This document shows positions 1 through 64,000 of a stretch of DNA of 64,000 nucleotides, one piece after another. Origin of the DNA: Vallitaleaceae bacterium 9-2. GTDB lineage: Bacteria > Bacillota > Clostridia > Lachnospirales > Vallitaleaceae. Under the pieces are notes generated by a model. It ran no database searches. It saw only the letters and a program-made list of their open reading frames with translations, and was not told the DNA's origin. The stretch lies in the NCBI GenBank assembly GCA_038396585.1, contig CP121691.1, positions 2,976,001 to 3,040,000 of the forward strand, given 5' to 3'. The translations under genes and the position numbers were made by a program. Position 1 is the stretch's first letter. Every line of letters begins with the position of its first letter.

Positions 1-369
1 TTGTTCGAATCGAAGCTGCTCATAAGCTTTTTCTACTATTTTCACATTATCCGGCCACTGAATCGATTGAACAGCTTTTTGTGTCAGCGTCGTCGGATCA
101 TGATTACCTGCTATCATAATGACGCGCGTTTTATCCAGCTGTTCAAATAAATAGCGCATGTCAAGCCAATCCCCTATTTGAGCATAATCCGCCTCAATGC
201 AGTCTCCGGCCATCAACAAAAAGTCAACGGTCTGCTGATTACAAAACTCAATAACTTTTCGTAGATTTTCTTTAATGGCCTGACGCTTTATTGTTCCAAA
301 TTGACCTCCAAAAGAGGCACTTTGAAACGTTTGTCCCACATGTAAGTCTGCTATATGTACAAATTTCAT
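1..369 (-). CDS. Metallophosphoesterase, SbcD/YhaO-like (partial)
   Basis: The gene begins at an ATG and runs off the left edge of the window, so only about 123 N-terminal residues are seen. The start MKFVHIADLHVGQ is the first metal-binding motif (DxH) of calcineurin-like phosphoesterases; LMAGDCIEA gives the second (GD) and IMIAGNHD the third (GNHD). This arrangement, with the long insert between motifs one and two, fits the SbcD/Mre11-like DNA-repair nuclease group, such as YhaO, more than cyclic-nucleotide phosphodiesterases, but the C-terminus that would decide this is missing. Its ATG overlaps the stop of the phosphofructokinase gene (ATGA), so the two are probably translationally coupled. 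An exact role is not established. Confidence 0.8.
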   Translation of the reverse strand, partial: MKFVHIADLHVGQTFQSASFGGQFGTIKRQAIKENLRKVIEFCNQQTVDFLLMAGDCIEADYAQIGDWLDMRYLFEQLDKTRVIMIAGNHDPTTLTQKAVQSIQWPDNVKIVEKAYEQLRFEQ

Positions 370-1451
370 GTCAAATATTCATCTCCAAAATTAATGCCAA
401 TCAATTTTCCCGTCAAAATCAAATTATCATCTTTGGGAACGATTTTTAGCCTTCCTGCAACTTCTTCCAGAGGCGTAGCCCGAATAGTATTATTATCTAT
501 CGACACTGTCATACCGTAGTTTTCTTCATGAATAAGCTTTGCCGCATACGCTCCTAATTGTGAGGCCAACACTCGGTCATATGGCGATGGTGAACCCCCA
601 CGTTGTTGATGTCCCGGAACTGTCACACGCGTCTCGATATCCGTTTTGTTTTGAATGTATTCAGCTAAACGATAGGATACTGTTGGGTATTTCATGGATT
701 TACGATGATTTTTCAAATCTTTTTTACTCATTTTGTCTTCTTCTTTCGTCATTGCCCCTTCGGCGATGGCAATAATTGAAAAATTCTTGCCATTACGTTG
801 ACGCTTTTTAAGCGCTTCAATGACAATATCGGGATCATATGGAATCTCCGGAATTAAGATAACATCGGCTCCACCAGCAACACCCGAATGCAGGGTCAAC
901 CATCCCGCTTTATTGCCCATAAGCTCCACTAGCATGACACGGTCATGGGAATCTGCTGTTGTATGAATCCGATCAATCACTTCTGTGGCAATATCTACCG
1001 CACTATGAAAGCCAAAAGTAACATCTGTGCCCCAGATATCATTGTCAATTGTTTTAGGAAGTCCAATGACATTAAGGCCTTCCTCACGTAACAAATTTGC
1101 ATTTTTGTGTGTTCCTGCGCCACCCAAGCATACTAAGCAATCAAGATTAAGCGCATTGTATGTCTCCAGCATATTTTTAACTTTATCAACACCGTCTTCT
1201 TCTATTTTACGCATTTTTTTAAAAGGTGTCCGAGCCGTTCCTAAAATTGTCCCTCCCCGAGTTAAAATACCTGAAAAGTCCTTAGGCTCCATTATTACAG
1301 CATTATTTTCTATTAATCCTTTAAATCCATCTTTAATTCCAATAATTTCACAATCCATCATGCCATATGCCGCTTTTGCAACACCACGAATTGTTGCATT
1401 TAAGCCTGGACAGTCTCCACCACTTGTCAATAATCCAATTCTTTTTTTCAC
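366..1451 (-). CDS. pfkA: 6-phosphofructokinase (Pfk family, atypical phosphoryl-donor motif)
   Basis: A 361-residue phosphofructokinase that phosphorylates fructose-6-phosphate in glycolysis. The N-terminus KKRIGLLTSGGDCPGLNATI is the family glycine-rich start; PKTIDNDIWGTD carries the catalytic TIDND aspartates; MGNKAGW and PGHQQRGGSPSPYDR follow the family order. I chose the GTG at 1451 because GGAGG lies seven bases upstream; an open frame extends further upstream but has no such site. The donor-site motif reads GGAGTH instead of GGDGS, and lysine precedes TIDND where ATP-dependent enzymes usually have glycine. Both features occur in the PPi-dependent and mixed Pfk groups, so the donor (ATP or pyrophosphate) is uncertain. 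It overlaps the downstream phosphoesterase gene by four bases. Confidence 0.92.
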   Translation of the reverse strand: MKKRIGLLTSGGDCPGLNATIRGVAKAAYGMMDCEIIGIKDGFKGLIENNAVIMEPKDFSGILTRGGTILGTARTPFKKMRKIEEDGVDKVKNMLETYNALNLDCLVCLGGAGTHKNANLLREEGLNVIGLPKTIDNDIWGTDVTFGFHSAVDIATEVIDRIHTTADSHDRVMLVELMGNKAGWLTLHSGVAGGADVILIPEIPYDPDIVIEALKKRQRNGKNFSIIAIAEGAMTKEEDKMSKKDLKNHRKSMKYPTVSYRLAEYIQNKTDIETRVTVPGHQQRGGSPSPYDRVLASQLGAYAAKLIHEENYGMTVSIDNNTIRATPLEEVAGRLKIVPKDDNLILTGKLIGINFGDEYLT

Positions 1452-1506
1452 TATAAAACCTCCTTGGAATTTGAACCGAAATATTTTCTTTATACTTTTC
1501 TTCTCT

Positions 1507-1539
1507 AGTATACCATATTCTTTGTCATAGATATCTATG
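1507..1539 (-). promoter_or_regulatory. pfkA promoter with palindrome
   Basis: On the minus strand an extended -10 element TGGTATACT (1507-1515) lies about 55 bases before the pfkA start. A perfect 14-base palindrome CATAGATATCTATG (1526-1539) sits over the expected -35 position. This looks like a promoter with an operator; the regulator is not known, although the divergent GntR gene is an obvious candidate. Confidence 0.5.
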
Positions 1540-1562
1540 AAATACTTGTTTTTTTTGATAAT

Positions 1563-1589
1563 ATGTGTAAAATAATATGTAGTACACAT
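1563..1589. promoter_or_regulatory. Inverted repeat upstream of GntR gene
   Basis: ATGTGTA (1563-1569) and TACACAT (1583-1589) form a 7-base inverted repeat with a 13-base spacer in the divergent pfkA/GntR interval. It may be a regulator site; no independent support is visible. Confidence 0.3.
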
Positions 1590-1657
1590 AATACAAACGC
1601 TTCGTATGTAATTCTATCATTATATTAATGACACAATATAAGAAATGAGGAAAAAAC

Positions 1658-2419
1658 ATGACTACAAAGGAACTATTTAAAGAATATTCAATTGACAAGT
1701 CCATTCCGATTCCCCTTTACTACCAATTTAAAAATATTCTCATTGAAATGATGCGAAAAGGAATATTAAGCCCTGGCGATATCATTCCAACAGAATTTGA
1801 ATTATGTGAAATGTTTGATATCAGCCGAACCACTGTGCGTCAGGCTTTGGCTGAACTGGTTAATGAGAATAAGTTTTATCGTGTTAAGGGGCGAGGAACA
1901 TTTGTAGCTCAAGACAAAATTAATCAAGACTTTATTAAACGCATCGAAAGTTTTAAATCTGAAATGGAACGTAAGGGATATACACCTAGCTCAAAAATAT
2001 TAGAATTTGAGGTAATTAAACCTTCTACAGAAATAGCCGTCGCACTGAACATCTCTGCATCCAGTGATGTTATTTCACTAAAAAGGTTACGCTATGCAGA
2101 CCAAGAACCGATTGTCGTTGCCAACACTTATCTCCCTTATATTTCGTGTAAAAATGTGCTGGACTATGATATGGAGGTAAATTCCTTATATAAAATACTC
2201 TCCAAAAATATTAACACGAAAATCAACAAAGTTATTCGAAATGTTGAAGCTGTCATTCCTACAAAAGAGGACTGCGATCTCTTGCATATTACTAAAAACA
2301 CTGCGGTTCAACTTTTTCATTATATCGGCTACAACCAATTTGATTCTCCCATCGAATATACTATCTCACGCTATCGTGGAGATAAAAGTGTATTCACCAT
2401 TGAGCAGTATCTGCATTAA
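1658..2419 (+). CDS. GntR-family regulator with UTRA ligand domain
   Basis: A 253-residue transcription factor. Residues about 15-80 form the GntR winged helix (PIPLYYQFKNILIEMM, FELCEMFDISRTTVRQALAEL, KGRGTFVA). Residues about 95-250 form a UTRA effector domain, including VISLKRLRYADQEPIVVANTYLP and a C-terminal arginine-bearing strand ISRYRGDKSVF. UTRA domains of this HutC subgroup usually bind sugar phosphates, amino sugars or histidine-pathway compounds. The gene is divergent from pfkA, so it could control itself and glycolysis, but nothing in the sequence identifies the ligand. The start is preceded by TGAGG at good distance. Confidence 0.88.
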   Translation: MTTKELFKEYSIDKSIPIPLYYQFKNILIEMMRKGILSPGDIIPTEFELCEMFDISRTTVRQALAELVNENKFYRVKGRGTFVAQDKINQDFIKRIESFKSEMERKGYTPSSKILEFEVIKPSTEIAVALNISASSDVISLKRLRYADQEPIVVANTYLPYISCKNVLDYDMEVNSLYKILSKNINTKINKVIRNVEAVIPTKEDCDLLHITKNTAVQLFHYIGYNQFDSPIEYTISRYRGDKSVFTIEQYLH

Positions 2420-2435
2420 TTTTATCTAAACACAT

Positions 2436-2475
2436 AAAAATAGCGTAACAGTTTCGACTGTTACGCTATAAAATC
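2436..2475. terminator. Bidirectional terminator with UUCG loop
   Basis: A perfect 12-base stem, TAGCGTAACAGT (2441-2452) and its complement (2457-2468), closes a TTCG tetraloop. A-rich sequence precedes it and TAAAATCTAATTTCTT follows, so it can end transcription of the GntR gene and of the convergent minus-strand gene ending at 2498. Confidence 0.85.
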
Positions 2476-2497
2476 TAATTTCTTAGGGTTACATCCT

Positions 2498-4267
2498 TTA
2501 TTCTATCGGTCTTTTTTGTATAAATAGAATTGGATTAATATCATCAAAAATATCTAAGGCATCATCCAAACGATATACACGCTCTAAAAATGTGTCTTTA
2601 TAGATCGTATATATAAATTGCTCACCGCTATCTGTCATCACTGCAATGTATTTGTTTCCATCATAGGATACATAGACAACGGCATCTTCTTCACTCATAT
2701 ATCCATACTCTACCAAACCTTCTTTAATTGCTTGGCGCGTTGTTGTATTAATAATTTCAACTTGCGTGGTTTCAATTTTTCGAGTAATTAAGTTCAAGTT
2801 AAACTCCGGATACAGTTGATTAATCTCTTCAATCGATCGCACGCGATTATCAAGTAATTCAAAACCGCGTCCTTCGTCTTTTAAAAGCGCTATCGCGTAG
2901 TCTTGAAAATTCAGTCGAGAAGAATAAACCACAAAGGCATCGGTGCCATCATCTTTCATATATCGAATATATATTTCTTCCCCAAGCGCATCTTCAATCG
3001 CTTTATATATGGCATCATAAGTTTTGGCATCTTTTGTATAATGTCCTTTTGCCGGACGTTCGTAGGAATACTTTTGTTGATATTCCTCTTCTGAAATCAG
3101 TGAATGTGTTTTTTCGCTGATTAAAAAATACCGTTCTTCTTGTGTATCATATAAGACATATGGCATGCCATCGAGCATAATTAAGCGCATCTTCTTAAAA
3201 TCGTCATAAGGTATTTTTAGTCCATACAAATCAACAATCAATTCAATCGTTACCGGTTCCATATGATTAAGATCAAAAAAATAACCATAATGTGACACTA
3301 TATTTTCTGATGCTTTTAACGCATCAAATTTTTTTAATATAGTACGTCCATATTTTATCGTTGCCTGATTTAACAACTCTGCACGTTGATCTAATATCGT
3401 CTCGCGATCAATATATTCATCTAGCATAGGGTATGTTTGCATAATCTCATTAAACAGCTGTGTATTGGCTAAGATTAATAGTTGCTCAATAATTGAAGCT
3501 CCATTATAAAAATCCTCATATATTAGTCCCATAATATTTTCCGGGAACGTATGATGCTCACGTAAAAATCTAAGCGCTTCCTGCTGTTCTTTTGTTCCTG
3601 TCTCATAGATATTGATTAATCCTGAATTAGCTGATTGACTAATTTCTGATAAAATCGTTGAAATATCTTCCACATAAAACACATAATTCAAATAAAGCCC
3701 TTCATCTGTGAGCGCACTGGACGTGTATTCAAAATAGTCGTCGGGTTTATATGTATCGTAATTTATTTTTACTTTTATGGGTTCTTCAATGAGAAAGCCA
3801 AAAATCCACTGTCTAATAAAACTCGGAAGTTTGATTTGCTTTTTTCCAAAGGCTTTGGGAACGAGTTCAACCAATAAACCTTCTTGCTTTTTAAAAACAT
3901 TCAACTCATGATATACTGGAACCGTCATATGTTTTCGGTAATTGATTTTTGCCCATTTTTGCTCAACATCAACCAAGATGCCTTCCGTTAAAACCCCTTG
4001 TGATTGACTCACTTTTTCAACTTGACACCTTAGCTCATCGTTAATAACTGAAATCGGAATAAATCCAGTAAACCGATTATCCTGTGTACGTTTTACAAAT
4101 CCTGATTCCAATGAACTCAAGTAATTTTCTATCGGCTTTTCATTGACATCGTAAGATTCAAATAGATTGATTTGCATATACCCCCAAAAAGTTAAGCATA
4201 AAGCCAATATAATAATTAAAATTCCTATAACGACAAAAAATAAACGTCTCTTTACAATGTCCGTCAT
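2498..4267 (-). CDS. Membrane-anchored protein of unknown function
   Basis: I do not recognise this 589-residue protein. It has a short basic N-terminus followed by one strong transmembrane helix (about residues 9-30, VVIGILIIILALCLTFWGY), and a long soluble part that should lie outside the cell. The outer part is rich in Tyr, Ile, Glu and Asp, with no cysteine cluster, repeat or catalytic motif I can name. The region from about residue 360 to 590 looks like repeated beta-strand segments. The start has GGAGG just upstream. It follows the pectinesterase gene by 15 bases and is probably the last gene of that operon, before the terminator at 2441-2468. Confidence 0.7.
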   Translation of the reverse strand: MTDIVKRRLFFVVIGILIIILALCLTFWGYMQINLFESYDVNEKPIENYLSSLESGFVKRTQDNRFTGFIPISVINDELRCQVEKVSQSQGVLTEGILVDVEQKWAKINYRKHMTVPVYHELNVFKKQEGLLVELVPKAFGKKQIKLPSFIRQWIFGFLIEEPIKVKINYDTYKPDDYFEYTSSALTDEGLYLNYVFYVEDISTILSEISQSANSGLINIYETGTKEQQEALRFLREHHTFPENIMGLIYEDFYNGASIIEQLLILANTQLFNEIMQTYPMLDEYIDRETILDQRAELLNQATIKYGRTILKKFDALKASENIVSHYGYFFDLNHMEPVTIELIVDLYGLKIPYDDFKKMRLIMLDGMPYVLYDTQEERYFLISEKTHSLISEEEYQQKYSYERPAKGHYTKDAKTYDAIYKAIEDALGEEIYIRYMKDDGTDAFVVYSSRLNFQDYAIALLKDEGRGFELLDNRVRSIEEINQLYPEFNLNLITRKIETTQVEIINTTTRQAIKEGLVEYGYMSEEDAVVYVSYDGNKYIAVMTDSGEQFIYTIYKDTFLERVYRLDDALDIFDDINPILFIQKRPIE

Positions 4268-4282
4268 ACTGCCTCCTATATG

Positions 4283-5242
4283 TTACCCATCTTCCACCTC
4301 AAAACACTTCTTGTGCCAATCACTCAAAAAATTTAAGGACGGCTCGTGATCTTCAATACGAATAAATGGGGCATTCCCTCTTCTATACTTAGTTACTGTA
4401 CTATTGGCATACTTACACTTATACTCTGAAAATTGTGTTGTTTTTCTATTGTCACAATTATTCCAATCATCCCATCCTTCAGGATGAATATGTTGTGCAA
4501 TTGAGCACCCAATAAGCATAACCTGGGCAAATTTTCGCCAAGGTCTACCTAAAAACACGCTCCCAGGCCGGATACCTTCTTCTGCAAGAAAGTCACATCC
4601 ATAAAACACAAATCCATATGGCTGCGACGCATCCGTTGATGGCGCAGATACATATCCATTGATAGTTTCATGACGGTTCTTTGATAAAAGTTGACATCCA
4701 TGAAAAAAAGCTTGTCCTCCACCAAAAATGAAATCCACATCACCTTCAATATAACAATGGTCAAAATAAGACTCCAAGTGTCGATAAGCTTTGTGTTCAC
4801 TTGGACCGACAAAAGACCCTTCAATACGAGGTCGTTTAGGTAACGGCGCTAAAAAAACTGTATCTTGGCAACCCAAAAGTCGACAGTTTTTAACTTGAGC
4901 AAAATGTGCATCTACATATAATGCTATCGCTTGTCCGACTTGACGCCCATCACCCGAACTATTTTCGATGCTTAGGTTCTCTAAAACTATATTATCACCT
5001 TCAACGAGACATGTATATGAGCGAAATGTCCCAAATCGCTTCCCATCTTTATGATCTTTTAGTGCAAAATCATTATATGTGATTTTAACTTCACCTGTCC
5101 CCATACCAATAATATGTAAATTATTCGTGGCAATATTCAGCTTTTCTTTGTAGGTCCCTGGCTCAATATATATTACATCTCCGTCGTTAGCTTGATTGAT
5201 AACATCTTGTATTTTTTGATTTGTCTTAACAATATGCTTCAT
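4283..5242 (-). CDS. Pectinesterase (CE8), no signal peptide
   Basis: A 319-residue pectin methylesterase, which removes methyl esters from polygalacturonate. The family motifs appear in order: GCQDTVFL (QDT), VDFIFGGGQAFF (the DFIFG nucleophile motif) and LGRPWRKFAQV (LGRPW arginine). The length matches the catalytic beta-helix alone. The protein starts MKHIVKTNQKIQDVI with no signal sequence, so it should act in the cytoplasm, presumably on imported oligogalacturonides. The start overlaps the stop of the HD-domain gene (ATGA), which implies coupled translation. Confidence 0.93.
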   Translation of the reverse strand: MKHIVKTNQKIQDVINQANDGDVIYIEPGTYKEKLNIATNNLHIIGMGTGEVKITYNDFALKDHKDGKRFGTFRSYTCLVEGDNIVLENLSIENSSGDGRQVGQAIALYVDAHFAQVKNCRLLGCQDTVFLAPLPKRPRIEGSFVGPSEHKAYRHLESYFDHCYIEGDVDFIFGGGQAFFHGCQLLSKNRHETINGYVSAPSTDASQPYGFVFYGCDFLAEEGIRPGSVFLGRPWRKFAQVMLIGCSIAQHIHPEGWDDWNNCDNRKTTQFSEYKCKYANSTVTKYRRGNAPFIRIEDHEPSLNFLSDWHKKCFEVEDG

Positions 5243-5772
5243 GGGGTTTCCTTTCTATTATGCACACAATATCTGTATTCTTGAAGAAGGGGTAAGTTAA
5301 ATGCCTGTATGAGCTCTTGGTGGTTTTTCGAAAATAATGTCTCTTGAATTGAACACCATTTATCTGCCATGCTGACGATAATACTTTCTCTATACAAAGG
5401 CGGTGATAAGGTCAAAGGAAACATATGACTTAAAATAATATTTTCTTCAATGGCATTGGTTTTATATATTTTTCTTAGATTTTTAATAGCAAATCGGCTG
5501 TGCTTTATTCCATGAAATTGATGATATTTTTCCGGAACATGCCAGTCATATAAATAATAATCATGAAATAATGCGCCTATAATCATACTCTCGCTACGAA
5601 TTTTAATACGAAGTATCGATGCAATGCACAAGCTATAATATGCCACTGCAATACAATGCAACATCGTTGTCACCTCTTGATGATGCTTATATTGCTCCAT
5701 CTTATATAAATGTGCAGACAGCTTTTCGCGTCGAATAACCCGTTGAATTTTGTTAACTGCACATCGATTCAT
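5239..5772 (-). CDS. HD-domain hydrolase-like protein
   Basis: A 177-residue protein with an HD fold: an early helix with His (MLHCIAVAYYSL), the ALFHDYYLYDW doublet, a helix around HGIKHSRFA and SHMFPLTL, and ADKWC near the C-terminus. HD proteins of this size are metal-dependent phosphohydrolases, often of unknown substrate. It lies between the CmpB-like gene and pectinesterase and overlaps the latter by four bases, but no functional link to pectin is evident. AAGGATGG upstream of the ATG supports the start. Confidence 0.8.
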   Translation of the reverse strand: MNRCAVNKIQRVIRREKLSAHLYKMEQYKHHQEVTTMLHCIAVAYYSLCIASILRIKIRSESMIIGALFHDYYLYDWHVPEKYHQFHGIKHSRFAIKNLRKIYKTNAIEENIILSHMFPLTLSPPLYRESIIVSMADKWCSIQETLFSKNHQELIQAFNLPLLQEYRYCVHNRKETP

Positions 5773-5796
5773 CTCTATCCATCCTTCTACACTGGT

Positions 5797-6660
5797 TTAA
5801 TGTCTACGCAATTCTTTTAACAACTCACTAAATCGTTTTGACGTCATATCTGGAAAAGCTCTAAACAATCGAGAATAGCGTACTTTTCTTATCAGTTGTT
5901 CATATTTTTTTTGATTATTCAAAATGTTGAATTTTGTCCGTACATTTATAAGCTTGTCATGATCTATAAGATCATTAACGATATCTTTAATCTCTGCACT
6001 ATAATAATTTTGTAATGCATCCAGTTTTTCTATTGGTTTTTTAAATACTTCAAAAGAATCCCGCATCTCATTAATAAGCTTTCTTTTTGACTGACGTAAA
6101 TTATTGGCTTCATTTTCAAGCTCAAAAAGCAAACGTCGAAAATCGACCAGCGAACGCATAGTCAAGCTTCCATCAATAACAAAATAAATCAAAGAAATCA
6201 AGATAACTATTTCTTTGACTAGAACAGGCAAGCTTTGAATAATATGTGTACTCACAGGCAATATAAAGTAAATAACCAATGTTCCAACAATTCCCCAATA
6301 TATGGAGAACCTAAGACAAATATAGCCTTTTAGATTAAACTTTTGTGCTGAATAATCCCACCAGCGCGTCTTAAAAAAATAAAATAATAAAGCTCCAACA
6401 ATCCACTCAATCAACGTTGTTATTACTGCTGAGAAGAAGAAAACGACAAGAATATAATACGGGTTTTTCATAGCATCTTGATTTAGTATATTATGTACTG
6501 CGATGTAAAGCATCACAACACCGAATCCGTAAATCGGGCAAAATGGCCCTGCCAAAAAGCCACGATTTACAAATTTGTGGTGTTTATAGTAGGCATATAT
6601 GACTTCCATGAGCCACCCTAAAAAGGAATAGCCTACAAATAATAAAAATATGTCATCCAT
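5797..6660 (-). CDS. CmpB-like (putative ABC-type) integral membrane protein
   Basis: A 287-residue membrane protein of the family often named putative ABC transporter type IV (CmpB). The first 170 residues contain about five helices, with the typical N-terminal FLLFVGYSFLGWLMEVIYAYY and NRGFLAGPFCPIYGFG motifs; the last 110 residues are charged and helical. The biochemical role of the family is unsettled. I chose the ATG at 6660, which shares its A with the asnS stop (TAATG). An in-frame TTG four codons earlier (6672) is possible but has no better ribosome site. It is likely co-transcribed with asnS. Confidence 0.82.
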   Translation of the reverse strand: MDDIFLLFVGYSFLGWLMEVIYAYYKHHKFVNRGFLAGPFCPIYGFGVVMLYIAVHNILNQDAMKNPYYILVVFFFSAVITTLIEWIVGALLFYFFKTRWWDYSAQKFNLKGYICLRFSIYWGIVGTLVIYFILPVSTHIIQSLPVLVKEIVILISLIYFVIDGSLTMRSLVDFRRLLFELENEANNLRQSKRKLINEMRDSFEVFKKPIEKLDALQNYYSAEIKDIVNDLIDHDKLINVRTKFNILNNQKKYEQLIRKVRYSRLFRAFPDMTSKRFSELLKELRRH

Positions 6661-8048
6661 TAAATATGACAATTATGCACCGTTCTAGGGAAGGATACTA
6701 CATCGCGAATGTTTGTCATTCCAGTCATATACATAATCATACGCTCAAACCCTAAACCAAATCCCGCATGTCTTGTTCCTCCATATTTTCGAAGATCCAA
6801 GTACCACCAATATTCTTCTTCATTTAATCCCATCTCTGCCATACGTTTTCTAATAAGTTCCAAATCATCTTCACGCTGACTTCCACCAATGATCTCACCA
6901 ACTCCTGGAACGAGTAAATCCATAGCGGCCACTGTTTTTCCATCATCATTCAACTTCATATAAAAAGCCTTGATATCTTTAGGATAATCCGTTACAAAAA
7001 CCGGTTTTTTATAAATGACTTCTGTTAAATATCGTTCGTGTTCTGTCTGAAGGTCACAACCCCATTCAACCGGATAATCAAAGTTTTCATTGTTTTTCTT
7101 AAGTAATTCAATGGCATCTGTATATGTGATACGTTCAAAACGATTGTTCACAACATTGCTTAGACGTTCATTCAGTCCTTTATCAATAAACTGGCTAAAG
7201 AACTTCATCTCTTCCGGTGCATGTTCTTGAACATATGTAATGATGTATTTGATCATATCCTCAGCCACATCCATATCATCAATCAAATCAGCAAAAGCCA
7301 TCTCAGGTTCAATCATCCAAAACTCTGCTGCATGGCGTGGTGTGTTTGAATTTTCCGCACGAAATGTCGGTCCAAATGTGTAGACATTTCTAAATGCCAT
7401 CGCATACGTTTCTACGTTTAATTGACCACTTACTGTCAGATTGGCTTCTTTTCCAAAGAAGTCCTGGCTATAGTCAACAGCTCCCTCTACCATAGGTACG
7501 TTTGACGGATCCATTGTTGAGACTCTAAACATCTCTCCCGCACCTTCACAGTCACTTGCTGTGATAATGGGTGTATGTACATAGACAAAGCCTCGTTCGT
7601 TAAAAAACTGATGAATGGCAAAAGCAGTTAATGAACGCACACGAAAAACTGCTGCAAAGGTATTGGTTCGAGGGCGCAAATGCTCAATAGTTCGTAAGTA
7701 TTCAAACGAATGACGTTTTTTTTGTAATGGATAGTCCGGCTGTGAATGTCCTTCTATTTGAACGTCTGCTGCTTGGAGCTCAAACGCTTGCTTCGCCTCA
7801 GGTGTTGCTACCAGCTTTCCTTTAACAATAATTGCTGAACCGACATTAAGTTTTGTATATTCCTTATATCCTTCAAGCGTATCATCCATAACAATCTGTA
7901 GTGTGTTAAAATGCGTTCCGTCATTAATCACGATAAATCCAAACTTACTCGATGCACGCACACTGCGAACCCAGCCCGATACCGTGATTTCTTTGTCCAA
8001 GAATTGGGTATGGTCATTGAACAAGTCTTTAATCAATGTTGCTTTCAT
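6660..8048 (-). CDS. asnS: Asparaginyl-tRNA synthetase
   Basis: A 462-residue class IIb synthetase that charges tRNA-Asn. An N-terminal OB fold ([23 protein letters not shown], residues about 20-110) binds the anticodon. The catalytic core shows motif 2 ([22 protein letters not shown]) and motif 3 (GFGLGFERM), followed by the AsnRS-type tail [11 protein letters not shown]. The length is normal for AsnS. AAGGAAGG precedes the ATG. The space before the gene is too short for a T-box. It is divergent from the M29 aminopeptidase gene. Confidence 0.97.
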
Positions 8049-8074
8049 AATCTACCTTCCTTTTCATATAGTAT

Positions 8075-8102
8075 TTGAATCCTATGTGTTTTATGCTATA
8101 AT
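8075..8102 (+). promoter_or_regulatory. Promoter for M29 aminopeptidase gene
   Basis: TTGAAT (8075-8080), a 16-base spacer and TATAAT (8097-8102) preceded by TGC form a good sigma-A promoter. Transcription would give a leader of about 85 bases before the gene at 8194. Confidence 0.6.
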
Positions 8103-8193
8103 ACACTTAGTATATTAGATGACCATCAAATATAAAACTCATCTATATAGAATCAATAATATCATATATTAAAGATGAAGGAAAGGTGAAACT

Positions 8194-9309
8194 ATGGATC
8201 AAAGAGTACAAAAATTAGCTCAAAATCTCGTACAATACTCGTTAAAAGTACAAAAAGGCGAAAAAGTATTAATTGAGCATATGGATGAAGATACAAAAGA
8301 GCTTGCAAGAGCCCTTGTCAAAGAAGTGTTTAATGTTGGAGCTATTCCATTTGTCCAATCAACAGACATGCGTTTACTTCGTGAACAAATCCTTGAAGCA
8401 CCCGATGAATACTTTACATTACGGGCTCAATGGGAAATGGATCGTATGCGCAATATGGATTGCTATATTGGTGTGCGCGGCAGTGAAAATGTTAGCGAAC
8501 TTTCTGATGTTTCTTCTACACAAATGTCAAAATATCAAAAGTTACTTCAACAAAAAGTACACAGTGAAATCCGTGTTCCTCATACACGTTGGGTCGTGTT
8601 ACGTTATCCAACACCATCTATGGCACAATTAAGCAACACAAGCACATCTGCTTTTGAAGATTTTTATTTTAATGTGTGTAATCTGGATTACAGCAAAATG
8701 GATGAAGCGATGAATCCATTAAAAGCATTAATGGAAAAAACTGACAAAGTACATATTGTTGGACCAGGTACTGATTTAACTTTCTCAATTAAGGATATAC
8801 CGGTTATCAAGTGTGCTGGAGAAATGAACATTCCTGATGGAGAAATCTATACAGCACCTGTCAAGGATTCTGTCAACGGAACCCTACAATACAATACACC
8901 TGCTGTTTATCAAGGATTTACTTATGAGAATATTCAATTAACATTCAAAGACGGTAAAATCGTTGAGGCAACAGCCAATGACAACGAACGTATTAACGAT
9001 GTCTTTGATACAGATGACGGTGCACGATTCATCGGAGAATTTGCTATTGGGATTAATCCATACATTTTAACCCCAATGAAGGATACACTATTTGATGAAA
9101 AGATTATGGGAAGCTTCCACTTTACACCTGGTAATGCTTATGAAGATGCAGATAACACCAATCGTTCAGCCGTTCACTGGGACCTTGTTTGCATTCAAAC
9201 TCCAGAGTTTGGTGGCGGTAAAATCTATTTTGACGATGTTCTTATCAGAGAAAACGGTCGATTCGTCTTACCAGAACTTGACTGCTTAAACCCAGAAAAT
9301 TTGAAGTAG
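8194..9309 (+). CDS. M29 family aminopeptidase
   Basis: A 371-residue thermophilic-type (M29) metalloaminopeptidase, which removes N-terminal residues from peptides in the cytoplasm. The expected metal ligands are visible: glutamates in CAGEMNIPDGEIYTAP and IGEFAIGINP, and the late cluster FHFTPGNAYEDADNTNRSAVHWDLV with His, Tyr, His and Asp. The size is a little under the usual 400-410 residues of AmpS/PepS enzymes but no motif is missing. AAGGAAAGGTG before the ATG supports the start. It is monocistronic and ends at a large hairpin. Confidence 0.92.
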   Translation: MDQRVQKLAQNLVQYSLKVQKGEKVLIEHMDEDTKELARALVKEVFNVGAIPFVQSTDMRLLREQILEAPDEYFTLRAQWEMDRMRNMDCYIGVRGSENVSELSDVSSTQMSKYQKLLQQKVHSEIRVPHTRWVVLRYPTPSMAQLSNTSTSAFEDFYFNVCNLDYSKMDEAMNPLKALMEKTDKVHIVGPGTDLTFSIKDIPVIKCAGEMNIPDGEIYTAPVKDSVNGTLQYNTPAVYQGFTYENIQLTFKDGKIVEATANDNERINDVFDTDDGARFIGEFAIGINPYILTPMKDTLFDEKIMGSFHFTPGNAYEDADNTNRSAVHWDLVCIQTPEFGGGKIYFDDVLIRENGRFVLPELDCLNPENLK

Positions 9310-9351
9310 TAATATAGTCTCTACATCTTAATATCGAAATACACATATCAA

Positions 9352-9444
9352 AAAACAGGTATATATCGATTCATGGACATGACAGTCACTAGAGCGCTTG
9401 CACTTTTTGTGTCTGTCGCGTCCACTTCGATATATACCTGTTTT
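9352..9444. terminator. Long hairpin between convergent genes, probable bidirectional terminator
   Basis: A perfect 18-base inverted repeat (9352-9369 and 9427-9444) encloses 57 bases that fold further: TGGAC/GTCCA, GACAG/CTGTC and CAC/GTG continue the stem. On the minus strand it ends in a run of six T, on the plus strand in four. It directly abuts the stop of the permease gene. It is much longer than an ordinary terminator. Confidence 0.75.
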
Positions 9445-9447
9445 ACA

Positions 9448-10290
9448 CTAACCTTTTAATCCTGATGTAGAGATTCCTTCAACAAGATATTTTTGGAAGA
9501 TTAAGAAAATGAGTACAATAGGTACAATGGATAATGTTGCCATGGAGAGCATCTCCCCCCAAGGTACTGTACTTCCCGGATCAGCAAACAATCTCAAAGC
9601 TAAGGTTGCCGTATATTTTTCCGGTTTGTTCAAGTAAAGTAGTGGCCCTAAGAAGTCATCCCACTTCCAGTAGAATTGGAAGATGGTCGCAGTCACTAGT
9701 GCCGGCTTCATTAGTGGCAAAATAATCTTATAGAAAATCGCATACTTGCTACATCCATCGATTTTAGCCGCTTCATCCAAATCTCTTGGAACCCCCTGAA
9801 TAAACTGCATCATCAGAAAGATAAAGAATGGGACTCCGAAAAAGTGTGGAAGAACCACGGGTAAAATTGTTCCAACCATATTAAGCTTATGGAAAATAAT
9901 AAACTGTGGAACCATGATGATTTGGATTGGCAGCATCATGGTAGAAATCATAACTGCAAACCAAAACTTTTGAAATTTAAACTTCACACGTGCAAATCCA
10001 TAAGCTATAATCGCTGATGAAAAGACCGTTGCAGCCGTTGATATTACTGAAATAACTGCTGAGTTTTTAAAGAACGTTCCAAAGGTATATCCACTAAATC
10101 CTGCCCATCCTCGCGCATAATTTCCAAAGTCAAAGTGTTCAGGCCAAAGTTTACTTGCATCTGCAAATATTTCCATATTATCTTTAAATGAAGCAAAGAA
10201 CATCCATAAAATCGGATAAATCATAACATATGCAAAGCCCATGATAACAACATGATATACAATGCGTCCTATTAGTTGTTTACGTTTCAT
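9448..10290 (-). CDS. Sugar ABC transporter permease, MalG/CUT1 type
   Basis: A 280-residue inner-membrane permease with six predicted helices and the coupling motif EAAKIDGCSKYAIFYKIILPLMKPAL (EAA-x3-G-x9-I-x-LP), which docks to the ATPase. It pairs with the permease encoded one base upstream and with the lipoprotein at 11317. I chose the ATG at 10290 because GGAGGACTAAT precedes it; the open frame extends seven codons further without a ribosome site. No ATPase gene is in the cluster, as is usual for CUT1 systems that share an MsmX-type ATPase. The substrate is probably an oligosaccharide, inferred from the neighbouring arabinan genes. Confidence 0.93.
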   Translation of the reverse strand: MKRKQLIGRIVYHVVIMGFAYVMIYPILWMFFASFKDNMEIFADASKLWPEHFDFGNYARGWAGFSGYTFGTFFKNSAVISVISTAATVFSSAIIAYGFARVKFKFQKFWFAVMISTMMLPIQIIMVPQFIIFHKLNMVGTILPVVLPHFFGVPFFIFLMMQFIQGVPRDLDEAAKIDGCSKYAIFYKIILPLMKPALVTATIFQFYWKWDDFLGPLLYLNKPEKYTATLALRLFADPGSTVPWGEMLSMATLSIVPIVLIFLIFQKYLVEGISTSGLKG

Positions 10291-10291
10291 A

Positions 10292-11233
10292 TTAGTCCTC
10301 CTTCGCCTCATAGAATACCCATTGATTTGATGTCTTAAAGATGATACCTGTCATAATACTTACCACAATCAACATGAACCATGCCATAGCAGAACCATAT
10401 CCCATTTGATAGAATTCAAATGTTTTTCTATACATATACATCGAGTATACTAATAGACTATTTAACGGTCCACCGGTTCCATTGGTTAAGACAAAGGCTT
10501 GTGTAAACATCATAAACCCATTAATTACTTGCATAATCAAGTTAAATAAAATGATTGGTGTTAACATTGGTATTGTTATTTTAAAGAATTGCTGTAGTTT
10601 ATTTGCACCGTCAATTTTTGCCGATTCATATAAGCTAATTGGTATTTGCTTTAGGCCTGCTAAGAATATAAGCATCGCCGATCCAAACTGCCATACATAT
10701 AAAAGGACTAAAACAACCATCGTTGTCTTTGGATTTCCTAACCAGTAAAGTGGTTCTTTTAAAATCCCTAGACTCATTAAAATCGTGTTCACCGCACCTT
10801 CTGCATCAAAAATTCGGCTCCACATAACTGCAATCGCAACACTTCCTCCAACAATTGAAGGTATATAGTAAACAGCCCTATAAAATCCTGTTAATTTCGT
10901 AGGTTTATTAAAGACCATTGCCAATAATAGCGCAAAGATCAGTCGTAACGGTACGGATATCGCTACAAAAGTAAAGGTGATTTTTACTGATTTGATAAAG
11001 AGTGCATCTCCAGTAAACATGGTAATATAGTTTTTGAGCCCAATAAATGTAGGCGGAGATAACAAATCGTATTTTGTAAATGAAAGTACGAGAGATGCTA
11101 TCACGGGGATAAAGGTAAAGGCAAAAAAACCAATTAACCAAGGTAATATGAAGACATACCCAACGGTATTGTCTTTATCCATAAATGCTGATACACGTTC
11201 TCGAAAATTTGAAGTTTGAACTTTTTTATCCAT
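10292..11233 (-). CDS. Sugar ABC transporter permease, MalF/CUT1 type
   Basis: A 313-residue permease with a cytoplasmic N-terminus and six helices; YESAKIDGANKLQQFFKITIPML is the EAA-type coupling loop. It is the first permease after the binding-protein gene, separated from it by 83 bases holding a stem-loop, and it ends one base before the second permease start. AGGAG precedes the ATG. Together the two permeases should form the channel of a carbohydrate importer. Confidence 0.93.
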   Translation of the reverse strand: MDKKVQTSNFRERVSAFMDKDNTVGYVFILPWLIGFFAFTFIPVIASLVLSFTKYDLLSPPTFIGLKNYITMFTGDALFIKSVKITFTFVAISVPLRLIFALLLAMVFNKPTKLTGFYRAVYYIPSIVGGSVAIAVMWSRIFDAEGAVNTILMSLGILKEPLYWLGNPKTTMVVLVLLYVWQFGSAMLIFLAGLKQIPISLYESAKIDGANKLQQFFKITIPMLTPIILFNLIMQVINGFMMFTQAFVLTNGTGGPLNSLLVYSMYMYRKTFEFYQMGYGSAMAWFMLIVVSIMTGIIFKTSNQWVFYEAKED

Positions 11234-11252
11234 AATACATCTCCTAATTTTT

Positions 11253-11283
11253 ACCGGCTATCCTTATAAAAAGGATAACCGGT
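11253..11283 (-). other. Intercistronic stem-loop between binding protein and permeases
   Basis: ACCGGCTATCCTT (11253-11265) and AAGGATAACCGGT (11271-11283) pair over 13 positions, with one G-U pair in the minus-strand RNA, around a five-base loop. No T-run follows in the transcribed direction, so it is unlikely to be a full terminator. Such hairpins commonly protect the binding-protein mRNA and lower permease output. Confidence 0.6.
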
Positions 11284-11316
11284 CAATTCACATGATTTAA
11301 TGACTTACAAGTTAAA

Positions 11317-12684
11317 TTAATTTACTGATAAAATAGAATTTGCTTCTTGAATAAATCGTTCAGCACCATCTTCTGGTGTTGTTACACCATAAGCTACTTC
11401 TTCATAAATTGACTTAAGCGCTTTGGTTACTTCAGCTGCTCCTGCTGGTTCTGGAGCTGAGATTGGTGTTGCATAGTTTTCAGCAAGTGCAATGTAATCA
11501 AATGTTGCTGCTACTTCAGCACTTACACTGTCTTTAATTCCATCACGAACTGTTGCTGCAATTGGAACACCACGTTCAGCAAGTAAGATTTCATTGGCTT
11601 CAATTGAGTTTGTAATAAAGTCAATAACTTTTGCTGCTTCTTCTTTATGTTCAGAGCTTTCTGTTACTGAGAAGAATTGTGAAGGTTTTAGATAAAGACC
11701 TGATGCACCATTCTCATCGTTTGGCATCACAGTTAATTCTAATTCTGAATCCATAAGATCTGCATAGGCTACGAAGAAGTTACTCCAGATAAATCCACCA
11801 AGGGTTTCATCATTAACAAACAAAGATTCTTCCATTGTTGTTTTTTGTGCAATCTCTTGAGGATCTGGGAATGCTCCAGCCTCTGTATTATCTGCTAACA
11901 TTGTAAACATTGTCACAAGTTCATCTGTTGTATCAAATCCTAATGCGTTACCTGCTTCATTGTATACTGATTTTCCGTTTTGACGTAATAAGTTTTCAAG
12001 TAAGAATTTTGGATCATCCCATAAAGGTGCATCTGAACGAATACCGTGTTCTGTATAAGCATTAGTAACAAGTGTTTGGAAATCATTCCATGTCCAATCA
12101 GGATCCACTGCATCATAACCCATTTGGTCCATTAATGTTTTGTTATATACATATGCTAATGCATTCATTCCAAGTGGAACACCATATAATCCTTCACCTG
12201 AACGTCCACCTTCTAAGTTTGCCGGTGCTACATCATCAAGATTTAATGCTCCAGATTCAACATAAGGTGTAAGATCCGCTAATACACCTTTATCAATATA
12301 TTGTCCAATAAACGCATAATCTTGTTGAATAATATCTGGTAATGATCCACCTGCTGTTTGTGTTGCAAGTTTGTCCCAATACCCTGCCCAACCAATTGGT
12401 TCTAATTCAAACGTTACATTTGGGTTCATTTCAGTGTAAAGTGCTAATGCTTTTTCTGTTCTTTCATCACGCACTTGATTTCCCCACCATGCAACACGTA
12501 ATACGATGTCTCCATCTGAGCTTTCAGAATCTGTCTGTGTATCTGTGCTTCCTGAATCTGTTGCCGTATCTTCAGCCCCTGTGTTTGTTCCACTATCTGC
12601 TGTGTTATCTTCATCTTTACCACAACCTGCAAATAATGCTGTTACCATCATAAGAACGAGTAACATTGACAATACTTTTTTCAT
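11317..12684 (-). CDS. Sugar ABC transporter substrate-binding lipoprotein (CUT1)
   Basis: A 455-residue extracellular binding protein. The signal MKKVLSMLLVLMMVTALFAGC ends in a lipobox (LFAGC) for lipid anchoring, followed by an acidic Asp/Ser/Thr linker to about residue 58. The mature part is a family-1 carbohydrate-binding fold (LRVAWWGNQVRDERTEKALALY, PDIIQQDYAFIGQYIDKGVL, YGVPLGMNALAYVYNK). It delivers sugar to the two downstream permeases. The preceding genes encode a YesM/YesN pair, which very likely controls it. The start has AGGAGGT at good distance. Confidence 0.94.
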   Translation of the reverse strand: MKKVLSMLLVLMMVTALFAGCGKDEDNTADSGTNTGAEDTATDSGSTDTQTDSESSDGDIVLRVAWWGNQVRDERTEKALALYTEMNPNVTFELEPIGWAGYWDKLATQTAGGSLPDIIQQDYAFIGQYIDKGVLADLTPYVESGALNLDDVAPANLEGGRSGEGLYGVPLGMNALAYVYNKTLMDQMGYDAVDPDWTWNDFQTLVTNAYTEHGIRSDAPLWDDPKFLLENLLRQNGKSVYNEAGNALGFDTTDELVTMFTMLADNTEAGAFPDPQEIAQKTTMEESLFVNDETLGGFIWSNFFVAYADLMDSELELTVMPNDENGASGLYLKPSQFFSVTESSEHKEEAAKVIDFITNSIEANEILLAERGVPIAATVRDGIKDSVSAEVAATFDYIALAENYATPISAPEPAGAAEVTKALKSIYEEVAYGVTTPEDGAERFIQEANSILSVN

Positions 12685-12735
12685 TATAACTACCTCCTGA
12701 AATAATTTAAGTAATCTGTTTCTTAATACTCTCTT

Positions 12736-12764
12736 AGTTTACATAGAAACACCCTTTACCACAA
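12736..12764 (-). promoter_or_regulatory. Candidate promoter of the CUT1 importer genes
   Basis: On the minus strand TTGTGG (12759-12764), 17 bases and TAAACT (12736-12741) make a moderate sigma-A promoter about 50 bases before the binding-protein start. The weak -35 box fits a promoter that needs an activator such as the YesN-type regulator upstream. The rest of the 206-base gap (12685-12890) shows nothing I can name. Confidence 0.45.
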
Positions 12765-12890
12765 TCGAATATCATGTTCAGTTTTGTTTAAAAAAAGTAC
12801 TCTAACGGCTATTTTATTATTTTTCAGAAACATTTTGTTCACTTTTATGTCTTTTGTATAAAATCATGTCATTATTGCCCAATATTCTTC

Positions 12891-14441
12891 TTATCCCATT
12901 GTCTGATTTTTATATTCTGATGGGGTCATTCCGGTATAACGTTTGAATAATTGGCTAAAGTATTGTGGATTATTACCCATACCTACTTTTGAAGCAATCT
13001 CATACACCTTCGCTGATGCCGATTGTTCAATAACCACTTTTGCCTTTTCAATACGACGGCGCATGAGATATTGTGAAAAGTTCTCGTCCATTTCTTTTGA
13101 AAAAAGCTTAGATAAGTACCCACTGTTCATAAAAAGCACCTCACTAGCAATCCATTTTAGCGATAGCTCTTCTTGCTCAATATGTTCATCAATGATACGT
13201 AACATGTTTTCTACAATTTCATTATGTCGATGAATGATTCCAGAATAGTTCATGGCTACAATTTCATTGCCTATCTTTATAATCTCATCTTTTGTTTGTT
13301 CAAAATTATCATATAGTTGTATCTCAAGTAGTTTTTGGATGTATGCATTCGCCTGATCTGTTTGGCATTGGCGAAGAATCGCAGAAGCTAATTCAATACA
13401 GTAAAACTTAAAGGTACTGATATCAAAACGCATCTTAGACAAATGATCAAAATATTCCGTAATTTTTTGATTGAAAAGCTCTGAATTTCCTGACTTTACT
13501 GTTGTAACAATCTCTTGAAGATCAATACTATCGACTTCGCTGATTTGCATGCCTTGTTCGATGTCTTTATAAGAAATTATACAGCTATTACCTAAATAAA
13601 ACGCATAGTTAAGATAATCTTGAGCTTTTTGAAATAAAATACTGACTTCATCAAAATCACCTTCCCGCGTATAGGTTGTTACTAAATCCCTATCTGCCAA
13701 ATACTTGAAGTTTTCCATCACTTCCGTTAAAAATTCTTCAATTTGCTTTTCTTCCAGATTCTCCACGATCAGCAAGACACTTTTATTGACTGTTGTTTTA
13801 AAATAAATCGATTCTTGGAACGTTTGACGTTTGACAATATTTAATAGGGCAAACAAGGTATTAAAATTATACTCGCCCATGGGTTGCATGATAATCACAC
13901 GAATACGCTTGTTTTTGACATTAAACAGGTTGATAAAATAGTCCAGTTCATCTTGATTTTGGTGGCGGCTCATAATAAAATCACGTATGAATTGTTCCTT
14001 GACCAAAGGAATAATCTTTTCCAATTTTTCGTTATTTTTCTTAATAAAATCTTCACGTTTTTCTTTGAGTACAAGTCGGCTTCGTACATCCTCTAAAATC
14101 TGAATCAAATCTTTTTCATCACAAGGTTTTAACAGATAATGCTTTACTCCATGCTTCATCGTCTCTTTAGCCAACTTGAACTCACTGTGACCAGACAAAA
14201 TAGCAAACTCTATTTCCGGGTATTTCATTTTTACTTTTTCAATAAGTTGAATCCCGGACATTACCGGCATCTTCAAATCTGTAATGACTAAATCCGGGTG
14301 TTCACGAAGGATAATATCATAGGCTTCAATGCCATGTTTTGCCGCCCCTATCAGTTCAAACCCATAGGCTTGCCAATCGATTAAACTTGAGATACTTTCT
14401 CTAATAATACGTTCATCATCTACAAGCAAGATTTTATACAT
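12891..14441 (-). CDS. YesN-type response regulator (REC + AraC HTH)
   Basis: A 516-residue response regulator. Residues 1-120 are a receiver domain (KILLVDDERIIRESI, phosphoacceptor Asp in PDLVITDLKMPVM, ending KHYLLKPCDEKDL). A middle region of about 270 residues is typical of YesN proteins. The last 100 residues are the double helix-turn-helix of AraC proteins (LSLKWIASEVLFMNSGYLSKLFSKE, VYEIASKVGMGNNPQYFSQLFKRYTGMTPSEY). The ATG at 14441 overlaps the kinase stop by eight bases (ATGTATAA). It probably activates the adjacent sugar importer when phosphorylated by the kinase at 14434. Confidence 0.93.
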   Translation of the reverse strand: MYKILLVDDERIIRESISSLIDWQAYGFELIGAAKHGIEAYDIILREHPDLVITDLKMPVMSGIQLIEKVKMKYPEIEFAILSGHSEFKLAKETMKHGVKHYLLKPCDEKDLIQILEDVRSRLVLKEKREDFIKKNNEKLEKIIPLVKEQFIRDFIMSRHQNQDELDYFINLFNVKNKRIRVIIMQPMGEYNFNTLFALLNIVKRQTFQESIYFKTTVNKSVLLIVENLEEKQIEEFLTEVMENFKYLADRDLVTTYTREGDFDEVSILFQKAQDYLNYAFYLGNSCIISYKDIEQGMQISEVDSIDLQEIVTTVKSGNSELFNQKITEYFDHLSKMRFDISTFKFYCIELASAILRQCQTDQANAYIQKLLEIQLYDNFEQTKDEIIKIGNEIVAMNYSGIIHRHNEIVENMLRIIDEHIEQEELSLKWIASEVLFMNSGYLSKLFSKEMDENFSQYLMRRRIEKAKVVIEQSASAKVYEIASKVGMGNNPQYFSQLFKRYTGMTPSEYKNQTMG

Positions 14442-16194
14442 TTTCACTCTTCCTTTCTTCAGGTATACGAATCTCAATTCGGGTACCTTCGCCGATGTTA
14501 CTGGTAATAAAGAGGCCATACTCTGACCCGAATGTCATTTTTAGGCGTTCATCAATGTTTTGGACGCCAATGCCCATTCCCTTACGACTTTCCAAGGGTT
14601 CATTTTTTTGGAGCTTCTTTAACGTCTTTTCTTCAATACCGAGTCCATTATCTTGTATATATAGCATGATCATACCCTCTTGTTTTTTGGCATGAACAGA
14701 GATCTCGCATGGCTCTAGCATATTTTCCAGTGAATGTACAATCGCATTTTCAACTAAAGGCTGCAATGTCAGTTTTGGAATCTGTATGCCCCAAAAGCTT
14801 CGGTTAACATGGCTTCTATATACCAAACGTTCTTCATATCGATATTTTTGAATGCTGATGTAGGCATCTAGCAGTTCAAGTTCTTCTCCAATCGTAATCA
14901 TAAATTCATCAGTATTAACTGCATTACGCAAAAGTTTGCCTAATGCTTTAACCATGGTTGCAATTTCTTCTTGATGATTCGCCTTGGCGAGCCAATTAAT
15001 GGATTCCAAGGTATTGTATAAAAAGTGGGGATTAATTTGGGCTTGCAACGCTTTAAAATTAGTGTCTTTTATGACAATTTGTTTTTTAAAGTTTTCATCA
15101 ATTAAGGTGTTGATTCGAGAAATCATCAATTCAAAGTCTTTATGTAAGGTACCAATTTCATCTTCTCGTTCTTGAATGTGAGAGTCTATCTTCACTTCAC
15201 TAAAATCCCCTGTCTCAACACGCTTCATGCGTAGTGTAAGATCCATAATCGGCTTGGTTATACTTTTAGCCAACAAGACACTGATTACACTTCCAAGAAC
15301 AAACACACCGATAAATACAAGGACGATCAATATACGCATACGTTCAATCTGATTAAACGCTTCATTATATCCAATGACATTAACATAGGTCCAGTTGGTA
15401 TAGTTTGACGTGGAATACGTGAGAAAGTATTTTTTCCCATCAATGGTTTTTATAGAAAACCCGTCATCTGCATTTAGGTCCTCTAAGCTCAACTGAATAT
15501 TTTCTGATGTAGGATCTTTGTAAACAAGGTTATTTTCTGAAAAAATGAATAAATGCGAGTCCTTCATACTTGCATTAGAAACATATGCATCACCCAATTG
15601 GCTAAGTTCTAACCGAAACGCGACAACCCCAAGATTTTCAAGACTTAATTGTGCCGTTGACCTAAATTGCCTTGCTAAGATAATCATCCCTCGTTGTGCG
15701 TATTCATCAATAATTACACTATTACCACCGGCTTCTAGTGCCGAATGAATCGTTTGGTTTTTCACATCTTCTGCAAGAGAGACCGGATTTATTCCTTCTG
15801 GATGTTGTCCTGCTTGAGTGTCGATAAAGTAAATGGTGGAGATATTTCGCTCTGATGCAACATAGATAAGAAAGCGTTCTAATAATTCATCAACCAAATT
15901 ATATTGTTGATATGCATTCGTCTCATATTTTATATCGATCATCTTTTGTTGAACATTTTTATCTGACAATAAGTTATACGAATAAGAATCCATCTTGCGC
16001 AATTCACTTTCAATCTGGTTTGTCGATAATTGTAAAACTTGTGCTGAAGATTGATATAACAGATTATTATATACGCCAAACGATAGCTGAAATGCAGTCC
16101 AACTAACAAAACTTACTAATAGCACAATCAAAAGATGTGCCATAGTAAGTTTTTCTTTTATTTTTAATTTATCATAATATTTTTTTATATTCAT
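14434..16194 (-). CDS. YesM-type sensor histidine kinase
   Basis: A 586-residue membrane kinase. One helix near the N-terminus (about residues 20-40) and one at about 285-310 bracket a large extracellular sensing domain. A HAMP segment (SITKPIMDLTLRMKRVETGDF) follows, then the His-kinase domain with the phosphoacceptor QINPHFLYNTLESINW and the ATP-binding boxes PLVENAIVHSL and DNGLGI. It phosphorylates the YesN-type regulator with which it overlaps. AEC-transporter and acetate-kinase genes lie just upstream in the same direction. The sensed ligand is probably a sugar, by context only. Confidence 0.93.
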   Translation of the reverse strand: MNIKKYYDKLKIKEKLTMAHLLIVLLVSFVSWTAFQLSFGVYNNLLYQSSAQVLQLSTNQIESELRKMDSYSYNLLSDKNVQQKMIDIKYETNAYQQYNLVDELLERFLIYVASERNISTIYFIDTQAGQHPEGINPVSLAEDVKNQTIHSALEAGGNSVIIDEYAQRGMIILARQFRSTAQLSLENLGVVAFRLELSQLGDAYVSNASMKDSHLFIFSENNLVYKDPTSENIQLSLEDLNADDGFSIKTIDGKKYFLTYSTSNYTNWTYVNVIGYNEAFNQIERMRILIVLVFIGVFVLGSVISVLLAKSITKPIMDLTLRMKRVETGDFSEVKIDSHIQEREDEIGTLHKDFELMISRINTLIDENFKKQIVIKDTNFKALQAQINPHFLYNTLESINWLAKANHQEEIATMVKALGKLLRNAVNTDEFMITIGEELELLDAYISIQKYRYEERLVYRSHVNRSFWGIQIPKLTLQPLVENAIVHSLENMLEPCEISVHAKKQEGMIMLYIQDNGLGIEEKTLKKLQKNEPLESRKGMGIGVQNIDERLKMTFGSEYGLFITSNIGEGTRIEIRIPEERKSENV

Positions 16195-16213
16195 CGTCGA
16201 CTCCTAATATTCA

Positions 16214-17182
16214 TTATACAATTCCTAATACACTGACCCAGAATGTCAAAAATAGCATTAATGTAAATGAGCACACCAGTGTCGTCATAATGATAATATT
16301 ACCTGCTAACACGGCATCCGCCCCCATCTCTTTACTCATCGCAAAGCTACTAACTGCCGTAGGTCCACCCACCAATATTGTAATGATAACAATATTCATA
16401 GGACTAAGCCCAAGCCAATAAGCAATCGGTGAAAAGATAAATGGCAATAAAACGTTCTTAATTCCTGTCGCTACAAGTGTTAACTTAAGTGTCTCTCTAA
16501 AATGATCAAATCGAAAGAAAATCCCTAACGATACTAGTGCCAAAGGCGTAGCTATCGATGCCGTCAAATCAATAAAAGCTTCAATTGATTTAGGATAGTC
16601 AAGCTTAAGCATTGCCGAAAAAAATCCCAATACAATCCCGATAATCAGGGGATTTGATATGATGTTTTTTAACAACTTCGCATATGTTTTCATATCGTGG
16701 CTTTTTTGAGGTGTTAGTGCAATAATGGAAACAATATTAAAAATCGGAATCGAAATCACCGTGACTAAAGCTAATTTTAAGACCACCGCATCCCCAAACA
16801 TTCCTAATAAAATAGGATAACTGATGATTGCATAATTGGTCCGAAAGGCGCCTTGAATAAAGGCACCTTGTACAAATCCACGGTGATTACGATTAAGCTT
16901 CAATACACGTTTAGCTATGACGCTTCCAATACCTGCTGATAGTAGCAGCGCCACAATGCTATACCCCATAAGCCACATATCATCTAATGTTATCGTTGTT
17001 TCTATGTCTATATTTGCCACTTTTTGAAAAAGCAAAACCGGAAGAAATACTTTAAAAACAAGCTTCATCGATGTTGTCACAAAGTCTTCGGATACCAGCT
17101 TTACCCGTTTCATCCCATACCCTAGAATAATCATGAGAAATACAGGCGCAATGGCATTAAATGTCAGTATAAATGCATTCAT
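16214..17182 (-). CDS. AEC family transporter
   Basis: A 322-residue integral membrane protein with about ten helices arranged as two similar halves of five, typical of the auxin efflux carrier/AEC family. In bacteria, members move small organic acids such as malate or lactate. Motifs seen include FLMIILGYGMKR at the N-terminus and the central ISNPLIIGIVLGF. It sits 12 bases after acetate kinase and 20 bases before the histidine kinase gene, so it may export a fermentation acid made from sugars. The substrate is not determinable from sequence. Confidence 0.85.
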   Translation of the reverse strand: MNAFILTFNAIAPVFLMIILGYGMKRVKLVSEDFVTTSMKLVFKVFLPVLLFQKVANIDIETTITLDDMWLMGYSIVALLLSAGIGSVIAKRVLKLNRNHRGFVQGAFIQGAFRTNYAIISYPILLGMFGDAVVLKLALVTVISIPIFNIVSIIALTPQKSHDMKTYAKLLKNIISNPLIIGIVLGFFSAMLKLDYPKSIEAFIDLTASIATPLALVSLGIFFRFDHFRETLKLTLVATGIKNVLLPFIFSPIAYWLGLSPMNIVIITILVGGPTAVSSFAMSKEMGADAVLAGNIIIMTTLVCSFTLMLFLTFWVSVLGIV

Positions 17183-17194
17183 ATAATATACTCC

Positions 17195-18451
17195 CTATTC
17201 AAATGGATACTTTTTCGGAAGTTCTTGTCCAAGATACCCTAAATAATATGCATCATAACCTATAACAATCTCTTCATCCGTTGGAATCATCATCACTTTT
17301 AATCCATGTGTTTTAGATTCTCCGATTTGAACTTCTTCTTTTCGAATCTTATTTTTTTCATCATCTATTTCTATGCCGATATTTGCAAGAAATCCTGCTA
17401 TTTTTTTACGAACATATCCTTCATTTTCTCCTAATCCCGCTGTAAAAACTAATGCGTCACATCCGTCAAGGGTTGCCCAATAAGCTCCAATATATTTTGC
17501 AATGCGATATGCATAAATAGATACAACCAACTCTGCTTGAACATCGCCTTGTTCCGCTTTTGCCCGTATCTCCTGCATCATATTTGTTTTGCCTAAAGCT
17601 TTTAAGCCGCTTTCTTTATTCAAGGCAGTCATCACCCGGTCAAAAGCCTCCTTATGGCTTATCGCCTCCCGTTCTATCAACTGATTAACGACATGGGCTA
17701 TGATGGCTGGATCAATATCACCTGAACGTGTCCCCATAATCACCCCTTCAAGCGGTGTGAATCCCATCGATGTGTCCACAGATTGTCCATTATGCACTTT
17801 TGTAATACTACATCCATTACCTAAATGTGCAGTTATCCCATTAAAGGTGTCATATGCTTTTCCAAGTATACTTGCAGCACGCTTTGCCACATACATATGG
17901 GATGTTCCATGAAAACCATAAGTACGTACATCAAACTCTTTATACCATTGTTCGGGAATTCCATAGCGAAAAGCATATTCCGGTAATGTTGCATGAAACG
18001 CAGTATCAAAAACTGCCACTTGAGGTATATCCCCCATGACTTCTCTGGCAACGTTGATTCCCAATAGATTTGGCGGATTATGTAATGGTGCAATGGGAAT
18101 AAGTTGTTCAATTGTATTTAAAACCTCTTGCTCAATTAAAATACTATGGTTATATTTAGTTCCGCCATGGACTACACGGTGTCCGATACTCTTGATATCC
18201 TCTTTATGAATGTTAAACTCTTCAAACACTCTAAACACAGCTTCCAACGCATCTCGATGGTTAGGCAGCGGCATATTACGAATTGATTTTTCTTCATTGA
18301 CTTCAAGCTTTAACCGACTCTTTTCAATATTACCTATTTCTTCAACAACCCCACTCAGGTTATGCTCTAATTGATGCCCATCAGTAATCAAAAACAAAGT
18401 AAATTTTAATGACGAACTTCCACAGTTAAGTGCTAAGATATACTTATTCAT
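17195..18451 (-). CDS. ackA: Acetate kinase
   Basis: A 418-residue acetate/propionate-kinase family enzyme that makes ATP and acetate from acetyl phosphate. Family signatures are clear: ALNCGSSSLKFTLF at the N-terminus, VFDTAFHATLPEYAFRYGIP, YGFHGTSHMYV, HLGNGCSITKV and DTSMGFTPLEGVIMGTRSGDIDP. It is about 20 residues longer than usual, with an altered C-terminal end (GYDAYYLGYLGQELPKKYPFE). No phosphotransacetylase gene is adjacent. Next to the arabinose genes, it could draw acetyl phosphate from a phosphoketolase route, but no phosphoketolase is in the window. GGAGG precedes the ATG. Confidence 0.95.
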   Translation of the reverse strand: MNKYILALNCGSSSLKFTLFLITDGHQLEHNLSGVVEEIGNIEKSRLKLEVNEEKSIRNMPLPNHRDALEAVFRVFEEFNIHKEDIKSIGHRVVHGGTKYNHSILIEQEVLNTIEQLIPIAPLHNPPNLLGINVAREVMGDIPQVAVFDTAFHATLPEYAFRYGIPEQWYKEFDVRTYGFHGTSHMYVAKRAASILGKAYDTFNGITAHLGNGCSITKVHNGQSVDTSMGFTPLEGVIMGTRSGDIDPAIIAHVVNQLIEREAISHKEAFDRVMTALNKESGLKALGKTNMMQEIRAKAEQGDVQAELVVSIYAYRIAKYIGAYWATLDGCDALVFTAGLGENEGYVRKKIAGFLANIGIEIDDEKNKIRKEEVQIGESKTHGLKVMMIPTDEEIVIGYDAYYLGYLGQELPKKYPFE

Positions 18452-18490
18452 TACGTCCTCCTTAAGTTTATGTACTAAATCATCTCATTT

Positions 18491-18499
18491 ATTATAACA
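18491..18499 (-). promoter_or_regulatory. Extended -10 promoter of ackA
   Basis: On the minus strand TGTTATAAT (a perfect -10 at 18491-18496 with an upstream TG) lies about 40 bases before the ackA start. The -35 region is poor. This would drive the ackA-AEC-kinase-regulator run. Confidence 0.45.
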
Positions 18500-18546
18500 G
18501 AAATCCCTATATACAGAAAGTAAAAGTAGGACTTTCTCATCCCTCG

Positions 18547-18587
18547 AAAAAAATAGTAGGCGCGGTGCATATGCACCGTCCTACTAT
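18547..18587 (-). terminator. Terminator after GH43 gene
   Basis: ATAGTAGG (18553-18560) pairs with CCTACTAT (18580-18587), and the inner CGGTGCAT/ATGCACCG extends the stem. On the minus strand seven T follow. It ends the abfA-GH43 transcript. Confidence 0.9.
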
Positions 18588-18597
18588 ATACTGGATA

Positions 18598-19560
18598 TTA
18601 ACCGCAAAGAACACCATCTTTAATCGGCTGGTCAAATATAATTTCACCAGCATCTAAGCGTATAACCTGAGCCCGCGTGTGACGATTTGGATCACTTAAC
18701 GGGTCGCCTTGAATCTGCTTATAACTTCTTGCATGATAGACAAGAATAATCTCATCGGTCGTCTTTTTTCGGACAAAACAGTTATGTCCCGGTCCGTACT
18801 GTTGATTTACTTCGCTGGTTGTAAACACAGGTTCTTTGTACTTTTTCCAATGCTTTGGATTGAGCAGGTTTTTGTCCGTATCTATCTCAAGTAGTCCCAA
18901 GCAATAATTATGGTCTGTTTTACTCGCAGAATAGCTTACATAAATTTTTGCATCTGTTTTTAGCACTGCTGGACCTTCATTAACATTAAACCCTATACGC
19001 TCCCATGGATATTCTGGTGTTGATATCATAACCTGTTGACCACTTAGAGTCCATGGATTAATCATTTTATCAATATATAGGTTTGAATTACCTGCAATAT
19101 TTGGATCACTTTGTGCCCATATCATATATTGTTCACTCTGATGCTCAAAAGTTGTTGCATCTAAACTAAACGTGTCCCAACGTGACTTTATTTGACCTTT
19201 TTCCACCCAAGGCGCTTCTAAGGGATTTTTTCCTCCACACTCAAGGACATACATTCGAATTCTCCATGGGTCTTGTTCATGCCCAGCGGCAAAATATATG
19301 TACCACTTACTGTTGATATAGTGAATCTCAGGCGCCCAAATATGATATTTCATGTCGCCTTTATCATGTTCACGCCATATAATTTTAGGCTCAACTTTCG
19401 CAAGACCACTCACAGTTTTACTTCGTCGAAGTTCGATATAATCATAGGTGGGCACTGTTGCAACAAAATAATAATATCCGTCTGCATGCAACATTATCCA
19501 AGGGTCAGCTCTATGCTTAATTAATGGATTTCTCCATTGATCAACCTTTTTTTCTACCAT
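18598..19560 (-). CDS. Glycoside hydrolase family 43 (arabinosidase-like)
   Basis: A 320-residue five-bladed beta-propeller glycosidase. Residues that fit GH43 catalysis are the aspartate in HRADPWIM (general base), the WAPEIHYINSKWYIYF block, and the glutamate in NVNEGPAVL (general acid). No signal peptide is present, so it acts in the cytoplasm. Following abfA by 23 bases, it probably removes arabinose or xylose units from imported oligosaccharides; exact specificity cannot be read from sequence. The ATG at 19560 has AAGGAG upstream; the longer frame lacks a ribosome site. Confidence 0.9.
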   Translation of the reverse strand: MVEKKVDQWRNPLIKHRADPWIMLHADGYYYFVATVPTYDYIELRRSKTVSGLAKVEPKIIWREHDKGDMKYHIWAPEIHYINSKWYIYFAAGHEQDPWRIRMYVLECGGKNPLEAPWVEKGQIKSRWDTFSLDATTFEHQSEQYMIWAQSDPNIAGNSNLYIDKMINPWTLSGQQVMISTPEYPWERIGFNVNEGPAVLKTDAKIYVSYSASKTDHNYCLGLLEIDTDKNLLNPKHWKKYKEPVFTTSEVNQQYGPGHNCFVRKKTTDEIILVYHARSYKQIQGDPLSDPNRHTRAQVIRLDAGEIIFDQPIKDGVLCG

Positions 19561-19583
19561 TAGACTTATGTACTCCTTCGTTT

Positions 19584-21077
19584 TTATTGAACCTGAAAGC
19601 GAATCATGTGCCATGATAATTTGGGTAGTTCTATACAAAACTCTGTTCCTACACCTTGGTCTAAATTCGCCTTTTTAGGTATAATGTGGGTTGGATCCTC
19701 AAAAGAGTTAACTGCGAACAAATCCTCTCCCATAAGGGTCTCATGGTCTATCATACGCAGTTGTCCAAATTCCTTTAAGTCAAGATGTAACTGTATTGCT
19801 TCTTCTTGATTTGTGTTTAAAACAAAAAACGCCAATTCTTTTCGTTCTTGATCAAACGTTGACAAACTCTGTAGTTCTGGAATGTCACCATAACGCTCTG
19901 TCTTAACGGTGTCGCAAACCATAAGGTTTTTGTAAACTTCACCACGTCCATAATTACTCACCTGTTGGAAGGGATAATAGGTCGTATGTTTAAGCACCTC
20001 TCCATTAGGGGCCGTATGAATAGGAGCTAATGCATTGACAAGTTGTGCAAGACACGCCATTTTTACTCTGTCAGCATTATTAACAATGGTACATAGCAAT
20101 CCACCTACAACCAAAGCATCTAACAGTGTATATACATCTTCTGCAATAGCCGGTGCATGCTGCCAACGTTTTGTATTCATATTTGAGTTATACCAAACAT
20201 TCCACTCATCTAGACTAAGGTAAATATCTTTTTTTCCTCTGTGTTTTGCTTTTACATAGTCCGCTGCTGCCCGCACCGTTTGAATAAAATCATTCAAATC
20301 ATAATGTGCTGCCAAAAAATTTTGGACATCACCACTATATTCATAATATCGATGCAATGAAATGTAGTCGATATAGTCATAGGTATGATCTAGAACTGTC
20401 AAATCCCATTCTGGAAATGTCGGCATATCTTTACTTGAACTTCCACACGCTACAACTTCAATCTCTGGGTCGACCCATTTTAAAATTTTGGCTGTTTCTT
20501 TTGCCTTCTTTGCATAGTCTGTTGCTGTCATCTGACAAGTTTGCCATGGACCATCCATTTCATTGCCTAAGCACCACACTTTGAAGTTATGCGGTTGTTC
20601 ATGCCCATGTTTGCGCCGAAGATCACTCCAATAGGTTCCTTTGTCAATATTACAATATTCTATAAGCTGCCCTGCTTCTTGTGGCGTGCCTGTTCCAAGG
20701 TTTACTGCAATCATTCCCTGTGTATTTGCCTTACGTGTCCAATCTGCAAACTCGTCAATTCCAAAGGTATTGTCTTCAATCGAAAACCAAGCATAGTCAA
20801 GGCGAACCGGGCGTTCTTCCTTGGGTCCTACTCCATCCTTCCAATCATACCCTGATAAAAAGTTTCCACCAGGATATCGAACAATCGGAACATTAAGCTC
20901 ATCAATGGCTTGGATGACATCTTTTCGAAACCCTTGTTCATCTGCTTTTTGATGTCCAGGTTCATATATTCCGGTATAAACCGCTCTTCCCATATGCTCA
21001 ATAAATGAACCATATACTCTTTCATCAATATCTGCAATCCTATAATTTTTGTTAACGAGACAACTTGCACTTTTCAT
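19584..21077 (-). CDS. abfA: Alpha-L-arabinofuranosidase GH51
   Basis: A 497-residue retaining arabinofuranosidase. The (beta/alpha)8 barrel carries the acid/base glutamate in WCLGNEMDGPWQ and the nucleophile glutamate in YLSLDEWNVWY, followed by a C-terminal beta domain. The early YERVYGSFIEHMGR-like block (here DERVYGSFIEHMGRAVYTGI) and RYPGGNFLSGYDWKDGVGP are typical of AbfA. It has no signal peptide and releases arabinose inside the cell from arabino-oligosaccharides. It is first in an operon with the GH43 gene and has its own strong promoter and palindromic operator. Confidence 0.96.
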   Translation of the reverse strand: MKSASCLVNKNYRIADIDERVYGSFIEHMGRAVYTGIYEPGHQKADEQGFRKDVIQAIDELNVPIVRYPGGNFLSGYDWKDGVGPKEERPVRLDYAWFSIEDNTFGIDEFADWTRKANTQGMIAVNLGTGTPQEAGQLIEYCNIDKGTYWSDLRRKHGHEQPHNFKVWCLGNEMDGPWQTCQMTATDYAKKAKETAKILKWVDPEIEVVACGSSSKDMPTFPEWDLTVLDHTYDYIDYISLHRYYEYSGDVQNFLAAHYDLNDFIQTVRAAADYVKAKHRGKKDIYLSLDEWNVWYNSNMNTKRWQHAPAIAEDVYTLLDALVVGGLLCTIVNNADRVKMACLAQLVNALAPIHTAPNGEVLKHTTYYPFQQVSNYGRGEVYKNLMVCDTVKTERYGDIPELQSLSTFDQERKELAFFVLNTNQEEAIQLHLDLKEFGQLRMIDHETLMGEDLFAVNSFEDPTHIIPKKANLDQGVGTEFCIELPKLSWHMIRFQVQ

Positions 21078-21128
21078 AGCGTTCTCCTTTATACATGTTA
21101 ATCACACTTATTATAGTTTTTTATAAAG

Positions 21129-21175
21129 TACTTTAAATATATTTAAAGTATATCATTTTACTATTTTATCGTCAA
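21129..21175 (-). promoter_or_regulatory. abfA promoter with 22-base palindromic operator
   Basis: On the minus strand TTGACG (21170-21175), a 17-base spacer and TATACT (21147-21152) form a strong promoter. A perfect 22-base palindrome with halves TACTTTAAATA and TATTTAAAGTA (21129-21150) begins inside the -10 box and covers the start site. This is the position expected for a repressor. It does not match the AraR-type boxes seen upstream of araA. Confidence 0.75.
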
Positions 21176-21259
21176 CAAAGAACTCGCCTCAATATTTTAT
21201 CATTTTGTTGCATTAAATCCTGTGATATCCCTAGTAAAATGCCCCCCTATATTAAACCA

Positions 21260-21309
21260 AAAGACAGTACGTTATCTTGAGATTGTTCATCTCCATACGT
21301 ACTGTCTTT
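21260..21309 (-). terminator. Terminator-like hairpin after AraC-type gene
   Basis: AAAGACAGTACGT (21260-21272) pairs perfectly with ACGTACTGTCTTT (21297-21309); GGAGAT/ATCTC adds to the loop side. Only four T follow on the minus strand, so termination may be partial. Confidence 0.65.
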
Positions 21310-21318
21310 GTACCGCTT

Positions 21319-22164
21319 CTATAATATTGCTTGATTCATCATATCCGCATCCATATTTTTGGATAACTCTACATACTTTCTCGGTGAGTATCCACTAATT
21401 TTTTTAAACTGTTTACTAAAATGATAGATGTTATCATATCCAACTTTTTCTGCAACTTCTTTGACGGTTCCCGTCGATGAAGCGAGCAAGTACTTCGCCC
21501 TTGTCATTCGTGCCTGAATCAGATCTTCCTTTGGGCTACAGTCAAAAAACTCCTTGTATAACACCGAAAATCTCGATCGACTCAAATAAACCAAGTCCGC
21601 CATTTCATCGATTGTCCAGTTCATTGACAAATTGGTAAATATTTGTTCACGTGCTGCTTTAAACTTTTCAATCATCGTCGTTTTATATGGGTCCAGCGAA
21701 TAATCTTGTTTATACTTATGTAGCCTTGCAAGCCCAATAAAAAAATCTTCCATTTGGGAACTAATCCGTTCTGCCCAAAATATATCTTTACGGATATACT
21801 CTTTTTCAATTTTACGAACAAAAAAACGTATAAAGTTATAGTCCTTCATCTCATAGGGGGTATTCACCTCAAGTCCTAACCGTTGAAAATACGCCTCCAA
21901 CTGCCGCCCATCAAAATGAAAGTAATCATTGATAAACCCACCTTTGGGATTATAATATAACTGAGGTTCTCCAGGTGCGTATAGCATAAAAGAATTGGGC
22001 TTAACATGGGTTAATTCCCCTTCTATCTGCATCTTTACCTGCGTTGAAAAAAATAAAAAGAGATAATCTTTGGAGCCACACGGACGTTCTATTCGAAACA
22101 ATGCATTTACTTTGTAATCATATCCAACATCATGTATCTCAAACAACACTTTGCTATCCTCCAC
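21319..22164 (-). CDS. AraC-family transcriptional regulator
   Basis: A 281-residue regulator with an N-terminal cupin-like sugar-binding half (about residues 1-140) and a C-terminal double helix-turn-helix (MNWTIDEMADLVYLSRSRFSVLYKEFF and VKEVAEKVGYDNIYHFSKQFKKISGYSPRKYVE). The GTG start shares its base with the araD stop (TAGTG). A second GTG five codons in (22149) has a perfect GGAGG eight bases upstream and may be the real start. As the last gene of the araA-araD operon it is likely induced with it and may activate arabinan genes. Confidence 0.9.
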   Translation of the reverse strand: MEDSKVLFEIHDVGYDYKVNALFRIERPCGSKDYLFLFFSTQVKMQIEGELTHVKPNSFMLYAPGEPQLYYNPKGGFINDYFHFDGRQLEAYFQRLGLEVNTPYEMKDYNFIRFFVRKIEKEYIRKDIFWAERISSQMEDFFIGLARLHKYKQDYSLDPYKTTMIEKFKAAREQIFTNLSMNWTIDEMADLVYLSRSRFSVLYKEFFDCSPKEDLIQARMTRAKYLLASSTGTVKEVAEKVGYDNIYHFSKQFKKISGYSPRKYVELSKNMDADMMNQAIL

Positions 22165-22862
22165 TACTGACCATAGTAAGCATTTTTGCCATGTTTACGT
22201 AAAAAATGTTTGTCTAATAATGTTTGCTGCATATGCGCCTTACCTGAAGTCTCTTTTAAAAGCGTCGAAGCAAAAGCCATCTTTGCCACTTCCTCAAGTA
22301 CAACGGCATGATATACTGCAGCATCTGCATCTTTTCCCCAAGTAAAAGGCCCATGTTCTTTAACAAGAACCGCCGGGATTTCCATAGGATTTAATGCCCG
22401 CTCTTTAAATGTCTCAATGATGACCGTTCCCGTTTCCTTTTCATAATTTATTGCAATTTCTTCGGGGCGCATCCCTCGTGTACAGGGAACAGCACCATAG
22501 AAATAATCGGCATGGGTTGTGCCAAGAGGATTGATATCCCTGCCTGCCTGTGCAAAACTCGTTGCCCAAGAAGAATGCGTATGGACAATACCTCCAATAT
22601 CAGAAAAAGCTTTATATAACTCCAAATGTGTTGGTGTATCTGATGACGGCTTATAGTTGCCTTCAACAACATTACCATCCAAGTCAACGACAACCATATC
22701 TTCTTGGGTCATCCTATCATAATCAACCCCACTGGGCTTAATAACAACCAGGTTACTTGCTCGGTCAATTCCACTTACATTTCCCCAGGTAAATACAACT
22801 AAACCGCGTTTGGGCAAAGCCATATTTGCTTCAAAAACTTGTTTTTTTAATCCTTCTAACAT
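22164..22862 (-). CDS. araD: L-ribulose-5-phosphate 4-epimerase
   Basis: A 232-residue class II aldolase-family enzyme that converts L-ribulose-5-phosphate to D-xylulose-5-phosphate. Substrate and zinc residues are visible in [11 protein letters not shown], the [17 protein letters not shown] histidines, [10 protein letters not shown] and the later [10 protein letters not shown] histidine. The length is normal. It lies 28 bases after araA, with GGAGG before its ATG. Unusually, no ribulokinase gene sits between or beside araA and araD. Confidence 0.95.
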
Positions 22863-22890
22863 CTATGCCTCCTTATCTGTGCTTAACGAC

Positions 22891-24381
22891 CTAGCGCTTT
22901 AGGTTCCATAGGACATCACTCAATTTTAAGTCTTGACGAAATGTCTTCATATTCGTATCGTTGTTGATAAGAACCGTTTCAATGTCTAAAAACTCTGCAA
23001 AATCAAGCAATTCTTGTGCTCCAACATCTAAAGAAAAGACGGTATGATGAGCTCCTCCAGCAAGAATCCAAGCCATAGCTCCTTCTTCTAACGATGGTTG
23101 GGGCTTCCACATTGCCTGTGCCACTGGAAGCTTAGGCATCTGTTGCGGTACTTTAACCGCATCCACTTCATTGATAATAAGTCGCATGCGACCACCCATA
23201 TCTATAATAGATGCATTCAAGGCCGGACCGGTTTTACATGAAAATGTGAATCGAGCCGGATCTTCACGATCACCTATACCCAACGGATTAACTAATATAT
23301 TGGGTTTTTCATTTGCAATAGACGGACACACTTCCAGCATATGCGCTCCCAAGACCATTGCATTTTGAGGATCCAAATGATATGTATAGTCTTCCATAAA
23401 CGAAGTTCCTTTACCTTTAAATTGTCCCATAATTTTTACAAGTCGGACAAGACCTGCTGTTTTCCAATCGCCTTCTCCAGCAAATCCATAGCCTTTTTCC
23501 ATAAGTCGTTGTACCGCTAAGCCCGGCAGTTGCTTAACTCCGTGCAAATCTTCAAACGTTGTTGTAAAAGCACCAAATCCACCATCAACTAAAAATCGTT
23601 CCATAGCAATTTCGAGTTTTGCCTGATATTTAATCGATGCCACACTTTCTTCTTTCGTGTCTAAGATGTTATAGCTTGCTTCATATTCTTTATAAAGCGC
23701 TTCTACTTCATCGTCAGTCACCTTTTCAATATAATCCACTAAATCACCAATACCATATCCATGAATTTGCCATCCAAGTTTTATCTCTGCTTCAACCTTA
23801 TCGCCTTCTGTTACAGCAACAAAACGCATATTATCACCAAAGCGCGCAATTTTTAATTGTCTGCTTTCAGATAATGCCACTGCTACATTCATAAAGTCCC
23901 CTATTTGTTGTTGCACCTTAGGTGCTTCCCAATAACCTACAACAACTTTTCTCGGCATACGTAATCGCGTATTGATAAAACCAAACTCTCGACCACCATG
24001 AGCTGATTGGTTTAAGTTCATGAAGTCCATATCAATATCATCCCAAGGAATATCTCTGTTAAATTGGGTGTGTAAATGCAAAAACGGTTTATTCAAAATT
24101 GATAATCCTGCAATCCACATCTTTGCCGGAGAAAACGTATGCATCCACCCAATAATTCCTGCACACTTTTGCGTTACATTTGCTTCCTTAATAAGGGATG
24201 TAATCTCATCCGGTGTTTTTACAACCTCTTTAAAAACAATCCTATAGTTGAAATCACCTTGAGCATTTAACCCCTTGACCATGTTAAGCGTATCTTCTTC
24301 GACTTGCTGAAGCACCTTCGGTCCATAAAGGTGTTGACTTCCAGTAATAAACCAAAATTCATAAGTTTTTGCTAATTTCAT
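22891..24381 (-). CDS. araA: L-arabinose isomerase
   Basis: A 496-residue enzyme converting L-arabinose to L-ribulose with Mn. The N-terminus YEFWFITGSQHLYGP is a family hallmark. Metal-binding glutamates and histidines lie in GEGDWKTAGLVRLVKIM, FMEDYTYHLDPQNAMVLGAHMLEVCPS and the C-terminal LAGGAHHTVFS. It opens the araA-araD-AraC operon. Two AraR-like boxes lie just before the gene, so it should be repressed by the AraR-type protein encoded upstream until arabinose is present. Confidence 0.97.
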   Translation of the reverse strand: MKLAKTYEFWFITGSQHLYGPKVLQQVEEDTLNMVKGLNAQGDFNYRIVFKEVVKTPDEITSLIKEANVTQKCAGIIGWMHTFSPAKMWIAGLSILNKPFLHLHTQFNRDIPWDDIDMDFMNLNQSAHGGREFGFINTRLRMPRKVVVGYWEAPKVQQQIGDFMNVAVALSESRQLKIARFGDNMRFVAVTEGDKVEAEIKLGWQIHGYGIGDLVDYIEKVTDDEVEALYKEYEASYNILDTKEESVASIKYQAKLEIAMERFLVDGGFGAFTTTFEDLHGVKQLPGLAVQRLMEKGYGFAGEGDWKTAGLVRLVKIMGQFKGKGTSFMEDYTYHLDPQNAMVLGAHMLEVCPSIANEKPNILVNPLGIGDREDPARFTFSCKTGPALNASIIDMGGRMRLIINEVDAVKVPQQMPKLPVAQAMWKPQPSLEEGAMAWILAGGAHHTVFSLDVGAQELLDFAEFLDIETVLINNDTNMKTFRQDLKLSDVLWNLKR

Positions 24382-24397
24382 TTTCCAACCTCCATAT

Positions 24398-24430
24398 TGT
24401 TCGTATATTTGTTTTTAGTTGTACGTACGT
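24398..24430 (-). promoter_or_regulatory. Paired AraR-like operators upstream of araA
   Basis: TTGTACGTACGT (24419-24430) and TTGTTCGTATAT (24398-24409) both resemble the TTGTNCGTACAA core of Bacillus AraR operators. Their centres are 21 bases apart, two helical turns, which would let two repressor dimers sit on one face. They lie within the araA leader/promoter region. Confidence 0.7.
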
Positions 24431-24457
24431 ATTTATATAAATAATTGAAACTTCCAA

Positions 24458-25546
24458 TTATTTTTTAAATGGTAAGACCGAATTTTTTTGAATTAACTCC
24501 GGCTCAATAATATCATGAATCATCGTTTCTTCTTTTTGTATGAGTTTTAGCATATGTTTTGCAGCTGTCTCTCCTAATATCGCTTTTGGATGCGCAATGG
24601 TCGTCAGCTTTACGGCTCCTTTATTCGCCATATCCGAATTGTCAAAACTCACTAAAGACATATCCTCAGGCACGGTTTTACCCATTTGATTTAGCAGTTG
24701 AATCACTCCGATAGAAATCTGATCATTATAGCATACAAGAGCGCTACATCCATCAATCAAATGTTCAATCGCATTGATATTATGTACATCCATGAGTTGC
24801 TCTTTGTTTTCCGTTGTATACCAAAGCACGTCGCCTTCCACAGGGTCTAGAGAAGCTTCTCGTAATGCTTGAAGATATCCTGAGTATCTTCCATGCCCCT
24901 GCATATCATCTTGTTTAAAAATTCCTGCAATACGTTCATGACCATTTTCAATAAGACATTTTGTTGCCAAATACCCTGCCTTTTGGTCATCTTCAATGAC
25001 ATAGGAAGCATTTACATTTTGATATGTCGCGTGAATAAATAAAATAGGCACACCCTGACTTTGAAGTCTTAAAAACAAGTCTTGGTTATGATTTGGAAAA
25101 ATACTTTTTGTAGGTTCAACAATCAATCCGGATAAATTATGTTTGAGCATATTCTTTAATATCGCCCGTTCTTTTTCAATATCATTATTTGTATTTCCAA
25201 GAAGGATACTATAGCCTTGTTCACTAAGAATATCTTCAATACCCGAGATAATCTCAGGAAAAATATAATCTTTGATGTAGGTTGTAATCACTCCGATTAA
25301 CTTCCCTTTTCCCGGTGCCTTTGGCTTAGTGTTGGCAACAAAAGTTCCTCTGCCTTGATGCTTATAAAGCCATCCTTCATTGACGAGATCACCAATCGAC
25401 TTACGGATTGTATGCCGACTGACATTAAATTCTTTCATCAGTTCGATTTCTGATTTAATCGGGTCATTGTATTTTAAGTTGTTTGATATAATATATTCAA
25501 TAATATGTTCCTTAACACGTTGATACTTCGGTTCATTGGTTGCCAT
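24458..25546 (-). CDS. araR: AraR-type repressor (GntR HTH + LacI-like ligand domain)
   Basis: A 362-residue chimeric regulator. Residues about 5-75 form a GntR winged helix (MKEFNVSRHTIRKSIGDLVNEGWLYKHQGRGTFV). The rest is a LacI/GalR periplasmic-binding-like domain (KLIGVITTYIKDYIFPEIISGIEDIL, LVCYNDQISIGVIQLL, PEDMSLVSFDNSDMA). This fusion is the hallmark of AraR, which releases DNA on binding L-arabinose. The ATG at 25546 has GAGGTG upstream; the frame extends 17 codons further into the operator. It is adjacent to araA and has AraR-like boxes in front of both genes. Confidence 0.93.
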   Translation of the reverse strand: MATNEPKYQRVKEHIIEYIISNNLKYNDPIKSEIELMKEFNVSRHTIRKSIGDLVNEGWLYKHQGRGTFVANTKPKAPGKGKLIGVITTYIKDYIFPEIISGIEDILSEQGYSILLGNTNNDIEKERAILKNMLKHNLSGLIVEPTKSIFPNHNQDLFLRLQSQGVPILFIHATYQNVNASYVIEDDQKAGYLATKCLIENGHERIAGIFKQDDMQGHGRYSGYLQALREASLDPVEGDVLWYTTENKEQLMDVHNINAIEHLIDGCSALVCYNDQISIGVIQLLNQMGKTVPEDMSLVSFDNSDMANKGAVKLTTIAHPKAILGETAAKHMLKLIQKEETMIHDIIEPELIQKNSVLPFKK

Positions 25547-25565
25547 CTTTGCACCTCTATTAAAA

Positions 25566-25606
25566 AAACTTAACTTATACGCAATTGGTACGTACAAGTT
25601 AAGTTT
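25566..25606 (-). promoter_or_regulatory. araR promoter with AraR-like operator inside an inverted repeat
   Basis: On the minus strand TTAACT, 17 bases and TATAAG form a promoter, and TTGTACGTACCAAT (AraR-like, about 25585-25598) fills the spacer, the classic place for autorepression. An 11-base inverted repeat, AAACTTAACTT (25566-25576) and AAGTTAAGTTT (25596-25606), flanks it. In the minus direction the repeat is followed by seven T, so it may also terminate the gdhA transcript. Confidence 0.65.
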
Positions 25607-25650
25607 ATCATTGATTTTCTACTTTGTAAAGTCTTTATTCAGCACTTTAT

Positions 25651-27021
<1,371 letters not shown>

Positions 27022-27047
27022 TTATACCTTTAACGTGTTACCTTTTT

Positions 27048-27075
27048 ATTGTATCAATATGAATGGATTTGTCAA
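27048..27075 (-). promoter_or_regulatory. gdhA promoter
   Basis: TTGACA (27070-27075), 16 bases and TACAAT (27048-27053) on the minus strand form a near-consensus promoter overlapping the end of the upstream gene. The gdhA start is about 55 bases downstream. Confidence 0.75.
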
Positions 27076-29642
27076 TCAAAATTGCAAATTTCGTTATTTT
27101 TTTTGCAGCAAATCAGCTGTTGTGTCTGAATATCAGAATATAACTCTAAGCTCTCAAATTCAACAACTTTAATCACTTCTGCCCATGCCTCATCCTCGAT
27201 AAACCGAGAAAGACGCTGATTCTTTTCACTGTTGATTAATGCAAGATTAACCTTGACACCTTTCATTCCATCAAATAATGCGCAATAAAAAATGTCTGAC
27301 TCAACAATATCTTGAAAAAAATGACTTCCATAGGATAACTCCGGCATAAGTCCTTCGATAGCCATCTCACACAAAACATCCATATAACATATGTCCTGAA
27401 ACTTAACCGGAACTCCCAGAGATGGCGTTGTTGTTCCCCAGCGTCCAGGGCCCATCAACATGACAACCTCTTCTTTTAAAGCTGTATTGAGTTTACCAAT
27501 CACTCTTGCGACCTGGTATTTGTCTTGCTGGGATAGAGCTAAATATTTATCCGGATCTATGTAAATTACCCATGCAATCGGAAGATAGACATTACCTCCC
27601 ATAAAATTACCTATACTTTGAAATAAACAGGACTGATCTTGAACCATTTTAGGCATTGCCACAGGTTCTCCAATAACTTTTGTCTGTAGCGGTCGACATT
27701 GAACAATATTAATCTGATAGTCTGTCGCCTGATTAAAATTCGCAGTAAATTCAATATCCACCGGATAATTATAGACATCTTCTATGACCGTCATCATATG
27801 TTGCATCGTCATCGCAAAACGTGTTTGATGAAACAACTGCTTTAAATCCAAGATATAGGGCTCTGGAATATTTTTCAAACCGGATTCTCGAATCCGACGC
27901 CGCACCTGTTGATCGACTCGAAAAAACAATGCGCTCTTCGTTCTAAAGTCCATGGTTTGTAACGATTCCATAGGAACCGTCATCAATTTGTTTTCTGAGA
28001 CAGATAACAAATCTACATAATGCTGAGAATATTTTTTTTCGTCTTCATAGTTCATCGGACTCATTTTATCCGGTTGATCTAGAGAGACAATCTTTGCATA
28101 ATCTCCTTCAATACGGTCAACAGCTCGCGTTCCCAAACCAAAGACAATCCTTAGCATGCCCGCATGAATATCCATATCCTTGTTCCACACATAGAGATTC
28201 GTTGAATGTCCAACGCCGGCAACATGAGGGAAAAAATAATCCCCATAAAAATCCCCTGATACTCGCTGAATCAAAATCGCCATCTGCTCATCTTCACGAT
28301 ATAATCCCCGTGTTTTTCTATATACCAAAGCACTTTCATTCATTGCACTGGCATATACTCGACGTACCGCATCCATAAAGGCGTCAAAACGTTCTTCCCT
28401 TGTCCCTTGATTTGCGCAAAAAACACTTTCGTATTTTCCCGCAAATGCATTACCAAAGTTATCTTCTTGTAGGGAGCTGGAGCGAAGAATGATCGGTGAT
28501 TGCCCAAAGTATTCAAGTAACTGGGTAAACTTCTCTTTGATATTATCCGGAAACTCTCCGTGCATTAACTTTTGCTTTAGCTCTTTTCCATAGCTATAGT
28601 AAAATTCATCTGTTTTTTGTTGGGTTCGAAGCTGCCACCATCCATTTTGTACAATATATGTATAAAATACATCTGATCCAAGGTAAAACGAATCATGAGA
28701 CTCTAATTGTCTGATCACTTCCGGTGCACATTCTTTTTCGATAATTTTACGTGCCAAGAGCATCCCTACACTTTTCCCGCCAATATATCCTGTTCCGATA
28801 GTCCTTGATTGAATCTCCAATATATCTTCAAGGCGCATATAGCGCTGGCACAACTGAAGCATTCTAGAGTCTTGTCCAATAATTTTTGCCATGAGGTGGT
28901 TACGAAGTGCCTGCTTATCTTGAGGCGAATCTTTAAGATGCTGTCTTGCTTCGTTAAAGATTGTGTCCCAATAATCCAAGCGCTCTCCACCAAAAGGAAT
29001 GGTTGAAAAAATCATGGATGCTTCAGCACTAGAGGTTATAGGCACCACCTTTTCCCCATCCACATGATGCGGGAAAAACATTGTCGGAGAATAGCGCTTC
29101 CATACTTTTAGCGGATGCACATAAAACTGCGCCTCAACTTGATAGGCATCTAAAAGCAGTTGAGTTGTCTCTCTAATGGTCGCAATGGTTGTAAACGTAT
29201 GGACATTGCGAATAAGCCCAAAATAGGCAACTGTATCCAGTTCATAGAGAAAGGGGCACGTTACATGAAAAAAGTTCCCAATCATCAAATCTGAATACCA
29301 ATTTTCCAACAGTTCCGTTAGTACATCAAAAACGTAAAACGTCTCCTTGCCTTCTTTTTCAATGATTCGATAGACATCCGTTGCAAAGCTTTCAAAGCCA
29401 CGCTCAGGATCCACTGTATAGCGTTTAACTTTTGCTATGCCTTCTTTAATCAATGGAGGGTGCGAACCAAAACGAACATAAACAAGCCTACGCTTGTCCT
29501 CAATGGCTTGATCCACAAAGGCTTTAACGACACGTTGATAGCTAGAAAATGTATCGACTTGCCATACCACATTATCTCCGATGCGCAACCCATCAATTGC
29601 TGTATCTAAGCCAAGAATACCTGTTTTAACGCGTGCACCCAT
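27072..29642 (-). CDS. PEP/pyruvate-binding (PPDK_N) protein with degenerate RecA/KaiC-like N-terminus
   Basis: An 856-residue cytoplasmic protein. Residues about 1-220 resemble a KaiC/RecA-type domain by layout (KTGILGLDTAIDGLRIGDNVVWQV), but the position of the Walker A loop reads GDNVVWQVDTFSSYQ, without GKT, so ATP hydrolysis there is doubtful. Residues about 290-700 match the ATP-grasp half of PEP synthase/PPDK: GYIGGKSVGMLLAR, ILRSSSLQEDNFGNAFAGKYESVF, VYASAMNESALVYRKTRGL and LIQRVSG. The phosphohistidine and PEP-binding domains of true PEP synthase are missing, so it cannot carry out the full reaction alone. The function is unknown. GGAGG precedes the start. Confidence 0.8.
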   Translation of the reverse strand: MGARVKTGILGLDTAIDGLRIGDNVVWQVDTFSSYQRVVKAFVDQAIEDKRRLVYVRFGSHPPLIKEGIAKVKRYTVDPERGFESFATDVYRIIEKEGKETFYVFDVLTELLENWYSDLMIGNFFHVTCPFLYELDTVAYFGLIRNVHTFTTIATIRETTQLLLDAYQVEAQFYVHPLKVWKRYSPTMFFPHHVDGEKVVPITSSAEASMIFSTIPFGGERLDYWDTIFNEARQHLKDSPQDKQALRNHLMAKIIGQDSRMLQLCQRYMRLEDILEIQSRTIGTGYIGGKSVGMLLARKIIEKECAPEVIRQLESHDSFYLGSDVFYTYIVQNGWWQLRTQQKTDEFYYSYGKELKQKLMHGEFPDNIKEKFTQLLEYFGQSPIILRSSSLQEDNFGNAFAGKYESVFCANQGTREERFDAFMDAVRRVYASAMNESALVYRKTRGLYREDEQMAILIQRVSGDFYGDYFFPHVAGVGHSTNLYVWNKDMDIHAGMLRIVFGLGTRAVDRIEGDYAKIVSLDQPDKMSPMNYEDEKKYSQHYVDLLSVSENKLMTVPMESLQTMDFRTKSALFFRVDQQVRRRIRESGLKNIPEPYILDLKQLFHQTRFAMTMQHMMTVIEDVYNYPVDIEFTANFNQATDYQINIVQCRPLQTKVIGEPVAMPKMVQDQSCLFQSIGNFMGGNVYLPIAWVIYIDPDKYLALSQQDKYQVARVIGKLNTALKEEVVMLMGPGRWGTTTPSLGVPVKFQDICYMDVLCEMAIEGLMPELSYGSHFFQDIVESDIFYCALFDGMKGVKVNLALINSEKNQRLSRFIEDEAWAEVIKVVEFESLELYSDIQTQQLICCKKNNEICNFD

Positions 29643-29692
29643 TCCATCGCCTCCTATACTTTTAATGTTCTACATACATCTAGTATACCACT

Positions 29693-30475
29693 TTAGTGCA
29701 TCTTGTGGCGATCTATGTCCCGATAGGCCAACATATAATTAATCCCCGAGACAATGATACCGCCTCCAATAAAGTTACCTATGGCAACCAGCAACAAATT
29801 ATAACTGATTTGCCCCATCGTAATATTCCCGCCAGCAAAATAGGCTACAAATAGATAATACATATTTGCAACCACGTGTTCTGTTCCACTAAGAACAAAC
29901 ACAGTAATCCCCAGCCAGACAACAACAACTTTTGCAATCTCTTCTCTACAGCTATAGGCTAGACACACACTGGTAGAAACAATTATATTACACAAAATAC
30001 TGCTCATCAATAATTCGCCCGGAGTCATGTGTACCTTGTGCAAGGCTTTTTCAAAAAACAACTGTAATGTTTCTTCGTTAAAGATTTGTGCACCGATGGA
30101 TAATTCTGCAATAAACACCGCCCCAATTAAATTAGCAAATAAAATAAGGCTAAGTATTCTAAGGGTTTTACTAAAATTTGTTCGTCGATCATAGACTGCA
30201 ATCATTACCATGCTGTCACTGGTAAATAACTCTGCCTGCATCAACAAAATGGCGATGATTCCCAGCGGGAAAACCAAGGCTCCTAAAAAAGCACCTAAGC
30301 CGGGATCATTAACAGATGCTGCCACTTTAAAATACCCAATTGCACCTATAGCAATATACATTCCTGCTAAAATACCTTGAATCAATAAAATTATAAACCG
30401 TTTATTTGATTTTGCTTTACTTTGTGTCAATATATATTCCGTCAACGCTTTTGGACCTGAATAGATTTTTGCCAT
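29693..30475 (-). CDS. Formate/nitrite transporter family channel
   Basis: A 260-residue six-helix FNT channel. Typical segments are GILAGMYIAIGAIGYF (first helix), GAFLGALVFPLGIIAILLMQAELFT, the NLIGAVF motif in helix three, and ICNIIVSTSVCLAY and GNFIGGGIIVSGINY later. FNT pentamers pass formate, nitrite, lactate or hydrosulfide. In a fermenting anaerobe formate export is most likely. I chose the ATG at 30475 (MAKIYSGPKAL), which has AGAGG six bases upstream; an ATG nine codons earlier lacks a ribosome site. Confidence 0.9.
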   Translation of the reverse strand: MAKIYSGPKALTEYILTQSKAKSNKRFIILLIQGILAGMYIAIGAIGYFKVAASVNDPGLGAFLGALVFPLGIIAILLMQAELFTSDSMVMIAVYDRRTNFSKTLRILSLILFANLIGAVFIAELSIGAQIFNEETLQLFFEKALHKVHMTPGELLMSSILCNIIVSTSVCLAYSCREEIAKVVVVWLGITVFVLSGTEHVVANMYYLFVAYFAGGNITMGQISYNLLLVAIGNFIGGGIIVSGINYMLAYRDIDRHKMH

Positions 30476-30505
30476 GACATACCTCTTCATTGTTTTTTGC
30501 ATACA

Positions 30506-30534
30506 TTATACCAAAAAATCAGCAATCCGTCATC
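30506..30534 (-). promoter_or_regulatory. Candidate FNT promoter within the preceding terminator
   Basis: On the minus strand ATGACG (30529-30534), 17 bases and a perfect TATAAT (30506-30511) form a promoter. It overlaps the hairpin that ends the mmsB transcript, so read-through and new initiation may compete. Confidence 0.5.
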
Positions 30535-30558
30535 TTTTGATGACAAATCACTGATTTG
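30514..30558 (-). terminator. Terminator after mmsB
   Basis: AAATCAG (30517-30523) pairs with CTGATTT (30552-30558), and GTCATC/GATGAC inside closes a TTTT loop. Six T follow on the minus strand. It ends the ChvE-MmsA-MmsB transcript. Confidence 0.8.
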
Positions 30559-30585
30559 AGTAAAATCTCTATTTTTTTTTGCCGA

Positions 30586-31764
30586 CTAGGCTTTTTTACT
30601 ATGCATATTACGTGTCTTCACATCAAAGACAACTGCTGCTACAAGAACAAGTCCACGGATAATATATTGATAAGATACACCTACATTCATGAGGTCCATT
30701 CCTTTTGTTAAGGACATCATAACAAGAGCACCAATAATTGATCCTGTTACCTTCCCAATACCTCCGGTCGTTGCTGTTCCACCAACAAATGCTCCAGCGA
30801 TAGCGTCAAGTTCAAATCCCATTCCTGCTGTTGGCGTTGCTGATTGAAGCCTTGCCGTAAACAAGATACCTGATAGCCCCGCCATCAGCCCCATCGAAGC
30901 AAAGACAATATAGGTTACAAACTTTACATTAATCCCTGATAACGCTGCTGCTTCGGGATTTCCTCCGACTGCATATATATGGCGTCCAAGGGTTGTGTTA
31001 TTGGTAATGAAGCTATAGACAAGCACAACGATGGCCACAATAACAGCTGTCCATGATAAGCCTTTAAAGCTTGCCAACTTCCAAATAAAGAACATAACAA
31101 CTGCTGCTACAATAAGTAGTTTTGCTATAAACGCCGGCAATGGAGCAACATGCAAATTATATGCCTGTTGTTTTCTTCGTGAGATAGTAGCCATTGTCGC
31201 AAAGACTAGTAAACCAACCACACCAATAATAATTGTTAAGACATGAAGTCCTTCTATGTTGGCAATATCTGGAATATATCCGTTTCCAATTGCATTAAAG
31301 CTATCGTTTGCCGTAAAAATCGTTGCACTGTTGGTCACACGAATAAGCATCCCACGAAACATAGTCATTGCTGCAAGTGTCGCTACAAATGCAGGTACTT
31401 TAAGATTGGCAACAAGTGTTCCTGTCCACCCGCCGATGATAATGGCTCCACCAAGCATTGTAATAATAATAACAAGCCAAATGGGTAAACCATATGTGGA
31501 TGTAAGTATGGCTGCAACAGCCCCAAGAAATCCACACACATAGCCTATAGATAAATCTATGTGTTGAATAATGATAACCAAAGTCACACCAACTGACAAT
31601 ACTGCAATATAACCTGTCATATCAATAAGATCCGACAACACTCTTGGGGTTAAGAATAACCCGTCTGTCAAACGTGTAAAAATAAGCATAATAAATCCTA
31701 ATGCAATATACATACCATAATCGCGTATATTCTCTTTAATTGCTTGTGTAATCGTATTTAACAT
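30586..31764 (-). CDS. mmsB: Multiple-monosaccharide ABC transporter permease
   Basis: A 392-residue CUT2 permease with about ten helices. The block NTTLGRHIYAVGGNPEAAALSGINVKFVTYIVFASMGLMAGLSGIL is the hallmark of RbsC/XylH-type permeases. Its length, greater than RbsC, and its pairing with a ChvE-like binding protein fit MmsB (GguB). It lies 12 bases after the ATPase gene and has GGAGG before the ATG. Known ChvE-MmsAB systems take up arabinose, xylose, galactose and glucose, which fits the surrounding pentose genes. Confidence 0.9.
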   Translation of the reverse strand: MLNTITQAIKENIRDYGMYIALGFIMLIFTRLTDGLFLTPRVLSDLIDMTGYIAVLSVGVTLVIIIQHIDLSIGYVCGFLGAVAAILTSTYGLPIWLVIIITMLGGAIIIGGWTGTLVANLKVPAFVATLAAMTMFRGMLIRVTNSATIFTANDSFNAIGNGYIPDIANIEGLHVLTIIIGVVGLLVFATMATISRRKQQAYNLHVAPLPAFIAKLLIVAAVVMFFIWKLASFKGLSWTAVIVAIVVLVYSFITNNTTLGRHIYAVGGNPEAAALSGINVKFVTYIVFASMGLMAGLSGILFTARLQSATPTAGMGFELDAIAGAFVGGTATTGGIGKVTGSIIGALVMMSLTKGMDLMNVGVSYQYIIRGLVLVAAVVFDVKTRNMHSKKA

Positions 31765-31776
31765 ATTCTAATCCTC

Positions 31777-33297
31777 CTAAACCGTTGCCATTTCCATGAT
31801 TTTTTCTTGTGAAGCTTCCGTAATATCCAACTCACCTGTCAAACGGCCTTCAGCCATAACATATATTCGATCACTCATGCCAAGTACTTCCGGCAATTCA
31901 GAAGAAATCATTATAACGCTTAGACCTTGAGCAACAAGTTCATTCATAATGGTATATATCTCATATTTTGCTCCCACATCAATTCCTCGAGTTGGTTCAT
32001 CAAGGATTAAAATGTTGGGCTCAACAAACAACCACTTAGCCAGTGCTACTTTTTGTTGGTTTCCTCCACTTAAATTACGAACTTTTTGTTCAATGGACGG
32101 GGTTTTTATGTTCATGGATTCACGATACTTTTCTGCAATTTGAATCTCACTACGCTTATTCACAACTGTTGCTTTAGAAATCGCTTTTAGATTTGCGACG
32201 GTAATGTTTTGCTTAATATCTTGCATCAAGATAAGGCCATTGCCTTTTCTATCTTCTGATACATAAGCCAAACCATGATTAATCGCTTGTTTAGGTTGAG
32301 TTAGCTTCACCTGCTGTCCTTTGATATACATATCACCGGTTATGAGATAGTTTTTTGAATTGCCAAATAAACTGTGGGCAAATTCTGTACGTCCAGCCCC
32401 CATCAGCCCAGCAATACCTACAATTTCACCTTTACGCACCTTAAAATCCGCTTTTTTAACTACATGACGTCCTAATTTACGGTCAAAGGCTGACCATTGT
32501 TTGACTTCCAGCTGAACATCTCCAATGTTTTTTTCATCGCGTTTAGGAAAAATATCATTAATCTCGCGTCCAACCATATATTTAATAATATCACGTTCAT
32601 TAACTTCACCTTTATCTGCACTTAATGAACAGATTGTTTTTCCATCACGTAATACCGTGACTGTGTCTGCCACAGCAATAACTTCTTTTAATTTATGGGA
32701 AATCATTATAGAAGTTATCCCTTGTTGTTTTAGATCTTTGAGTAACTCCAATAAATTCTCACTATCGTCTTCATTAAGCGCTGCTGTCGGTTCATCAAGA
32801 ATTAACAGTTTGACATCTTTGCTAAGCGCTTTTGCTATCTCAACAAGTTGTTGTACGCCAACACCTAGGTCAATAATTTTTGTCGCCGGATGCACATTTT
32901 TCACTTTGACTTTTTCCAACATTTTTGACGCCTCTGCCCGCGTCGCATTCCAACGAATAATTCCTTTTTTATGGATTTCATGACCCATAAAAATATTTTC
33001 ATATACGGATAAGTCAGGAATCAAAGCCAACTCCTGATAAATAATGGCGATTCCTTTTTTTTCACTATCACTAATGTTTGCAAACTTTTGCACTTCATCT
33101 TCGTACAATATATCCCCTGAATAATCTCCGAAAGGATACACTCCACTAAGCACTTTCATTAATGTTGATTTTCCTGCTCCATTTTCCCCAACCAAACAAT
33201 GGATTTCACCTTTTTCCACTGCAAAATTAACATTATCCAAAGCTTTTACCCCTGGAAATTCTTTGGTTATATTTCGCATTTCTAATATATTTGCCAT
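31777..33297 (-). CDS. mmsA: Multiple-monosaccharide ABC transporter ATP-binding protein
   Basis: A 506-residue double ATPase of the CUT2 class. The first cassette has [16 protein letters not shown] (Walker A), a signature-region [12 protein letters not shown] and [12 protein letters not shown] (Walker B). The second starts at about residue 265 and shows the usual altered Walker A ([16 protein letters not shown]), [16 protein letters not shown] and [15 protein letters not shown]. It powers the mmsB permease. The ATG at 33297 ([21 protein letters not shown]) follows AGGAGC; the frame extends nine codons further without support. Confidence 0.94.
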
Positions 33298-33382
33298 ACA
33301 CAAGCTCCTATCAACTACAATCAAAATTTATAATAGTGATGGGCCAAAGCCCACCACTACTACTATCAAATTCTACGATTTC

Positions 33383-34576
33383 TTATAATCCACTAAATTC
33401 AGAAGAATCATAATATCCTGATCCGATAATTGTATCTGCAACATTATCTTGTGTTACTGTAATTACAGGAATATCCATTGCTGGTACAACGGTTGCGCCA
33501 TTGTCATACTCACCGTTTGTTTTAATTGCATTGCCTTCTAAAACTTCTGTTGCTGTTAAAATTGCACCGTTTACAAGGTCTCTAACGTCTTTAAGTACCG
33601 TCATGCTTTGTTTTCCGTCAATAACATATTGTACTGAAGGAATCTCAGCATCTTGTCCTGTAATATAAATTTCAACACCATCTTCTTTTGCAAATTGGTC
33701 ATAGATTGAACGTGCTGTTCCATCGTTTGGTGCTAAAATATATGTTTTTCCTGTTGGAGGTGCTGCAGTTATGTGTGATTGGGCTTTAGATAAAGCTACT
33801 TCTGGTTTCCAGTCTGTTGTAACTTGTTCAATTATTTCGCCCATTTCTTCACGTGTTAACATTGCTTTGTCTTTGTATTCAACTGCTTTGGTTGAGTTCA
33901 TAACTTCAAATGTTCCATCAGCAATTTTTGGTTGCAATTTATTCCATGCACCTTCAAAGAATAAAAAGGCATTATTATCTGTTGCCGCACCTGCATATAA
34001 GTATAATGCATTGCCAGTTGTTCCATCTTCTAATTGATCTAATAAATATTGACCTTGTGCTTCCCCAACATTTACAGAGTTAAATGTAATGTAATAGTCA
34101 ACCGCCTCTGTATTGGTTACTAAACGGTCATAAGAAATTACAGTAATCCCTTCTTCTTTTGCCGCTTGAACCGCTGCTGCTGCCGCATCTCCATCTTGTG
34201 GTGTAAGAATCAACACTTTAATTCCTTTAGCGATTAATGTTTCAACATTTTGTTTTTCTTTGGCTGAATCCCCTTGGCTAAAAAGTACTTCTACATTATA
34301 GTTTGTTTTTTCAATCGCTGCTAAAAATCTCGCTTCATCTTGTACCCATCTTGGTTCTTCTTTTGTTGGTAATACAATACCGATATCAACGCTACCGTCT
34401 GAGGAATCTTCTTGTTCCATCGTATCGTCTGCTGTATCATCTGTCATGTCTTGTGACTCATCCGTCATGTTGGAATCTGTGTCTGTGTCTTGTGGCTCAT
34501 CACTTCCACAGCCTACAAATGCAAGTACACTAAGTACAAGTGTTAACGCAAGTAATACAGATACTAATTTTTTCAT
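33383..34576 (-). CDS. chvE: ChvE-like multiple-monosaccharide binding lipoprotein
   Basis: A 397-residue sugar-binding protein. The signal MKKLVSVLLALTLVLSVLAFVGC ends in a cysteine lipobox, followed by an acidic Asp/Thr-rich linker to about residue 65. The mature domain closely follows ChvE: GIVLPTKEEPRWVQDEARFL, VLILTPQDGDAAAAAVQAAKEEGITVISYDRL, GAATDNNAFLFFEGA and GQDAEIPSVQYVIDGKQSMTVLKDVR. It feeds sugar to MmsA/MmsB, 85 bases downstream. Expression is likely controlled by the sensor operon at 38434-43576. Confidence 0.92.
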   Translation of the reverse strand: MKKLVSVLLALTLVLSVLAFVGCGSDEPQDTDTDSNMTDESQDMTDDTADDTMEQEDSSDGSVDIGIVLPTKEEPRWVQDEARFLAAIEKTNYNVEVLFSQGDSAKEKQNVETLIAKGIKVLILTPQDGDAAAAAVQAAKEEGITVISYDRLVTNTEAVDYYITFNSVNVGEAQGQYLLDQLEDGTTGNALYLYAGAATDNNAFLFFEGAWNKLQPKIADGTFEVMNSTKAVEYKDKAMLTREEMGEIIEQVTTDWKPEVALSKAQSHITAAPPTGKTYILAPNDGTARSIYDQFAKEDGVEIYITGQDAEIPSVQYVIDGKQSMTVLKDVRDLVNGAILTATEVLEGNAIKTNGEYDNGATVVPAMDIPVITVTQDNVADTIIGSGYYDSSEFSGL

Positions 34577-34615
34577 ATTCTACCTCCACTTATCATATAG
34601 ATTGTTATGTTCCCC

Positions 34616-34642
34616 CAGTGTTGAGCACAACGTCTAACACTG
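34616..34642 (-). promoter_or_regulatory. Inverted repeat in chvE promoter region
   Basis: CAGTGTT (34616-34622) and AACACTG (34636-34642) form a 7-base inverted repeat 40-65 bases before chvE, just after the upstream terminator. A weak promoter (TTGTGC, 17 bases, TAACAA) overlaps it. It may bind the YesN-type regulator at 39492, which is inference. Confidence 0.4.
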
Positions 34643-34654
34643 TTAAGTTCATTA

Positions 34655-34693
34655 TAAAAAAAAAGAGACTATATAACCATGACTGTGTCTCTT
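34655..34693 (-). terminator. Terminator after MBL hydrolase gene
   Basis: AAGAGAC (34663-34669) pairs with GTCTCTT (34687-34693); more than eight T follow on the minus strand. The remaining bases to 34790 show nothing else. Confidence 0.85.
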
Positions 34694-34789
34694 AAATGCC
34701 ATGACTATTTTAATCTCTTCAATAATTTTTGAATTGCTATCTGTATTTTTTTAATACTAAATTTGTGCTAACTAGACTTTACGCTTTTT

Positions 34790-35686
34790 CTAACAACGCG
34801 CATATTTTACAAACCCATCATCAACAATCTGCTTAATTCGACCGGTCTCATGAAGATATTCCACATAACAACGTAACATTCGAAATACGACGTTATATTT
34901 ATAAACCGTGGATATATGTATATCATAAGCCTTTACAACTGCCTTTAATATATCTTCCATGGTCATATCCTTTGTAATTAGACCATATACATTTTCTGCC
35001 TTTGTCTTATAAAAATCAATGTTTTGTTCAATTAAACCACTGATGTCTTGATATACCTTTTTATGGGTCACAATATAATAAGAGCACTTTAGATTTTTCA
35101 AGGCTTGTTTGCTTTGAAGGTCTTGTTCAAGAACAAAAGAAAATGGCAACTTATACCCTTCCATGACTTCCTTAGATATCAATGCATCCGCTAGATAAGC
35201 GACATCATCTGGTGTAATCACACAGGTTAATGCCATACTATGACCAGGCGCTGGAAACAACTTAAACTTCACCCCATTTAAATACACACTTTGCTGTTCT
35301 TTAAACAAATGGATATCCGTCTCACAAACCATATACCCATAATGCGCTTTGATATCTGATAATGACTGAGTTTGGGTATTATAATACATCTTTAAGTTCA
35401 TAAGGGAGCTACAGTTATTCGCCTCTTCTTTTGGCATAGCGATGACACATCCATACTTTTCTTTAAGTTTTGCATTATTACCTATGTGATCTGCATGAGC
35501 ATGGGTTCCTATAATTGCCACCGGTTTTAAGTGATGGGTTTCAAATACTTGAATGATTCCCTCCAATTCATCGGGCCACCCTGTATCAATCATGATGATC
35601 TCTGTTTCATTGATTTTATAAAAAGCCAAATAGGACATGCCTGTATCAATGATATATGTATTACCTTTTATTTTTTTTACGTCCAT
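34790..35686 (-). CDS. MBL-fold metallohydrolase
   Basis: A 298-residue metallo-beta-lactamase-fold protein. The zinc motif THAHADHIG (HxHxDH) is intact, the next ligand is in FPAPGHSMALTCVITPD, and VAYLADALIS supplies the bridging aspartate. A helical C-terminal part (about residues 215-298) follows. The family includes hydrolases of many small molecules and nothing shows the substrate here. It lies 22 bases after the large glycosidase-like lipoprotein gene, so they may be co-transcribed, though no shared pathway is obvious. Confidence 0.87.
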   Translation of the reverse strand: MDVKKIKGNTYIIDTGMSYLAFYKINETEIIMIDTGWPDELEGIIQVFETHHLKPVAIIGTHAHADHIGNNAKLKEKYGCVIAMPKEEANNCSSLMNLKMYYNTQTQSLSDIKAHYGYMVCETDIHLFKEQQSVYLNGVKFKLFPAPGHSMALTCVITPDDVAYLADALISKEVMEGYKLPFSFVLEQDLQSKQALKNLKCSYYIVTHKKVYQDISGLIEQNIDFYKTKAENVYGLITKDMTMEDILKAVVKAYDIHISTVYKYNVVFRMLRCYVEYLHETGRIKQIVDDGFVKYARC

Positions 35687-35708
35687 TCAAAACTCCTTAT
35701 TTTTAGTA

Positions 35709-38342
35709 TCAGGGCTTTCCATCACTGATAAAACGCTGCCCCGGATTTTTATCAAAGTATTCTATGTAATTATACATACCCACATTATCGACATTCATTT
35801 CACTGGCCCGAATCCTAGGAATACTTAAAGCGCTAAATCGCTCATCATGAGGTGAATAGGCGGGATTCCACCCTACATTTAATACTGCAATATTTTCATA
35901 CGTTTGATCTTCATGTGTTCCAGCTAACAATAATTTTTCCAGCACGTCATCCGATGGCCGTTCTCCATAAGGAAGCGCTAATGTATTGACCTTATAGTCT
36001 TTTATTCCAATCAACTTTTCAAGATCTGCCGCTTGCTGACCAATAGCTTCTTGAATCCCTAGAGAATCAAGCTTTCTTAAACTTGCATGGGCTAATGTAT
36101 GGTTACTTATATCCATACCAGCTTCAATCACGGTATCTACTTTTTGTTTCTCTAGTTCCGGTTCATCAAATACCGTCGGACCATCTGCAAAAAAAGTTGC
36201 TTCTAATGGAAAATCCGGATGCGCTTTGTGAAAATCCATAAAAATGCCCACAAAGGAATCCGGAGCAATTTCACCATCTTCCGTATAGAAAAAATTGTTT
36301 TTATTGGTATCATCCACTGTTATAACGACCGGCGTATATCCTGCTTGTGTTGTAATATTACCCGACGCATAGTCTTTTAAACTAATAGGACGATACCCTT
36401 TTTCATAAAGTGTGTTAAGGTCTTTTTTAAAATTCTCCGGTGTTCGCGTCCATGTCGCTTCCTCTGAACCGATGTTATGGTACATCAGTACCATAACACG
36501 ACCCATTTCATTTGGAACCAAACCTAACGGAAAATCTTCCGGATTCACCCACTCTAACTTTGGACGGACAATTTTAAACACACCATCTTCCATGATGATT
36601 TTATATTGGGCGCCCACCAGTTCAGCATTACCTGATGTAGAACTATAGGTCACATCTACTTTGGCTGTATAGTTTTCATCATCCACTTTCTCAACACTGA
36701 GAATGTCAAAAGATTCAACTTTTATTTTAGATGTATCTAAAGCTTCCGCAAAATCATCATAGTCTTCTTCACGCATTTGTTTTGGCGTCAAAAGATAAAC
36801 CTGACTTTTTCGATCATAACGCTCTGCTGTTAGATAACGATCAAGGGCTTGTTCAGCTGTTCGTCCCACCATATCTTGTCCTTCTTTTGGAAAGGCTTCA
36901 CCGACTTGGTCATGGTAGAAGAATATCATCGGATCATACGTATTACCCGCATCCCAAATAATATATTCATCAATACCAAGTTCTGTAGCTGCAATGATTT
37001 GTTTGGCAATTGTATTCGCATCATAGTTAATATTGCCTGGAATCCATCCTGCTGTAAAACCTTGAATCCATGGTCGAATAATTCCCGGTGTTTTTTGGGC
37101 ACTATTACGTTCAATCGCTTCTTGGAGTGCAATCCGTACCACATCATAAGGATGCTGGTCCGGCACTGCAAAACCATAGACATTTTCTCCATAGTGACTT
37201 GGATAAATCATCGGACATATATAATCTGAAAGGTTTGCCATCTTACGCCAAGTTTGACCTATATCTTCTGGATGATCATCCCATGAACGACTTGCTTGAG
37301 CAAATACATCCACAGATATATGAACATTGTAAGGTTCTAGTGCATTGTTTGCATATTTTAGAAAATCTTCAATCCCTTCGTCTTTGTCTCTAAGATTGCG
37401 CTCTGGAAAATGTGTAATAGGATTGTATTTTGCTGCATTGTCCGGAAAACGCACATAGTCATACTGGATTTCCTTAAATCCACGAAGTGCAGCTTCTTTA
37501 GACACCGCAACGACATAATCCCATACCACCGGATCAAAAGGATTCACCCATGCTGTTCCATTTTTATCACGATATGTTCCTCCAGCATTTAACTGAATCG
37601 TATGCTCTGGAACAACCTCAGCATAGTATGGATCTTTAAAAGCAACAACACGTGCTATACTATAGATATCTTGTTCATCCATATATGTTAGTAAACGCTC
37701 ATAGTCTTTCATTGGTGCATTCTTATGGCTGTCAATGTCTTGCACAAGTTGAATATCACTTTTCCACCCAACATGTCCATGATCATTTTTGACATCAATA
37801 ACAAGGGCATTGATTTCTGTCGCCATACAAATGCCTAAAATCTCTTCAAGACGGTTCACATCGCTAAGACGTGCTTGATCTATTGCTTCTGTTGTCTCAC
37901 CCGCCATATATCGAATATGATCGGCATAGAGTTTAATATCTTCTTCATCAAAATTAAATCCTGCAATATTGCTTGTTACATAAAGCGCTTTTGCTTTTAC
38001 AGTTTTTAACTCTGGGTTAAGATCTTCAATGGATTGAATTTCTGGAAGCGGAACGTAGTATAAACCATCATTCGCTTTATTCTTAGCATCTTGCTCTTGC
38101 TGTTTTTCTACAGCTAATGCCAAGATTTCTTCTTCAGTTGGTTCCGGTTCAGGCTCCGGTTCTGGTTCAGGCTCTGAATTTTGACTGTCTTCTTGCGTAC
38201 CCTCATCTTGGTTTGCGACTTGATCACTCTGCTCTGCTTGTGTCTGAGACGTCGCAGGATCATCGCTATCCGAAGTGTTACTGCATGCTACAAAAAAAAT
38301 ACTAATTAAAACTAATACCATCATCGAATAAATTTTTTTCAT
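35709..38342 (-). CDS. Lipoprotein: putative glycoside hydrolase (PF13200-like) fused to polysaccharide deacetylase-like domain
   Basis: An 877-residue secreted protein. The signal ends at a lipobox (FFVACS), then an acidic and EP-repeat linker. Residues about 100-440 match the putative glycosyl hydrolase family first described as DUF4015 (NALVIDVKNDHGHVGWKSD, VNPFDPVVWDYVVAVSKEA, FKEIQYDYVRFPDN, YICPMIYPSHYG). After a linker domain, residues about 590-870 resemble NodB deacetylases: VMVLMYHNIG, the metal-site-like VITVDDTNKNNFF (usually TFDDG), and SNHTLAHASL (HxxxH). It probably remodels cell-wall or extracellular glycan. The ATG at 38342 has AGAGGATG upstream. Confidence 0.82.
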   Translation of the reverse strand: MKKIYSMMVLVLISIFFVACSNTSDSDDPATSQTQAEQSDQVANQDEGTQEDSQNSEPEPEPEPEPEPTEEEILALAVEKQQEQDAKNKANDGLYYVPLPEIQSIEDLNPELKTVKAKALYVTSNIAGFNFDEEDIKLYADHIRYMAGETTEAIDQARLSDVNRLEEILGICMATEINALVIDVKNDHGHVGWKSDIQLVQDIDSHKNAPMKDYERLLTYMDEQDIYSIARVVAFKDPYYAEVVPEHTIQLNAGGTYRDKNGTAWVNPFDPVVWDYVVAVSKEAALRGFKEIQYDYVRFPDNAAKYNPITHFPERNLRDKDEGIEDFLKYANNALEPYNVHISVDVFAQASRSWDDHPEDIGQTWRKMANLSDYICPMIYPSHYGENVYGFAVPDQHPYDVVRIALQEAIERNSAQKTPGIIRPWIQGFTAGWIPGNINYDANTIAKQIIAATELGIDEYIIWDAGNTYDPMIFFYHDQVGEAFPKEGQDMVGRTAEQALDRYLTAERYDRKSQVYLLTPKQMREEDYDDFAEALDTSKIKVESFDILSVEKVDDENYTAKVDVTYSSTSGNAELVGAQYKIIMEDGVFKIVRPKLEWVNPEDFPLGLVPNEMGRVMVLMYHNIGSEEATWTRTPENFKKDLNTLYEKGYRPISLKDYASGNITTQAGYTPVVITVDDTNKNNFFYTEDGEIAPDSFVGIFMDFHKAHPDFPLEATFFADGPTVFDEPELEKQKVDTVIEAGMDISNHTLAHASLRKLDSLGIQEAIGQQAADLEKLIGIKDYKVNTLALPYGERPSDDVLEKLLLAGTHEDQTYENIAVLNVGWNPAYSPHDERFSALSIPRIRASEMNVDNVGMYNYIEYFDKNPGQRFISDGKP

Positions 38343-38433
38343 TATACATCCTCTTCGCCATTCTTTTGTCATTGTCTAAGTTGCTTGTCTTATTTAGTCT
38401 AACATATATACTATGAAAATCAATATGTTTTTT

Positions 38434-39480
38434 CTATTCCCGATAGACGTCTTCTCTTAGATGAAAGCCATCCTCTATCACGGTTTCATCTAGCGTTTCT
38501 TTTGTAACTGAAAGTACATCGAGTTGAATATAAGGGATATTGCCTTCTCCATTATATATAGTCCGCTCAAAAACAGGTTTTTCCCCTTTTGCAAACTCAA
38601 TCGCCAGTTCAACTGCTGATTGTGCCAACGTTCGAATCGGTTTATAAACTGTCATATGCTGCGTGCCTTCAACAATGCGCTGGCATGCAGATATGTCTGC
38701 ATCATGTCCTGCTACGTAAACCTTCCCAGCCAGCCCTTCCTCTGCAAGGGCTCGAATTGCAGCCTCTGCCAGGCGATCATTCGCGCCAATAATAGCATCA
38801 ATCTCTTGATTTTCATCGAGCAAGCGATTAATCAAATCATAAGCCGGTTCTTCACGCCAATCTTCGGCATAGATCTCAGCAAGAATATTGATGTTACCTT
38901 TTTCAATTTCAGGTGTTAAGACATTCATATATCCTTCATTAAACATATATGAGTTGTTATCATCGGGCGATCCGTTAATAATGACATAATTGCCTTTAGG
39001 CACCTTATCCACGAGTTCTCTAGCCATAAGCTCTCCGACTTTTACATTGTCAAAGGAAATATACGCATCAATGTTTGTATTGCGTATCAATCGATCATAG
39101 GCGATAACTTTAATGCCAGCTTCTCTCGCTTTTTCAATAACATCTGACAAGCCATCACGATCATATGGCACAATCACTAATACATCTACTTTTTTTTCAA
39201 TCATTAACTCAATCTGCTGAATTTGCGTCTCATTATTTTCATTGGCATTATAGACCAATACTTGAGCCCCTTGTTTGGTTGCGTTCGCACGAAATATTTC
39301 TTGGTCTCGTTGCCACCGTTCAATAACAAGATTGTCCGAAAGGTAACCTATGGTAATATTTTCTTTATCTGCTCGAACTTTATCTTGGTGATTTTTGTAA
39401 AACACTATCCCAAGTGTTCCCACAATAACCACACTTAAAATGATGATGAATATCTGTGTCTTTTTTTCTTTAATTTTCAT
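38434..39480 (-). CDS. Membrane-anchored XylF-like sugar-binding protein (XylFII-like sensor component)
   Basis: A 348-residue protein with one N-terminal membrane helix (KTQIFIIILSVVIVGTLGIVFY) and no lipobox, followed by a XylF-type xylose-binding fold: NLVIERWQRDQEIFRANATKQGA, VDVLVIVPYDRDGL, GIKVIAYDRLI, INGSPDDNNSYMFNEGY, AGHDADISACQRIVEGTQHMTVYKPIRTLAQSA. It lies 11 bases after a response-regulator gene, not with permeases. In Clostridium beijerinckii an anchored XylF paralogue (XylFII) signals xylose to LytS/YesN; this protein is the likely equivalent. Confidence 0.87.
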   Translation of the reverse strand: MKIKEKKTQIFIIILSVVIVGTLGIVFYKNHQDKVRADKENITIGYLSDNLVIERWQRDQEIFRANATKQGAQVLVYNANENNETQIQQIELMIEKKVDVLVIVPYDRDGLSDVIEKAREAGIKVIAYDRLIRNTNIDAYISFDNVKVGELMARELVDKVPKGNYVIINGSPDDNNSYMFNEGYMNVLTPEIEKGNINILAEIYAEDWREEPAYDLINRLLDENQEIDAIIGANDRLAEAAIRALAEEGLAGKVYVAGHDADISACQRIVEGTQHMTVYKPIRTLAQSAVELAIEFAKGEKPVFERTIYNGEGNIPYIQLDVLSVTKETLDETVIEDGFHLREDVYRE

Positions 39481-39491
39481 CTTACCCCACC

Positions 39492-41087
39492 TTACTTGTA
39501 ATCTGTTGGTGTTACTCCTACAAGCTTTTTAAATAATCGGCTAAAATAGTTCGGATCATTATAACCAATCTCATAACAAATTTCTTTGACAGAATATTTG
39601 TTGGTTTTTAGCATCTCCTTCGCTACATCAATTCGTTTTGAACGAACATATTCTACAAAAGTAACGCCTATTTCTTCTTTAAAAATTTTGCTAAAATACT
39701 GCGGGCTTACGGCCACCTCCTTTGAAATATCATTAAGTCCAATCTCTTCATTATAATGTTGGTCGATATAGTTTTTTGCTGACATGACAATATCTGAAAT
39801 ATGTTGTACATGGGTTTCTTGAAGTAAGCGTGTAATATACTGAATCTTTCCTACACACCAATGTACAAGCTCTGAAAAACTTTCCATTCTGCGAATCTCT
39901 GTTAGGTATGTTGAGTACCCAACTTTGGCTTCATTCAAATTGTTTTTGTAAGATGCGCTTAACACCATAACCATTAATTCCATTGCAATGCTTACAATAT
40001 CCCCCAAATCATTTTGAAACTTCACGCGGATTTTCCCCAAAAAATCTTGAACTTCTTTTGCGACAAGTTCCTCGTTACCACTTTCCATCAATTGCACGAT
40101 ATAGTTTTCATCTTCTTTTATATCAACGTAGGTATATTCTTTTTCACTGCCTTCATGCGCAAAGATATCATTCACATGTAAAATCTCTTCGTTGGCATTT
40201 CTTGAAAGAGCTTGGTTGGCTTCTTCCAGTGAATTTCTAATCTTATCTAGTCGATAACACGAGCCAATCCCCACACAAATATGACTATCTACATCATCAC
40301 GCACACTATCTATGATGGTTTGTGCCAAATGAATCGCTTTAATACGCTGTTGATATTCGTTATCGGTTTCATCTTCTAATACAATGACAACCATACGGTT
40401 AATCACTAAGGGACCAACAATCGATTTGCACTTGTATTTGATTTTGTTTTGAACTTTTGGGTAAAATGTTTGCCCTTTGACCCCTGCTCCAATTCTGTTG
40501 CCTATTTTATCATCGTCGTCTTTTTCACCAAACTCAAAAATCATGACATAACCATAATCTTGATTAATCGTAAACAGCTCCTCATAACGGACCAATTCTT
40601 CACGATAATCGGTGTTTAGCAACAAGGAATATACAAATCCATGCTCAAGGACAGGTATGATTTTTTCTAATTTTTCTCTATTTTCAATTTCAACCGCTTG
40701 TTGCTTTCGCTCCTCATCAATCTCTTGGGTCAGCTTCTCCAAAACATTGAGAAGTTTTTCTTGATTAATGGGTTTAAGGATATATTCGCTGACTCCAAGC
40801 TCTACGGCTTGCTTTGCATATTCAAACTGTTCATAAGCAGAGACAATCACAAAACGAATGCTTGGATAGCGTTTTTTAATGGTCTCTATCGCCTCAATTC
40901 CATTAATGCCGGGCATTTTTATATCCATCAAAATAATATCCGGGCTTACTCGATTGCTCGCTTCAATCGCTTCGCGTCCAGAGCTAGCAGTTGCTACAAT
41001 CTCTATATCCGAAAAATTTTCTTCAATAATAAACTTAATTCCTTCTAATACAATCGGTTCATCATCTGCAATCAGTATTTTATACAT
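39492..41087 (-). CDS. YesN-type response regulator
   Basis: A 531-residue regulator with a receiver domain (YKILIADDEPIVLEGIKFI, acceptor Asp in PDIILMDIKMPGI, SEYILKPINQEKLL), a middle region of about 290 residues and a C-terminal AraC HTH (EIGLNDISKEVAVSPQYFSKIFKEEIGVTF and VKEICYEIGYNDPNYFSRLFKKLVGVTPTDYK). The ATG at 41087 follows GGAGG at six bases and overlaps the kinase stop by eight bases (ATGTATAA), exactly as in the pair at 14441. It probably activates pentose uptake genes such as chvE-mmsAB. Confidence 0.93.
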   Translation of the reverse strand: MYKILIADDEPIVLEGIKFIIEENFSDIEIVATASSGREAIEASNRVSPDIILMDIKMPGINGIEAIETIKKRYPSIRFVIVSAYEQFEYAKQAVELGVSEYILKPINQEKLLNVLEKLTQEIDEERKQQAVEIENREKLEKIIPVLEHGFVYSLLLNTDYREELVRYEELFTINQDYGYVMIFEFGEKDDDDKIGNRIGAGVKGQTFYPKVQNKIKYKCKSIVGPLVINRMVVIVLEDETDNEYQQRIKAIHLAQTIIDSVRDDVDSHICVGIGSCYRLDKIRNSLEEANQALSRNANEEILHVNDIFAHEGSEKEYTYVDIKEDENYIVQLMESGNEELVAKEVQDFLGKIRVKFQNDLGDIVSIAMELMVMVLSASYKNNLNEAKVGYSTYLTEIRRMESFSELVHWCVGKIQYITRLLQETHVQHISDIVMSAKNYIDQHYNEEIGLNDISKEVAVSPQYFSKIFKEEIGVTFVEYVRSKRIDVAKEMLKTNKYSVKEICYEIGYNDPNYFSRLFKKLVGVTPTDYK

Positions 41088-42543
41088 CGACACCCTCCAT
41101 ATTCAGCGGGATTTTTAATGTTATCTTGACACCTTTTCCTAATGCGCTCTCAATAAAAAACAGTTCCTGTTGATGGTAAAATAATTCAAGTCGGTCACGC
41201 ACATTTTTAATGCCGATTCCTGAGTTATTCGAAAAAATATCCTCAAGTTTTTCCTTAGACATTCCAACCCCTGTATCTTGAACAAGAATTTCAACATATT
41301 CTATTTTTTTATGGACTTCAACTCGAATTTGTCCTCCCTCTTCGAGACCGCTAAGTCCATGAATATAGGCATTTTCAACGAGAGGCTGTAAAATCAACTG
41401 CGGAACTTTGACATGCACAGCATCTAAATCAATGTCAAACTCAAATTGTATACGCTTGCCAAAACGGACCTTAAGAAGTTCATAGTAATCCTTAATATTA
41501 TTAATCTCTTCTTCCAATGTACAATGGGTGTCCATTTTTTGTATATTATATCGAAAAAGTCGTGACATGGTCTCCAAAAAATCTCCGGTCTTAGGTGCAC
41601 GTTCAAGGATAGACAACTGTACACCTGCATTAATCGTATTAAACATAAAATGTGGATTAATTTGTGATTGAAGCGCATATAGCCTAGCATTGTCTAATAG
41701 ATGTTCCATTTTAACATTTTTTAGCTGCTCATCTTTAAGTTTTGCTTCTGTTTCTGCTTGTTTTTTCATTTCATCCACATATTCACTAATACTATTTTTC
41801 ATCTTATTAAATGCAGCCGCCAGCAGTAGGAACTCGTCTTCAGAATCCACATGAACATCATCTGTCTGAAAATTTCCTTTTGCAATTTCTTCTGCCGCCT
41901 CTGACAAGTGGGTGATTGGACGAACCATACGTGCTGTAATGTAATAGACGACCGTAAACGCTAATAAAACAAGAATAATCACTATAATGTATGTAATGGA
42001 TTGAAGCAATCGAATTTGATTCACCAAGTCAAGATAAGACTTTGAATTTCGATTAAGTTGCATGTTGTTAAGTTGATCTATATAGTCAAAAATATGTCCC
42101 TTGATGCGTACACTATATTCATAATGTTCGTAATATTTTTCTACATTTCGAAGCCGTTTGTATCCAATGGCTTCGTTGCTTTCATTAAGATACGCTTCAA
42201 TAAGGCGAACAATATTTTTCATCATCAAGTCTTCTTCATTATATATTGGCTCATCAACTTGACCTATATCCTCTTGCAACTGATCGACACCTATCAAGTA
42301 ATTATTTAATCGTGTTGAACTTTTTGATGTCAAAAAACCAAGCAAATCTGCATCAAGGCTATTCATTCTTGATTCTACCTGTGAAAGATAAATATGTTTT
42401 TCAAACATTCCTTGAATTTCTCCTTTGTATCGTTCCATAATACTTAGAGAATACATACTTAATAGAGCCATTAAAAGGATAATGCCTAATGAGTACATCA
42501 TCATATTATTTTTGATTGAACCGAATTTACTGAGTTTTGGCAT
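41080..42543 (-). CDS. LytS/YesM-type sensor histidine kinase with small extracellular domain
   Basis: A 487-residue membrane kinase. Two helices (about residues 15-35 and 180-205) enclose a helical outer domain of about 145 residues, much smaller than in the YesM-type kinase at 14434. A HAMP segment (ARMVRPITHLSEAAEEIAKGNF), a coiled linker, the phosphoacceptor QINPHFMFNTINAG, and ATP-binding boxes PLVENAYIHGL and DTGVGM follow. Its outer domain lacks an obvious ligand pocket, which fits sensing through the anchored binding proteins encoded on both sides. It overlaps the upstream gene by 17 bases. Confidence 0.92.
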   Translation of the reverse strand: MPKLSKFGSIKNNMMMYSLGIILLMALLSMYSLSIMERYKGEIQGMFEKHIYLSQVESRMNSLDADLLGFLTSKSSTRLNNYLIGVDQLQEDIGQVDEPIYNEEDLMMKNIVRLIEAYLNESNEAIGYKRLRNVEKYYEHYEYSVRIKGHIFDYIDQLNNMQLNRNSKSYLDLVNQIRLLQSITYIIVIILVLLAFTVVYYITARMVRPITHLSEAAEEIAKGNFQTDDVHVDSEDEFLLLAAAFNKMKNSISEYVDEMKKQAETEAKLKDEQLKNVKMEHLLDNARLYALQSQINPHFMFNTINAGVQLSILERAPKTGDFLETMSRLFRYNIQKMDTHCTLEEEINNIKDYYELLKVRFGKRIQFEFDIDLDAVHVKVPQLILQPLVENAYIHGLSGLEEGGQIRVEVHKKIEYVEILVQDTGVGMSKEKLEDIFSNNSGIGIKNVRDRLELFYHQQELFFIESALGKGVKITLKIPLNMEGVDV

Positions 42544-43576
42544 TTTCTTCACTCTTTTCTCGCAAAATCGTATCCACATTGCTTTGCTCAATCACCTGAA
42601 TGGATGTGTTAAAGTAATTACTGACAAACGCACTGGTCTTATACTCATAAAAAGCATCAATAACTTTTTCTCCAATGTCGCGATAATCTGTTACAATAGA
42701 TGCTTCGATTATATTTCCTTTTTTAATACTTTCAAGAATCTCTACCTCATCTCCATATCCAATAAGGCTCACTTGACTGACAAGATTATTATCCACAAGT
42801 ACCTGTACGACACCTAATGTGTTGGATGTATTTGTACAAAAAATACCGTTGATGTCTGGATTTGTTTTCATTAAATTCGTTGCTATAATTTCAGCGCTTA
42901 GAACCCCTTCTTCTGTATATAGAACATGTTCTAGGGAAATATCTGGATACTTCTTTAGAATATCTTTAAATCCTAAAACCAAAAGGCTGTCATCAATATC
43001 CGGATATTCTTCATAACTTCTAGGTTCAATAACGGCTATTTTCCCAGAAGTACCTACAGATTTTATCATCGCTTGTGCCGCAATCTCACCAATTGTATAA
43101 CGATTAACTCCGACGTATGTAATTCGCTGACTCGCTGGCAAATCTTCATTCATCGTAATTACCGCAATACCCTCCGATGACAACTTGTTAATCATGGCAA
43201 TCACCTCTGCATCATAATATGCATGGATAATTAAACCATCGACCTGATTATATAAGGCTAATTGCATGTTTTCTAAAAGCTGGTCCCGATAGTTTGCCCC
43301 TTCGATAGAGATAATCTCCGTTGCCACACGGTACTTTTCACTCTTTGCATCAACACCACGTATGAACTCTTCACTATAGGCTTGATTCGCCCCATCCAAA
43401 AGAATCATTACATGATACGTTGCGCTTTCATTTTCTCCCCAATAATATTCATCTGTTGATGATTTGGTTAACTGATAAGATATATAAAATCCAGCAAATA
43501 AAGCCATACTAAGTGAAACCATCAATATGCCCATGACCCAAAAGAATATATGTTTATTTTTGATTTTAGTTAACAT
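42527..43576 (-). CDS. Membrane-anchored RbsB/LacI-like sugar-binding protein
   Basis: A 349-residue protein with one N-terminal helix (HIFFWVMGILMVSLSMALFAGFYI), no lipobox, and a type-I periplasmic-binding fold outside the cell: HVMILLDGANQAYSEEFIRGVDAKSEKY, VDGLIIHAYYDAEVIAMINKL, GIAVITMNED, NPDINGIFCTNTSNTLGVVQVL and VSLIGYGDEVEILESIKKGN. It opens the sensor operon and overlaps the kinase gene. It is distinct from the XylF-like protein at 38434 and may sense a second sugar or act as a co-receptor. GGAGCGG precedes the ATG. Confidence 0.85.
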   Translation of the reverse strand: MLTKIKNKHIFFWVMGILMVSLSMALFAGFYISYQLTKSSTDEYYWGENESATYHVMILLDGANQAYSEEFIRGVDAKSEKYRVATEIISIEGANYRDQLLENMQLALYNQVDGLIIHAYYDAEVIAMINKLSSEGIAVITMNEDLPASQRITYVGVNRYTIGEIAAQAMIKSVGTSGKIAVIEPRSYEEYPDIDDSLLVLGFKDILKKYPDISLEHVLYTEEGVLSAEIIATNLMKTNPDINGIFCTNTSNTLGVVQVLVDNNLVSQVSLIGYGDEVEILESIKKGNIIEASIVTDYRDIGEKVIDAFYEYKTSAFVSNYFNTSIQVIEQSNVDTILREKSEENAKTQ

Positions 43577-43617
43577 AGATCCGCTCCTTTATTCAAGCAC
43601 TTCTTCTATTCTATCAT

Positions 43618-43630
43618 GTTATCGTATAAC
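43618..43630. promoter_or_regulatory. Palindrome upstream of sensor operon
   Basis: GTTATCGTATAAC (arms GTTAT and ATAAC) lies about 45 bases before the first gene of the sensor operon, close to possible -10 sequences. It may be an operator; the evidence is only the symmetry. Confidence 0.3.
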
Positions 43631-43700
43631 AAAATTAATCGATATTAGCATTTTTTTATGGTATGATATAAAAGCTATATTTATATATTAGGAGATGCCT

Positions 43701-44111
43701 ATGAATTTTACAATTATCCATCAGGAAAAAAAACTACCCTCTTTTTATTCTAATGCCATCAAAGAATATCACAAACGCCTGCAGCGCTACTGCAAAATCC
43801 AACTGATTTCGTGTTCTTCTGATGCCGCTATTGCCAAAAAAATGGCTGCATCTGCCTATATCATCGGTATATCCGTGGATACTTCCACCTATACCTCCGT
43901 TGATTTTGCTCACTACTTATCCCAACTTGGAATTAGCGGGCACTCTCGCCTCACCCTTATTATTAATCCCTCCGATGCTATCTTAAACCAGTGTAACGCC
44001 CATATCGCACTCTCGGCGTTAGTTAATGAACCTGGTGTTATCCTCACCCTTTTATTTGAACAAATCTATCGAGCATATAGAATCAACTTAAACCAAGCTT
44101 ATCACAAGTAA
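43701..44111 (+). CDS. Divergent RlmH-like protein with lost SAM loop but intact C-terminal tail
   Basis: A 136-residue protein clearly related to RlmH. The N-terminal SFYSNAIKEYHKRLQRYCKI matches RlmH's KYL..AI.EY.KRLSRYCK, and the end LLFEQIYRAYRINLNQAYHK matches the conserved RlmH tail (EQIYRAFRI...PYHK). About 25 residues after the first helix are missing compared with RlmH (usual length about 159). The SAM-binding VIGGSLG loop is replaced by LIINPSDA, and FPHQLMR by NEPGVIL, so it is probably not a methyltransferase by itself. AGGAG supports the ATG at 43701. It is convergent with rlmH, overlapping it by ten bases. Confidence 0.8.
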   Translation: MNFTIIHQEKKLPSFYSNAIKEYHKRLQRYCKIQLISCSSDAAIAKKMAASAYIIGISVDTSTYTSVDFAHYLSQLGISGHSRLTLIINPSDAILNQCNAHIALSALVNEPGVILTLLFEQIYRAYRINLNQAYHK

Positions 44112-44560
44112 TCTCTTATTTCCGCTATTTTTTGAACAAGAATCAAGCGCATCAATTGATGCGGAAACGTCATCTTTGAAAAAGAAATCGCTGTATTGGA
44201 GCGTTTTAACACCGCTTCACTGAGTCCCAATGACCCGCCAATAACAAAGCAAATTCTGTCTTTATTGGTTTGACCGGCTTTTTTTATAACTTTTATAAAA
44301 GCATCTGTTGTCACTTCTTTTCCTAATATCTCTAAGGTAATAACATACATATCGTCTTTGATCACACGTAACAGCTTTTCACCCTCATGGTCTTTGACCT
44401 GTTCTTCCATTGCAACGGATAGATTTTCCGGTGCCTTTTCATCATCCATCTGAATAATGGATACGGGTATCGTCTTTTTAATCTCTCGTATATAATGTTC
44501 AATCCCAGTCACCAGGTATTTTTCCTTGATTTTGCCTACACATACAATTACTATTTCCAC
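44102..44560 (-). CDS. rlmH: RlmH 23S rRNA pseudouridine-1915 methyltransferase, C-terminal tail missing
   Basis: A 152-residue SPOUT methyltransferase family member. Normal RlmH features are present: VIVCVGKIKEKYLVTGIEHY at the start, DDEKAPENLS, EGEKLLRVIKDDMYVITLEILGK, the SAM-binding knot FVIGGSLGLSEAVLKRS, and FSKMTFPHQLMRLIL. After LILV the protein ends QKIAEIRDYL, without the conserved YRA-x-x-I...PYHK tail that contributes to the RlmH active site. Other frames on this strand do not encode the tail, so this is not a simple frameshift. The start is GTG with AGAGG upstream. The convergent gene carries a good tail, suggesting a heterodimer. Confidence 0.85.
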   Translation of the reverse strand: MEIVIVCVGKIKEKYLVTGIEHYIREIKKTIPVSIIQMDDEKAPENLSVAMEEQVKDHEGEKLLRVIKDDMYVITLEILGKEVTTDAFIKVIKKAGQTNKDRICFVIGGSLGLSEAVLKRSNTAISFSKMTFPHQLMRLILVQKIAEIRDYL

Positions 44561-44588
44561 ACAAACCTCTTTTCACTTGCTTGTTTAA

Positions 44589-45827
44589 CTATTGGTTTAA
44601 CTGCTGGTCTAACTTAAGCTGTCGAATAAATTGAGCTGCTACCCGGCCAGACATTTTTCCGTGTCGCATCGCAAAGATTCGTGCCTCCTTCAAGATCAAC
44701 TCTTCATCCATCTGGACACCTTCTTTTTTTACCATGGATTGTACCATGAGAAAATACTCTTTTTGATCTAGATTTTCATAAATTAATGTCAGTCCAAATC
44801 GATCCGATAGGGAGGTCATTTCTTGAATGAAATCTTGAAGATGAATATCGTTTTCCCGTTCGGTACGAATTTCTTTTATCAGGTGACGTCGGTTTGATGT
44901 TACATAAAAGACAATATGGGAAAAATCATCTAAAATACTGCCTTCAATAAAAGATTTTAAAAACTTATACTCGTCTTCATTGGCTTCAAAAGATAAGTCA
45001 TCAATAAAAATAATAAACTTGAACCCCTGATTTTTTAAAGTATTTAGAACTTTAGGCAAATACATCAATTGTCCTTTTTGCATTTGTATTAAGCGTAGAC
45101 CTTGATGCGCAAAAAGCTTTGCCACTGTTTTAACCGAAGTCGATTTCCCCGTCCCACTTCCTCCGACAAGAAGCGCATGTTGACTTGCGTAGCCTTCAAC
45201 AAAAGCTTTTGTATTATTATACAAGGCTTGTTTTTGCCTTTCATATAAATATATCTGCTCCCACCCTAAGGTAACAACACTTTCAACCCCTGAAAATTCA
45301 AGTGTATCCCCTTGAACTTTTACCAAAAATCCATGGTCAAAGCTAAACTGACCCACACCATATGTTTTTAGGAGCTTCACAAAAGCTTCTGCTTTTCCTT
45401 TTCGCTCTCCTTCTTCGAATGTTGCAAAAAAATTCAGATAAATCTGTAGGGCAGGCTTCAACTTATTGTTGGATTCTTTTTCCATCTTTGCCAATATATA
45501 GCGTTCATCTTTCGATTGTCTTGCCAAGGCTTTTAAGTCGAGGGATAAGATATCAAAAAGAATGGTCAAATCATTGTCTACACAACTGAGTTGATAAGCA
45601 CTTAGGCTCTCTTGATGAATAAGTTGCATCACTTTTTCTTTTGCATCATGAATCATATGAAAGAGAATGTATTCCGAAAAATTTTGATTTTTATCTAAAA
45701 GCAAACGAATAAGTTCAAAGTATTTATCCTGTTTTTCTGTCGCTTCAATAAGCTGTTTGACACAAATAAGAACAGGGTCCTCTATTAGATAGTCAAAAAT
45801 TGTTAACTGGTTTAATTTTAATTGCAT
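44589..45827 (-). CDS. AAA ATPase, DUF815 family
   Basis: A 412-residue ATPase. The Walker A motif is LLVGGSGTGKSTSVKTVAKLF (about residue 215), Walker B is FKFIIFIDDLSFEANEDEYKFLKSFIEGS, and a sensor segment IVFYVTSNRRHLIKE follows. The first 190 residues are helical and variable. This arrangement, with an uncharacterised N-terminus, is DUF815; the family's role is unknown. It lies 28 bases before rlmH in the same direction. A strong promoter is present upstream (45863-45891). Confidence 0.85.
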   Translation of the reverse strand: MQLKLNQLTIFDYLIEDPVLICVKQLIEATEKQDKYFELIRLLLDKNQNFSEYILFHMIHDAKEKVMQLIHQESLSAYQLSCVDNDLTILFDILSLDLKALARQSKDERYILAKMEKESNNKLKPALQIYLNFFATFEEGERKGKAEAFVKLLKTYGVGQFSFDHGFLVKVQGDTLEFSGVESVVTLGWEQIYLYERQKQALYNNTKAFVEGYASQHALLVGGSGTGKSTSVKTVAKLFAHQGLRLIQMQKGQLMYLPKVLNTLKNQGFKFIIFIDDLSFEANEDEYKFLKSFIEGSILDDFSHIVFYVTSNRRHLIKEIRTERENDIHLQDFIQEMTSLSDRFGLTLIYENLDQKEYFLMVQSMVKKEGVQMDEELILKEARIFAMRHGKMSGRVAAQFIRQLKLDQQLNQ

Positions 45828-45862
45828 CGCTCGTCTCCTTATGCCTTAATCATAGTACTTTT

Positions 45863-45891
45863 ATTATATACGTCTCCTGCTAATCCTACAA
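45863..45891 (-). promoter_or_regulatory. Promoter of DUF815-rlmH genes
   Basis: On the minus strand TTGTAG (45886-45891), 17 bases and a perfect TATAAT (45863-45868) form a sigma-A promoter about 35 bases before the gene start. Confidence 0.65.
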
Positions 45892-45982
45892 TATTACATT
45901 TATATTAAAATGCGCAAAACAACTAGTTAATAAAACAAGTTTTTGATATGATTAGATTAATATACTTGAAAGGGAATGTGAA

Positions 45983-47134
45983 ATGAAAATTAACTGGAAT
46001 CGAAAATATAATACTGTCGCTGTCTACGTTATTCTTGTTTTTTTAATTTGCTATGGCATTTATAAAGTCACCAATAGTTGGGATCAAACCAACACTGCTT
46101 TTAGTGTTATTCTTAAAACACTGTCACCGTTTATCTATGCATTAACCATCGCCTATTTTTTGGACCCTCTTGTTCAAAGAATTGAATTCACCTTTTTTAA
46201 AAAAATAAAAAGCGAGAAAATCCAACGTGGTCTTTCCATTTTTTCAGCTTATATTGTTGTTATCAGTTCCATTGTTATTCTCCTTTCTTTTATCGTACCG
46301 CAACTTATCTCAAGTGTCCAGGAAATCGCAAAGCTTCCCGGTATTTATCTACCAATGATTGATAAGTTTTTAAGTCAAGATACGCTACCCATCTTTGATA
46401 CAGATTATTATATCGATATGACTTTTATCAACCGCTATTTCAACGATAACATAAAAGAAACTATTGCCTCGCTTTCAAATATGGTACAAAACTTTGCCCC
46501 AAAAATACTTACCTATCTCTCAAGTTTTGCGTCAGCGCTTATGAACATCCTTCTTGGGTTTATCATCGCTATCTATCTCTTGTTAACTAAGGAATCCGGA
46601 CTACGTACAGCAAGAAAAGTTGTTCTGGCTATTTTCCCTGCAAAGCACGCCATTAACCTGATCAACCTTGGAAAAGAAAGTAATGAGATCTTTATCAACT
46701 TTATTATTGGAAAACTTTTAGATTCTTTGATTATCGGTATCATCGCTTTTGTGGTTTTAGTTATCTTTAACTTTCAATATGCGCTACTACTTAGTGTCAT
46801 CATTGGCGTAACGAATATTATTCCATATTTTGGACCTTTTATCGGCGGTATAATCGGTTTTATCTTATTGTTATTCATCAATCCGGTTCAAGCAATTTGG
46901 TTCATGGTTTTTGTTCTGATTTTACAACAGTTTGACGGTAATATTCTAGGTCCAAAGATTTTAGGGAACTCTACAGGTTTATCTCCTTTTTGGGTTATTT
47001 TTGCAATTATCGTCTTTGGAAAATTCTTCGGATTCGTCGGAATGTTTATCGGTGTTCCCATTGTTGCCGTTCTAAAAAATATCATCACACGACAAGTTGA
47101 TCGACTATATGATCAACGAATGAAAACATTATAA
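45983..47134 (+). CDS. AI-2E family transporter
   Basis: A 383-residue membrane protein of the AI-2 exporter (TqsA/YdiK) family, with about eight helices: two at the N-terminus, a long soluble segment of about residues 90-190, and a C-terminal group. Typical blocks are FGPFIGGIIGFILLLF, FDGNILGPKILGNSTGLSPFWVIFAIIVFGKFFGFVGMFIGVPIVAVLKNI. Some relatives are Na+/H+ antiporters, so the cargo is uncertain. AAGGGAATGTGAA precedes the ATG. It is a single gene, convergent with the C39-lipoprotein gene. Confidence 0.88.
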   Translation: MKINWNRKYNTVAVYVILVFLICYGIYKVTNSWDQTNTAFSVILKTLSPFIYALTIAYFLDPLVQRIEFTFFKKIKSEKIQRGLSIFSAYIVVISSIVILLSFIVPQLISSVQEIAKLPGIYLPMIDKFLSQDTLPIFDTDYYIDMTFINRYFNDNIKETIASLSNMVQNFAPKILTYLSSFASALMNILLGFIIAIYLLLTKESGLRTARKVVLAIFPAKHAINLINLGKESNEIFINFIIGKLLDSLIIGIIAFVVLVIFNFQYALLLSVIIGVTNIIPYFGPFIGGIIGFILLLFINPVQAIWFMVFVLILQQFDGNILGPKILGNSTGLSPFWVIFAIIVFGKFFGFVGMFIGVPIVAVLKNIITRQVDRLYDQRMKTL

Positions 47135-47166
47135 TTCTAATTAAACTTTTTCACTTAAAAATGAAA

Positions 47167-47227
47167 AAACAGACTTATTCACATCAAATTTTCTGAAAAA
47201 TCAAGAAAATTGTGGATAAGTCTGTTT
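47167..47227. terminator. Bidirectional hairpin containing DnaA-box-like sequences
   Basis: AAACAGACTTATTCACA (47167-47183) and TGTGGATAAGTCTGTTT (47211-47227) form a 17-base stem with one wobble; ATTTTC/GAAAAT extends it. It lies between convergent genes and should act as a terminator. Its right arm holds a perfect DnaA box (TTATCCACA on the minus strand). Confidence 0.75.
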
Positions 47228-47280
47228 ACTGTGTGGATTACTTGTACGATTTTTGAACATTTTCGCCTATTTTAGGATTT

Positions 47281-49923
47281 TTAATCCACAATTATCATCG
47301 CTTGACTTCCCATTGATTCCCAGCCACGACGAAAATCTTCTTTAGGTTTTTTATCAATTCGAGCTTTTGAAGGGTCACTATAATACACATGCTTCTCATC
47401 AAATCCCATGACAACAACACTATGTTCTTGATATGTTACTTCCATATAACCCGATGGCGTCTTCCACACTTGTTTGCTGTGGTCTTGTACTTCTTGATAA
47501 CGATTTGGCGTTATAATTAGCACGGGCATATCATTGGCTACTAGGCCTAGTAATTGTTCAAAACTTATACCACTGACTGCCTTTGCCCGATTTGAGACAT
47601 ATTTTTCTGCAAGTTCTTGGATCGGCTTAATATAGACACCTAATCCCGGTTTTGATGTGTCGGATGCACTACCCGAAAACTCCAAATGCATGTCCGCAAA
47701 ATGAACAAACCCATTTTTAATTTCATAATTATCGGGTGAAGTCTTAACCTGAGCATTTAATGTGAGTTTTGAGGGTGCATCATCTACATACCGATTCAAT
47801 AAAATACTTAATGCCGTCACTTCACATCCTCTTGGAAGCTCAGGGCGCTGAGGAATAATTATAATGTCATCTAAGTAAACCTGTTCTCTTAAATCTTTAT
47901 TGTTAAATATTTCTGTCAATTCACCTGAATTGTTTTTCACATTATACTTCCAATGATAAATTGTATAGTCTTTTTTGTTTTGCCCATATATAAAAGCTTC
48001 ATCTAGGTTTATCGTATAGTATTGTGTGCCTTTTATATGGTCTGAAACAACATAAACATCTAGAGGAGGCATCTTTCGAAATTGAAAATAATCATTGTCC
48101 TTATATGATGTCGATACGCTCACCGCGTGAACCATTGCAGCTTCTCTAACTTTTGAACTAACAATCACCGGACTTTCCAATCGCTCCTGTCCATTTTTCA
48201 CCGGAAAATCTAGGTACACATATTCCTCAACATCCATAAAATGTACACGTGAGTTTCGATAGCTCTCAGCTTTGGCTACATGCATGGTCATGATATCCAC
48301 TTTATATTTATTTTCTGTATCATCTAGATAGATATCGCTAAAGTAATACCCCTGTCCATAATCCGATGCATCGTATGTTTTTATCCGGTCCCCTTGTTGA
48401 TTATATTGGCTGATTGTATGATATGGGAATACGACATTACCGTTTAGATACTCGTATGTATCTTCAATCGCATATTCCCCAACAAAAATCTGACCTTCAA
48501 TAACATCCAGCAGATGCTTATAGCTTCCTAATTCGAACAGATTGGTATAATGCAGCTCGCGTCCTGACAGATCCACAATATGTATGGTATTGGTATATTT
48601 ATCCCTGTTATCGTCCCAATAAATAAGTCCATTGTCTCCATCCAGCTTGCCTTTAATAAATGTCTCGACGTAGGAAAATTCTTGTACATCAAAATCCAGT
48701 CGATATAGCGACTGTTCATAAAGGATGTAAAGCATACGTTCCTGACTATTATAGTAAAACATTTCATTAAGCTTCGTTGCCATTTTCCGATAATCCTCAG
48801 GATTTTCAATCATCCCTAAGGAATATAGTATGGGTTCTTCTTGCAAGTCATATCTATAAAATGCAATACCACTACGCCCGTAATTTGGACTCGCATCTTG
48901 AATATATCCATAGACTAAAAAATGCACTTCACCTTTATTCGAGACTTCAAATATTTCTATACCATGCTCTATACTCTCATCATAGATATAGTCACTATTT
49001 AATCGATCTAAGCGATATACCTCATACATCATTTCTGCTTGTGTATCATACAAGTAGGCTTCATTAGAATTGTAAATCACTTCAAAACGATTATTCGGAC
49101 TTTTTATTATTTGACGATTCTCTCGCTCACCAAATGCTCCCAAATACCATCCTCCATGCTCACTAGAATAGTAATAGCGCTGTTTTTCTTGAACGCTACT
49201 CTCTAATGCTTCTAACGTCATGGTCTCATAATCAACTGCAAATTTTTTTACGACATCCAGTGAATGAAAGCCCGTATCTTCTCGTTTAGCTCCCACATAG
49301 TTCACCTGAATATACATCTGCTGATCTTGATTAGACTCAATACGCAATTGTTCTATTCCCATAGGCATAATTCCAGCTGTGGTGTTGAACTTCTCAAGCT
49401 CTTCATGCACATAGGATATTCCCAAGCGGTTTTGACTTTTCTCAACATATAAAAAAGGAAGATAGTAGTGAACCTTTGTATCTTTGCCCATCGTTTCAAT
49501 ATTGATATAATAGGTATCGCCTAGCAACAAATTAATATTTTCACCTGTGGCGATATGATATAGCCCATTGTCCGGTATCACTTGACTGGTAAATATCATC
49601 TCATTTTTTTTATTATAAATAGATACATCAACCGGATCTTTACCAATCCATGTTGATGTATCTTCGGTTGTAAATGTAAAGCTTAACCCAGAAGGATCCA
49701 TTTGAATCTTCTCTTTTGAAAAGTTCTCAAATCCTTTTTGCGTTAAGTTGCCGAAAGTTGGTTGATACAAGCTTTCTGATTCGTATACCCACAATACCGG
49801 AATCTTACCATCACCTGTGGCTGACGCATGTATAAGTTGATTGCTGCTAGCATCATCATTTTGACATCCGCCTAAAGCAAGCAATGATACCATCATTATG
49901 AGTAACAGTTTATTTATTCGCAT
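47281..49923 (-). CDS. Large lipoprotein with C-terminal C39-like peptidase domain
   Basis: An 880-residue extracellular lipoprotein; the signal ends MVSLLALGGCQND (lipobox LGGC). Residues about 30-680 are rich in Tyr and Asp and look like beta-strand repeats with recurring hydrophobic-YDxxxxxxY patterns, perhaps a propeller. The last 170 residues match C39-like (PF13529-type) cysteine peptidases: IIPQRPELPRGCEVTALSILLN with the catalytic cysteine, and YQEHSVVVMGFDEKHVYYSDP with histidine and aspartate. The substrate is unknown; peptide bonds in cell-wall or surface proteins are plausible. It lies upstream of the convergent AI-2E-type gene. Confidence 0.78.
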   Translation of the reverse strand: MRINKLLLIMMVSLLALGGCQNDDASSNQLIHASATGDGKIPVLWVYESESLYQPTFGNLTQKGFENFSKEKIQMDPSGLSFTFTTEDTSTWIGKDPVDVSIYNKKNEMIFTSQVIPDNGLYHIATGENINLLLGDTYYINIETMGKDTKVHYYLPFLYVEKSQNRLGISYVHEELEKFNTTAGIMPMGIEQLRIESNQDQQMYIQVNYVGAKREDTGFHSLDVVKKFAVDYETMTLEALESSVQEKQRYYYSSEHGGWYLGAFGERENRQIIKSPNNRFEVIYNSNEAYLYDTQAEMMYEVYRLDRLNSDYIYDESIEHGIEIFEVSNKGEVHFLVYGYIQDASPNYGRSGIAFYRYDLQEEPILYSLGMIENPEDYRKMATKLNEMFYYNSQERMLYILYEQSLYRLDFDVQEFSYVETFIKGKLDGDNGLIYWDDNRDKYTNTIHIVDLSGRELHYTNLFELGSYKHLLDVIEGQIFVGEYAIEDTYEYLNGNVVFPYHTISQYNQQGDRIKTYDASDYGQGYYFSDIYLDDTENKYKVDIMTMHVAKAESYRNSRVHFMDVEEYVYLDFPVKNGQERLESPVIVSSKVREAAMVHAVSVSTSYKDNDYFQFRKMPPLDVYVVSDHIKGTQYYTINLDEAFIYGQNKKDYTIYHWKYNVKNNSGELTEIFNNKDLREQVYLDDIIIIPQRPELPRGCEVTALSILLNRYVDDAPSKLTLNAQVKTSPDNYEIKNGFVHFADMHLEFSGSASDTSKPGLGVYIKPIQELAEKYVSNRAKAVSGISFEQLLGLVANDMPVLIITPNRYQEVQDHSKQVWKTPSGYMEVTYQEHSVVVMGFDEKHVYYSDPSKARIDKKPKEDFRRGWESMGSQAMIIVD

Positions 49924-49993
49924 AGCAAGTTCTCCTTATAGTTCTCCTAAATAAAACATACTACTTTATATATCGACCACTTTCGACAAAAAC

Positions 49994-50128
49994 TTATTTC
50001 TTTTTAATAAAGTACTTTTTTTTCTTACGTTTTGACCGCTCGTTGACTTGACTCCAAAAATAATCTGAGTTCAAGTTTTCGTTACGGCAATATTGGTTAA
50101 TTTGATGATACTCTCGAATTCTATCCAT
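49994..50128 (-). CDS. Small basic protein, 44 residues
   Basis: An unrecognised short protein starting MDRIREYHQINQYCRN and ending in a very lysine-rich tail (RSKRKKKKYFIKKK). The ATG is preceded by GGGAG at good distance and lies 13 bases after the stop of the ABC exporter gene, so it is translated from the same mRNA. No transmembrane segment is visible. The lysine-rich C-terminus could contact RNA or membrane lipids. Its small size makes function uncertain. Confidence 0.65.
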   Translation of the reverse strand: MDRIREYHQINQYCRNENLNSDYFWSQVNERSKRKKKKYFIKKK

Positions 50129-50141
50129 AATTTTCTCCCTT

Positions 50142-51920
50142 TTATGCAAAGGCACTAAACTGTGCCATGTACAAATCATAATAATGACCTTTTTCTTTTA
50201 ATAGTTGCTCATGACTTCCCGATTCTTTGATTCCTTGTTCATTAATCACAAAAATCCGGTCAGCCTTTTGAATTGTTGATAGGCGATGGGCAATAATAAA
50301 TGATGTTCTTCCTTTGAGTAACGATTCAATTCCTTTTTGCACCAAGCGCTCTGTTGTCGTGTCAATACTTGATGTCGCCTCGTCAAGTATAAGTATTTTG
50401 GGCTTTGCAATCATCGTACGTGCAAAGGCAATTAACTGGCGTTGTCCGACAGATAACTTCGACCCTTTTTCATTGATAACAGTGTCATAACCTTCCTCCA
50501 GCTTCATAATAAATGCATGTGCATGCACAGCCTTTGCTGCCTCAATAACTTCTTCATCCGTTGCATCTAATTTTCCGTAGCGAATATTTTCGCGAAGACT
50601 TCCTGAGAATAAGAAAGTATCTTGCGTCATAATCCCCATTTGGCTTCGAAGACTTTCAACTGTTACCTGCTTGATATCGTATCCATCAATAAAAATCTGT
50701 CCGGAATCGATATCATAAAACCGGCAAATCAAGTTAACAATCGTCGACTTCCCACCACCGGTAGGTCCGACAAGTGCAATGGTTTCCCCTTCTTTAACAT
50801 GAAAGGACAAGTCCTTAAGCACCTCAACCTCTTGATCATATGCAAACGTTACATTGTCAAATCGTACATCCCCTTGAATAGTTGGTAACCATACAGCTTC
50901 TTTGGCATCTACAAGGTCAGGTTCAATGTCAAGGATTTCAAAAATACGTTCTGCACCTGCAATATTGGTAATCAATTGATTATAAAAGTTACTTAAGTTC
51001 ATAATTGGATTCCAAAACATCGAAATATAAGAGATAAACGCAACCAACAACCCAACGGTGATCTCTCCCGTATCTAACAAGCTCACACCCAAGTAGAAGA
51101 CCAACACGGTACCTACGCCCCAGCTCATCTCAACCATCGGCCAAAACATATCGTTTAACTTGACCGCATGCATGAACCCATGTTTAATATCTGCAAGCAA
51201 TGTATGAAAGGTTTTACTTGTCTGCTCTTCTGCCGTAAAGCTTTGGACAACGCGAATACCTGAGAATGCTTCATGAGTAAATGCATTCATATTTGCATTT
51301 TTCTTTCGCATTGCCTGCCAGCGTTTATGCGCTCGCACCTCAACAAACCACATTCCTACGATTAAAAACGGAAGTAATGTAAGTGCTGTCAGTGCCAACT
51401 GTGCATGAAGAATCAGCATAATGATAAATACAACGATTACCGTTGCAAAATCAGGCAAAAGGGTAATAACACTGTTATTAAGAACATCTTTTAATGAATC
51501 CACATCTCCAATGACCCGTGCCAGTATTTTTCCTACTGGACGATGATCAAAAAAGTTAAAGGATAGCTTTTGAATATGTTCATACAACTCTTGGCGAATC
51601 TCCATAAGAACCTTATTGGATACTTGCCCCATAATTTGTGTTCTTTTTCGAATACATAACGCTGCAATGAGATTGATGACTACAGCAATACCTGCAACCA
51701 TAATCAACCCTTTGAAATTTTTTGCAACAATGTAGTCATCGATTGACATTTTAATCAATAGTGGGTTGGCTGCCGTCACACTCAAAATGACAAGCATGAG
51801 TCCAAGTACTTTGATAATTTGTGCTTTATAATTTCGCATGTAAGAAAACAAGCGCTTAATTGTAACGATTTTTAATACATGTTTTGTCGTTTCATCTTCT
51901 CTAAAGTTATTAATTGGCAT
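50142..51920 (-). CDS. ABC exporter half-transporter with competent ATPase site (BmrD/LmrD-like)
   Basis: A 592-residue half-transporter with six helices in the first 330 residues and a C-terminal ATPase: GPTGGGKSTIVNL (Walker A), MTQDTFLFSG (Q loop), KLSVGQRQLIAFARTM (signature, with V for G) and ILILDEATSSIDT (Walker B with catalytic Glu). It overlaps the previous half-transporter by 11 bases. Together they should form a heterodimeric drug or lipid exporter. AGGAGAGG precedes the ATG. The altered signature with an intact glutamate pairs with the partner's degenerate Walker B, the usual asymmetric arrangement. Confidence 0.93.
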   Translation of the reverse strand: MPINNFREDETTKHVLKIVTIKRLFSYMRNYKAQIIKVLGLMLVILSVTAANPLLIKMSIDDYIVAKNFKGLIMVAGIAVVINLIAALCIRKRTQIMGQVSNKVLMEIRQELYEHIQKLSFNFFDHRPVGKILARVIGDVDSLKDVLNNSVITLLPDFATVIVVFIIMLILHAQLALTALTLLPFLIVGMWFVEVRAHKRWQAMRKKNANMNAFTHEAFSGIRVVQSFTAEEQTSKTFHTLLADIKHGFMHAVKLNDMFWPMVEMSWGVGTVLVFYLGVSLLDTGEITVGLLVAFISYISMFWNPIMNLSNFYNQLITNIAGAERIFEILDIEPDLVDAKEAVWLPTIQGDVRFDNVTFAYDQEVEVLKDLSFHVKEGETIALVGPTGGGKSTIVNLICRFYDIDSGQIFIDGYDIKQVTVESLRSQMGIMTQDTFLFSGSLRENIRYGKLDATDEEVIEAAKAVHAHAFIMKLEEGYDTVINEKGSKLSVGQRQLIAFARTMIAKPKILILDEATSSIDTTTERLVQKGIESLLKGRTSFIIAHRLSTIQKADRIFVINEQGIKESGSHEQLLKEKGHYYDLYMAQFSAFA

Positions 51921-53637
51921 AAGCTACCTCTCCTTCATATTGTTCTATAAAGGTCTCGTAATATCGCCCTTTAAGTCCAAGCAAGTGTTGGTGGGTTCCT
52001 CGTTCGACAACCTTTCCTTCCTCAAGAACAATGATTTCATCCGCCTCTTTTACTGCTGAAATCCGATGCGCTACAATGATTTTAGTACGATTTTTCAACT
52101 GCTTGATTTCTTGCTGGATACGTAATTCCGTCTCCATATCAAGGGCAGATGTACTATCATCAAATACAAGAATTTCTGCATCTTTGGCTAGCGCTCTGGC
52201 AATGGATATTCTCTGTTTTTGTCCACCCGATAAGCCAATGCCTCGCTCTCCGATAACTGTACTATACGATCCATCCATACGTTCAATAAATTCATGGGCC
52301 TGGGCACTAATTGCTGATTTTGTCAGCACATCTTCTTGTGTTTTTTTCTGATCTCCAAATAGAATATTTTCTTCAATCGTATCACTAAACAAGAAGACTT
52401 CTTGCATAACTACTGAAATATGACTGCGCAGATTTCGCATCGCATAATCTTTGACATTCATTCCGTCAATTTTAACTTCGCCTGCACTTGTATCGTAAAA
52501 ACGTGTCAAAAGGTTAATAATCGAACTTTTTCCGGAACCTGTTGCTCCCATAATTGCTAATGTTTCATTGGGTTTTACTGTGAAGCTTACATCATCAAGG
52601 ACTGTTTTCTCTCCAAGTTTTAGTCCCACATGTTTAAATTCTACTTGCCCACTTATGCGCTCTAGCGTTTTAGCATTTGGGGCATTTTTGATTTCACTTT
52701 CACATTCAAATACATTGTTAATACGTTTGGATGATGCAATCGCTTCTGCAATAACATTGCTTAACCAGCCAATGTTGCGCATCGGCCACATAACCATCTG
52801 TGTGTAACCTGAAAACTTAACAAGTGTCCCTATGCTAAGTTCTTCTCCAATGACCAATGCACCTCCAAAGGTAATCACCAGCACCGGTAACAGATTACTG
52901 ATAAATTCAATCTTTGGATAAAAAATACTCCAAATCTTTGCTTGTCTAAAATTTAAGTCATAATACCCTTGATTTTTTTCTAAGAACTTTTTTATTTCAT
53001 ATTTCTCTCTTGCAAAGGCTTTAACTAAACGAACGCCTGCGATATTCTCTTGTGCCGTTGAATTCATAAGTGCATTTTGCTCACTAATTTTCTCATATGT
53101 TTCACCAATGCTTCGCTCTAACTTCAGCGCCAGATATGCTAAAATCGGCAAGGTAATAAAAGCAATGATAGACAAACTTAAGCTAATACGCACCATCAAT
53201 ACGGTAGCTATGACTAGCGTAACAAACGATTCAATAACCAGCATCACACCAAAGCTTGTCGCATGCCATATTTTATCTGCATCTTCTTTAATTCGTGTCA
53301 TCAACTCTCCTGTGTTTTTCGAATCAAAAAAGCTATAACTTAAGCTTTGAATATGATCAAAAATATCTTGTCTAAGTGCTGTGACAAAACGTACACTTCC
53401 ATAGTCAAATAACATCTCTTTCGCATATCCCATGATCGCTCGCCCAATCGTTATGACAATTAATAGCATACTTAAATATTTAAATATCTCTTTGTCTCCT
53501 GCCACAATGACTTCATCAATGATTCGACCAGTAATGATTGGATTAAACATATCCATAAAGATACCAAAGCCCATGGCAAGGATGCCAAGCCCATATATCC
53601 ATTTGTTTTGTTTTAAATACTTTAATAATCTCTTCAT
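51910..53637 (-). CDS. ABC exporter half-transporter with degenerate Walker B (BmrC/LmrC-like)
   Basis: A 575-residue half-transporter with six helices and a C-terminal ATPase: GATGSGKSSIINL (Walker A), VVMQEVFLFSD (Q loop), a canonical GLSGGQKQRISIARAL signature, and ILVFDDSTSALDM, where the catalytic glutamate is replaced by aspartate. This is the nucleotide site expected to be non-hydrolytic in heterodimers such as BmrCD, LmrCD or TM287/288. Its start has GGAGGTAG upstream. The preceding 370 bases hold a leader peptide and two terminators, so this gene is probably induced by attenuation. Confidence 0.93.
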   Translation of the reverse strand: MKRLLKYLKQNKWIYGLGILAMGFGIFMDMFNPIITGRIIDEVIVAGDKEIFKYLSMLLIVITIGRAIMGYAKEMLFDYGSVRFVTALRQDIFDHIQSLSYSFFDSKNTGELMTRIKEDADKIWHATSFGVMLVIESFVTLVIATVLMVRISLSLSIIAFITLPILAYLALKLERSIGETYEKISEQNALMNSTAQENIAGVRLVKAFAREKYEIKKFLEKNQGYYDLNFRQAKIWSIFYPKIEFISNLLPVLVITFGGALVIGEELSIGTLVKFSGYTQMVMWPMRNIGWLSNVIAEAIASSKRINNVFECESEIKNAPNAKTLERISGQVEFKHVGLKLGEKTVLDDVSFTVKPNETLAIMGATGSGKSSIINLLTRFYDTSAGEVKIDGMNVKDYAMRNLRSHISVVMQEVFLFSDTIEENILFGDQKKTQEDVLTKSAISAQAHEFIERMDGSYSTVIGERGIGLSGGQKQRISIARALAKDAEILVFDDSTSALDMETELRIQQEIKQLKNRTKIIVAHRISAVKEADEIIVLEEGKVVERGTHQHLLGLKGRYYETFIEQYEGEVAYAN

Positions 53638-53717
53638 ATTGCTACCTCCCTTTTATGTCTCTCTATGTAATGTGTCCTTCTTTAGCACATGCCTAAAGTA
53701 GGATGTTGCTCTAATAT

Positions 53718-53743
53718 AAAAAACCATGAGCATCTGCCCATGG
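53718..53743 (-). terminator. Second tandem terminator in exporter leader
   Basis: On the minus strand CCATGGG, a six-base loop and CTCATGG form a 7-bp stem with one G-U pair (53724-53743), followed by six T (53718-53723). Its left arm repeats the left arm of the first terminator. Confidence 0.75.
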
Positions 53744-53756
53744 CTAAAAAAACGTC

Positions 53757-53785
53757 AAAAAAGCCATGGGTTTATACCCATGGCT
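53757..53785 (-). terminator. First tandem terminator in exporter leader
   Basis: On the minus strand AGCCATGGG (53777-53785) and CCCATGGCT (53762-53770) form a perfect 9-bp stem around TATAAA, followed by six T. The right arm can instead pair perfectly with the left arm of the second terminator, which would break both. Confidence 0.85.
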
Positions 53786-53857
53786 CAATACATTCATATG
53801 CTTATCTATATATGGTTTACATCCATATACCGATTAATGTGTACCTAGTCTCTGACT

Positions 53858-53950
53858 TTATACACGACTACATAGACCAATGTTGAGGTAGGGTATATCT
53901 TGTTTCAAATTCACTGCAAGTTGCTTGTGTTCAATAATTAAGTTCTTCAT
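53858..53950 (-). CDS. Leader peptide of ABC exporter operon, 30 residues
   Basis: A short frame starting MKNLIIEHKQLAV with AAGGAGG seven bases before its ATG, ending at TAA. It is placed after a strong promoter and before two tandem terminators and the exporter genes. Codons 20-22 of the peptide and neighbours (CCTACCTC, 53885-53892) are exactly complementary to its own ribosome site (53954-53961) and to that of the first exporter gene (53642-53648). Bacillus bmrCD is controlled by a ribosome-sensing leader peptide (BmrB) in the same position; this one is shorter, with no similarity I can claim. That it is translated is inference. Confidence 0.65.
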   Translation of the reverse strand: MKNLIIEHKQLAVNLKQDIPYLNIGLCSRV

Positions 53951-53994
53951 TTTCCTACCTCCTTTTCTATAGTGTGTGTGTTATTTCCTTTTAC

Positions 53995-54023
53995 AGAATA
54001 TCATCATGTTTAATCCTTGTCAA
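53995..54023 (-). promoter_or_regulatory. Promoter of the exporter leader transcript
   Basis: On the minus strand a consensus TTGACA (54018-54023), 17 bases and TATTCT (53995-54000) sit across the end of topB. The stretch 53638-54009 has no other protein gene; it holds this promoter, the leader peptide and the two terminators. Confidence 0.75.
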
Positions 54024-56118
54024 TCTTTTTTTGTAAAATATTTGCAAAAGGATTATTAAACGGTTCATTCTTTTGTTCACTTTTCTTTAAATAACGTTGA
54101 ACTTCCTTCTTTGACATCGTTTTTTTACTCTTATCTTTTCTCGTGTTAAAGGCTGCTAATTTTTCTTTATATCCACAACGGCACACAAAGGTTTCTTGCC
54201 CTTTATCCCCCACCAGTTCCATCTTCTTATGGCACTGTGGGCATCTTGCATTCGTCGTCTTCGAAAGATTTTTTTTGTAACCGCATCCACGATCTTGACA
54301 GACTAGTTTTTTTCCATATTTATTCTTGATAACCAGAAGTTTCTGGCCACATTGTGGACAGCTTTCACTGGATAGGTTTTCATGCTTGAATTTTTTTTCG
54401 CTTTGCTTGATTTCACGTACGATTTGTTTTGTTAATTTTATGATATCATGAAGAAAATCTTGTGCGCTACGTTCACCTTTTGCAATGTGTTCTAAATCTT
54501 TTTCCCATTTTGCGGTAAGTTCTTTTGAACGGATGGCATCAGGCACCAAATCCAGGAGTTGTCGCCCTGTTTTGGTTGTACGTAAATATTTCCCTTGATG
54601 TTCCACATAGAAGTTACTTATTATCTTTTCGATAATATCACTACGGGTTGCTACTGTACCAAGTCCTGCCTGTTCCATCTCATGAAGCAAGTCTCCTTCC
54701 GTCAAGTAACTTGGCGGTTGAGTTTTGCCTTCACTTAATGTCACATAAACATTTGCTATTGTTTCTCCATCGGACCGCTTCAAAATATCTGGTGGATTTT
54801 GCATTATTGTTTTTTGTATTTTTTTCCACCCAAGATTAACGTCTACTTGAGTTTTACCTACAAAATGTGCATCACCGATAACTGCAACCAGTTCAATATC
54901 CATATATTCATAGGGTGCCATTAGCACTGCCAAGAATTTTTCTACAACAAGATTATATATTTTTGTTTCATAGTTATTAAATGCTGTATAATTTGGGCGT
55001 TCTTCCGTTGGGATAATCGCATGATGATCGCCAACTTTTTTATTATCTACATACGATGGATGCCCTTTTAACGGTCCACGTGCAATCTCTTTACATGCTT
55101 CTTTATACGGCGTTTGTCTGAGCGCACGCACGCGTTCATCCAATGTTCCCACAATGTCCGTTGTCAAGTACTTTGAATCTGTCCGAGGATACGTTAAGAC
55201 CTTGTGTTTTTCATAAAGGCTCTGCATCGCATTTAATGTCTGCTTGGCAGACATATCATACAGTCGATTGGCATCCCGTTGAAGTAGGGTCAAATCGTAC
55301 AAACCACTTGCATACGCTTTTTTATTTTTCTTGCGGATATGCTTAATCTTCACTTCTTTTGACTGACAGTTTTCTTTTAACTGTTTTGCTTTATCTTTAC
55401 TAAAGATACGGCTTTGCTTTGTTTTTTCATCCATCCAACGACAAGTTATCCCGTCAATGGTGAACTCCAATTCATAAAAAGATTTGGGTACGAAGCTTTG
55501 TATCATTTGTTCACGTCCATACACCAAATCTAGTGCAGGCGTTTGCACCCGACCTAGAGATAGACTTGCATTATGCTTCATGGATAAGGCTTTTGTCCCA
55601 TTTAAGCCTACAATCCAATCCGCTTTTGCACGTGCTTGTGCCGCTTCATATAGATTGTCATATTTGTGTCCATCCACCAATCGCTTAAAGCCTTCTTTGA
55701 TCGCTTTGTCCGTTACTGATGAAATCCATAGACGTTGAATCGGTTTTTTTATGTGTGCATAATCAAGTACCCAACGTGCTACAAGTTCACCTTCTCGCCC
55801 TGCATCTGTTGCTATGACAATCGTCTTAACATCCGATCGCTCCATAAGTTTCTTCACTAGATAATATTGCTTTTTTGTCTGACTGATGACTTCTAGCTTA
55901 AACGGATTGGGAATTACCGGCAACCGTTCCATTGTCCATTGTTCAAAAGGCACACCATATTTTTCCGGTGATGCCAATGTGACTAAATGTCCCAACGCCC
56001 ACGTAACGACATATCTATCATTTTCAAAAAATTTTCCACCTTTACTCTGGCAGCCAAGCGCTTCGGCAATACTTCTACCCACCGAAGGCTTTTCTGCAAA
56101 TACAAGTGTTTTATTCAT
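54010..56118 (-). CDS. topB: DNA topoisomerase III
   Basis: A 702-residue type IA topoisomerase that relaxes and decatenates DNA. The N-terminus LVFAEKPSVGRSIAEALG and TDAGREGELVARW form the Toprim domain; NASLSLGRVQTPAL is the following signature; the active tyrosine is in LTYPRTDSKYL. Unlike E. coli TopB, it ends in two zinc-ribbon-like segments, ESCPQCGQKLLV...CQDRGCGYKKNL and ARCPQCHKKMEL...CRCGYKEKL, as in other Firmicutes. I chose the ATG at 56118, with GGGATGG upstream; a TTG five codons earlier is less likely. Confidence 0.95.
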   Translation of the reverse strand: MNKTLVFAEKPSVGRSIAEALGCQSKGGKFFENDRYVVTWALGHLVTLASPEKYGVPFEQWTMERLPVIPNPFKLEVISQTKKQYYLVKKLMERSDVKTIVIATDAGREGELVARWVLDYAHIKKPIQRLWISSVTDKAIKEGFKRLVDGHKYDNLYEAAQARAKADWIVGLNGTKALSMKHNASLSLGRVQTPALDLVYGREQMIQSFVPKSFYELEFTIDGITCRWMDEKTKQSRIFSKDKAKQLKENCQSKEVKIKHIRKKNKKAYASGLYDLTLLQRDANRLYDMSAKQTLNAMQSLYEKHKVLTYPRTDSKYLTTDIVGTLDERVRALRQTPYKEACKEIARGPLKGHPSYVDNKKVGDHHAIIPTEERPNYTAFNNYETKIYNLVVEKFLAVLMAPYEYMDIELVAVIGDAHFVGKTQVDVNLGWKKIQKTIMQNPPDILKRSDGETIANVYVTLSEGKTQPPSYLTEGDLLHEMEQAGLGTVATRSDIIEKIISNFYVEHQGKYLRTTKTGRQLLDLVPDAIRSKELTAKWEKDLEHIAKGERSAQDFLHDIIKLTKQIVREIKQSEKKFKHENLSSESCPQCGQKLLVIKNKYGKKLVCQDRGCGYKKNLSKTTNARCPQCHKKMELVGDKGQETFVCRCGYKEKLAAFNTRKDKSKKTMSKKEVQRYLKKSEQKNEPFNNPFANILQKKIDKD

Positions 56119-56133
56119 GTTATTCCATCCCAA

Positions 56134-59100
56134 CTATGCATGTCTATGTGCATTTTTTTTAGCCAAGCGTTTTTCCTGTTTCGCCTGTCTTTTTGACAAA
56201 TATTTCATGTGTCTATCATCAAATATTGTATACACAACTGGAATAAAAATCAAGGTTAATACCGAAGAAAGTATTAATCCCGAGATAACAACGGTTCCCA
56301 TGGATGCTTGAAGTTCCGCTCCTTCTCCAATTCCTAAGGATAAAGGCACCAACCCAAGGATTGTTGTAAGGGATGTCATCATGATTGGACGTAATCGTAT
56401 CGGTCCTGCATTAAGAATCGCTTCTTCGCGGCTTTCTCCTAAACTACGTCGGGTATTAATATAGTCAATTAGAACAATCGCGTTATTAACCACAATACCG
56501 GAAAGCATAATCAATCCAATAATCGAGGTTACATTAAGGGTTCGGTTAGTAATCAACAGTCCCAATAAGCCTCCTGCAAAAGCCAATGGTGTTGACATCA
56601 TAATAATAAATGGCATCAACAGCGACTCAAATTGAGATGCGATAATCATATACACTAGAATGACCGCTAGAATTAATGCAAGGCCCAAATCACTAAATGC
56701 TTCAACCATCTCTTGGTTTTGTCCACCAAAGTCAACATTATAGTCACTTGGAAGATGTAGGGCTTCAATACGATCTCGAATGTCTTTTGATACTGAACCT
56801 AAATCCCTTTGATAGATATCTGCTGAAATGGTAATATAACGCGCTTGGTCACTTCGATTAATTGCAATCGCACTGACTTCTTCTGTAATGTCCGCAATCA
56901 TTTCAAGAGGAACAGCTCCACCCATCGGTGAACTAATCTCTAGTTGTTTTAAATTTTCAATGCTCTCACCGTAGCGATTATCACCTTCAATAACCACATC
57001 AAGTTCTTCACCTTCAACTTTATATCGAGTCGCTACACGTCCGTCAAGCATTGCTTTTACTGCACTAGAGACTTGAGCCGTTGTAAGTCCAAATCTTGCT
57101 GCATCATCATCGCGCAAGCGAATAGCTACTTGAGTAATCGGATCATCCATACTACTGGATACATTTCGTGTTCCTTCAACTTTTTTGATTTCTTCAACAA
57201 GTTGATCGCCCACTTGCTTTAGTCCATCAAGGTCATCACCTTTAACCTGAATGGATATAGGACTTCCACCCGTCATCATCCCCATAGAGCTTAATGATTG
57301 AACGGTAAAAATAGCACCTGGAATGTCTGCAACGCGTCTTTCAACTTCATCAACAACATCAAACACGCTCTCATCACGATCTGCCAAAGGTACCAACACC
57401 CCATTAATCGTTCCTACATTTGCATCTGAACTTAGGAAACTATTTCCTGATGTTGTTGAAAAAAGATACTCTAAACTTTCAATATCCTTAATGCGTTCAA
57501 CAACTTCCATCATCATGGCATCCGTTTCTTCGACTTTTGCCCCGGCTTCCAATTCAACACCTATGGTGAACATTCCTTCATCCGACTCTGGAATAAATTC
57601 CATTCCAATAAATGCTGTAGAAATAATACTGATTACAAAGGTAACAACAGCAATCATAACAACGCTTTTTTTATGTTTTAATGACCATGCTAATAATGAT
57701 CGGTATTTTTGTTCGATTCCTTTATAAATCTTATCGGATCGGTCTAAAACTGCTCCAATAAATTTGAACCGTGTTACGTGATGCTCTCCTTCAAACTCAT
57801 CAACAACTAAAAGTTTTGACGAAAGCATAGGAATCAATGTTATCGCAACAACAAGGGAAGATACTAAGGAAAATGTAACCGTCAATGCAAATTCTCTAAA
57901 CATAATTGAGGTAACACCTTCAACAAAGACCATTGGCAAGAAAACTGCAATTGTTGTTAATGTAGATGCTGTTACTGCCATGGCAACTTCTGAAGCCCCT
58001 TTAATTGCTGCTTCTTTTTTCTCATAGCCTTCTTGAACAAATCGATATATATTTTCAAGAACAACAACGGAGTTATCGACCAGCATTCCGATTCCAAGGG
58101 CTAGTCCCCCAAGGGTCATAATATTCAACGTAATATCTGCAAAATAAAGCAAAATTGCTGTTGAAATAACCGATATCGGCATTGATAATCCAATAATCAA
58201 TGTACTGCGGAAGCTTCGCAAAAAGATAAGAAGAATAATTACAGCCAAAATCCCACCAATAATTGCATTTTGCCCTACTTGGCTAATTGTATCTTTAATA
58301 TACTCCGATTGGTCGAGAATAACTTTAAGATTATATGGGCTTGTCTCATCGAGTTGTTGAATTTCCTTTAGTACATCATTCGCAACGGCTACCGTGTTAA
58401 CACCCGATTGTTTTTGGACGGCAACACTAACCGCTTCTTCTCCATTGACTTTGGTTATGGATTCCAAATCTTCTTGAGATAATTTTACATCCGCTACATC
58501 CGACAGACGTACAATCCCACCAGTTGGGGTTGTCAACGGAATGCGTTGAATTTCTTGAATGCTCTCAAACTCACCTACAGTTCGAAGTAAAAAGCTTTTA
58601 TCTCCTTTACTCACTGTCCCTGCCGGTAGGTTAATGTTTTCTGCTGCCAGCATGCTTGCCAATGTATCAAGGCTGAGTCCATAAGCATCCATCTTTTGTG
58701 TATCTACTTTGACAGATACATATTCATTAAAGCCTCCAGAGACGCTAACGGATGCGACCCCTTGAACACGTTCAATTGCAGGTTTTACAACATCATCTGC
58801 ATAAGTTTGTAGCGTAGCTACATCTGCTCCTGAAATCGACATCTGAATAATTGCTTCTGAGTTAACATCAATTTGCATAACCATCGGGTCACTAGCTCCA
58901 TCAGGAAGCATCCCTTTAACCAAGTCGACTTTTTCACGTATATCTAGCGCTGCAAAATCCATGTCGGTCCCAAACTTAAATTGGATAACGACAATAGATG
59001 TTCCTTCCATGGTCATGGATTGAATTGTATCAATATTAGATACTGTTCCAACAGCCTCTTCAATGGGTCGTGTAACCAATGTCTCAATTTCTTCCGGTCC

Positions 59101-59262
59101 AACATTTGAGTAAGATGTACTTACAATGGCAACCGGTATCTCAATATTGGGAAAAAGGTCAATGGGAAGTCGTGTGGCTGAGACCATACCAAACAAAACA
59201 ATCACAAGGATGAACATGACCGTAGTTACCGGTCGTTTTACAGCTATTGAGGAAACTTTCAT
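56134..59262 (-). CDS. RND efflux permease (HAE1/AcrB-like, Gram-positive type)
   Basis: A 1042-residue proton-driven efflux pump with twelve expected helices and two large outer loops. Family motifs include RLPIDLFPNIEIPVAIVSTSY at the N-terminus, GGLALGIGMLVDNSVVVLENIYR in helix four, where the proton-relay aspartate lies, and MLSGIVVNNAIVLIDYINTRR in the second half. It overlaps the adaptor gene (TAATG) and works with it. As this organism appears Gram-positive, the pump would act without an outer-membrane channel. It likely exports drugs or lipophilic compounds, under the TetR repressor upstream. Confidence 0.95.
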   Translation of the reverse strand: MKVSSIAVKRPVTTVMFILVIVLFGMVSATRLPIDLFPNIEIPVAIVSTSYSNVGPEEIETLVTRPIEEAVGTVSNIDTIQSMTMEGTSIVVIQFKFGTDMDFAALDIREKVDLVKGMLPDGASDPMVMQIDVNSEAIIQMSISGADVATLQTYADDVVKPAIERVQGVASVSVSGGFNEYVSVKVDTQKMDAYGLSLDTLASMLAAENINLPAGTVSKGDKSFLLRTVGEFESIQEIQRIPLTTPTGGIVRLSDVADVKLSQEDLESITKVNGEEAVSVAVQKQSGVNTVAVANDVLKEIQQLDETSPYNLKVILDQSEYIKDTISQVGQNAIIGGILAVIILLIFLRSFRSTLIIGLSMPISVISTAILLYFADITLNIMTLGGLALGIGMLVDNSVVVLENIYRFVQEGYEKKEAAIKGASEVAMAVTASTLTTIAVFLPMVFVEGVTSIMFREFALTVTFSLVSSLVVAITLIPMLSSKLLVVDEFEGEHHVTRFKFIGAVLDRSDKIYKGIEQKYRSLLAWSLKHKKSVVMIAVVTFVISIISTAFIGMEFIPESDEGMFTIGVELEAGAKVEETDAMMMEVVERIKDIESLEYLFSTTSGNSFLSSDANVGTINGVLVPLADRDESVFDVVDEVERRVADIPGAIFTVQSLSSMGMMTGGSPISIQVKGDDLDGLKQVGDQLVEEIKKVEGTRNVSSSMDDPITQVAIRLRDDDAARFGLTTAQVSSAVKAMLDGRVATRYKVEGEELDVVIEGDNRYGESIENLKQLEISSPMGGAVPLEMIADITEEVSAIAINRSDQARYITISADIYQRDLGSVSKDIRDRIEALHLPSDYNVDFGGQNQEMVEAFSDLGLALILAVILVYMIIASQFESLLMPFIIMMSTPLAFAGGLLGLLITNRTLNVTSIIGLIMLSGIVVNNAIVLIDYINTRRSLGESREEAILNAGPIRLRPIMMTSLTTILGLVPLSLGIGEGAELQASMGTVVISGLILSSVLTLIFIPVVYTIFDDRHMKYLSKRQAKQEKRLAKKNAHRHA

Positions 59263-60560
59263 TATTCATCCCCCCTTATCACGTTCAGCTCAGTCTCTTC
59301 ATTAATAAGGCCTGCTCCTTTTGTGATGACTACATCTCCTTTTGATAAACCTTGAGTAATTTCAACTTCATATCCTGTATCAATACCGATTTGTACAGTT
59401 ACAGGTTCTGCTTTATTTTCACTGACCAATCGGTAAACGACATATCCATCATCATGTTGCAATACAGCATCCGATGGTACTGTAAGCGCTTGTTCGCTTT
59501 TTTCATTAATGACTTTGATGGTTGCAAACATACCCGGTCGAATACGTCCATCATCGTTTTCTATGGTCACTTCAATCGGATAAAGACGCGTTGCACTGTT
59601 TGCTGATAAAGACACACCTGTAACCTCACCTGTAAAAGGCTCTTCATAGGATCCAACCATCACTTGAAGTTGATCGCCTTTATTTATTTTACTTACGGTT
59701 TCAGGTGTTACCGATGCAGTAACTTTAATCTGCATAAGGTCTTCAATCACAATCGCTGCTTGTTGATTGGTCGCCATTGCATTTTCTGTTAAATTAAGAG
59801 TAGTAATATATCCATCAATTGGTGCTGTCACTTCTAAATCATTTAAGGTATCAAGTGCTATCTGATAACCTTCTTGTGCCATATCAATTCCTACAGCTGC
59901 CTGACCATAAGATGCACTCGCTTGATTCTCTCCAAGTCTTGCCTGATTTAAGGCTTGTTCTGCTTGTTCTAATTGTTTTTTCAAAATTGTAAGTGACTCT
60001 GGAGATGCCTGCAACCGAATCTGTTCGTACTCGACTTCAGAGATAACCCCTTGTTCATAAAGCTCTTTGTTTTTTTCTAGATTATCTACAGCGAACTCAT
60101 AGTTTTCTAAGTTCATTTCATAATTGCTTTTTGCAAGTTCATAGGCAAGCTCTGCAGTTTTTATACTTTCTCTAGCACTATTTATCCCCACATTGGCTTG
60201 CGCTGCTGCTGCACTTGCTTGGTCAACAGACAACTGAGCTTGTTTGACTTGATTTTCAACATCACTTGGGTCAAGGCTAAAAAGAACTTGTCCCTGTGTT
60301 ACATAGTCGCCCACAGCAATGTGAATATTGTCAACATCTGCCGGAACAGGTGCCATGACAGGTACGGTTGCTTTTGCATAAGTACTTCCGATTAAGTCAA
60401 TATAGGTTTCAACCTTTTGCGTCTTTGCCGCCTCTGCTTCAACGGTTACTGACTTAATGACGCTTTCTTCACTACCACCTTGATTGTTATCCATTACTCT
60501 TGGAATCACTATAATGCTAATGATTGCCAATACAACGAATATAGTTATTAATTTCTTCAT
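59262..60560 (-). CDS. RND efflux periplasmic adaptor (membrane fusion protein)
   Basis: A 432-residue adaptor with one N-terminal membrane helix (LITIFVVLAIISIIVIPRVM). The lipoyl halves are split by a long alpha-hairpin (about residues 100-230, with many Ala and Gln); VTAPIDGYITTLNLTENAMA completes the second lipoyl half, and a beta-barrel and C-terminal domain follow. It is coupled to the pump gene by a one-base TAATG overlap and begins 44 bases inside the TetR gene. AGGAGG precedes the ATG. Confidence 0.93.
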   Translation of the reverse strand: MKKLITIFVVLAIISIIVIPRVMDNNQGGSEESVIKSVTVEAEAAKTQKVETYIDLIGSTYAKATVPVMAPVPADVDNIHIAVGDYVTQGQVLFSLDPSDVENQVKQAQLSVDQASAAAAQANVGINSARESIKTAELAYELAKSNYEMNLENYEFAVDNLEKNKELYEQGVISEVEYEQIRLQASPESLTILKKQLEQAEQALNQARLGENQASASYGQAAVGIDMAQEGYQIALDTLNDLEVTAPIDGYITTLNLTENAMATNQQAAIVIEDLMQIKVTASVTPETVSKINKGDQLQVMVGSYEEPFTGEVTGVSLSANSATRLYPIEVTIENDDGRIRPGMFATIKVINEKSEQALTVPSDAVLQHDDGYVVYRLVSENKAEPVTVQIGIDTGYEVEITQGLSKGDVVITKGAGLINEETELNVIRGDE

Positions 60561-61194
60561 CGCTTATCCTCCTAAATGTCTCGTTATTATCGCGCATGTC
60601 TCTTAACGTACGTATGATACTTTTAATGTTTAACTCTGTATGTTGAAACATGTTCTTCATGAAAGTGTAATCATCAACGGATTCTTCCAATATAACAAGA
60701 ATACTCTCCACTATTGCAGCTGCCGTCGCCCTCAGGTAAATCTTTGTATCGACAAGGTCTTCTAATTCACTAAACTCCTTTTTCAAAAGAGCCTTGGCTT
60801 GCTGATGTACGTGTTCTACAAATACCTGCTTCACATTTTCATACTTAGTTCCTTCATTTCGTAAAAACAGTAAAAACAGTTCTTCCCGATAAATGACATG
60901 TGCATTGATAAGAATATCTAGAAGTTCTTGATTTAACAAAATATTCGCATCCAATAAAGGAAAATCAAAATCATCCATCGGTTTTTTTTCTTTTTCAAAT
61001 AGCTCTACAACAGGTTGAACGAGTTCATCGAATAAACTTTCTTTGTTTGCGTAGTATCGATATAAATTCCCTGTTGACACATTCGCCACTCGACTGATTT
61101 CACGCATCGAAGTTTTAGCATACCCTGAGACCATAAAACATTGCTTTGCTGCCTGCTTAATATTGTCTCTAACTTCTTCTTTTAAGACTTGCAT
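60517..61194 (-). CDS. TetR-family repressor of the RND pump
   Basis: A 225-residue regulator. Residues about 10-55 form the TetR helix-turn-helix (IKQAAKQCFMVSGYAKTSMREISRVANVSTGNLYRYYANKESLF); the rest is a variable ligand domain. It is the first gene of the pump operon and overlaps the adaptor gene, so it probably represses all three genes and releases on binding a pump substrate. An imperfect palindrome lies in its leader (61210-61225). Confidence 0.92.
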   Translation of the reverse strand: MQVLKEEVRDNIKQAAKQCFMVSGYAKTSMREISRVANVSTGNLYRYYANKESLFDELVQPVVELFEKEKKPMDDFDFPLLDANILLNQELLDILINAHVIYREELFLLFLRNEGTKYENVKQVFVEHVHQQAKALLKKEFSELEDLVDTKIYLRATAAAIVESILVILEESVDDYTFMKNMFQHTELNIKSIIRTLRDMRDNNETFRRISDEEINNYIRCIGNH

Positions 61195-61209
61195 ACAATA
61201 GTAAACCTC

Positions 61210-61225
61210 CGTTCATTATTCAACG
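61210..61225 (-). promoter_or_regulatory. Imperfect palindrome, candidate TetR operator
   Basis: CGTTCATTATTCAACG reads as two half sites matching at six of eight positions. It lies between the promoter and the TetR gene start, where a repressor would block transcription. Confidence 0.4.
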
Positions 61226-61232
61226 TTATTTT

Positions 61233-61261
61233 AGTTTACCACCCCAAGGCATCGAATTCAA
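61233..61261 (-). promoter_or_regulatory. Promoter of TetR-RND operon
   Basis: On the minus strand TTGAAT (61256-61261), 17 bases and TAAACT (61233-61238) form a sigma-A promoter about 40 bases before the TetR start. Confidence 0.6.
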
Positions 61262-61284
61262 TTAAAATTTTATTAAATGTAAAT

Positions 61285-61308
61285 TAAAAAAAGTGGCTAA
61301 GCCACTTT
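61285..61308 (-). terminator. Terminator after DUF2721 gene
   Basis: AAAGTGGC (61290-61297) and GCCACTTT (61301-61308) form an 8-bp stem with a TAA loop and a T-run on the minus strand. It overlaps the stop codon of the gene it ends. Confidence 0.85.
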
Positions 61309-61730
61309 TATTCTTCCTTACTCTTTTCCATTGTCCACTGATTTTCATTTGCATGAAGTTGCAATGTCAGCGCATTCACCGAATAATATATTTCTAACAT
61401 CGCTACACCTAATGAGGCGGCAATAAAAATTAAACTCAACGCAAACATATACGTTGCAACATTATCGATATGAAGCAAGATTAAAAATATACTCACAACA
61501 TTAATCAAAAAGCCTCCGATTGCAAGAATCTGCATATTCCGAATATATTTTAACCGTTTATGCATGACATGTATCTGTTGATATATGACTTGATTAGATT
61601 CACTCATATACTCCTGATGCAACGAACGAACCCGTTTTGATATTGCGATAAAGCGATTGGTATAGGCTAACATCAGAACAGATAGGGCTGGAAAAACAAT
61701 GGCCGGCGTTGATATACTGATGGGTTCCAT
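61308..61730 (-). CDS. DUF2721 family membrane protein
   Basis: A 140-residue membrane protein with three helices (about residues 5-25, 65-85 and 90-115). The start MEPISISTPAIVFPALSVLMLAYTNRF and the following RVRSLHQEY helix are typical of DUF2721; the function of the family is unknown. The ATG at 61730 has AAGGAGG upstream; the longer open frame starts inside its promoter and is rejected. Confidence 0.85.
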   Translation of the reverse strand: MEPISISTPAIVFPALSVLMLAYTNRFIAISKRVRSLHQEYMSESNQVIYQQIHVMHKRLKYIRNMQILAIGGFLINVVSIFLILLHIDNVATYMFALSLIFIAASLGVAMLEIYYSVNALTLQLHANENQWTMEKSKEE

Positions 61731-61758
61731 TCTATAACCTCCTTCACCTTTTCTATTT

Positions 61759-61787
61759 ATTATAGGTTGATTCCACACAAAAAACAA
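61759..61787 (-). promoter_or_regulatory. Promoter of DUF2721 gene
   Basis: On the minus strand TTGTTT (61782-61787), 17 bases and a perfect TATAAT (61759-61764), about 30 bases before the ATG. It is divergent from the folE promoter. Confidence 0.65.
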
Positions 61788-61800
61788 CCCTTGCTTGCTA

Positions 61801-61829
61801 TTGACTAACCTAAAAATTCAACTTATAAT
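61801..61829 (+). promoter_or_regulatory. Promoter of folE-pabA-pabB
   Basis: TTGACT (61801-61806), 17 bases and TATAAT (61824-61829) form a strong sigma-A promoter. The leader of about 60 bases shows no riboswitch I recognise. Confidence 0.75.
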
Positions 61830-61896
61830 TGGTAAATAAAGTTTTACTGCATTCTCGCACCACTCCATGATCGTATGAATAGAAAAGGTGAATAAC

Positions 61897-62484
61897 ATGA
61901 TTGATATAAAAGCTATTGAAGAACACGTTCGAGGAATTCTCATCGCCCTTGGTGATAATCCTGACCGTGAAGGATTAATTGATACGCCAAAACGTGTTGC
62001 CAATATGTATGCCGAAGTCTTTGACGGTATGAACTACACGAATGATGAAATTGTAACTATGTTAAACAAAACATTTGACGAAGACTTAGACAGTGAAGCG
62101 ATGAGTAAAGACATGGTTGTCATGAAGGATATTGAACTGTTTTCCTTTTGCGAACATCATCTGGCTCTGATGTATAATATGAAAGCCACTGTTGCTTACA
62201 TGCCTAAAGATAATGTTATTGGACTAAGTAAGATTGCGCGTATCGTTGATATGGTTAGTCGACGACTTCAGCTGCAAGAACGCATCGGTGCCGATATCGC
62301 TGAAATCCTGCAAAAAATTACGGATTCTCCTGACGTTGCCGTCATCATAAAAGGTGAACATAGCTGCATGACCGCAAGGGGTATAAAAAAAGCCAATGCC
62401 AAGACAATAACAACCACTTTCAAAGGGCGTTTTAATACAGACGAATCACTTTATCTAAAGCTAATGTCAATTTATCAAAGCTAG
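61897..62484 (+). CDS. folE: GTP cyclohydrolase I
   Basis: A 195-residue enzyme that makes dihydroneopterin triphosphate from GTP, the first step of folate synthesis. The signature [27 protein letters not shown] and the zinc site [11 protein letters not shown] with [11 protein letters not shown] are intact; [25 protein letters not shown] is typical. The ATG at 61897 has AAGGTG six bases upstream; a GTG three codons earlier overlaps that site. It is followed after 14 bases by pabA, forming a folate cluster. Confidence 0.96.
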
Positions 62485-62498
62485 TATAGGAGTATGTT

Positions 62499-63080
62499 AT
62501 GTTTTTAATGATTGACAACTATGATTCATTTGTTTATAACTTGGTTCGTTACATAAAAGAACTTAACGAACCTATTGAAGTCTATCGTAATGACCAAATT
62601 ACGATAGACTTTATTTATCAACTCCAGCCTATTGGCATCATCTTATCTCCCGGTCCCAAAGATCCAATGGAGACAGGCATTTCCCATGAGATTATCCAAG
62701 AATTTGCCACTAAAATTCCAATCCTAGGTGTATGTCTAGGTCATCAAACAATTGCACACACTTATGGAGCCTCGATTATCAAAGGGCTTCGTCCAATGCA
62801 TGGGCAAGTGAGCTCCATACACCATAACGGTCTTGGTGTCTTTAAGGCGCTTCCTTCGCCTTATCAGGTGACACGCTATCATTCGCTTGTCGTCGATCCA
62901 GATACATTACCCGCTGATTTTATTATCACTGCACGGTCTGAGGATGGTGCTATTATGGGTATTAAGCATAAAACTGCTCTCCTTGAAGGGGTTCAATTTC
63001 ACCCTGAAGCCGTTTTAACCGAACATGGACATCAGCTACTATCAAATTATATCCATTGGTGTAAGGAGGTGAATGCATAA
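62499..63080 (+). CDS. pabA: Aminodeoxychorismate synthase glutamine amidotransferase
   Basis: A 193-residue class I amidotransferase. The N-terminus MIDNYDSFVYNLVRY, the nucleophile cysteine in LGVCLGHQTIAH, and the His-Glu pair in GVQFHPEAVLTEHG complete the catalytic triad. It passes ammonia to the component-I protein encoded immediately after. PabA and TrpG cannot be told apart by sequence alone, but the neighbours folE and a PIKGT-type component I point to folate, not tryptophan. Confidence 0.92.
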   Translation: MFLMIDNYDSFVYNLVRYIKELNEPIEVYRNDQITIDFIYQLQPIGIILSPGPKDPMETGISHEIIQEFATKIPILGVCLGHQTIAHTYGASIIKGLRPMHGQVSSIHHNGLGVFKALPSPYQVTRYHSLVVDPDTLPADFIITARSEDGAIMGIKHKTALLEGVQFHPEAVLTEHGHQLLSNYIHWCKEVNA

Positions 63081-64000
63081 ATGCATACCGTAAGCATCTA
63101 TTCATTCAAAACGGATCTTGACCCCTATATTTTATATACCCATCTAGCCCCTAAAAAGGATTCGATTTTTTTAGACAGTTCAAAAGCGGACTCGACGTAC
63201 AGTCGATATTCCATTATAGGATTGAATCCTTTTTTAACTGTTAAAGTGCATGATGGTCAGCTCTACGAAAAAAAATATCCGCAAAAAGATTTTTCCCTTA
63301 TAGCGGATAAAGATATCTTTGCCTATATGAAGCAAATCATCTACGCCAATCAGATAAAAAACACAACCAGCTTTCCTTTTATTGGTGGGGGTATGGGATA
63401 TTTTAGTTATGAGTTAGGAAAAGAACTTTTCAATATAGCGTCCAAAGCACCAAGGTTATTTACCATTCCTGAATGCTATTTTGTTTTTTACGATAATATC
63501 ATTATTATTGATACGCAGACTAAAGAAGGACTCATCACGGGACTAGGCAAGCTTGCTCCCGGCGATTTGTCAATCGAACAAATCAAAAAGCGTATAACGC
63601 CTTTCATGAACCAAAACATACAGGAACCACCATCATCGCATGTATCCCGCAATATCATAAAAGGCACCTTAACTTCATCTAGCTTAAAATCAACGTTTAC
63701 ACGTCAAGGATATATGGATGCCATTGAACGAATGCGTCGTTACATGGAGGATGGCCATATATATGTCGCTAACATGACCCATACTTTTTATGGGCCTTGC
63801 CATCAATCAAGTAACACCGTGTATCATAAACTTCGAACCATCAATCCTGCTCCTTTTTCTGCCTATCTATCCTTAGATGATTTTCAGCTATGCTGTTCAT
63901 CACCAGAACGGTTTATCCAAATAAAAAATCAACATGTTCAAACCCGTCCCATCAAAGGAACGGTTCCACGTGGGCAAACACCTGAATTAGATCAGTCCAA
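63081..64000 (+). CDS. pabB: Aminodeoxychorismate synthase component I (partial)
   Basis: The first 306 residues of a chorismate-using enzyme, cut by the window end. It starts right after the pabA stop with GGAGG inside pabA. The fold is visible in GGGMGYFSYELGKEL, the block YMEDGHIYVANMTHTFY, and SPERFIQIKNQHVQTRPIKGTVPRG. PIKGT carries the lysine that forms a covalent intermediate in PabB, where TrpE has alanine (PIAGT), so I call it PabB. The IYVANMTHTF stretch departs from the usual IYQVNLTQRF. The rest of the active site is outside the window. Confidence 0.9.
   Translation, partial: MHTVSIYSFKTDLDPYILYTHLAPKKDSIFLDSSKADSTYSRYSIIGLNPFLTVKVHDGQLYEKKYPQKDFSLIADKDIFAYMKQIIYANQIKNTTSFPFIGGGMGYFSYELGKELFNIASKAPRLFTIPECYFVFYDNIIIIDTQTKEGLITGLGKLAPGDLSIEQIKKRITPFMNQNIQEPPSSHVSRNIIKGTLTSSSLKSTFTRQGYMDAIERMRRYMEDGHIYVANMTHTFYGPCHQSSNTVYHKLRTINPAPFSAYLSLDDFQLCCSSPERFIQIKNQHVQTRPIKGTVPRGQTPELDQS

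Follow-up and report, generated by a model that had tools for sequence, protein, structure and literature searches.

The closest described counterpart of the proteins considered here is RlmH (also YbeA or OrfX; E. coli 5TWJ, S. aureus 4FAK, B. subtilis 1to0), a clear homodimer encoded by one gene, in which the active site is shared across the chains and only one site is believed to act. According to the available text of Koh et al. 2017 (PMC5430550), the active site of E. coli RlmH combines the SAM pocket of one monomer with the tail of the other, in agreement with the original prediction for the present locus, which had described a site built from both chains with the tail contributing; SAM is bound with a KD1 of 5.6 µM and, at a second site, with a value of about mM, and activity is undetectable in the Y152F, H153F, R154A and E138A/Q variants. 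The same text divides the RNA-site residues between the chains, K11, K42 and R43 being assigned to the SAM-side monomer (A), and R25, R26, R142 and R154 to the tail-side monomer (B).

Islands at rlmH are already known as well, and the available parts of PMC6222049 and PMC10061031 describe SCCmec, the Enterococcus cassette chromosome (ECC) and SCC-like islands with large serine recombinases, the second ends of the SCC-like islands having been located through their agreement with the final ~12 bp of rlmH (PMC10061031). Since the repeats that flank SCC and ECC in these accounts include the last rlmH codons, rlmH presumably stays whole there. Staphylococcal CI-ccrDE islands in rimL are reported, in the accessible part of PMC10581047, to truncate their target and to carry a homologue that 'may complement' it. 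For the trypanosomatid prozymes (AdoMetDC/prozyme and deoxyhypusine synthase/dead paralogue), the accessible accounts report activity only, or far higher activity, with the dead paralogue, and a 2007 SPOUT survey, in the portion available, considered that another SPOUT family might, in yeast, have an inactive partner in a heterodimer. In the available portions of the open-access PMC literature, neither a heterodimeric RlmH nor a tail-supplying rlmH paralogue was found, nor was a tail supplied in trans by an rlmH-targeting island.

The locus analyzed here lies in a 64,000-nucleotide stretch of the genome of Vallitaleaceae bacterium 9-2 (the window), where the ORF coordinates and Pfam matches confirm what had been proposed, namely two convergent RlmH-family genes that overlap by ten bases at their 3′ ends (Table 1). 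The open frame of gene B begins at 43695, and the start assigned to it at 43701 is also the most likely one, as it follows the AGGAG after a six-base spacer; gene A initiates at a GTG at 44560. Within the overlap, the Tyr-His codons of B (TATCAC) are the antisense of the TGA stop of A (44104-44102).

Table 1. Features of the convergent gene pair, in positions of the window
Feature	Position	Strand	Basis
Gene B, 136-aa SAM-loop-less RlmH paralogue (putative tail donor)	43701..44111	+	Pfam, alignment, AF2 model
Gene A, 152-aa tail-less RlmH (putative SAM-site donor)	44102..44560	-	Pfam, NCBIfam, alignment, AF2 model
Overlap of A and B 3′ ends, 10 bases	44102..44111	.	ORF coordinates
AGGAG, ribosome-binding-like site of gene B	43690..43694	+	by eye
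AAGAGG, ribosome-binding-like site upstream of the gene A GTG start	44566..44571	-	by eye

Both proteins match Pfam SPOUT_MTase (PF02590) above its cut-off, A reaching 139.1 bits and covering profile positions 1-140 of 154, which means that the tail is missing from A, and B with 77.3 bits over positions 1-154, the tail included. The NCBIfam RlmH equivalog NF000985 (cut-off 172) is passed by A (177.8) and failed by B (74.3), so that a tail-less rlmH like that of the window can be mis-annotated as complete. The motifs are distributed as the original prediction had outlined, with the SAM pocket and no tail in A and the reverse in B: A retains GGSLGLS, FPHQLMR, the GKxKE motif and K42, is without Y152-H153-R154, and has, in the alignment by eye, Q at E138 and E at R142, and B retains the E22-Y23-K25-R26 helix and the EQIYRAYRI...AYHK tail and is devoid of the GGSLG loop, the FPHQ motif and the K42/E56 segment, being shorter in the alignment by 19 residues between β2 and helix 2 and by 4 at the GGSLG loop. 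The search of the 3.81-Mb single-contig genome with PF02590 found no RlmH-family gene besides A and B, and thus no second complete rlmH. Both truncated forms and the 10-base overlap recur in one genome of the same species (G084) and one of the same genus (G001), and these identical ends rule out the frameshift or sequencing error in the tail region that had been considered for the pair; the 10-base 3′ overlap is also found in G355 and in Thermoanaerobacter wiegelii. Compared motif by motif, neither A nor B alone has every RlmH feature, and the pair together does. A and B are thus like RlmH in fold and composite-site logic, A having the SAM pocket motifs in common with it and B the tail and α1 motifs, but they differ from the one-gene homodimer in being two genes with one role each and one possible composite site.

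The distribution of conserved residues was analyzed in an alignment of 151 full-length RlmH, 27 A and 28 B proteins and E. coli RlmH, with the near-duplicates G084 A/B and G085 B omitted. Full-length rows were picked by a filter for the GG loop, PH, E/S-Q/S-x-Y/F-R and the YH tail, a selection that guarantees perfect scores for them at these columns. Full-length RlmH has 50 conserved columns in this alignment, of which A alone keeps 27, B alone 14, both keep 8 and neither keeps 1; the A-only columns include G9, I74, G103, G104, G107, T126, P128, H129 and R133, and the B-only columns are, in E. coli numbering, 19, E22, Y23, R25, R26, 30, 81, 139, 141, R142, 146, Y152, H153 and R154. As A and B were told apart by the tail and the SAM loop, the losses of these elements are definitional, as for Y152 and H153 in A (0/27). 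The C-terminal Y-H-K/R tail is present in 28/28 B, and G103, G107 and H129 in 27/27 A; in B, H129 is absent (0/28), and G104 and G107 are scarce (under 20%, even with the residue A counted as similar). E22, R25, R26, R142 and Y141, in turn, played no part in choosing the A rows, and the retained fractions of the first four are 0.30, 0.44, 0.59 and 0.41 among A vs 1.00 among B (similar residues counted), Y141 also being lost in A. At K42, 24/27 A have K or R, and most B have lost the residue; basic residues are lacking from the full-length rows at E. coli K11 and R43, two columns that are hence uninformative here. The conserved residues are partitioned in keeping with what is published on the roles of the two E. 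coli RlmH monomers. The complementary losses originally proposed hold for the 27 A-only and 14 B-only columns, but the split of roles is not absolute, since E138, catalytic in E. coli, is retained by 23/27 A, the A of the window, with its Q, being an exception.

The co-occurrence of both forms was scored from the PF02590 matches of 59 related genomes, the window's included, of which 52 were scorable (6 had no match, and G048 was dropped as a contig-edge fragment). The association that the original prediction had proposed to look for in relatives was found, with B present in 10/10 genomes with a tail-less RlmH and in 0/42 with a full-length RlmH (Fisher 6e-11, a test that ignores kinship); G002, from the window's genus, has one full-length rlmH only. 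A survey of 393 genomes of the class with a B profile returned at least nine further genomes with B-length matches, and a tail-less A is present in 8 of these nine among the matches listed; for the ninth, G546, no other RlmH was found among the matches listed. Of 393 genomes of the order, tails were examined in 25, which had been picked for a low best score or for having at least two matches. Several candidate pairs were dropped: one full gene cut by contig ends (G312, G103), two full copies and a scrap (G121), a full copy and a 21-residue scrap (G124), a broken copy (G127), and two full-length copies 3 kb apart on one strand (G045:C1:4540042-4540515 and 4543160-4543633), one of whose matches runs over a TAA stop.

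Pooled over all searches, at least 28 genomes have A, at least 30 have B and 27 have both, so that A is accompanied by B in 27/28 of the genomes collected and B by A in 27/30. A tail-less RlmH without its partner, which had been named as contrary evidence, is thus absent from 27 of the 28 A genomes and occurs in one, G130 (92% complete), where a divergent tail-less copy is present and no B was found even at E 10. No A was found beside B in the fragmented assemblies G085 and G546, the B of G546 sitting at a contig end and the congeners of G085 (G056 and G093) carrying the pair, and Paenibacillus alkaliterrae combines B with a full-length RlmH. The arrangement of the 27 pairs is variable: 10 are adjacent and convergent (window, G084, G001, G003, G007, G023, G264, G400, G355 and T. 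wiegelii Rt8.B1, NC_015958), 4 are adjacent on one strand (G464, G695, G529, G637), 3 lie on one strand 13.6-14.9 kb apart (G340, G474, G601), 4 are otherwise on one contig (G008, G030, G056, G429) and 6 are on different contigs (G012, G015, G093, G140, G497 and Youngiibacter fragilis, G403). In 10/27 pairs, therefore, A and B are far apart or on other contigs, and their joint presence without linkage argues for a joint function. On phages, plasmids and viral contigs no B was recognized among the matches listed, which span 438-480 nt (about full-length RlmH, B having about 400), save two partial Sinorhizobium matches of 303 nt.

Both A and B are, judging from substitution ratios, under purifying selection: over 10 genome pairs, dN/dS was measurable in 4 cases for A, with values of 0.04-0.15, and in 6 for B, with values of 0.09-0.29, the remainder being saturated, several dS values lying near saturation and the 0.29 of B resting on four changes. 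The open reading frames are intact in all 27 pairs. AF2 single-chain models (pLDDT 92.8 for A and 93.9 for B) place both predicted chains in the RlmH fold, the closest entries being 1vh0_A for A (Z 25.4, 1.2 Å, 152 aligned; RlmH 4fak also at Z 25) and 1to0_D for B (Z 20.2, 1.5 Å, 134 aligned; 1to0, 1vh0 and 4fak at Z 20.2-19.7). The top six fold rows are all of the RlmH family (Z 25.4-21.4 for A and 20.2-18.1 for B), and the best non-RlmH rows, from the next SPOUT enzymes, reach Z 11.7 for A and 10.2 for B. In the trees, which are short and weakly resolved, one branch (SH-aLRT 99) splits 30 B rows from 29 full-length rows, a grouping possibly helped by shared losses, and the A rows are dispersed among the full-length rows, with 8 changes on a weakly supported tree of which the starred branches force just one. 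Monophyly of A, a hypothesis named after the tree was seen, is weakly rejected by the AU test (p 0.033), and a single clade of the three A proteins that occur with cassettes (G340, G474, G601) is not rejected (p 0.12).

These three cassettes offer a view of how a tail may be lost. In G340, on one contig, A is intact to ...KEP and then meets a TGA inside GTGATTTACCGAATACATGACTC; next come a 705-aa serine recombinase and genes for type I R-M, then a tyrosine recombinase and also a ParB/RNase H protein. B stands 14.9 kb on, with no other listed frame between it and the far end; past B there is an inverted end motif, after which come the orphan codons of the tail that A has lost (GAGCCATATCATAAGTAA). 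Both ends of this cassette of ~15.6 kb are visible. G601, from another family, has a cassette of ~15.9 kb with 85-90% DNA identity to that of G340 over about 12 kb in pieces and a recombinase 92% identical to the one in G340; its left and right ends are the same as there, the right one again with the orphan tail. G474, from a third family, shares the left end and has a B closely similar to theirs; its right end is related, its cargo differs, one stretch is masked, and neither a recombinase nor an orphan tail after the right end was seen. In all three genomes the cassette end interrupts the last rlmH codons and removes Tyr-His-Lys, the rlmH frame is not regenerated with a tail as A stops at the cassette-supplied TGA, and B lies about 14-15 kb off; G340 and G601 have orphan YHK codons at the far end. 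Among the three genomes, identity is 88-93% for the B proteins (dS 0.24-0.33) and 56-61% for the A proteins (saturated dS), which indicates that B moved with the cassette, A being resident, and points to horizontal spread of the cassette. As read from these loci, the cassette strips the tail from rlmH and brings a protein bearing that tail.

The layout of the SCC/ECC type (insertion at the rlmH 3′ end, two ends, a large serine recombinase) is complete in G340 and G601 and represented by the end motifs in G474. SCCmec, ECC and the SCC-like islands, as far as the accessible accounts go, share with the G340-type cassettes the rlmH 3′ end as target, large serine recombinases, R-M cargo and inverted end repeats; presumably unlike SCC/ECC, the cassette end of G340, G474 and G601 leaves rlmH without Tyr-His-Lys and brings B, and the recombinase, in G340 as in G601, is a single protein (704/705 aa; Resolvase+Recombinase+Zn-ribbon), possibly a further difference. 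The CI-ccrDE islands, in what is available of their description, likewise break the target and bring a homologue, but their cargo is another enzyme homologue (70% nt identity) and not a half-active heterodimerizing partner such as B would be. Between B and the right end of the G340 cassette (L115:17142-17376) lie degenerate ~29-nt repeats with a GTGCCAAAAA core, which could, at a guess, be iterons or recombinase-binding sites. In P. alkaliterrae, a recombinase-like frame (27% identity) is found about 2.4 kb from the full-length rlmH (L248) and, on another contig, B stands, by eye, beside a type I restriction-like gene (L249); both loci may belong to a cassette, or to what is left of one, in a host from the Bacilli.

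Taken together, A and B are very probably the subunits of a heterodimeric 23S rRNA (pseudouridine-1915) N3-methyltransferase. Sequences, residue partition, co-occurrence, selection and predicted single-chain folds are what was observed, and from them we infer a physical A–B dimer, its activity and its substrate. In such a dimer there would be one composite site only, in which A would bind SAM and give the K42-side RNA contacts, and B would give the α1 RNA contacts (R25, R26), R142 and the catalytic Tyr-His-Lys tail; as A–A dimers would be without tails and B–B dimers without SAM pockets, both should be inactive, and each gene would be required for m3ψ1915. The trypanosomatid prozymes, as far as the available sources describe them, resemble the proposed pair in that a catalytically dead paralogue enables activity, but they are eukaryotic, act by relief of autoinhibition or allostery and not as halves of one composite site, and are not mobile.

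The obligate heterodimer is the best explanation of the pair, although the same data could be read in other ways. A might be an active homodimeric RlmH that needs no tail, and B a pseudo-enzyme of separate function, RNA-binding or regulatory, with no part in completing the active site; the passing NCBIfam score of the window's A (177.8 vs 172), E138 in 23/27 A and, on the side of B, its presence beside a full-length RlmH in P. alkaliterrae would fit this reading, but we consider it improbable, given that all three E. coli tail mutations tested abolish detectable activity in the accessible text of PMC5430550, that R26, E22, Y141 and R142 are eroded in A and all kept in B, an erosion that makes sense only if another chain supplies that side, and that co-occurrence is 10/10 vs 0/42. 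Alternatively, the A–B heterodimer may form and act on a nucleotide or substrate other than ψ1915, as the lack of the K42 segment in B and the divergence of the sequences might suggest; this is about as improbable, as the genome searched has no other RlmH, equivalents of K42, R25, R26, R142 and R154 are present across both chains, and the closest folds are RlmH entries. That A and B are decaying duplicates, that is, pseudogenes of a lost rlmH, can hardly be credited: essential parts are indeed missing from each, the delta-rlmH E. coli strain is viable in the available text of PMC5430550, and 28/393 genomes of the order are without an RlmH match among the matches listed, but dN/dS is 0.04-0.29 where measurable, 14 columns persist in almost every one of the 28 B and 27 in almost every one of the 27 A, and the frames are open in all 27 pairs.

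The heterodimer reading of the original prediction is thus well supported computationally by the residue partition, the near-perfect co-occurrence, which extends to unlinked pairs, and the purifying selection. Its explanation by subfunctionalization is incomplete as an account of origin, since B is one separate lineage and a cassette end removes the tail in three genomes. The pair probably originated when a cassette inserted into the rlmH 3′ end and its end supplied a stop codon, so that the tail was lost and cassette-borne B replaced it in trans; afterwards the cassette would have been lost, A and B becoming resident genes, and A would then have shed its other tail-side residues. The cassette is seen in other genomes, and for the pair of the window we infer the same origin, as the window holds no cassette trace: neither an orphan Tyr-His-Lys-stop beyond that of B itself, nor the GAATACATGACTC end motif, nor a recombinase similar to that of the cassette was found in it, and the sole recombinase match in its genome is distant (29% identity) and 2.6 Mb off in contig coordinates. 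Adjacent or unlinked pairs, that of the window included, would be later, domesticated states. The evidence is evenly poised on the most general form of this scenario, in which rlmH-targeting cassettes, on integrating, split the enzyme by ending rlmH just before Tyr-His-Lys and carry the half-subunit B that restores one composite A–B site, and in which B was domesticated repeatedly and the remainder lost, so that on several occasions in Clostridia, the lineage of the window among them, RlmH changed from a homodimer to a heterodimer. If it holds, loss of B, though not precise excision, would abolish methylation and so help to retain the cassette.

In many Clostridia, then, RlmH appears to be split into two half-dead proteins that should work only when paired, and the cassette making the split is a stronger surprise than the heterodimer. 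A natural split in which each chain keeps its own half would give evolutionary support to the asymmetry of RlmH, and an A–B heterodimer would make single-residue roles testable free of interference from the other site. It would also show a mobile element that breaks its target gene and is yet harmless, the missing half being supplied in trans, and would be a visible route from a homodimer to an obligate heterodimer.

Some further observations concern the neighbourhood and distribution of these genes. In family f5, which also includes G140, with a pair, and G130, with the divergent tail-less copy, many genomes (e.g. G024, G058, G077, G087) are without an RlmH match among the matches listed. The full-length rlmH of G002 (L032/L114) groups with another genus of the family, apart from the A of the window, and none of four neighbouring window genes lies within about 3 kb of it, which together would be compatible with a locus replacement. 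Transposase/TnpB-like frames were noticed by eye near B in T. wiegelii (L129:803-2019) and beside B in G474 (L253). In G012 and G008, from another genus of the window's family (L092, L096), B directly adjoins a homologue of the membrane-transporter-like gene that is found in the window at 45983-47134, 1.4 kb beyond gene A, and this position suggests local rearrangement between states.
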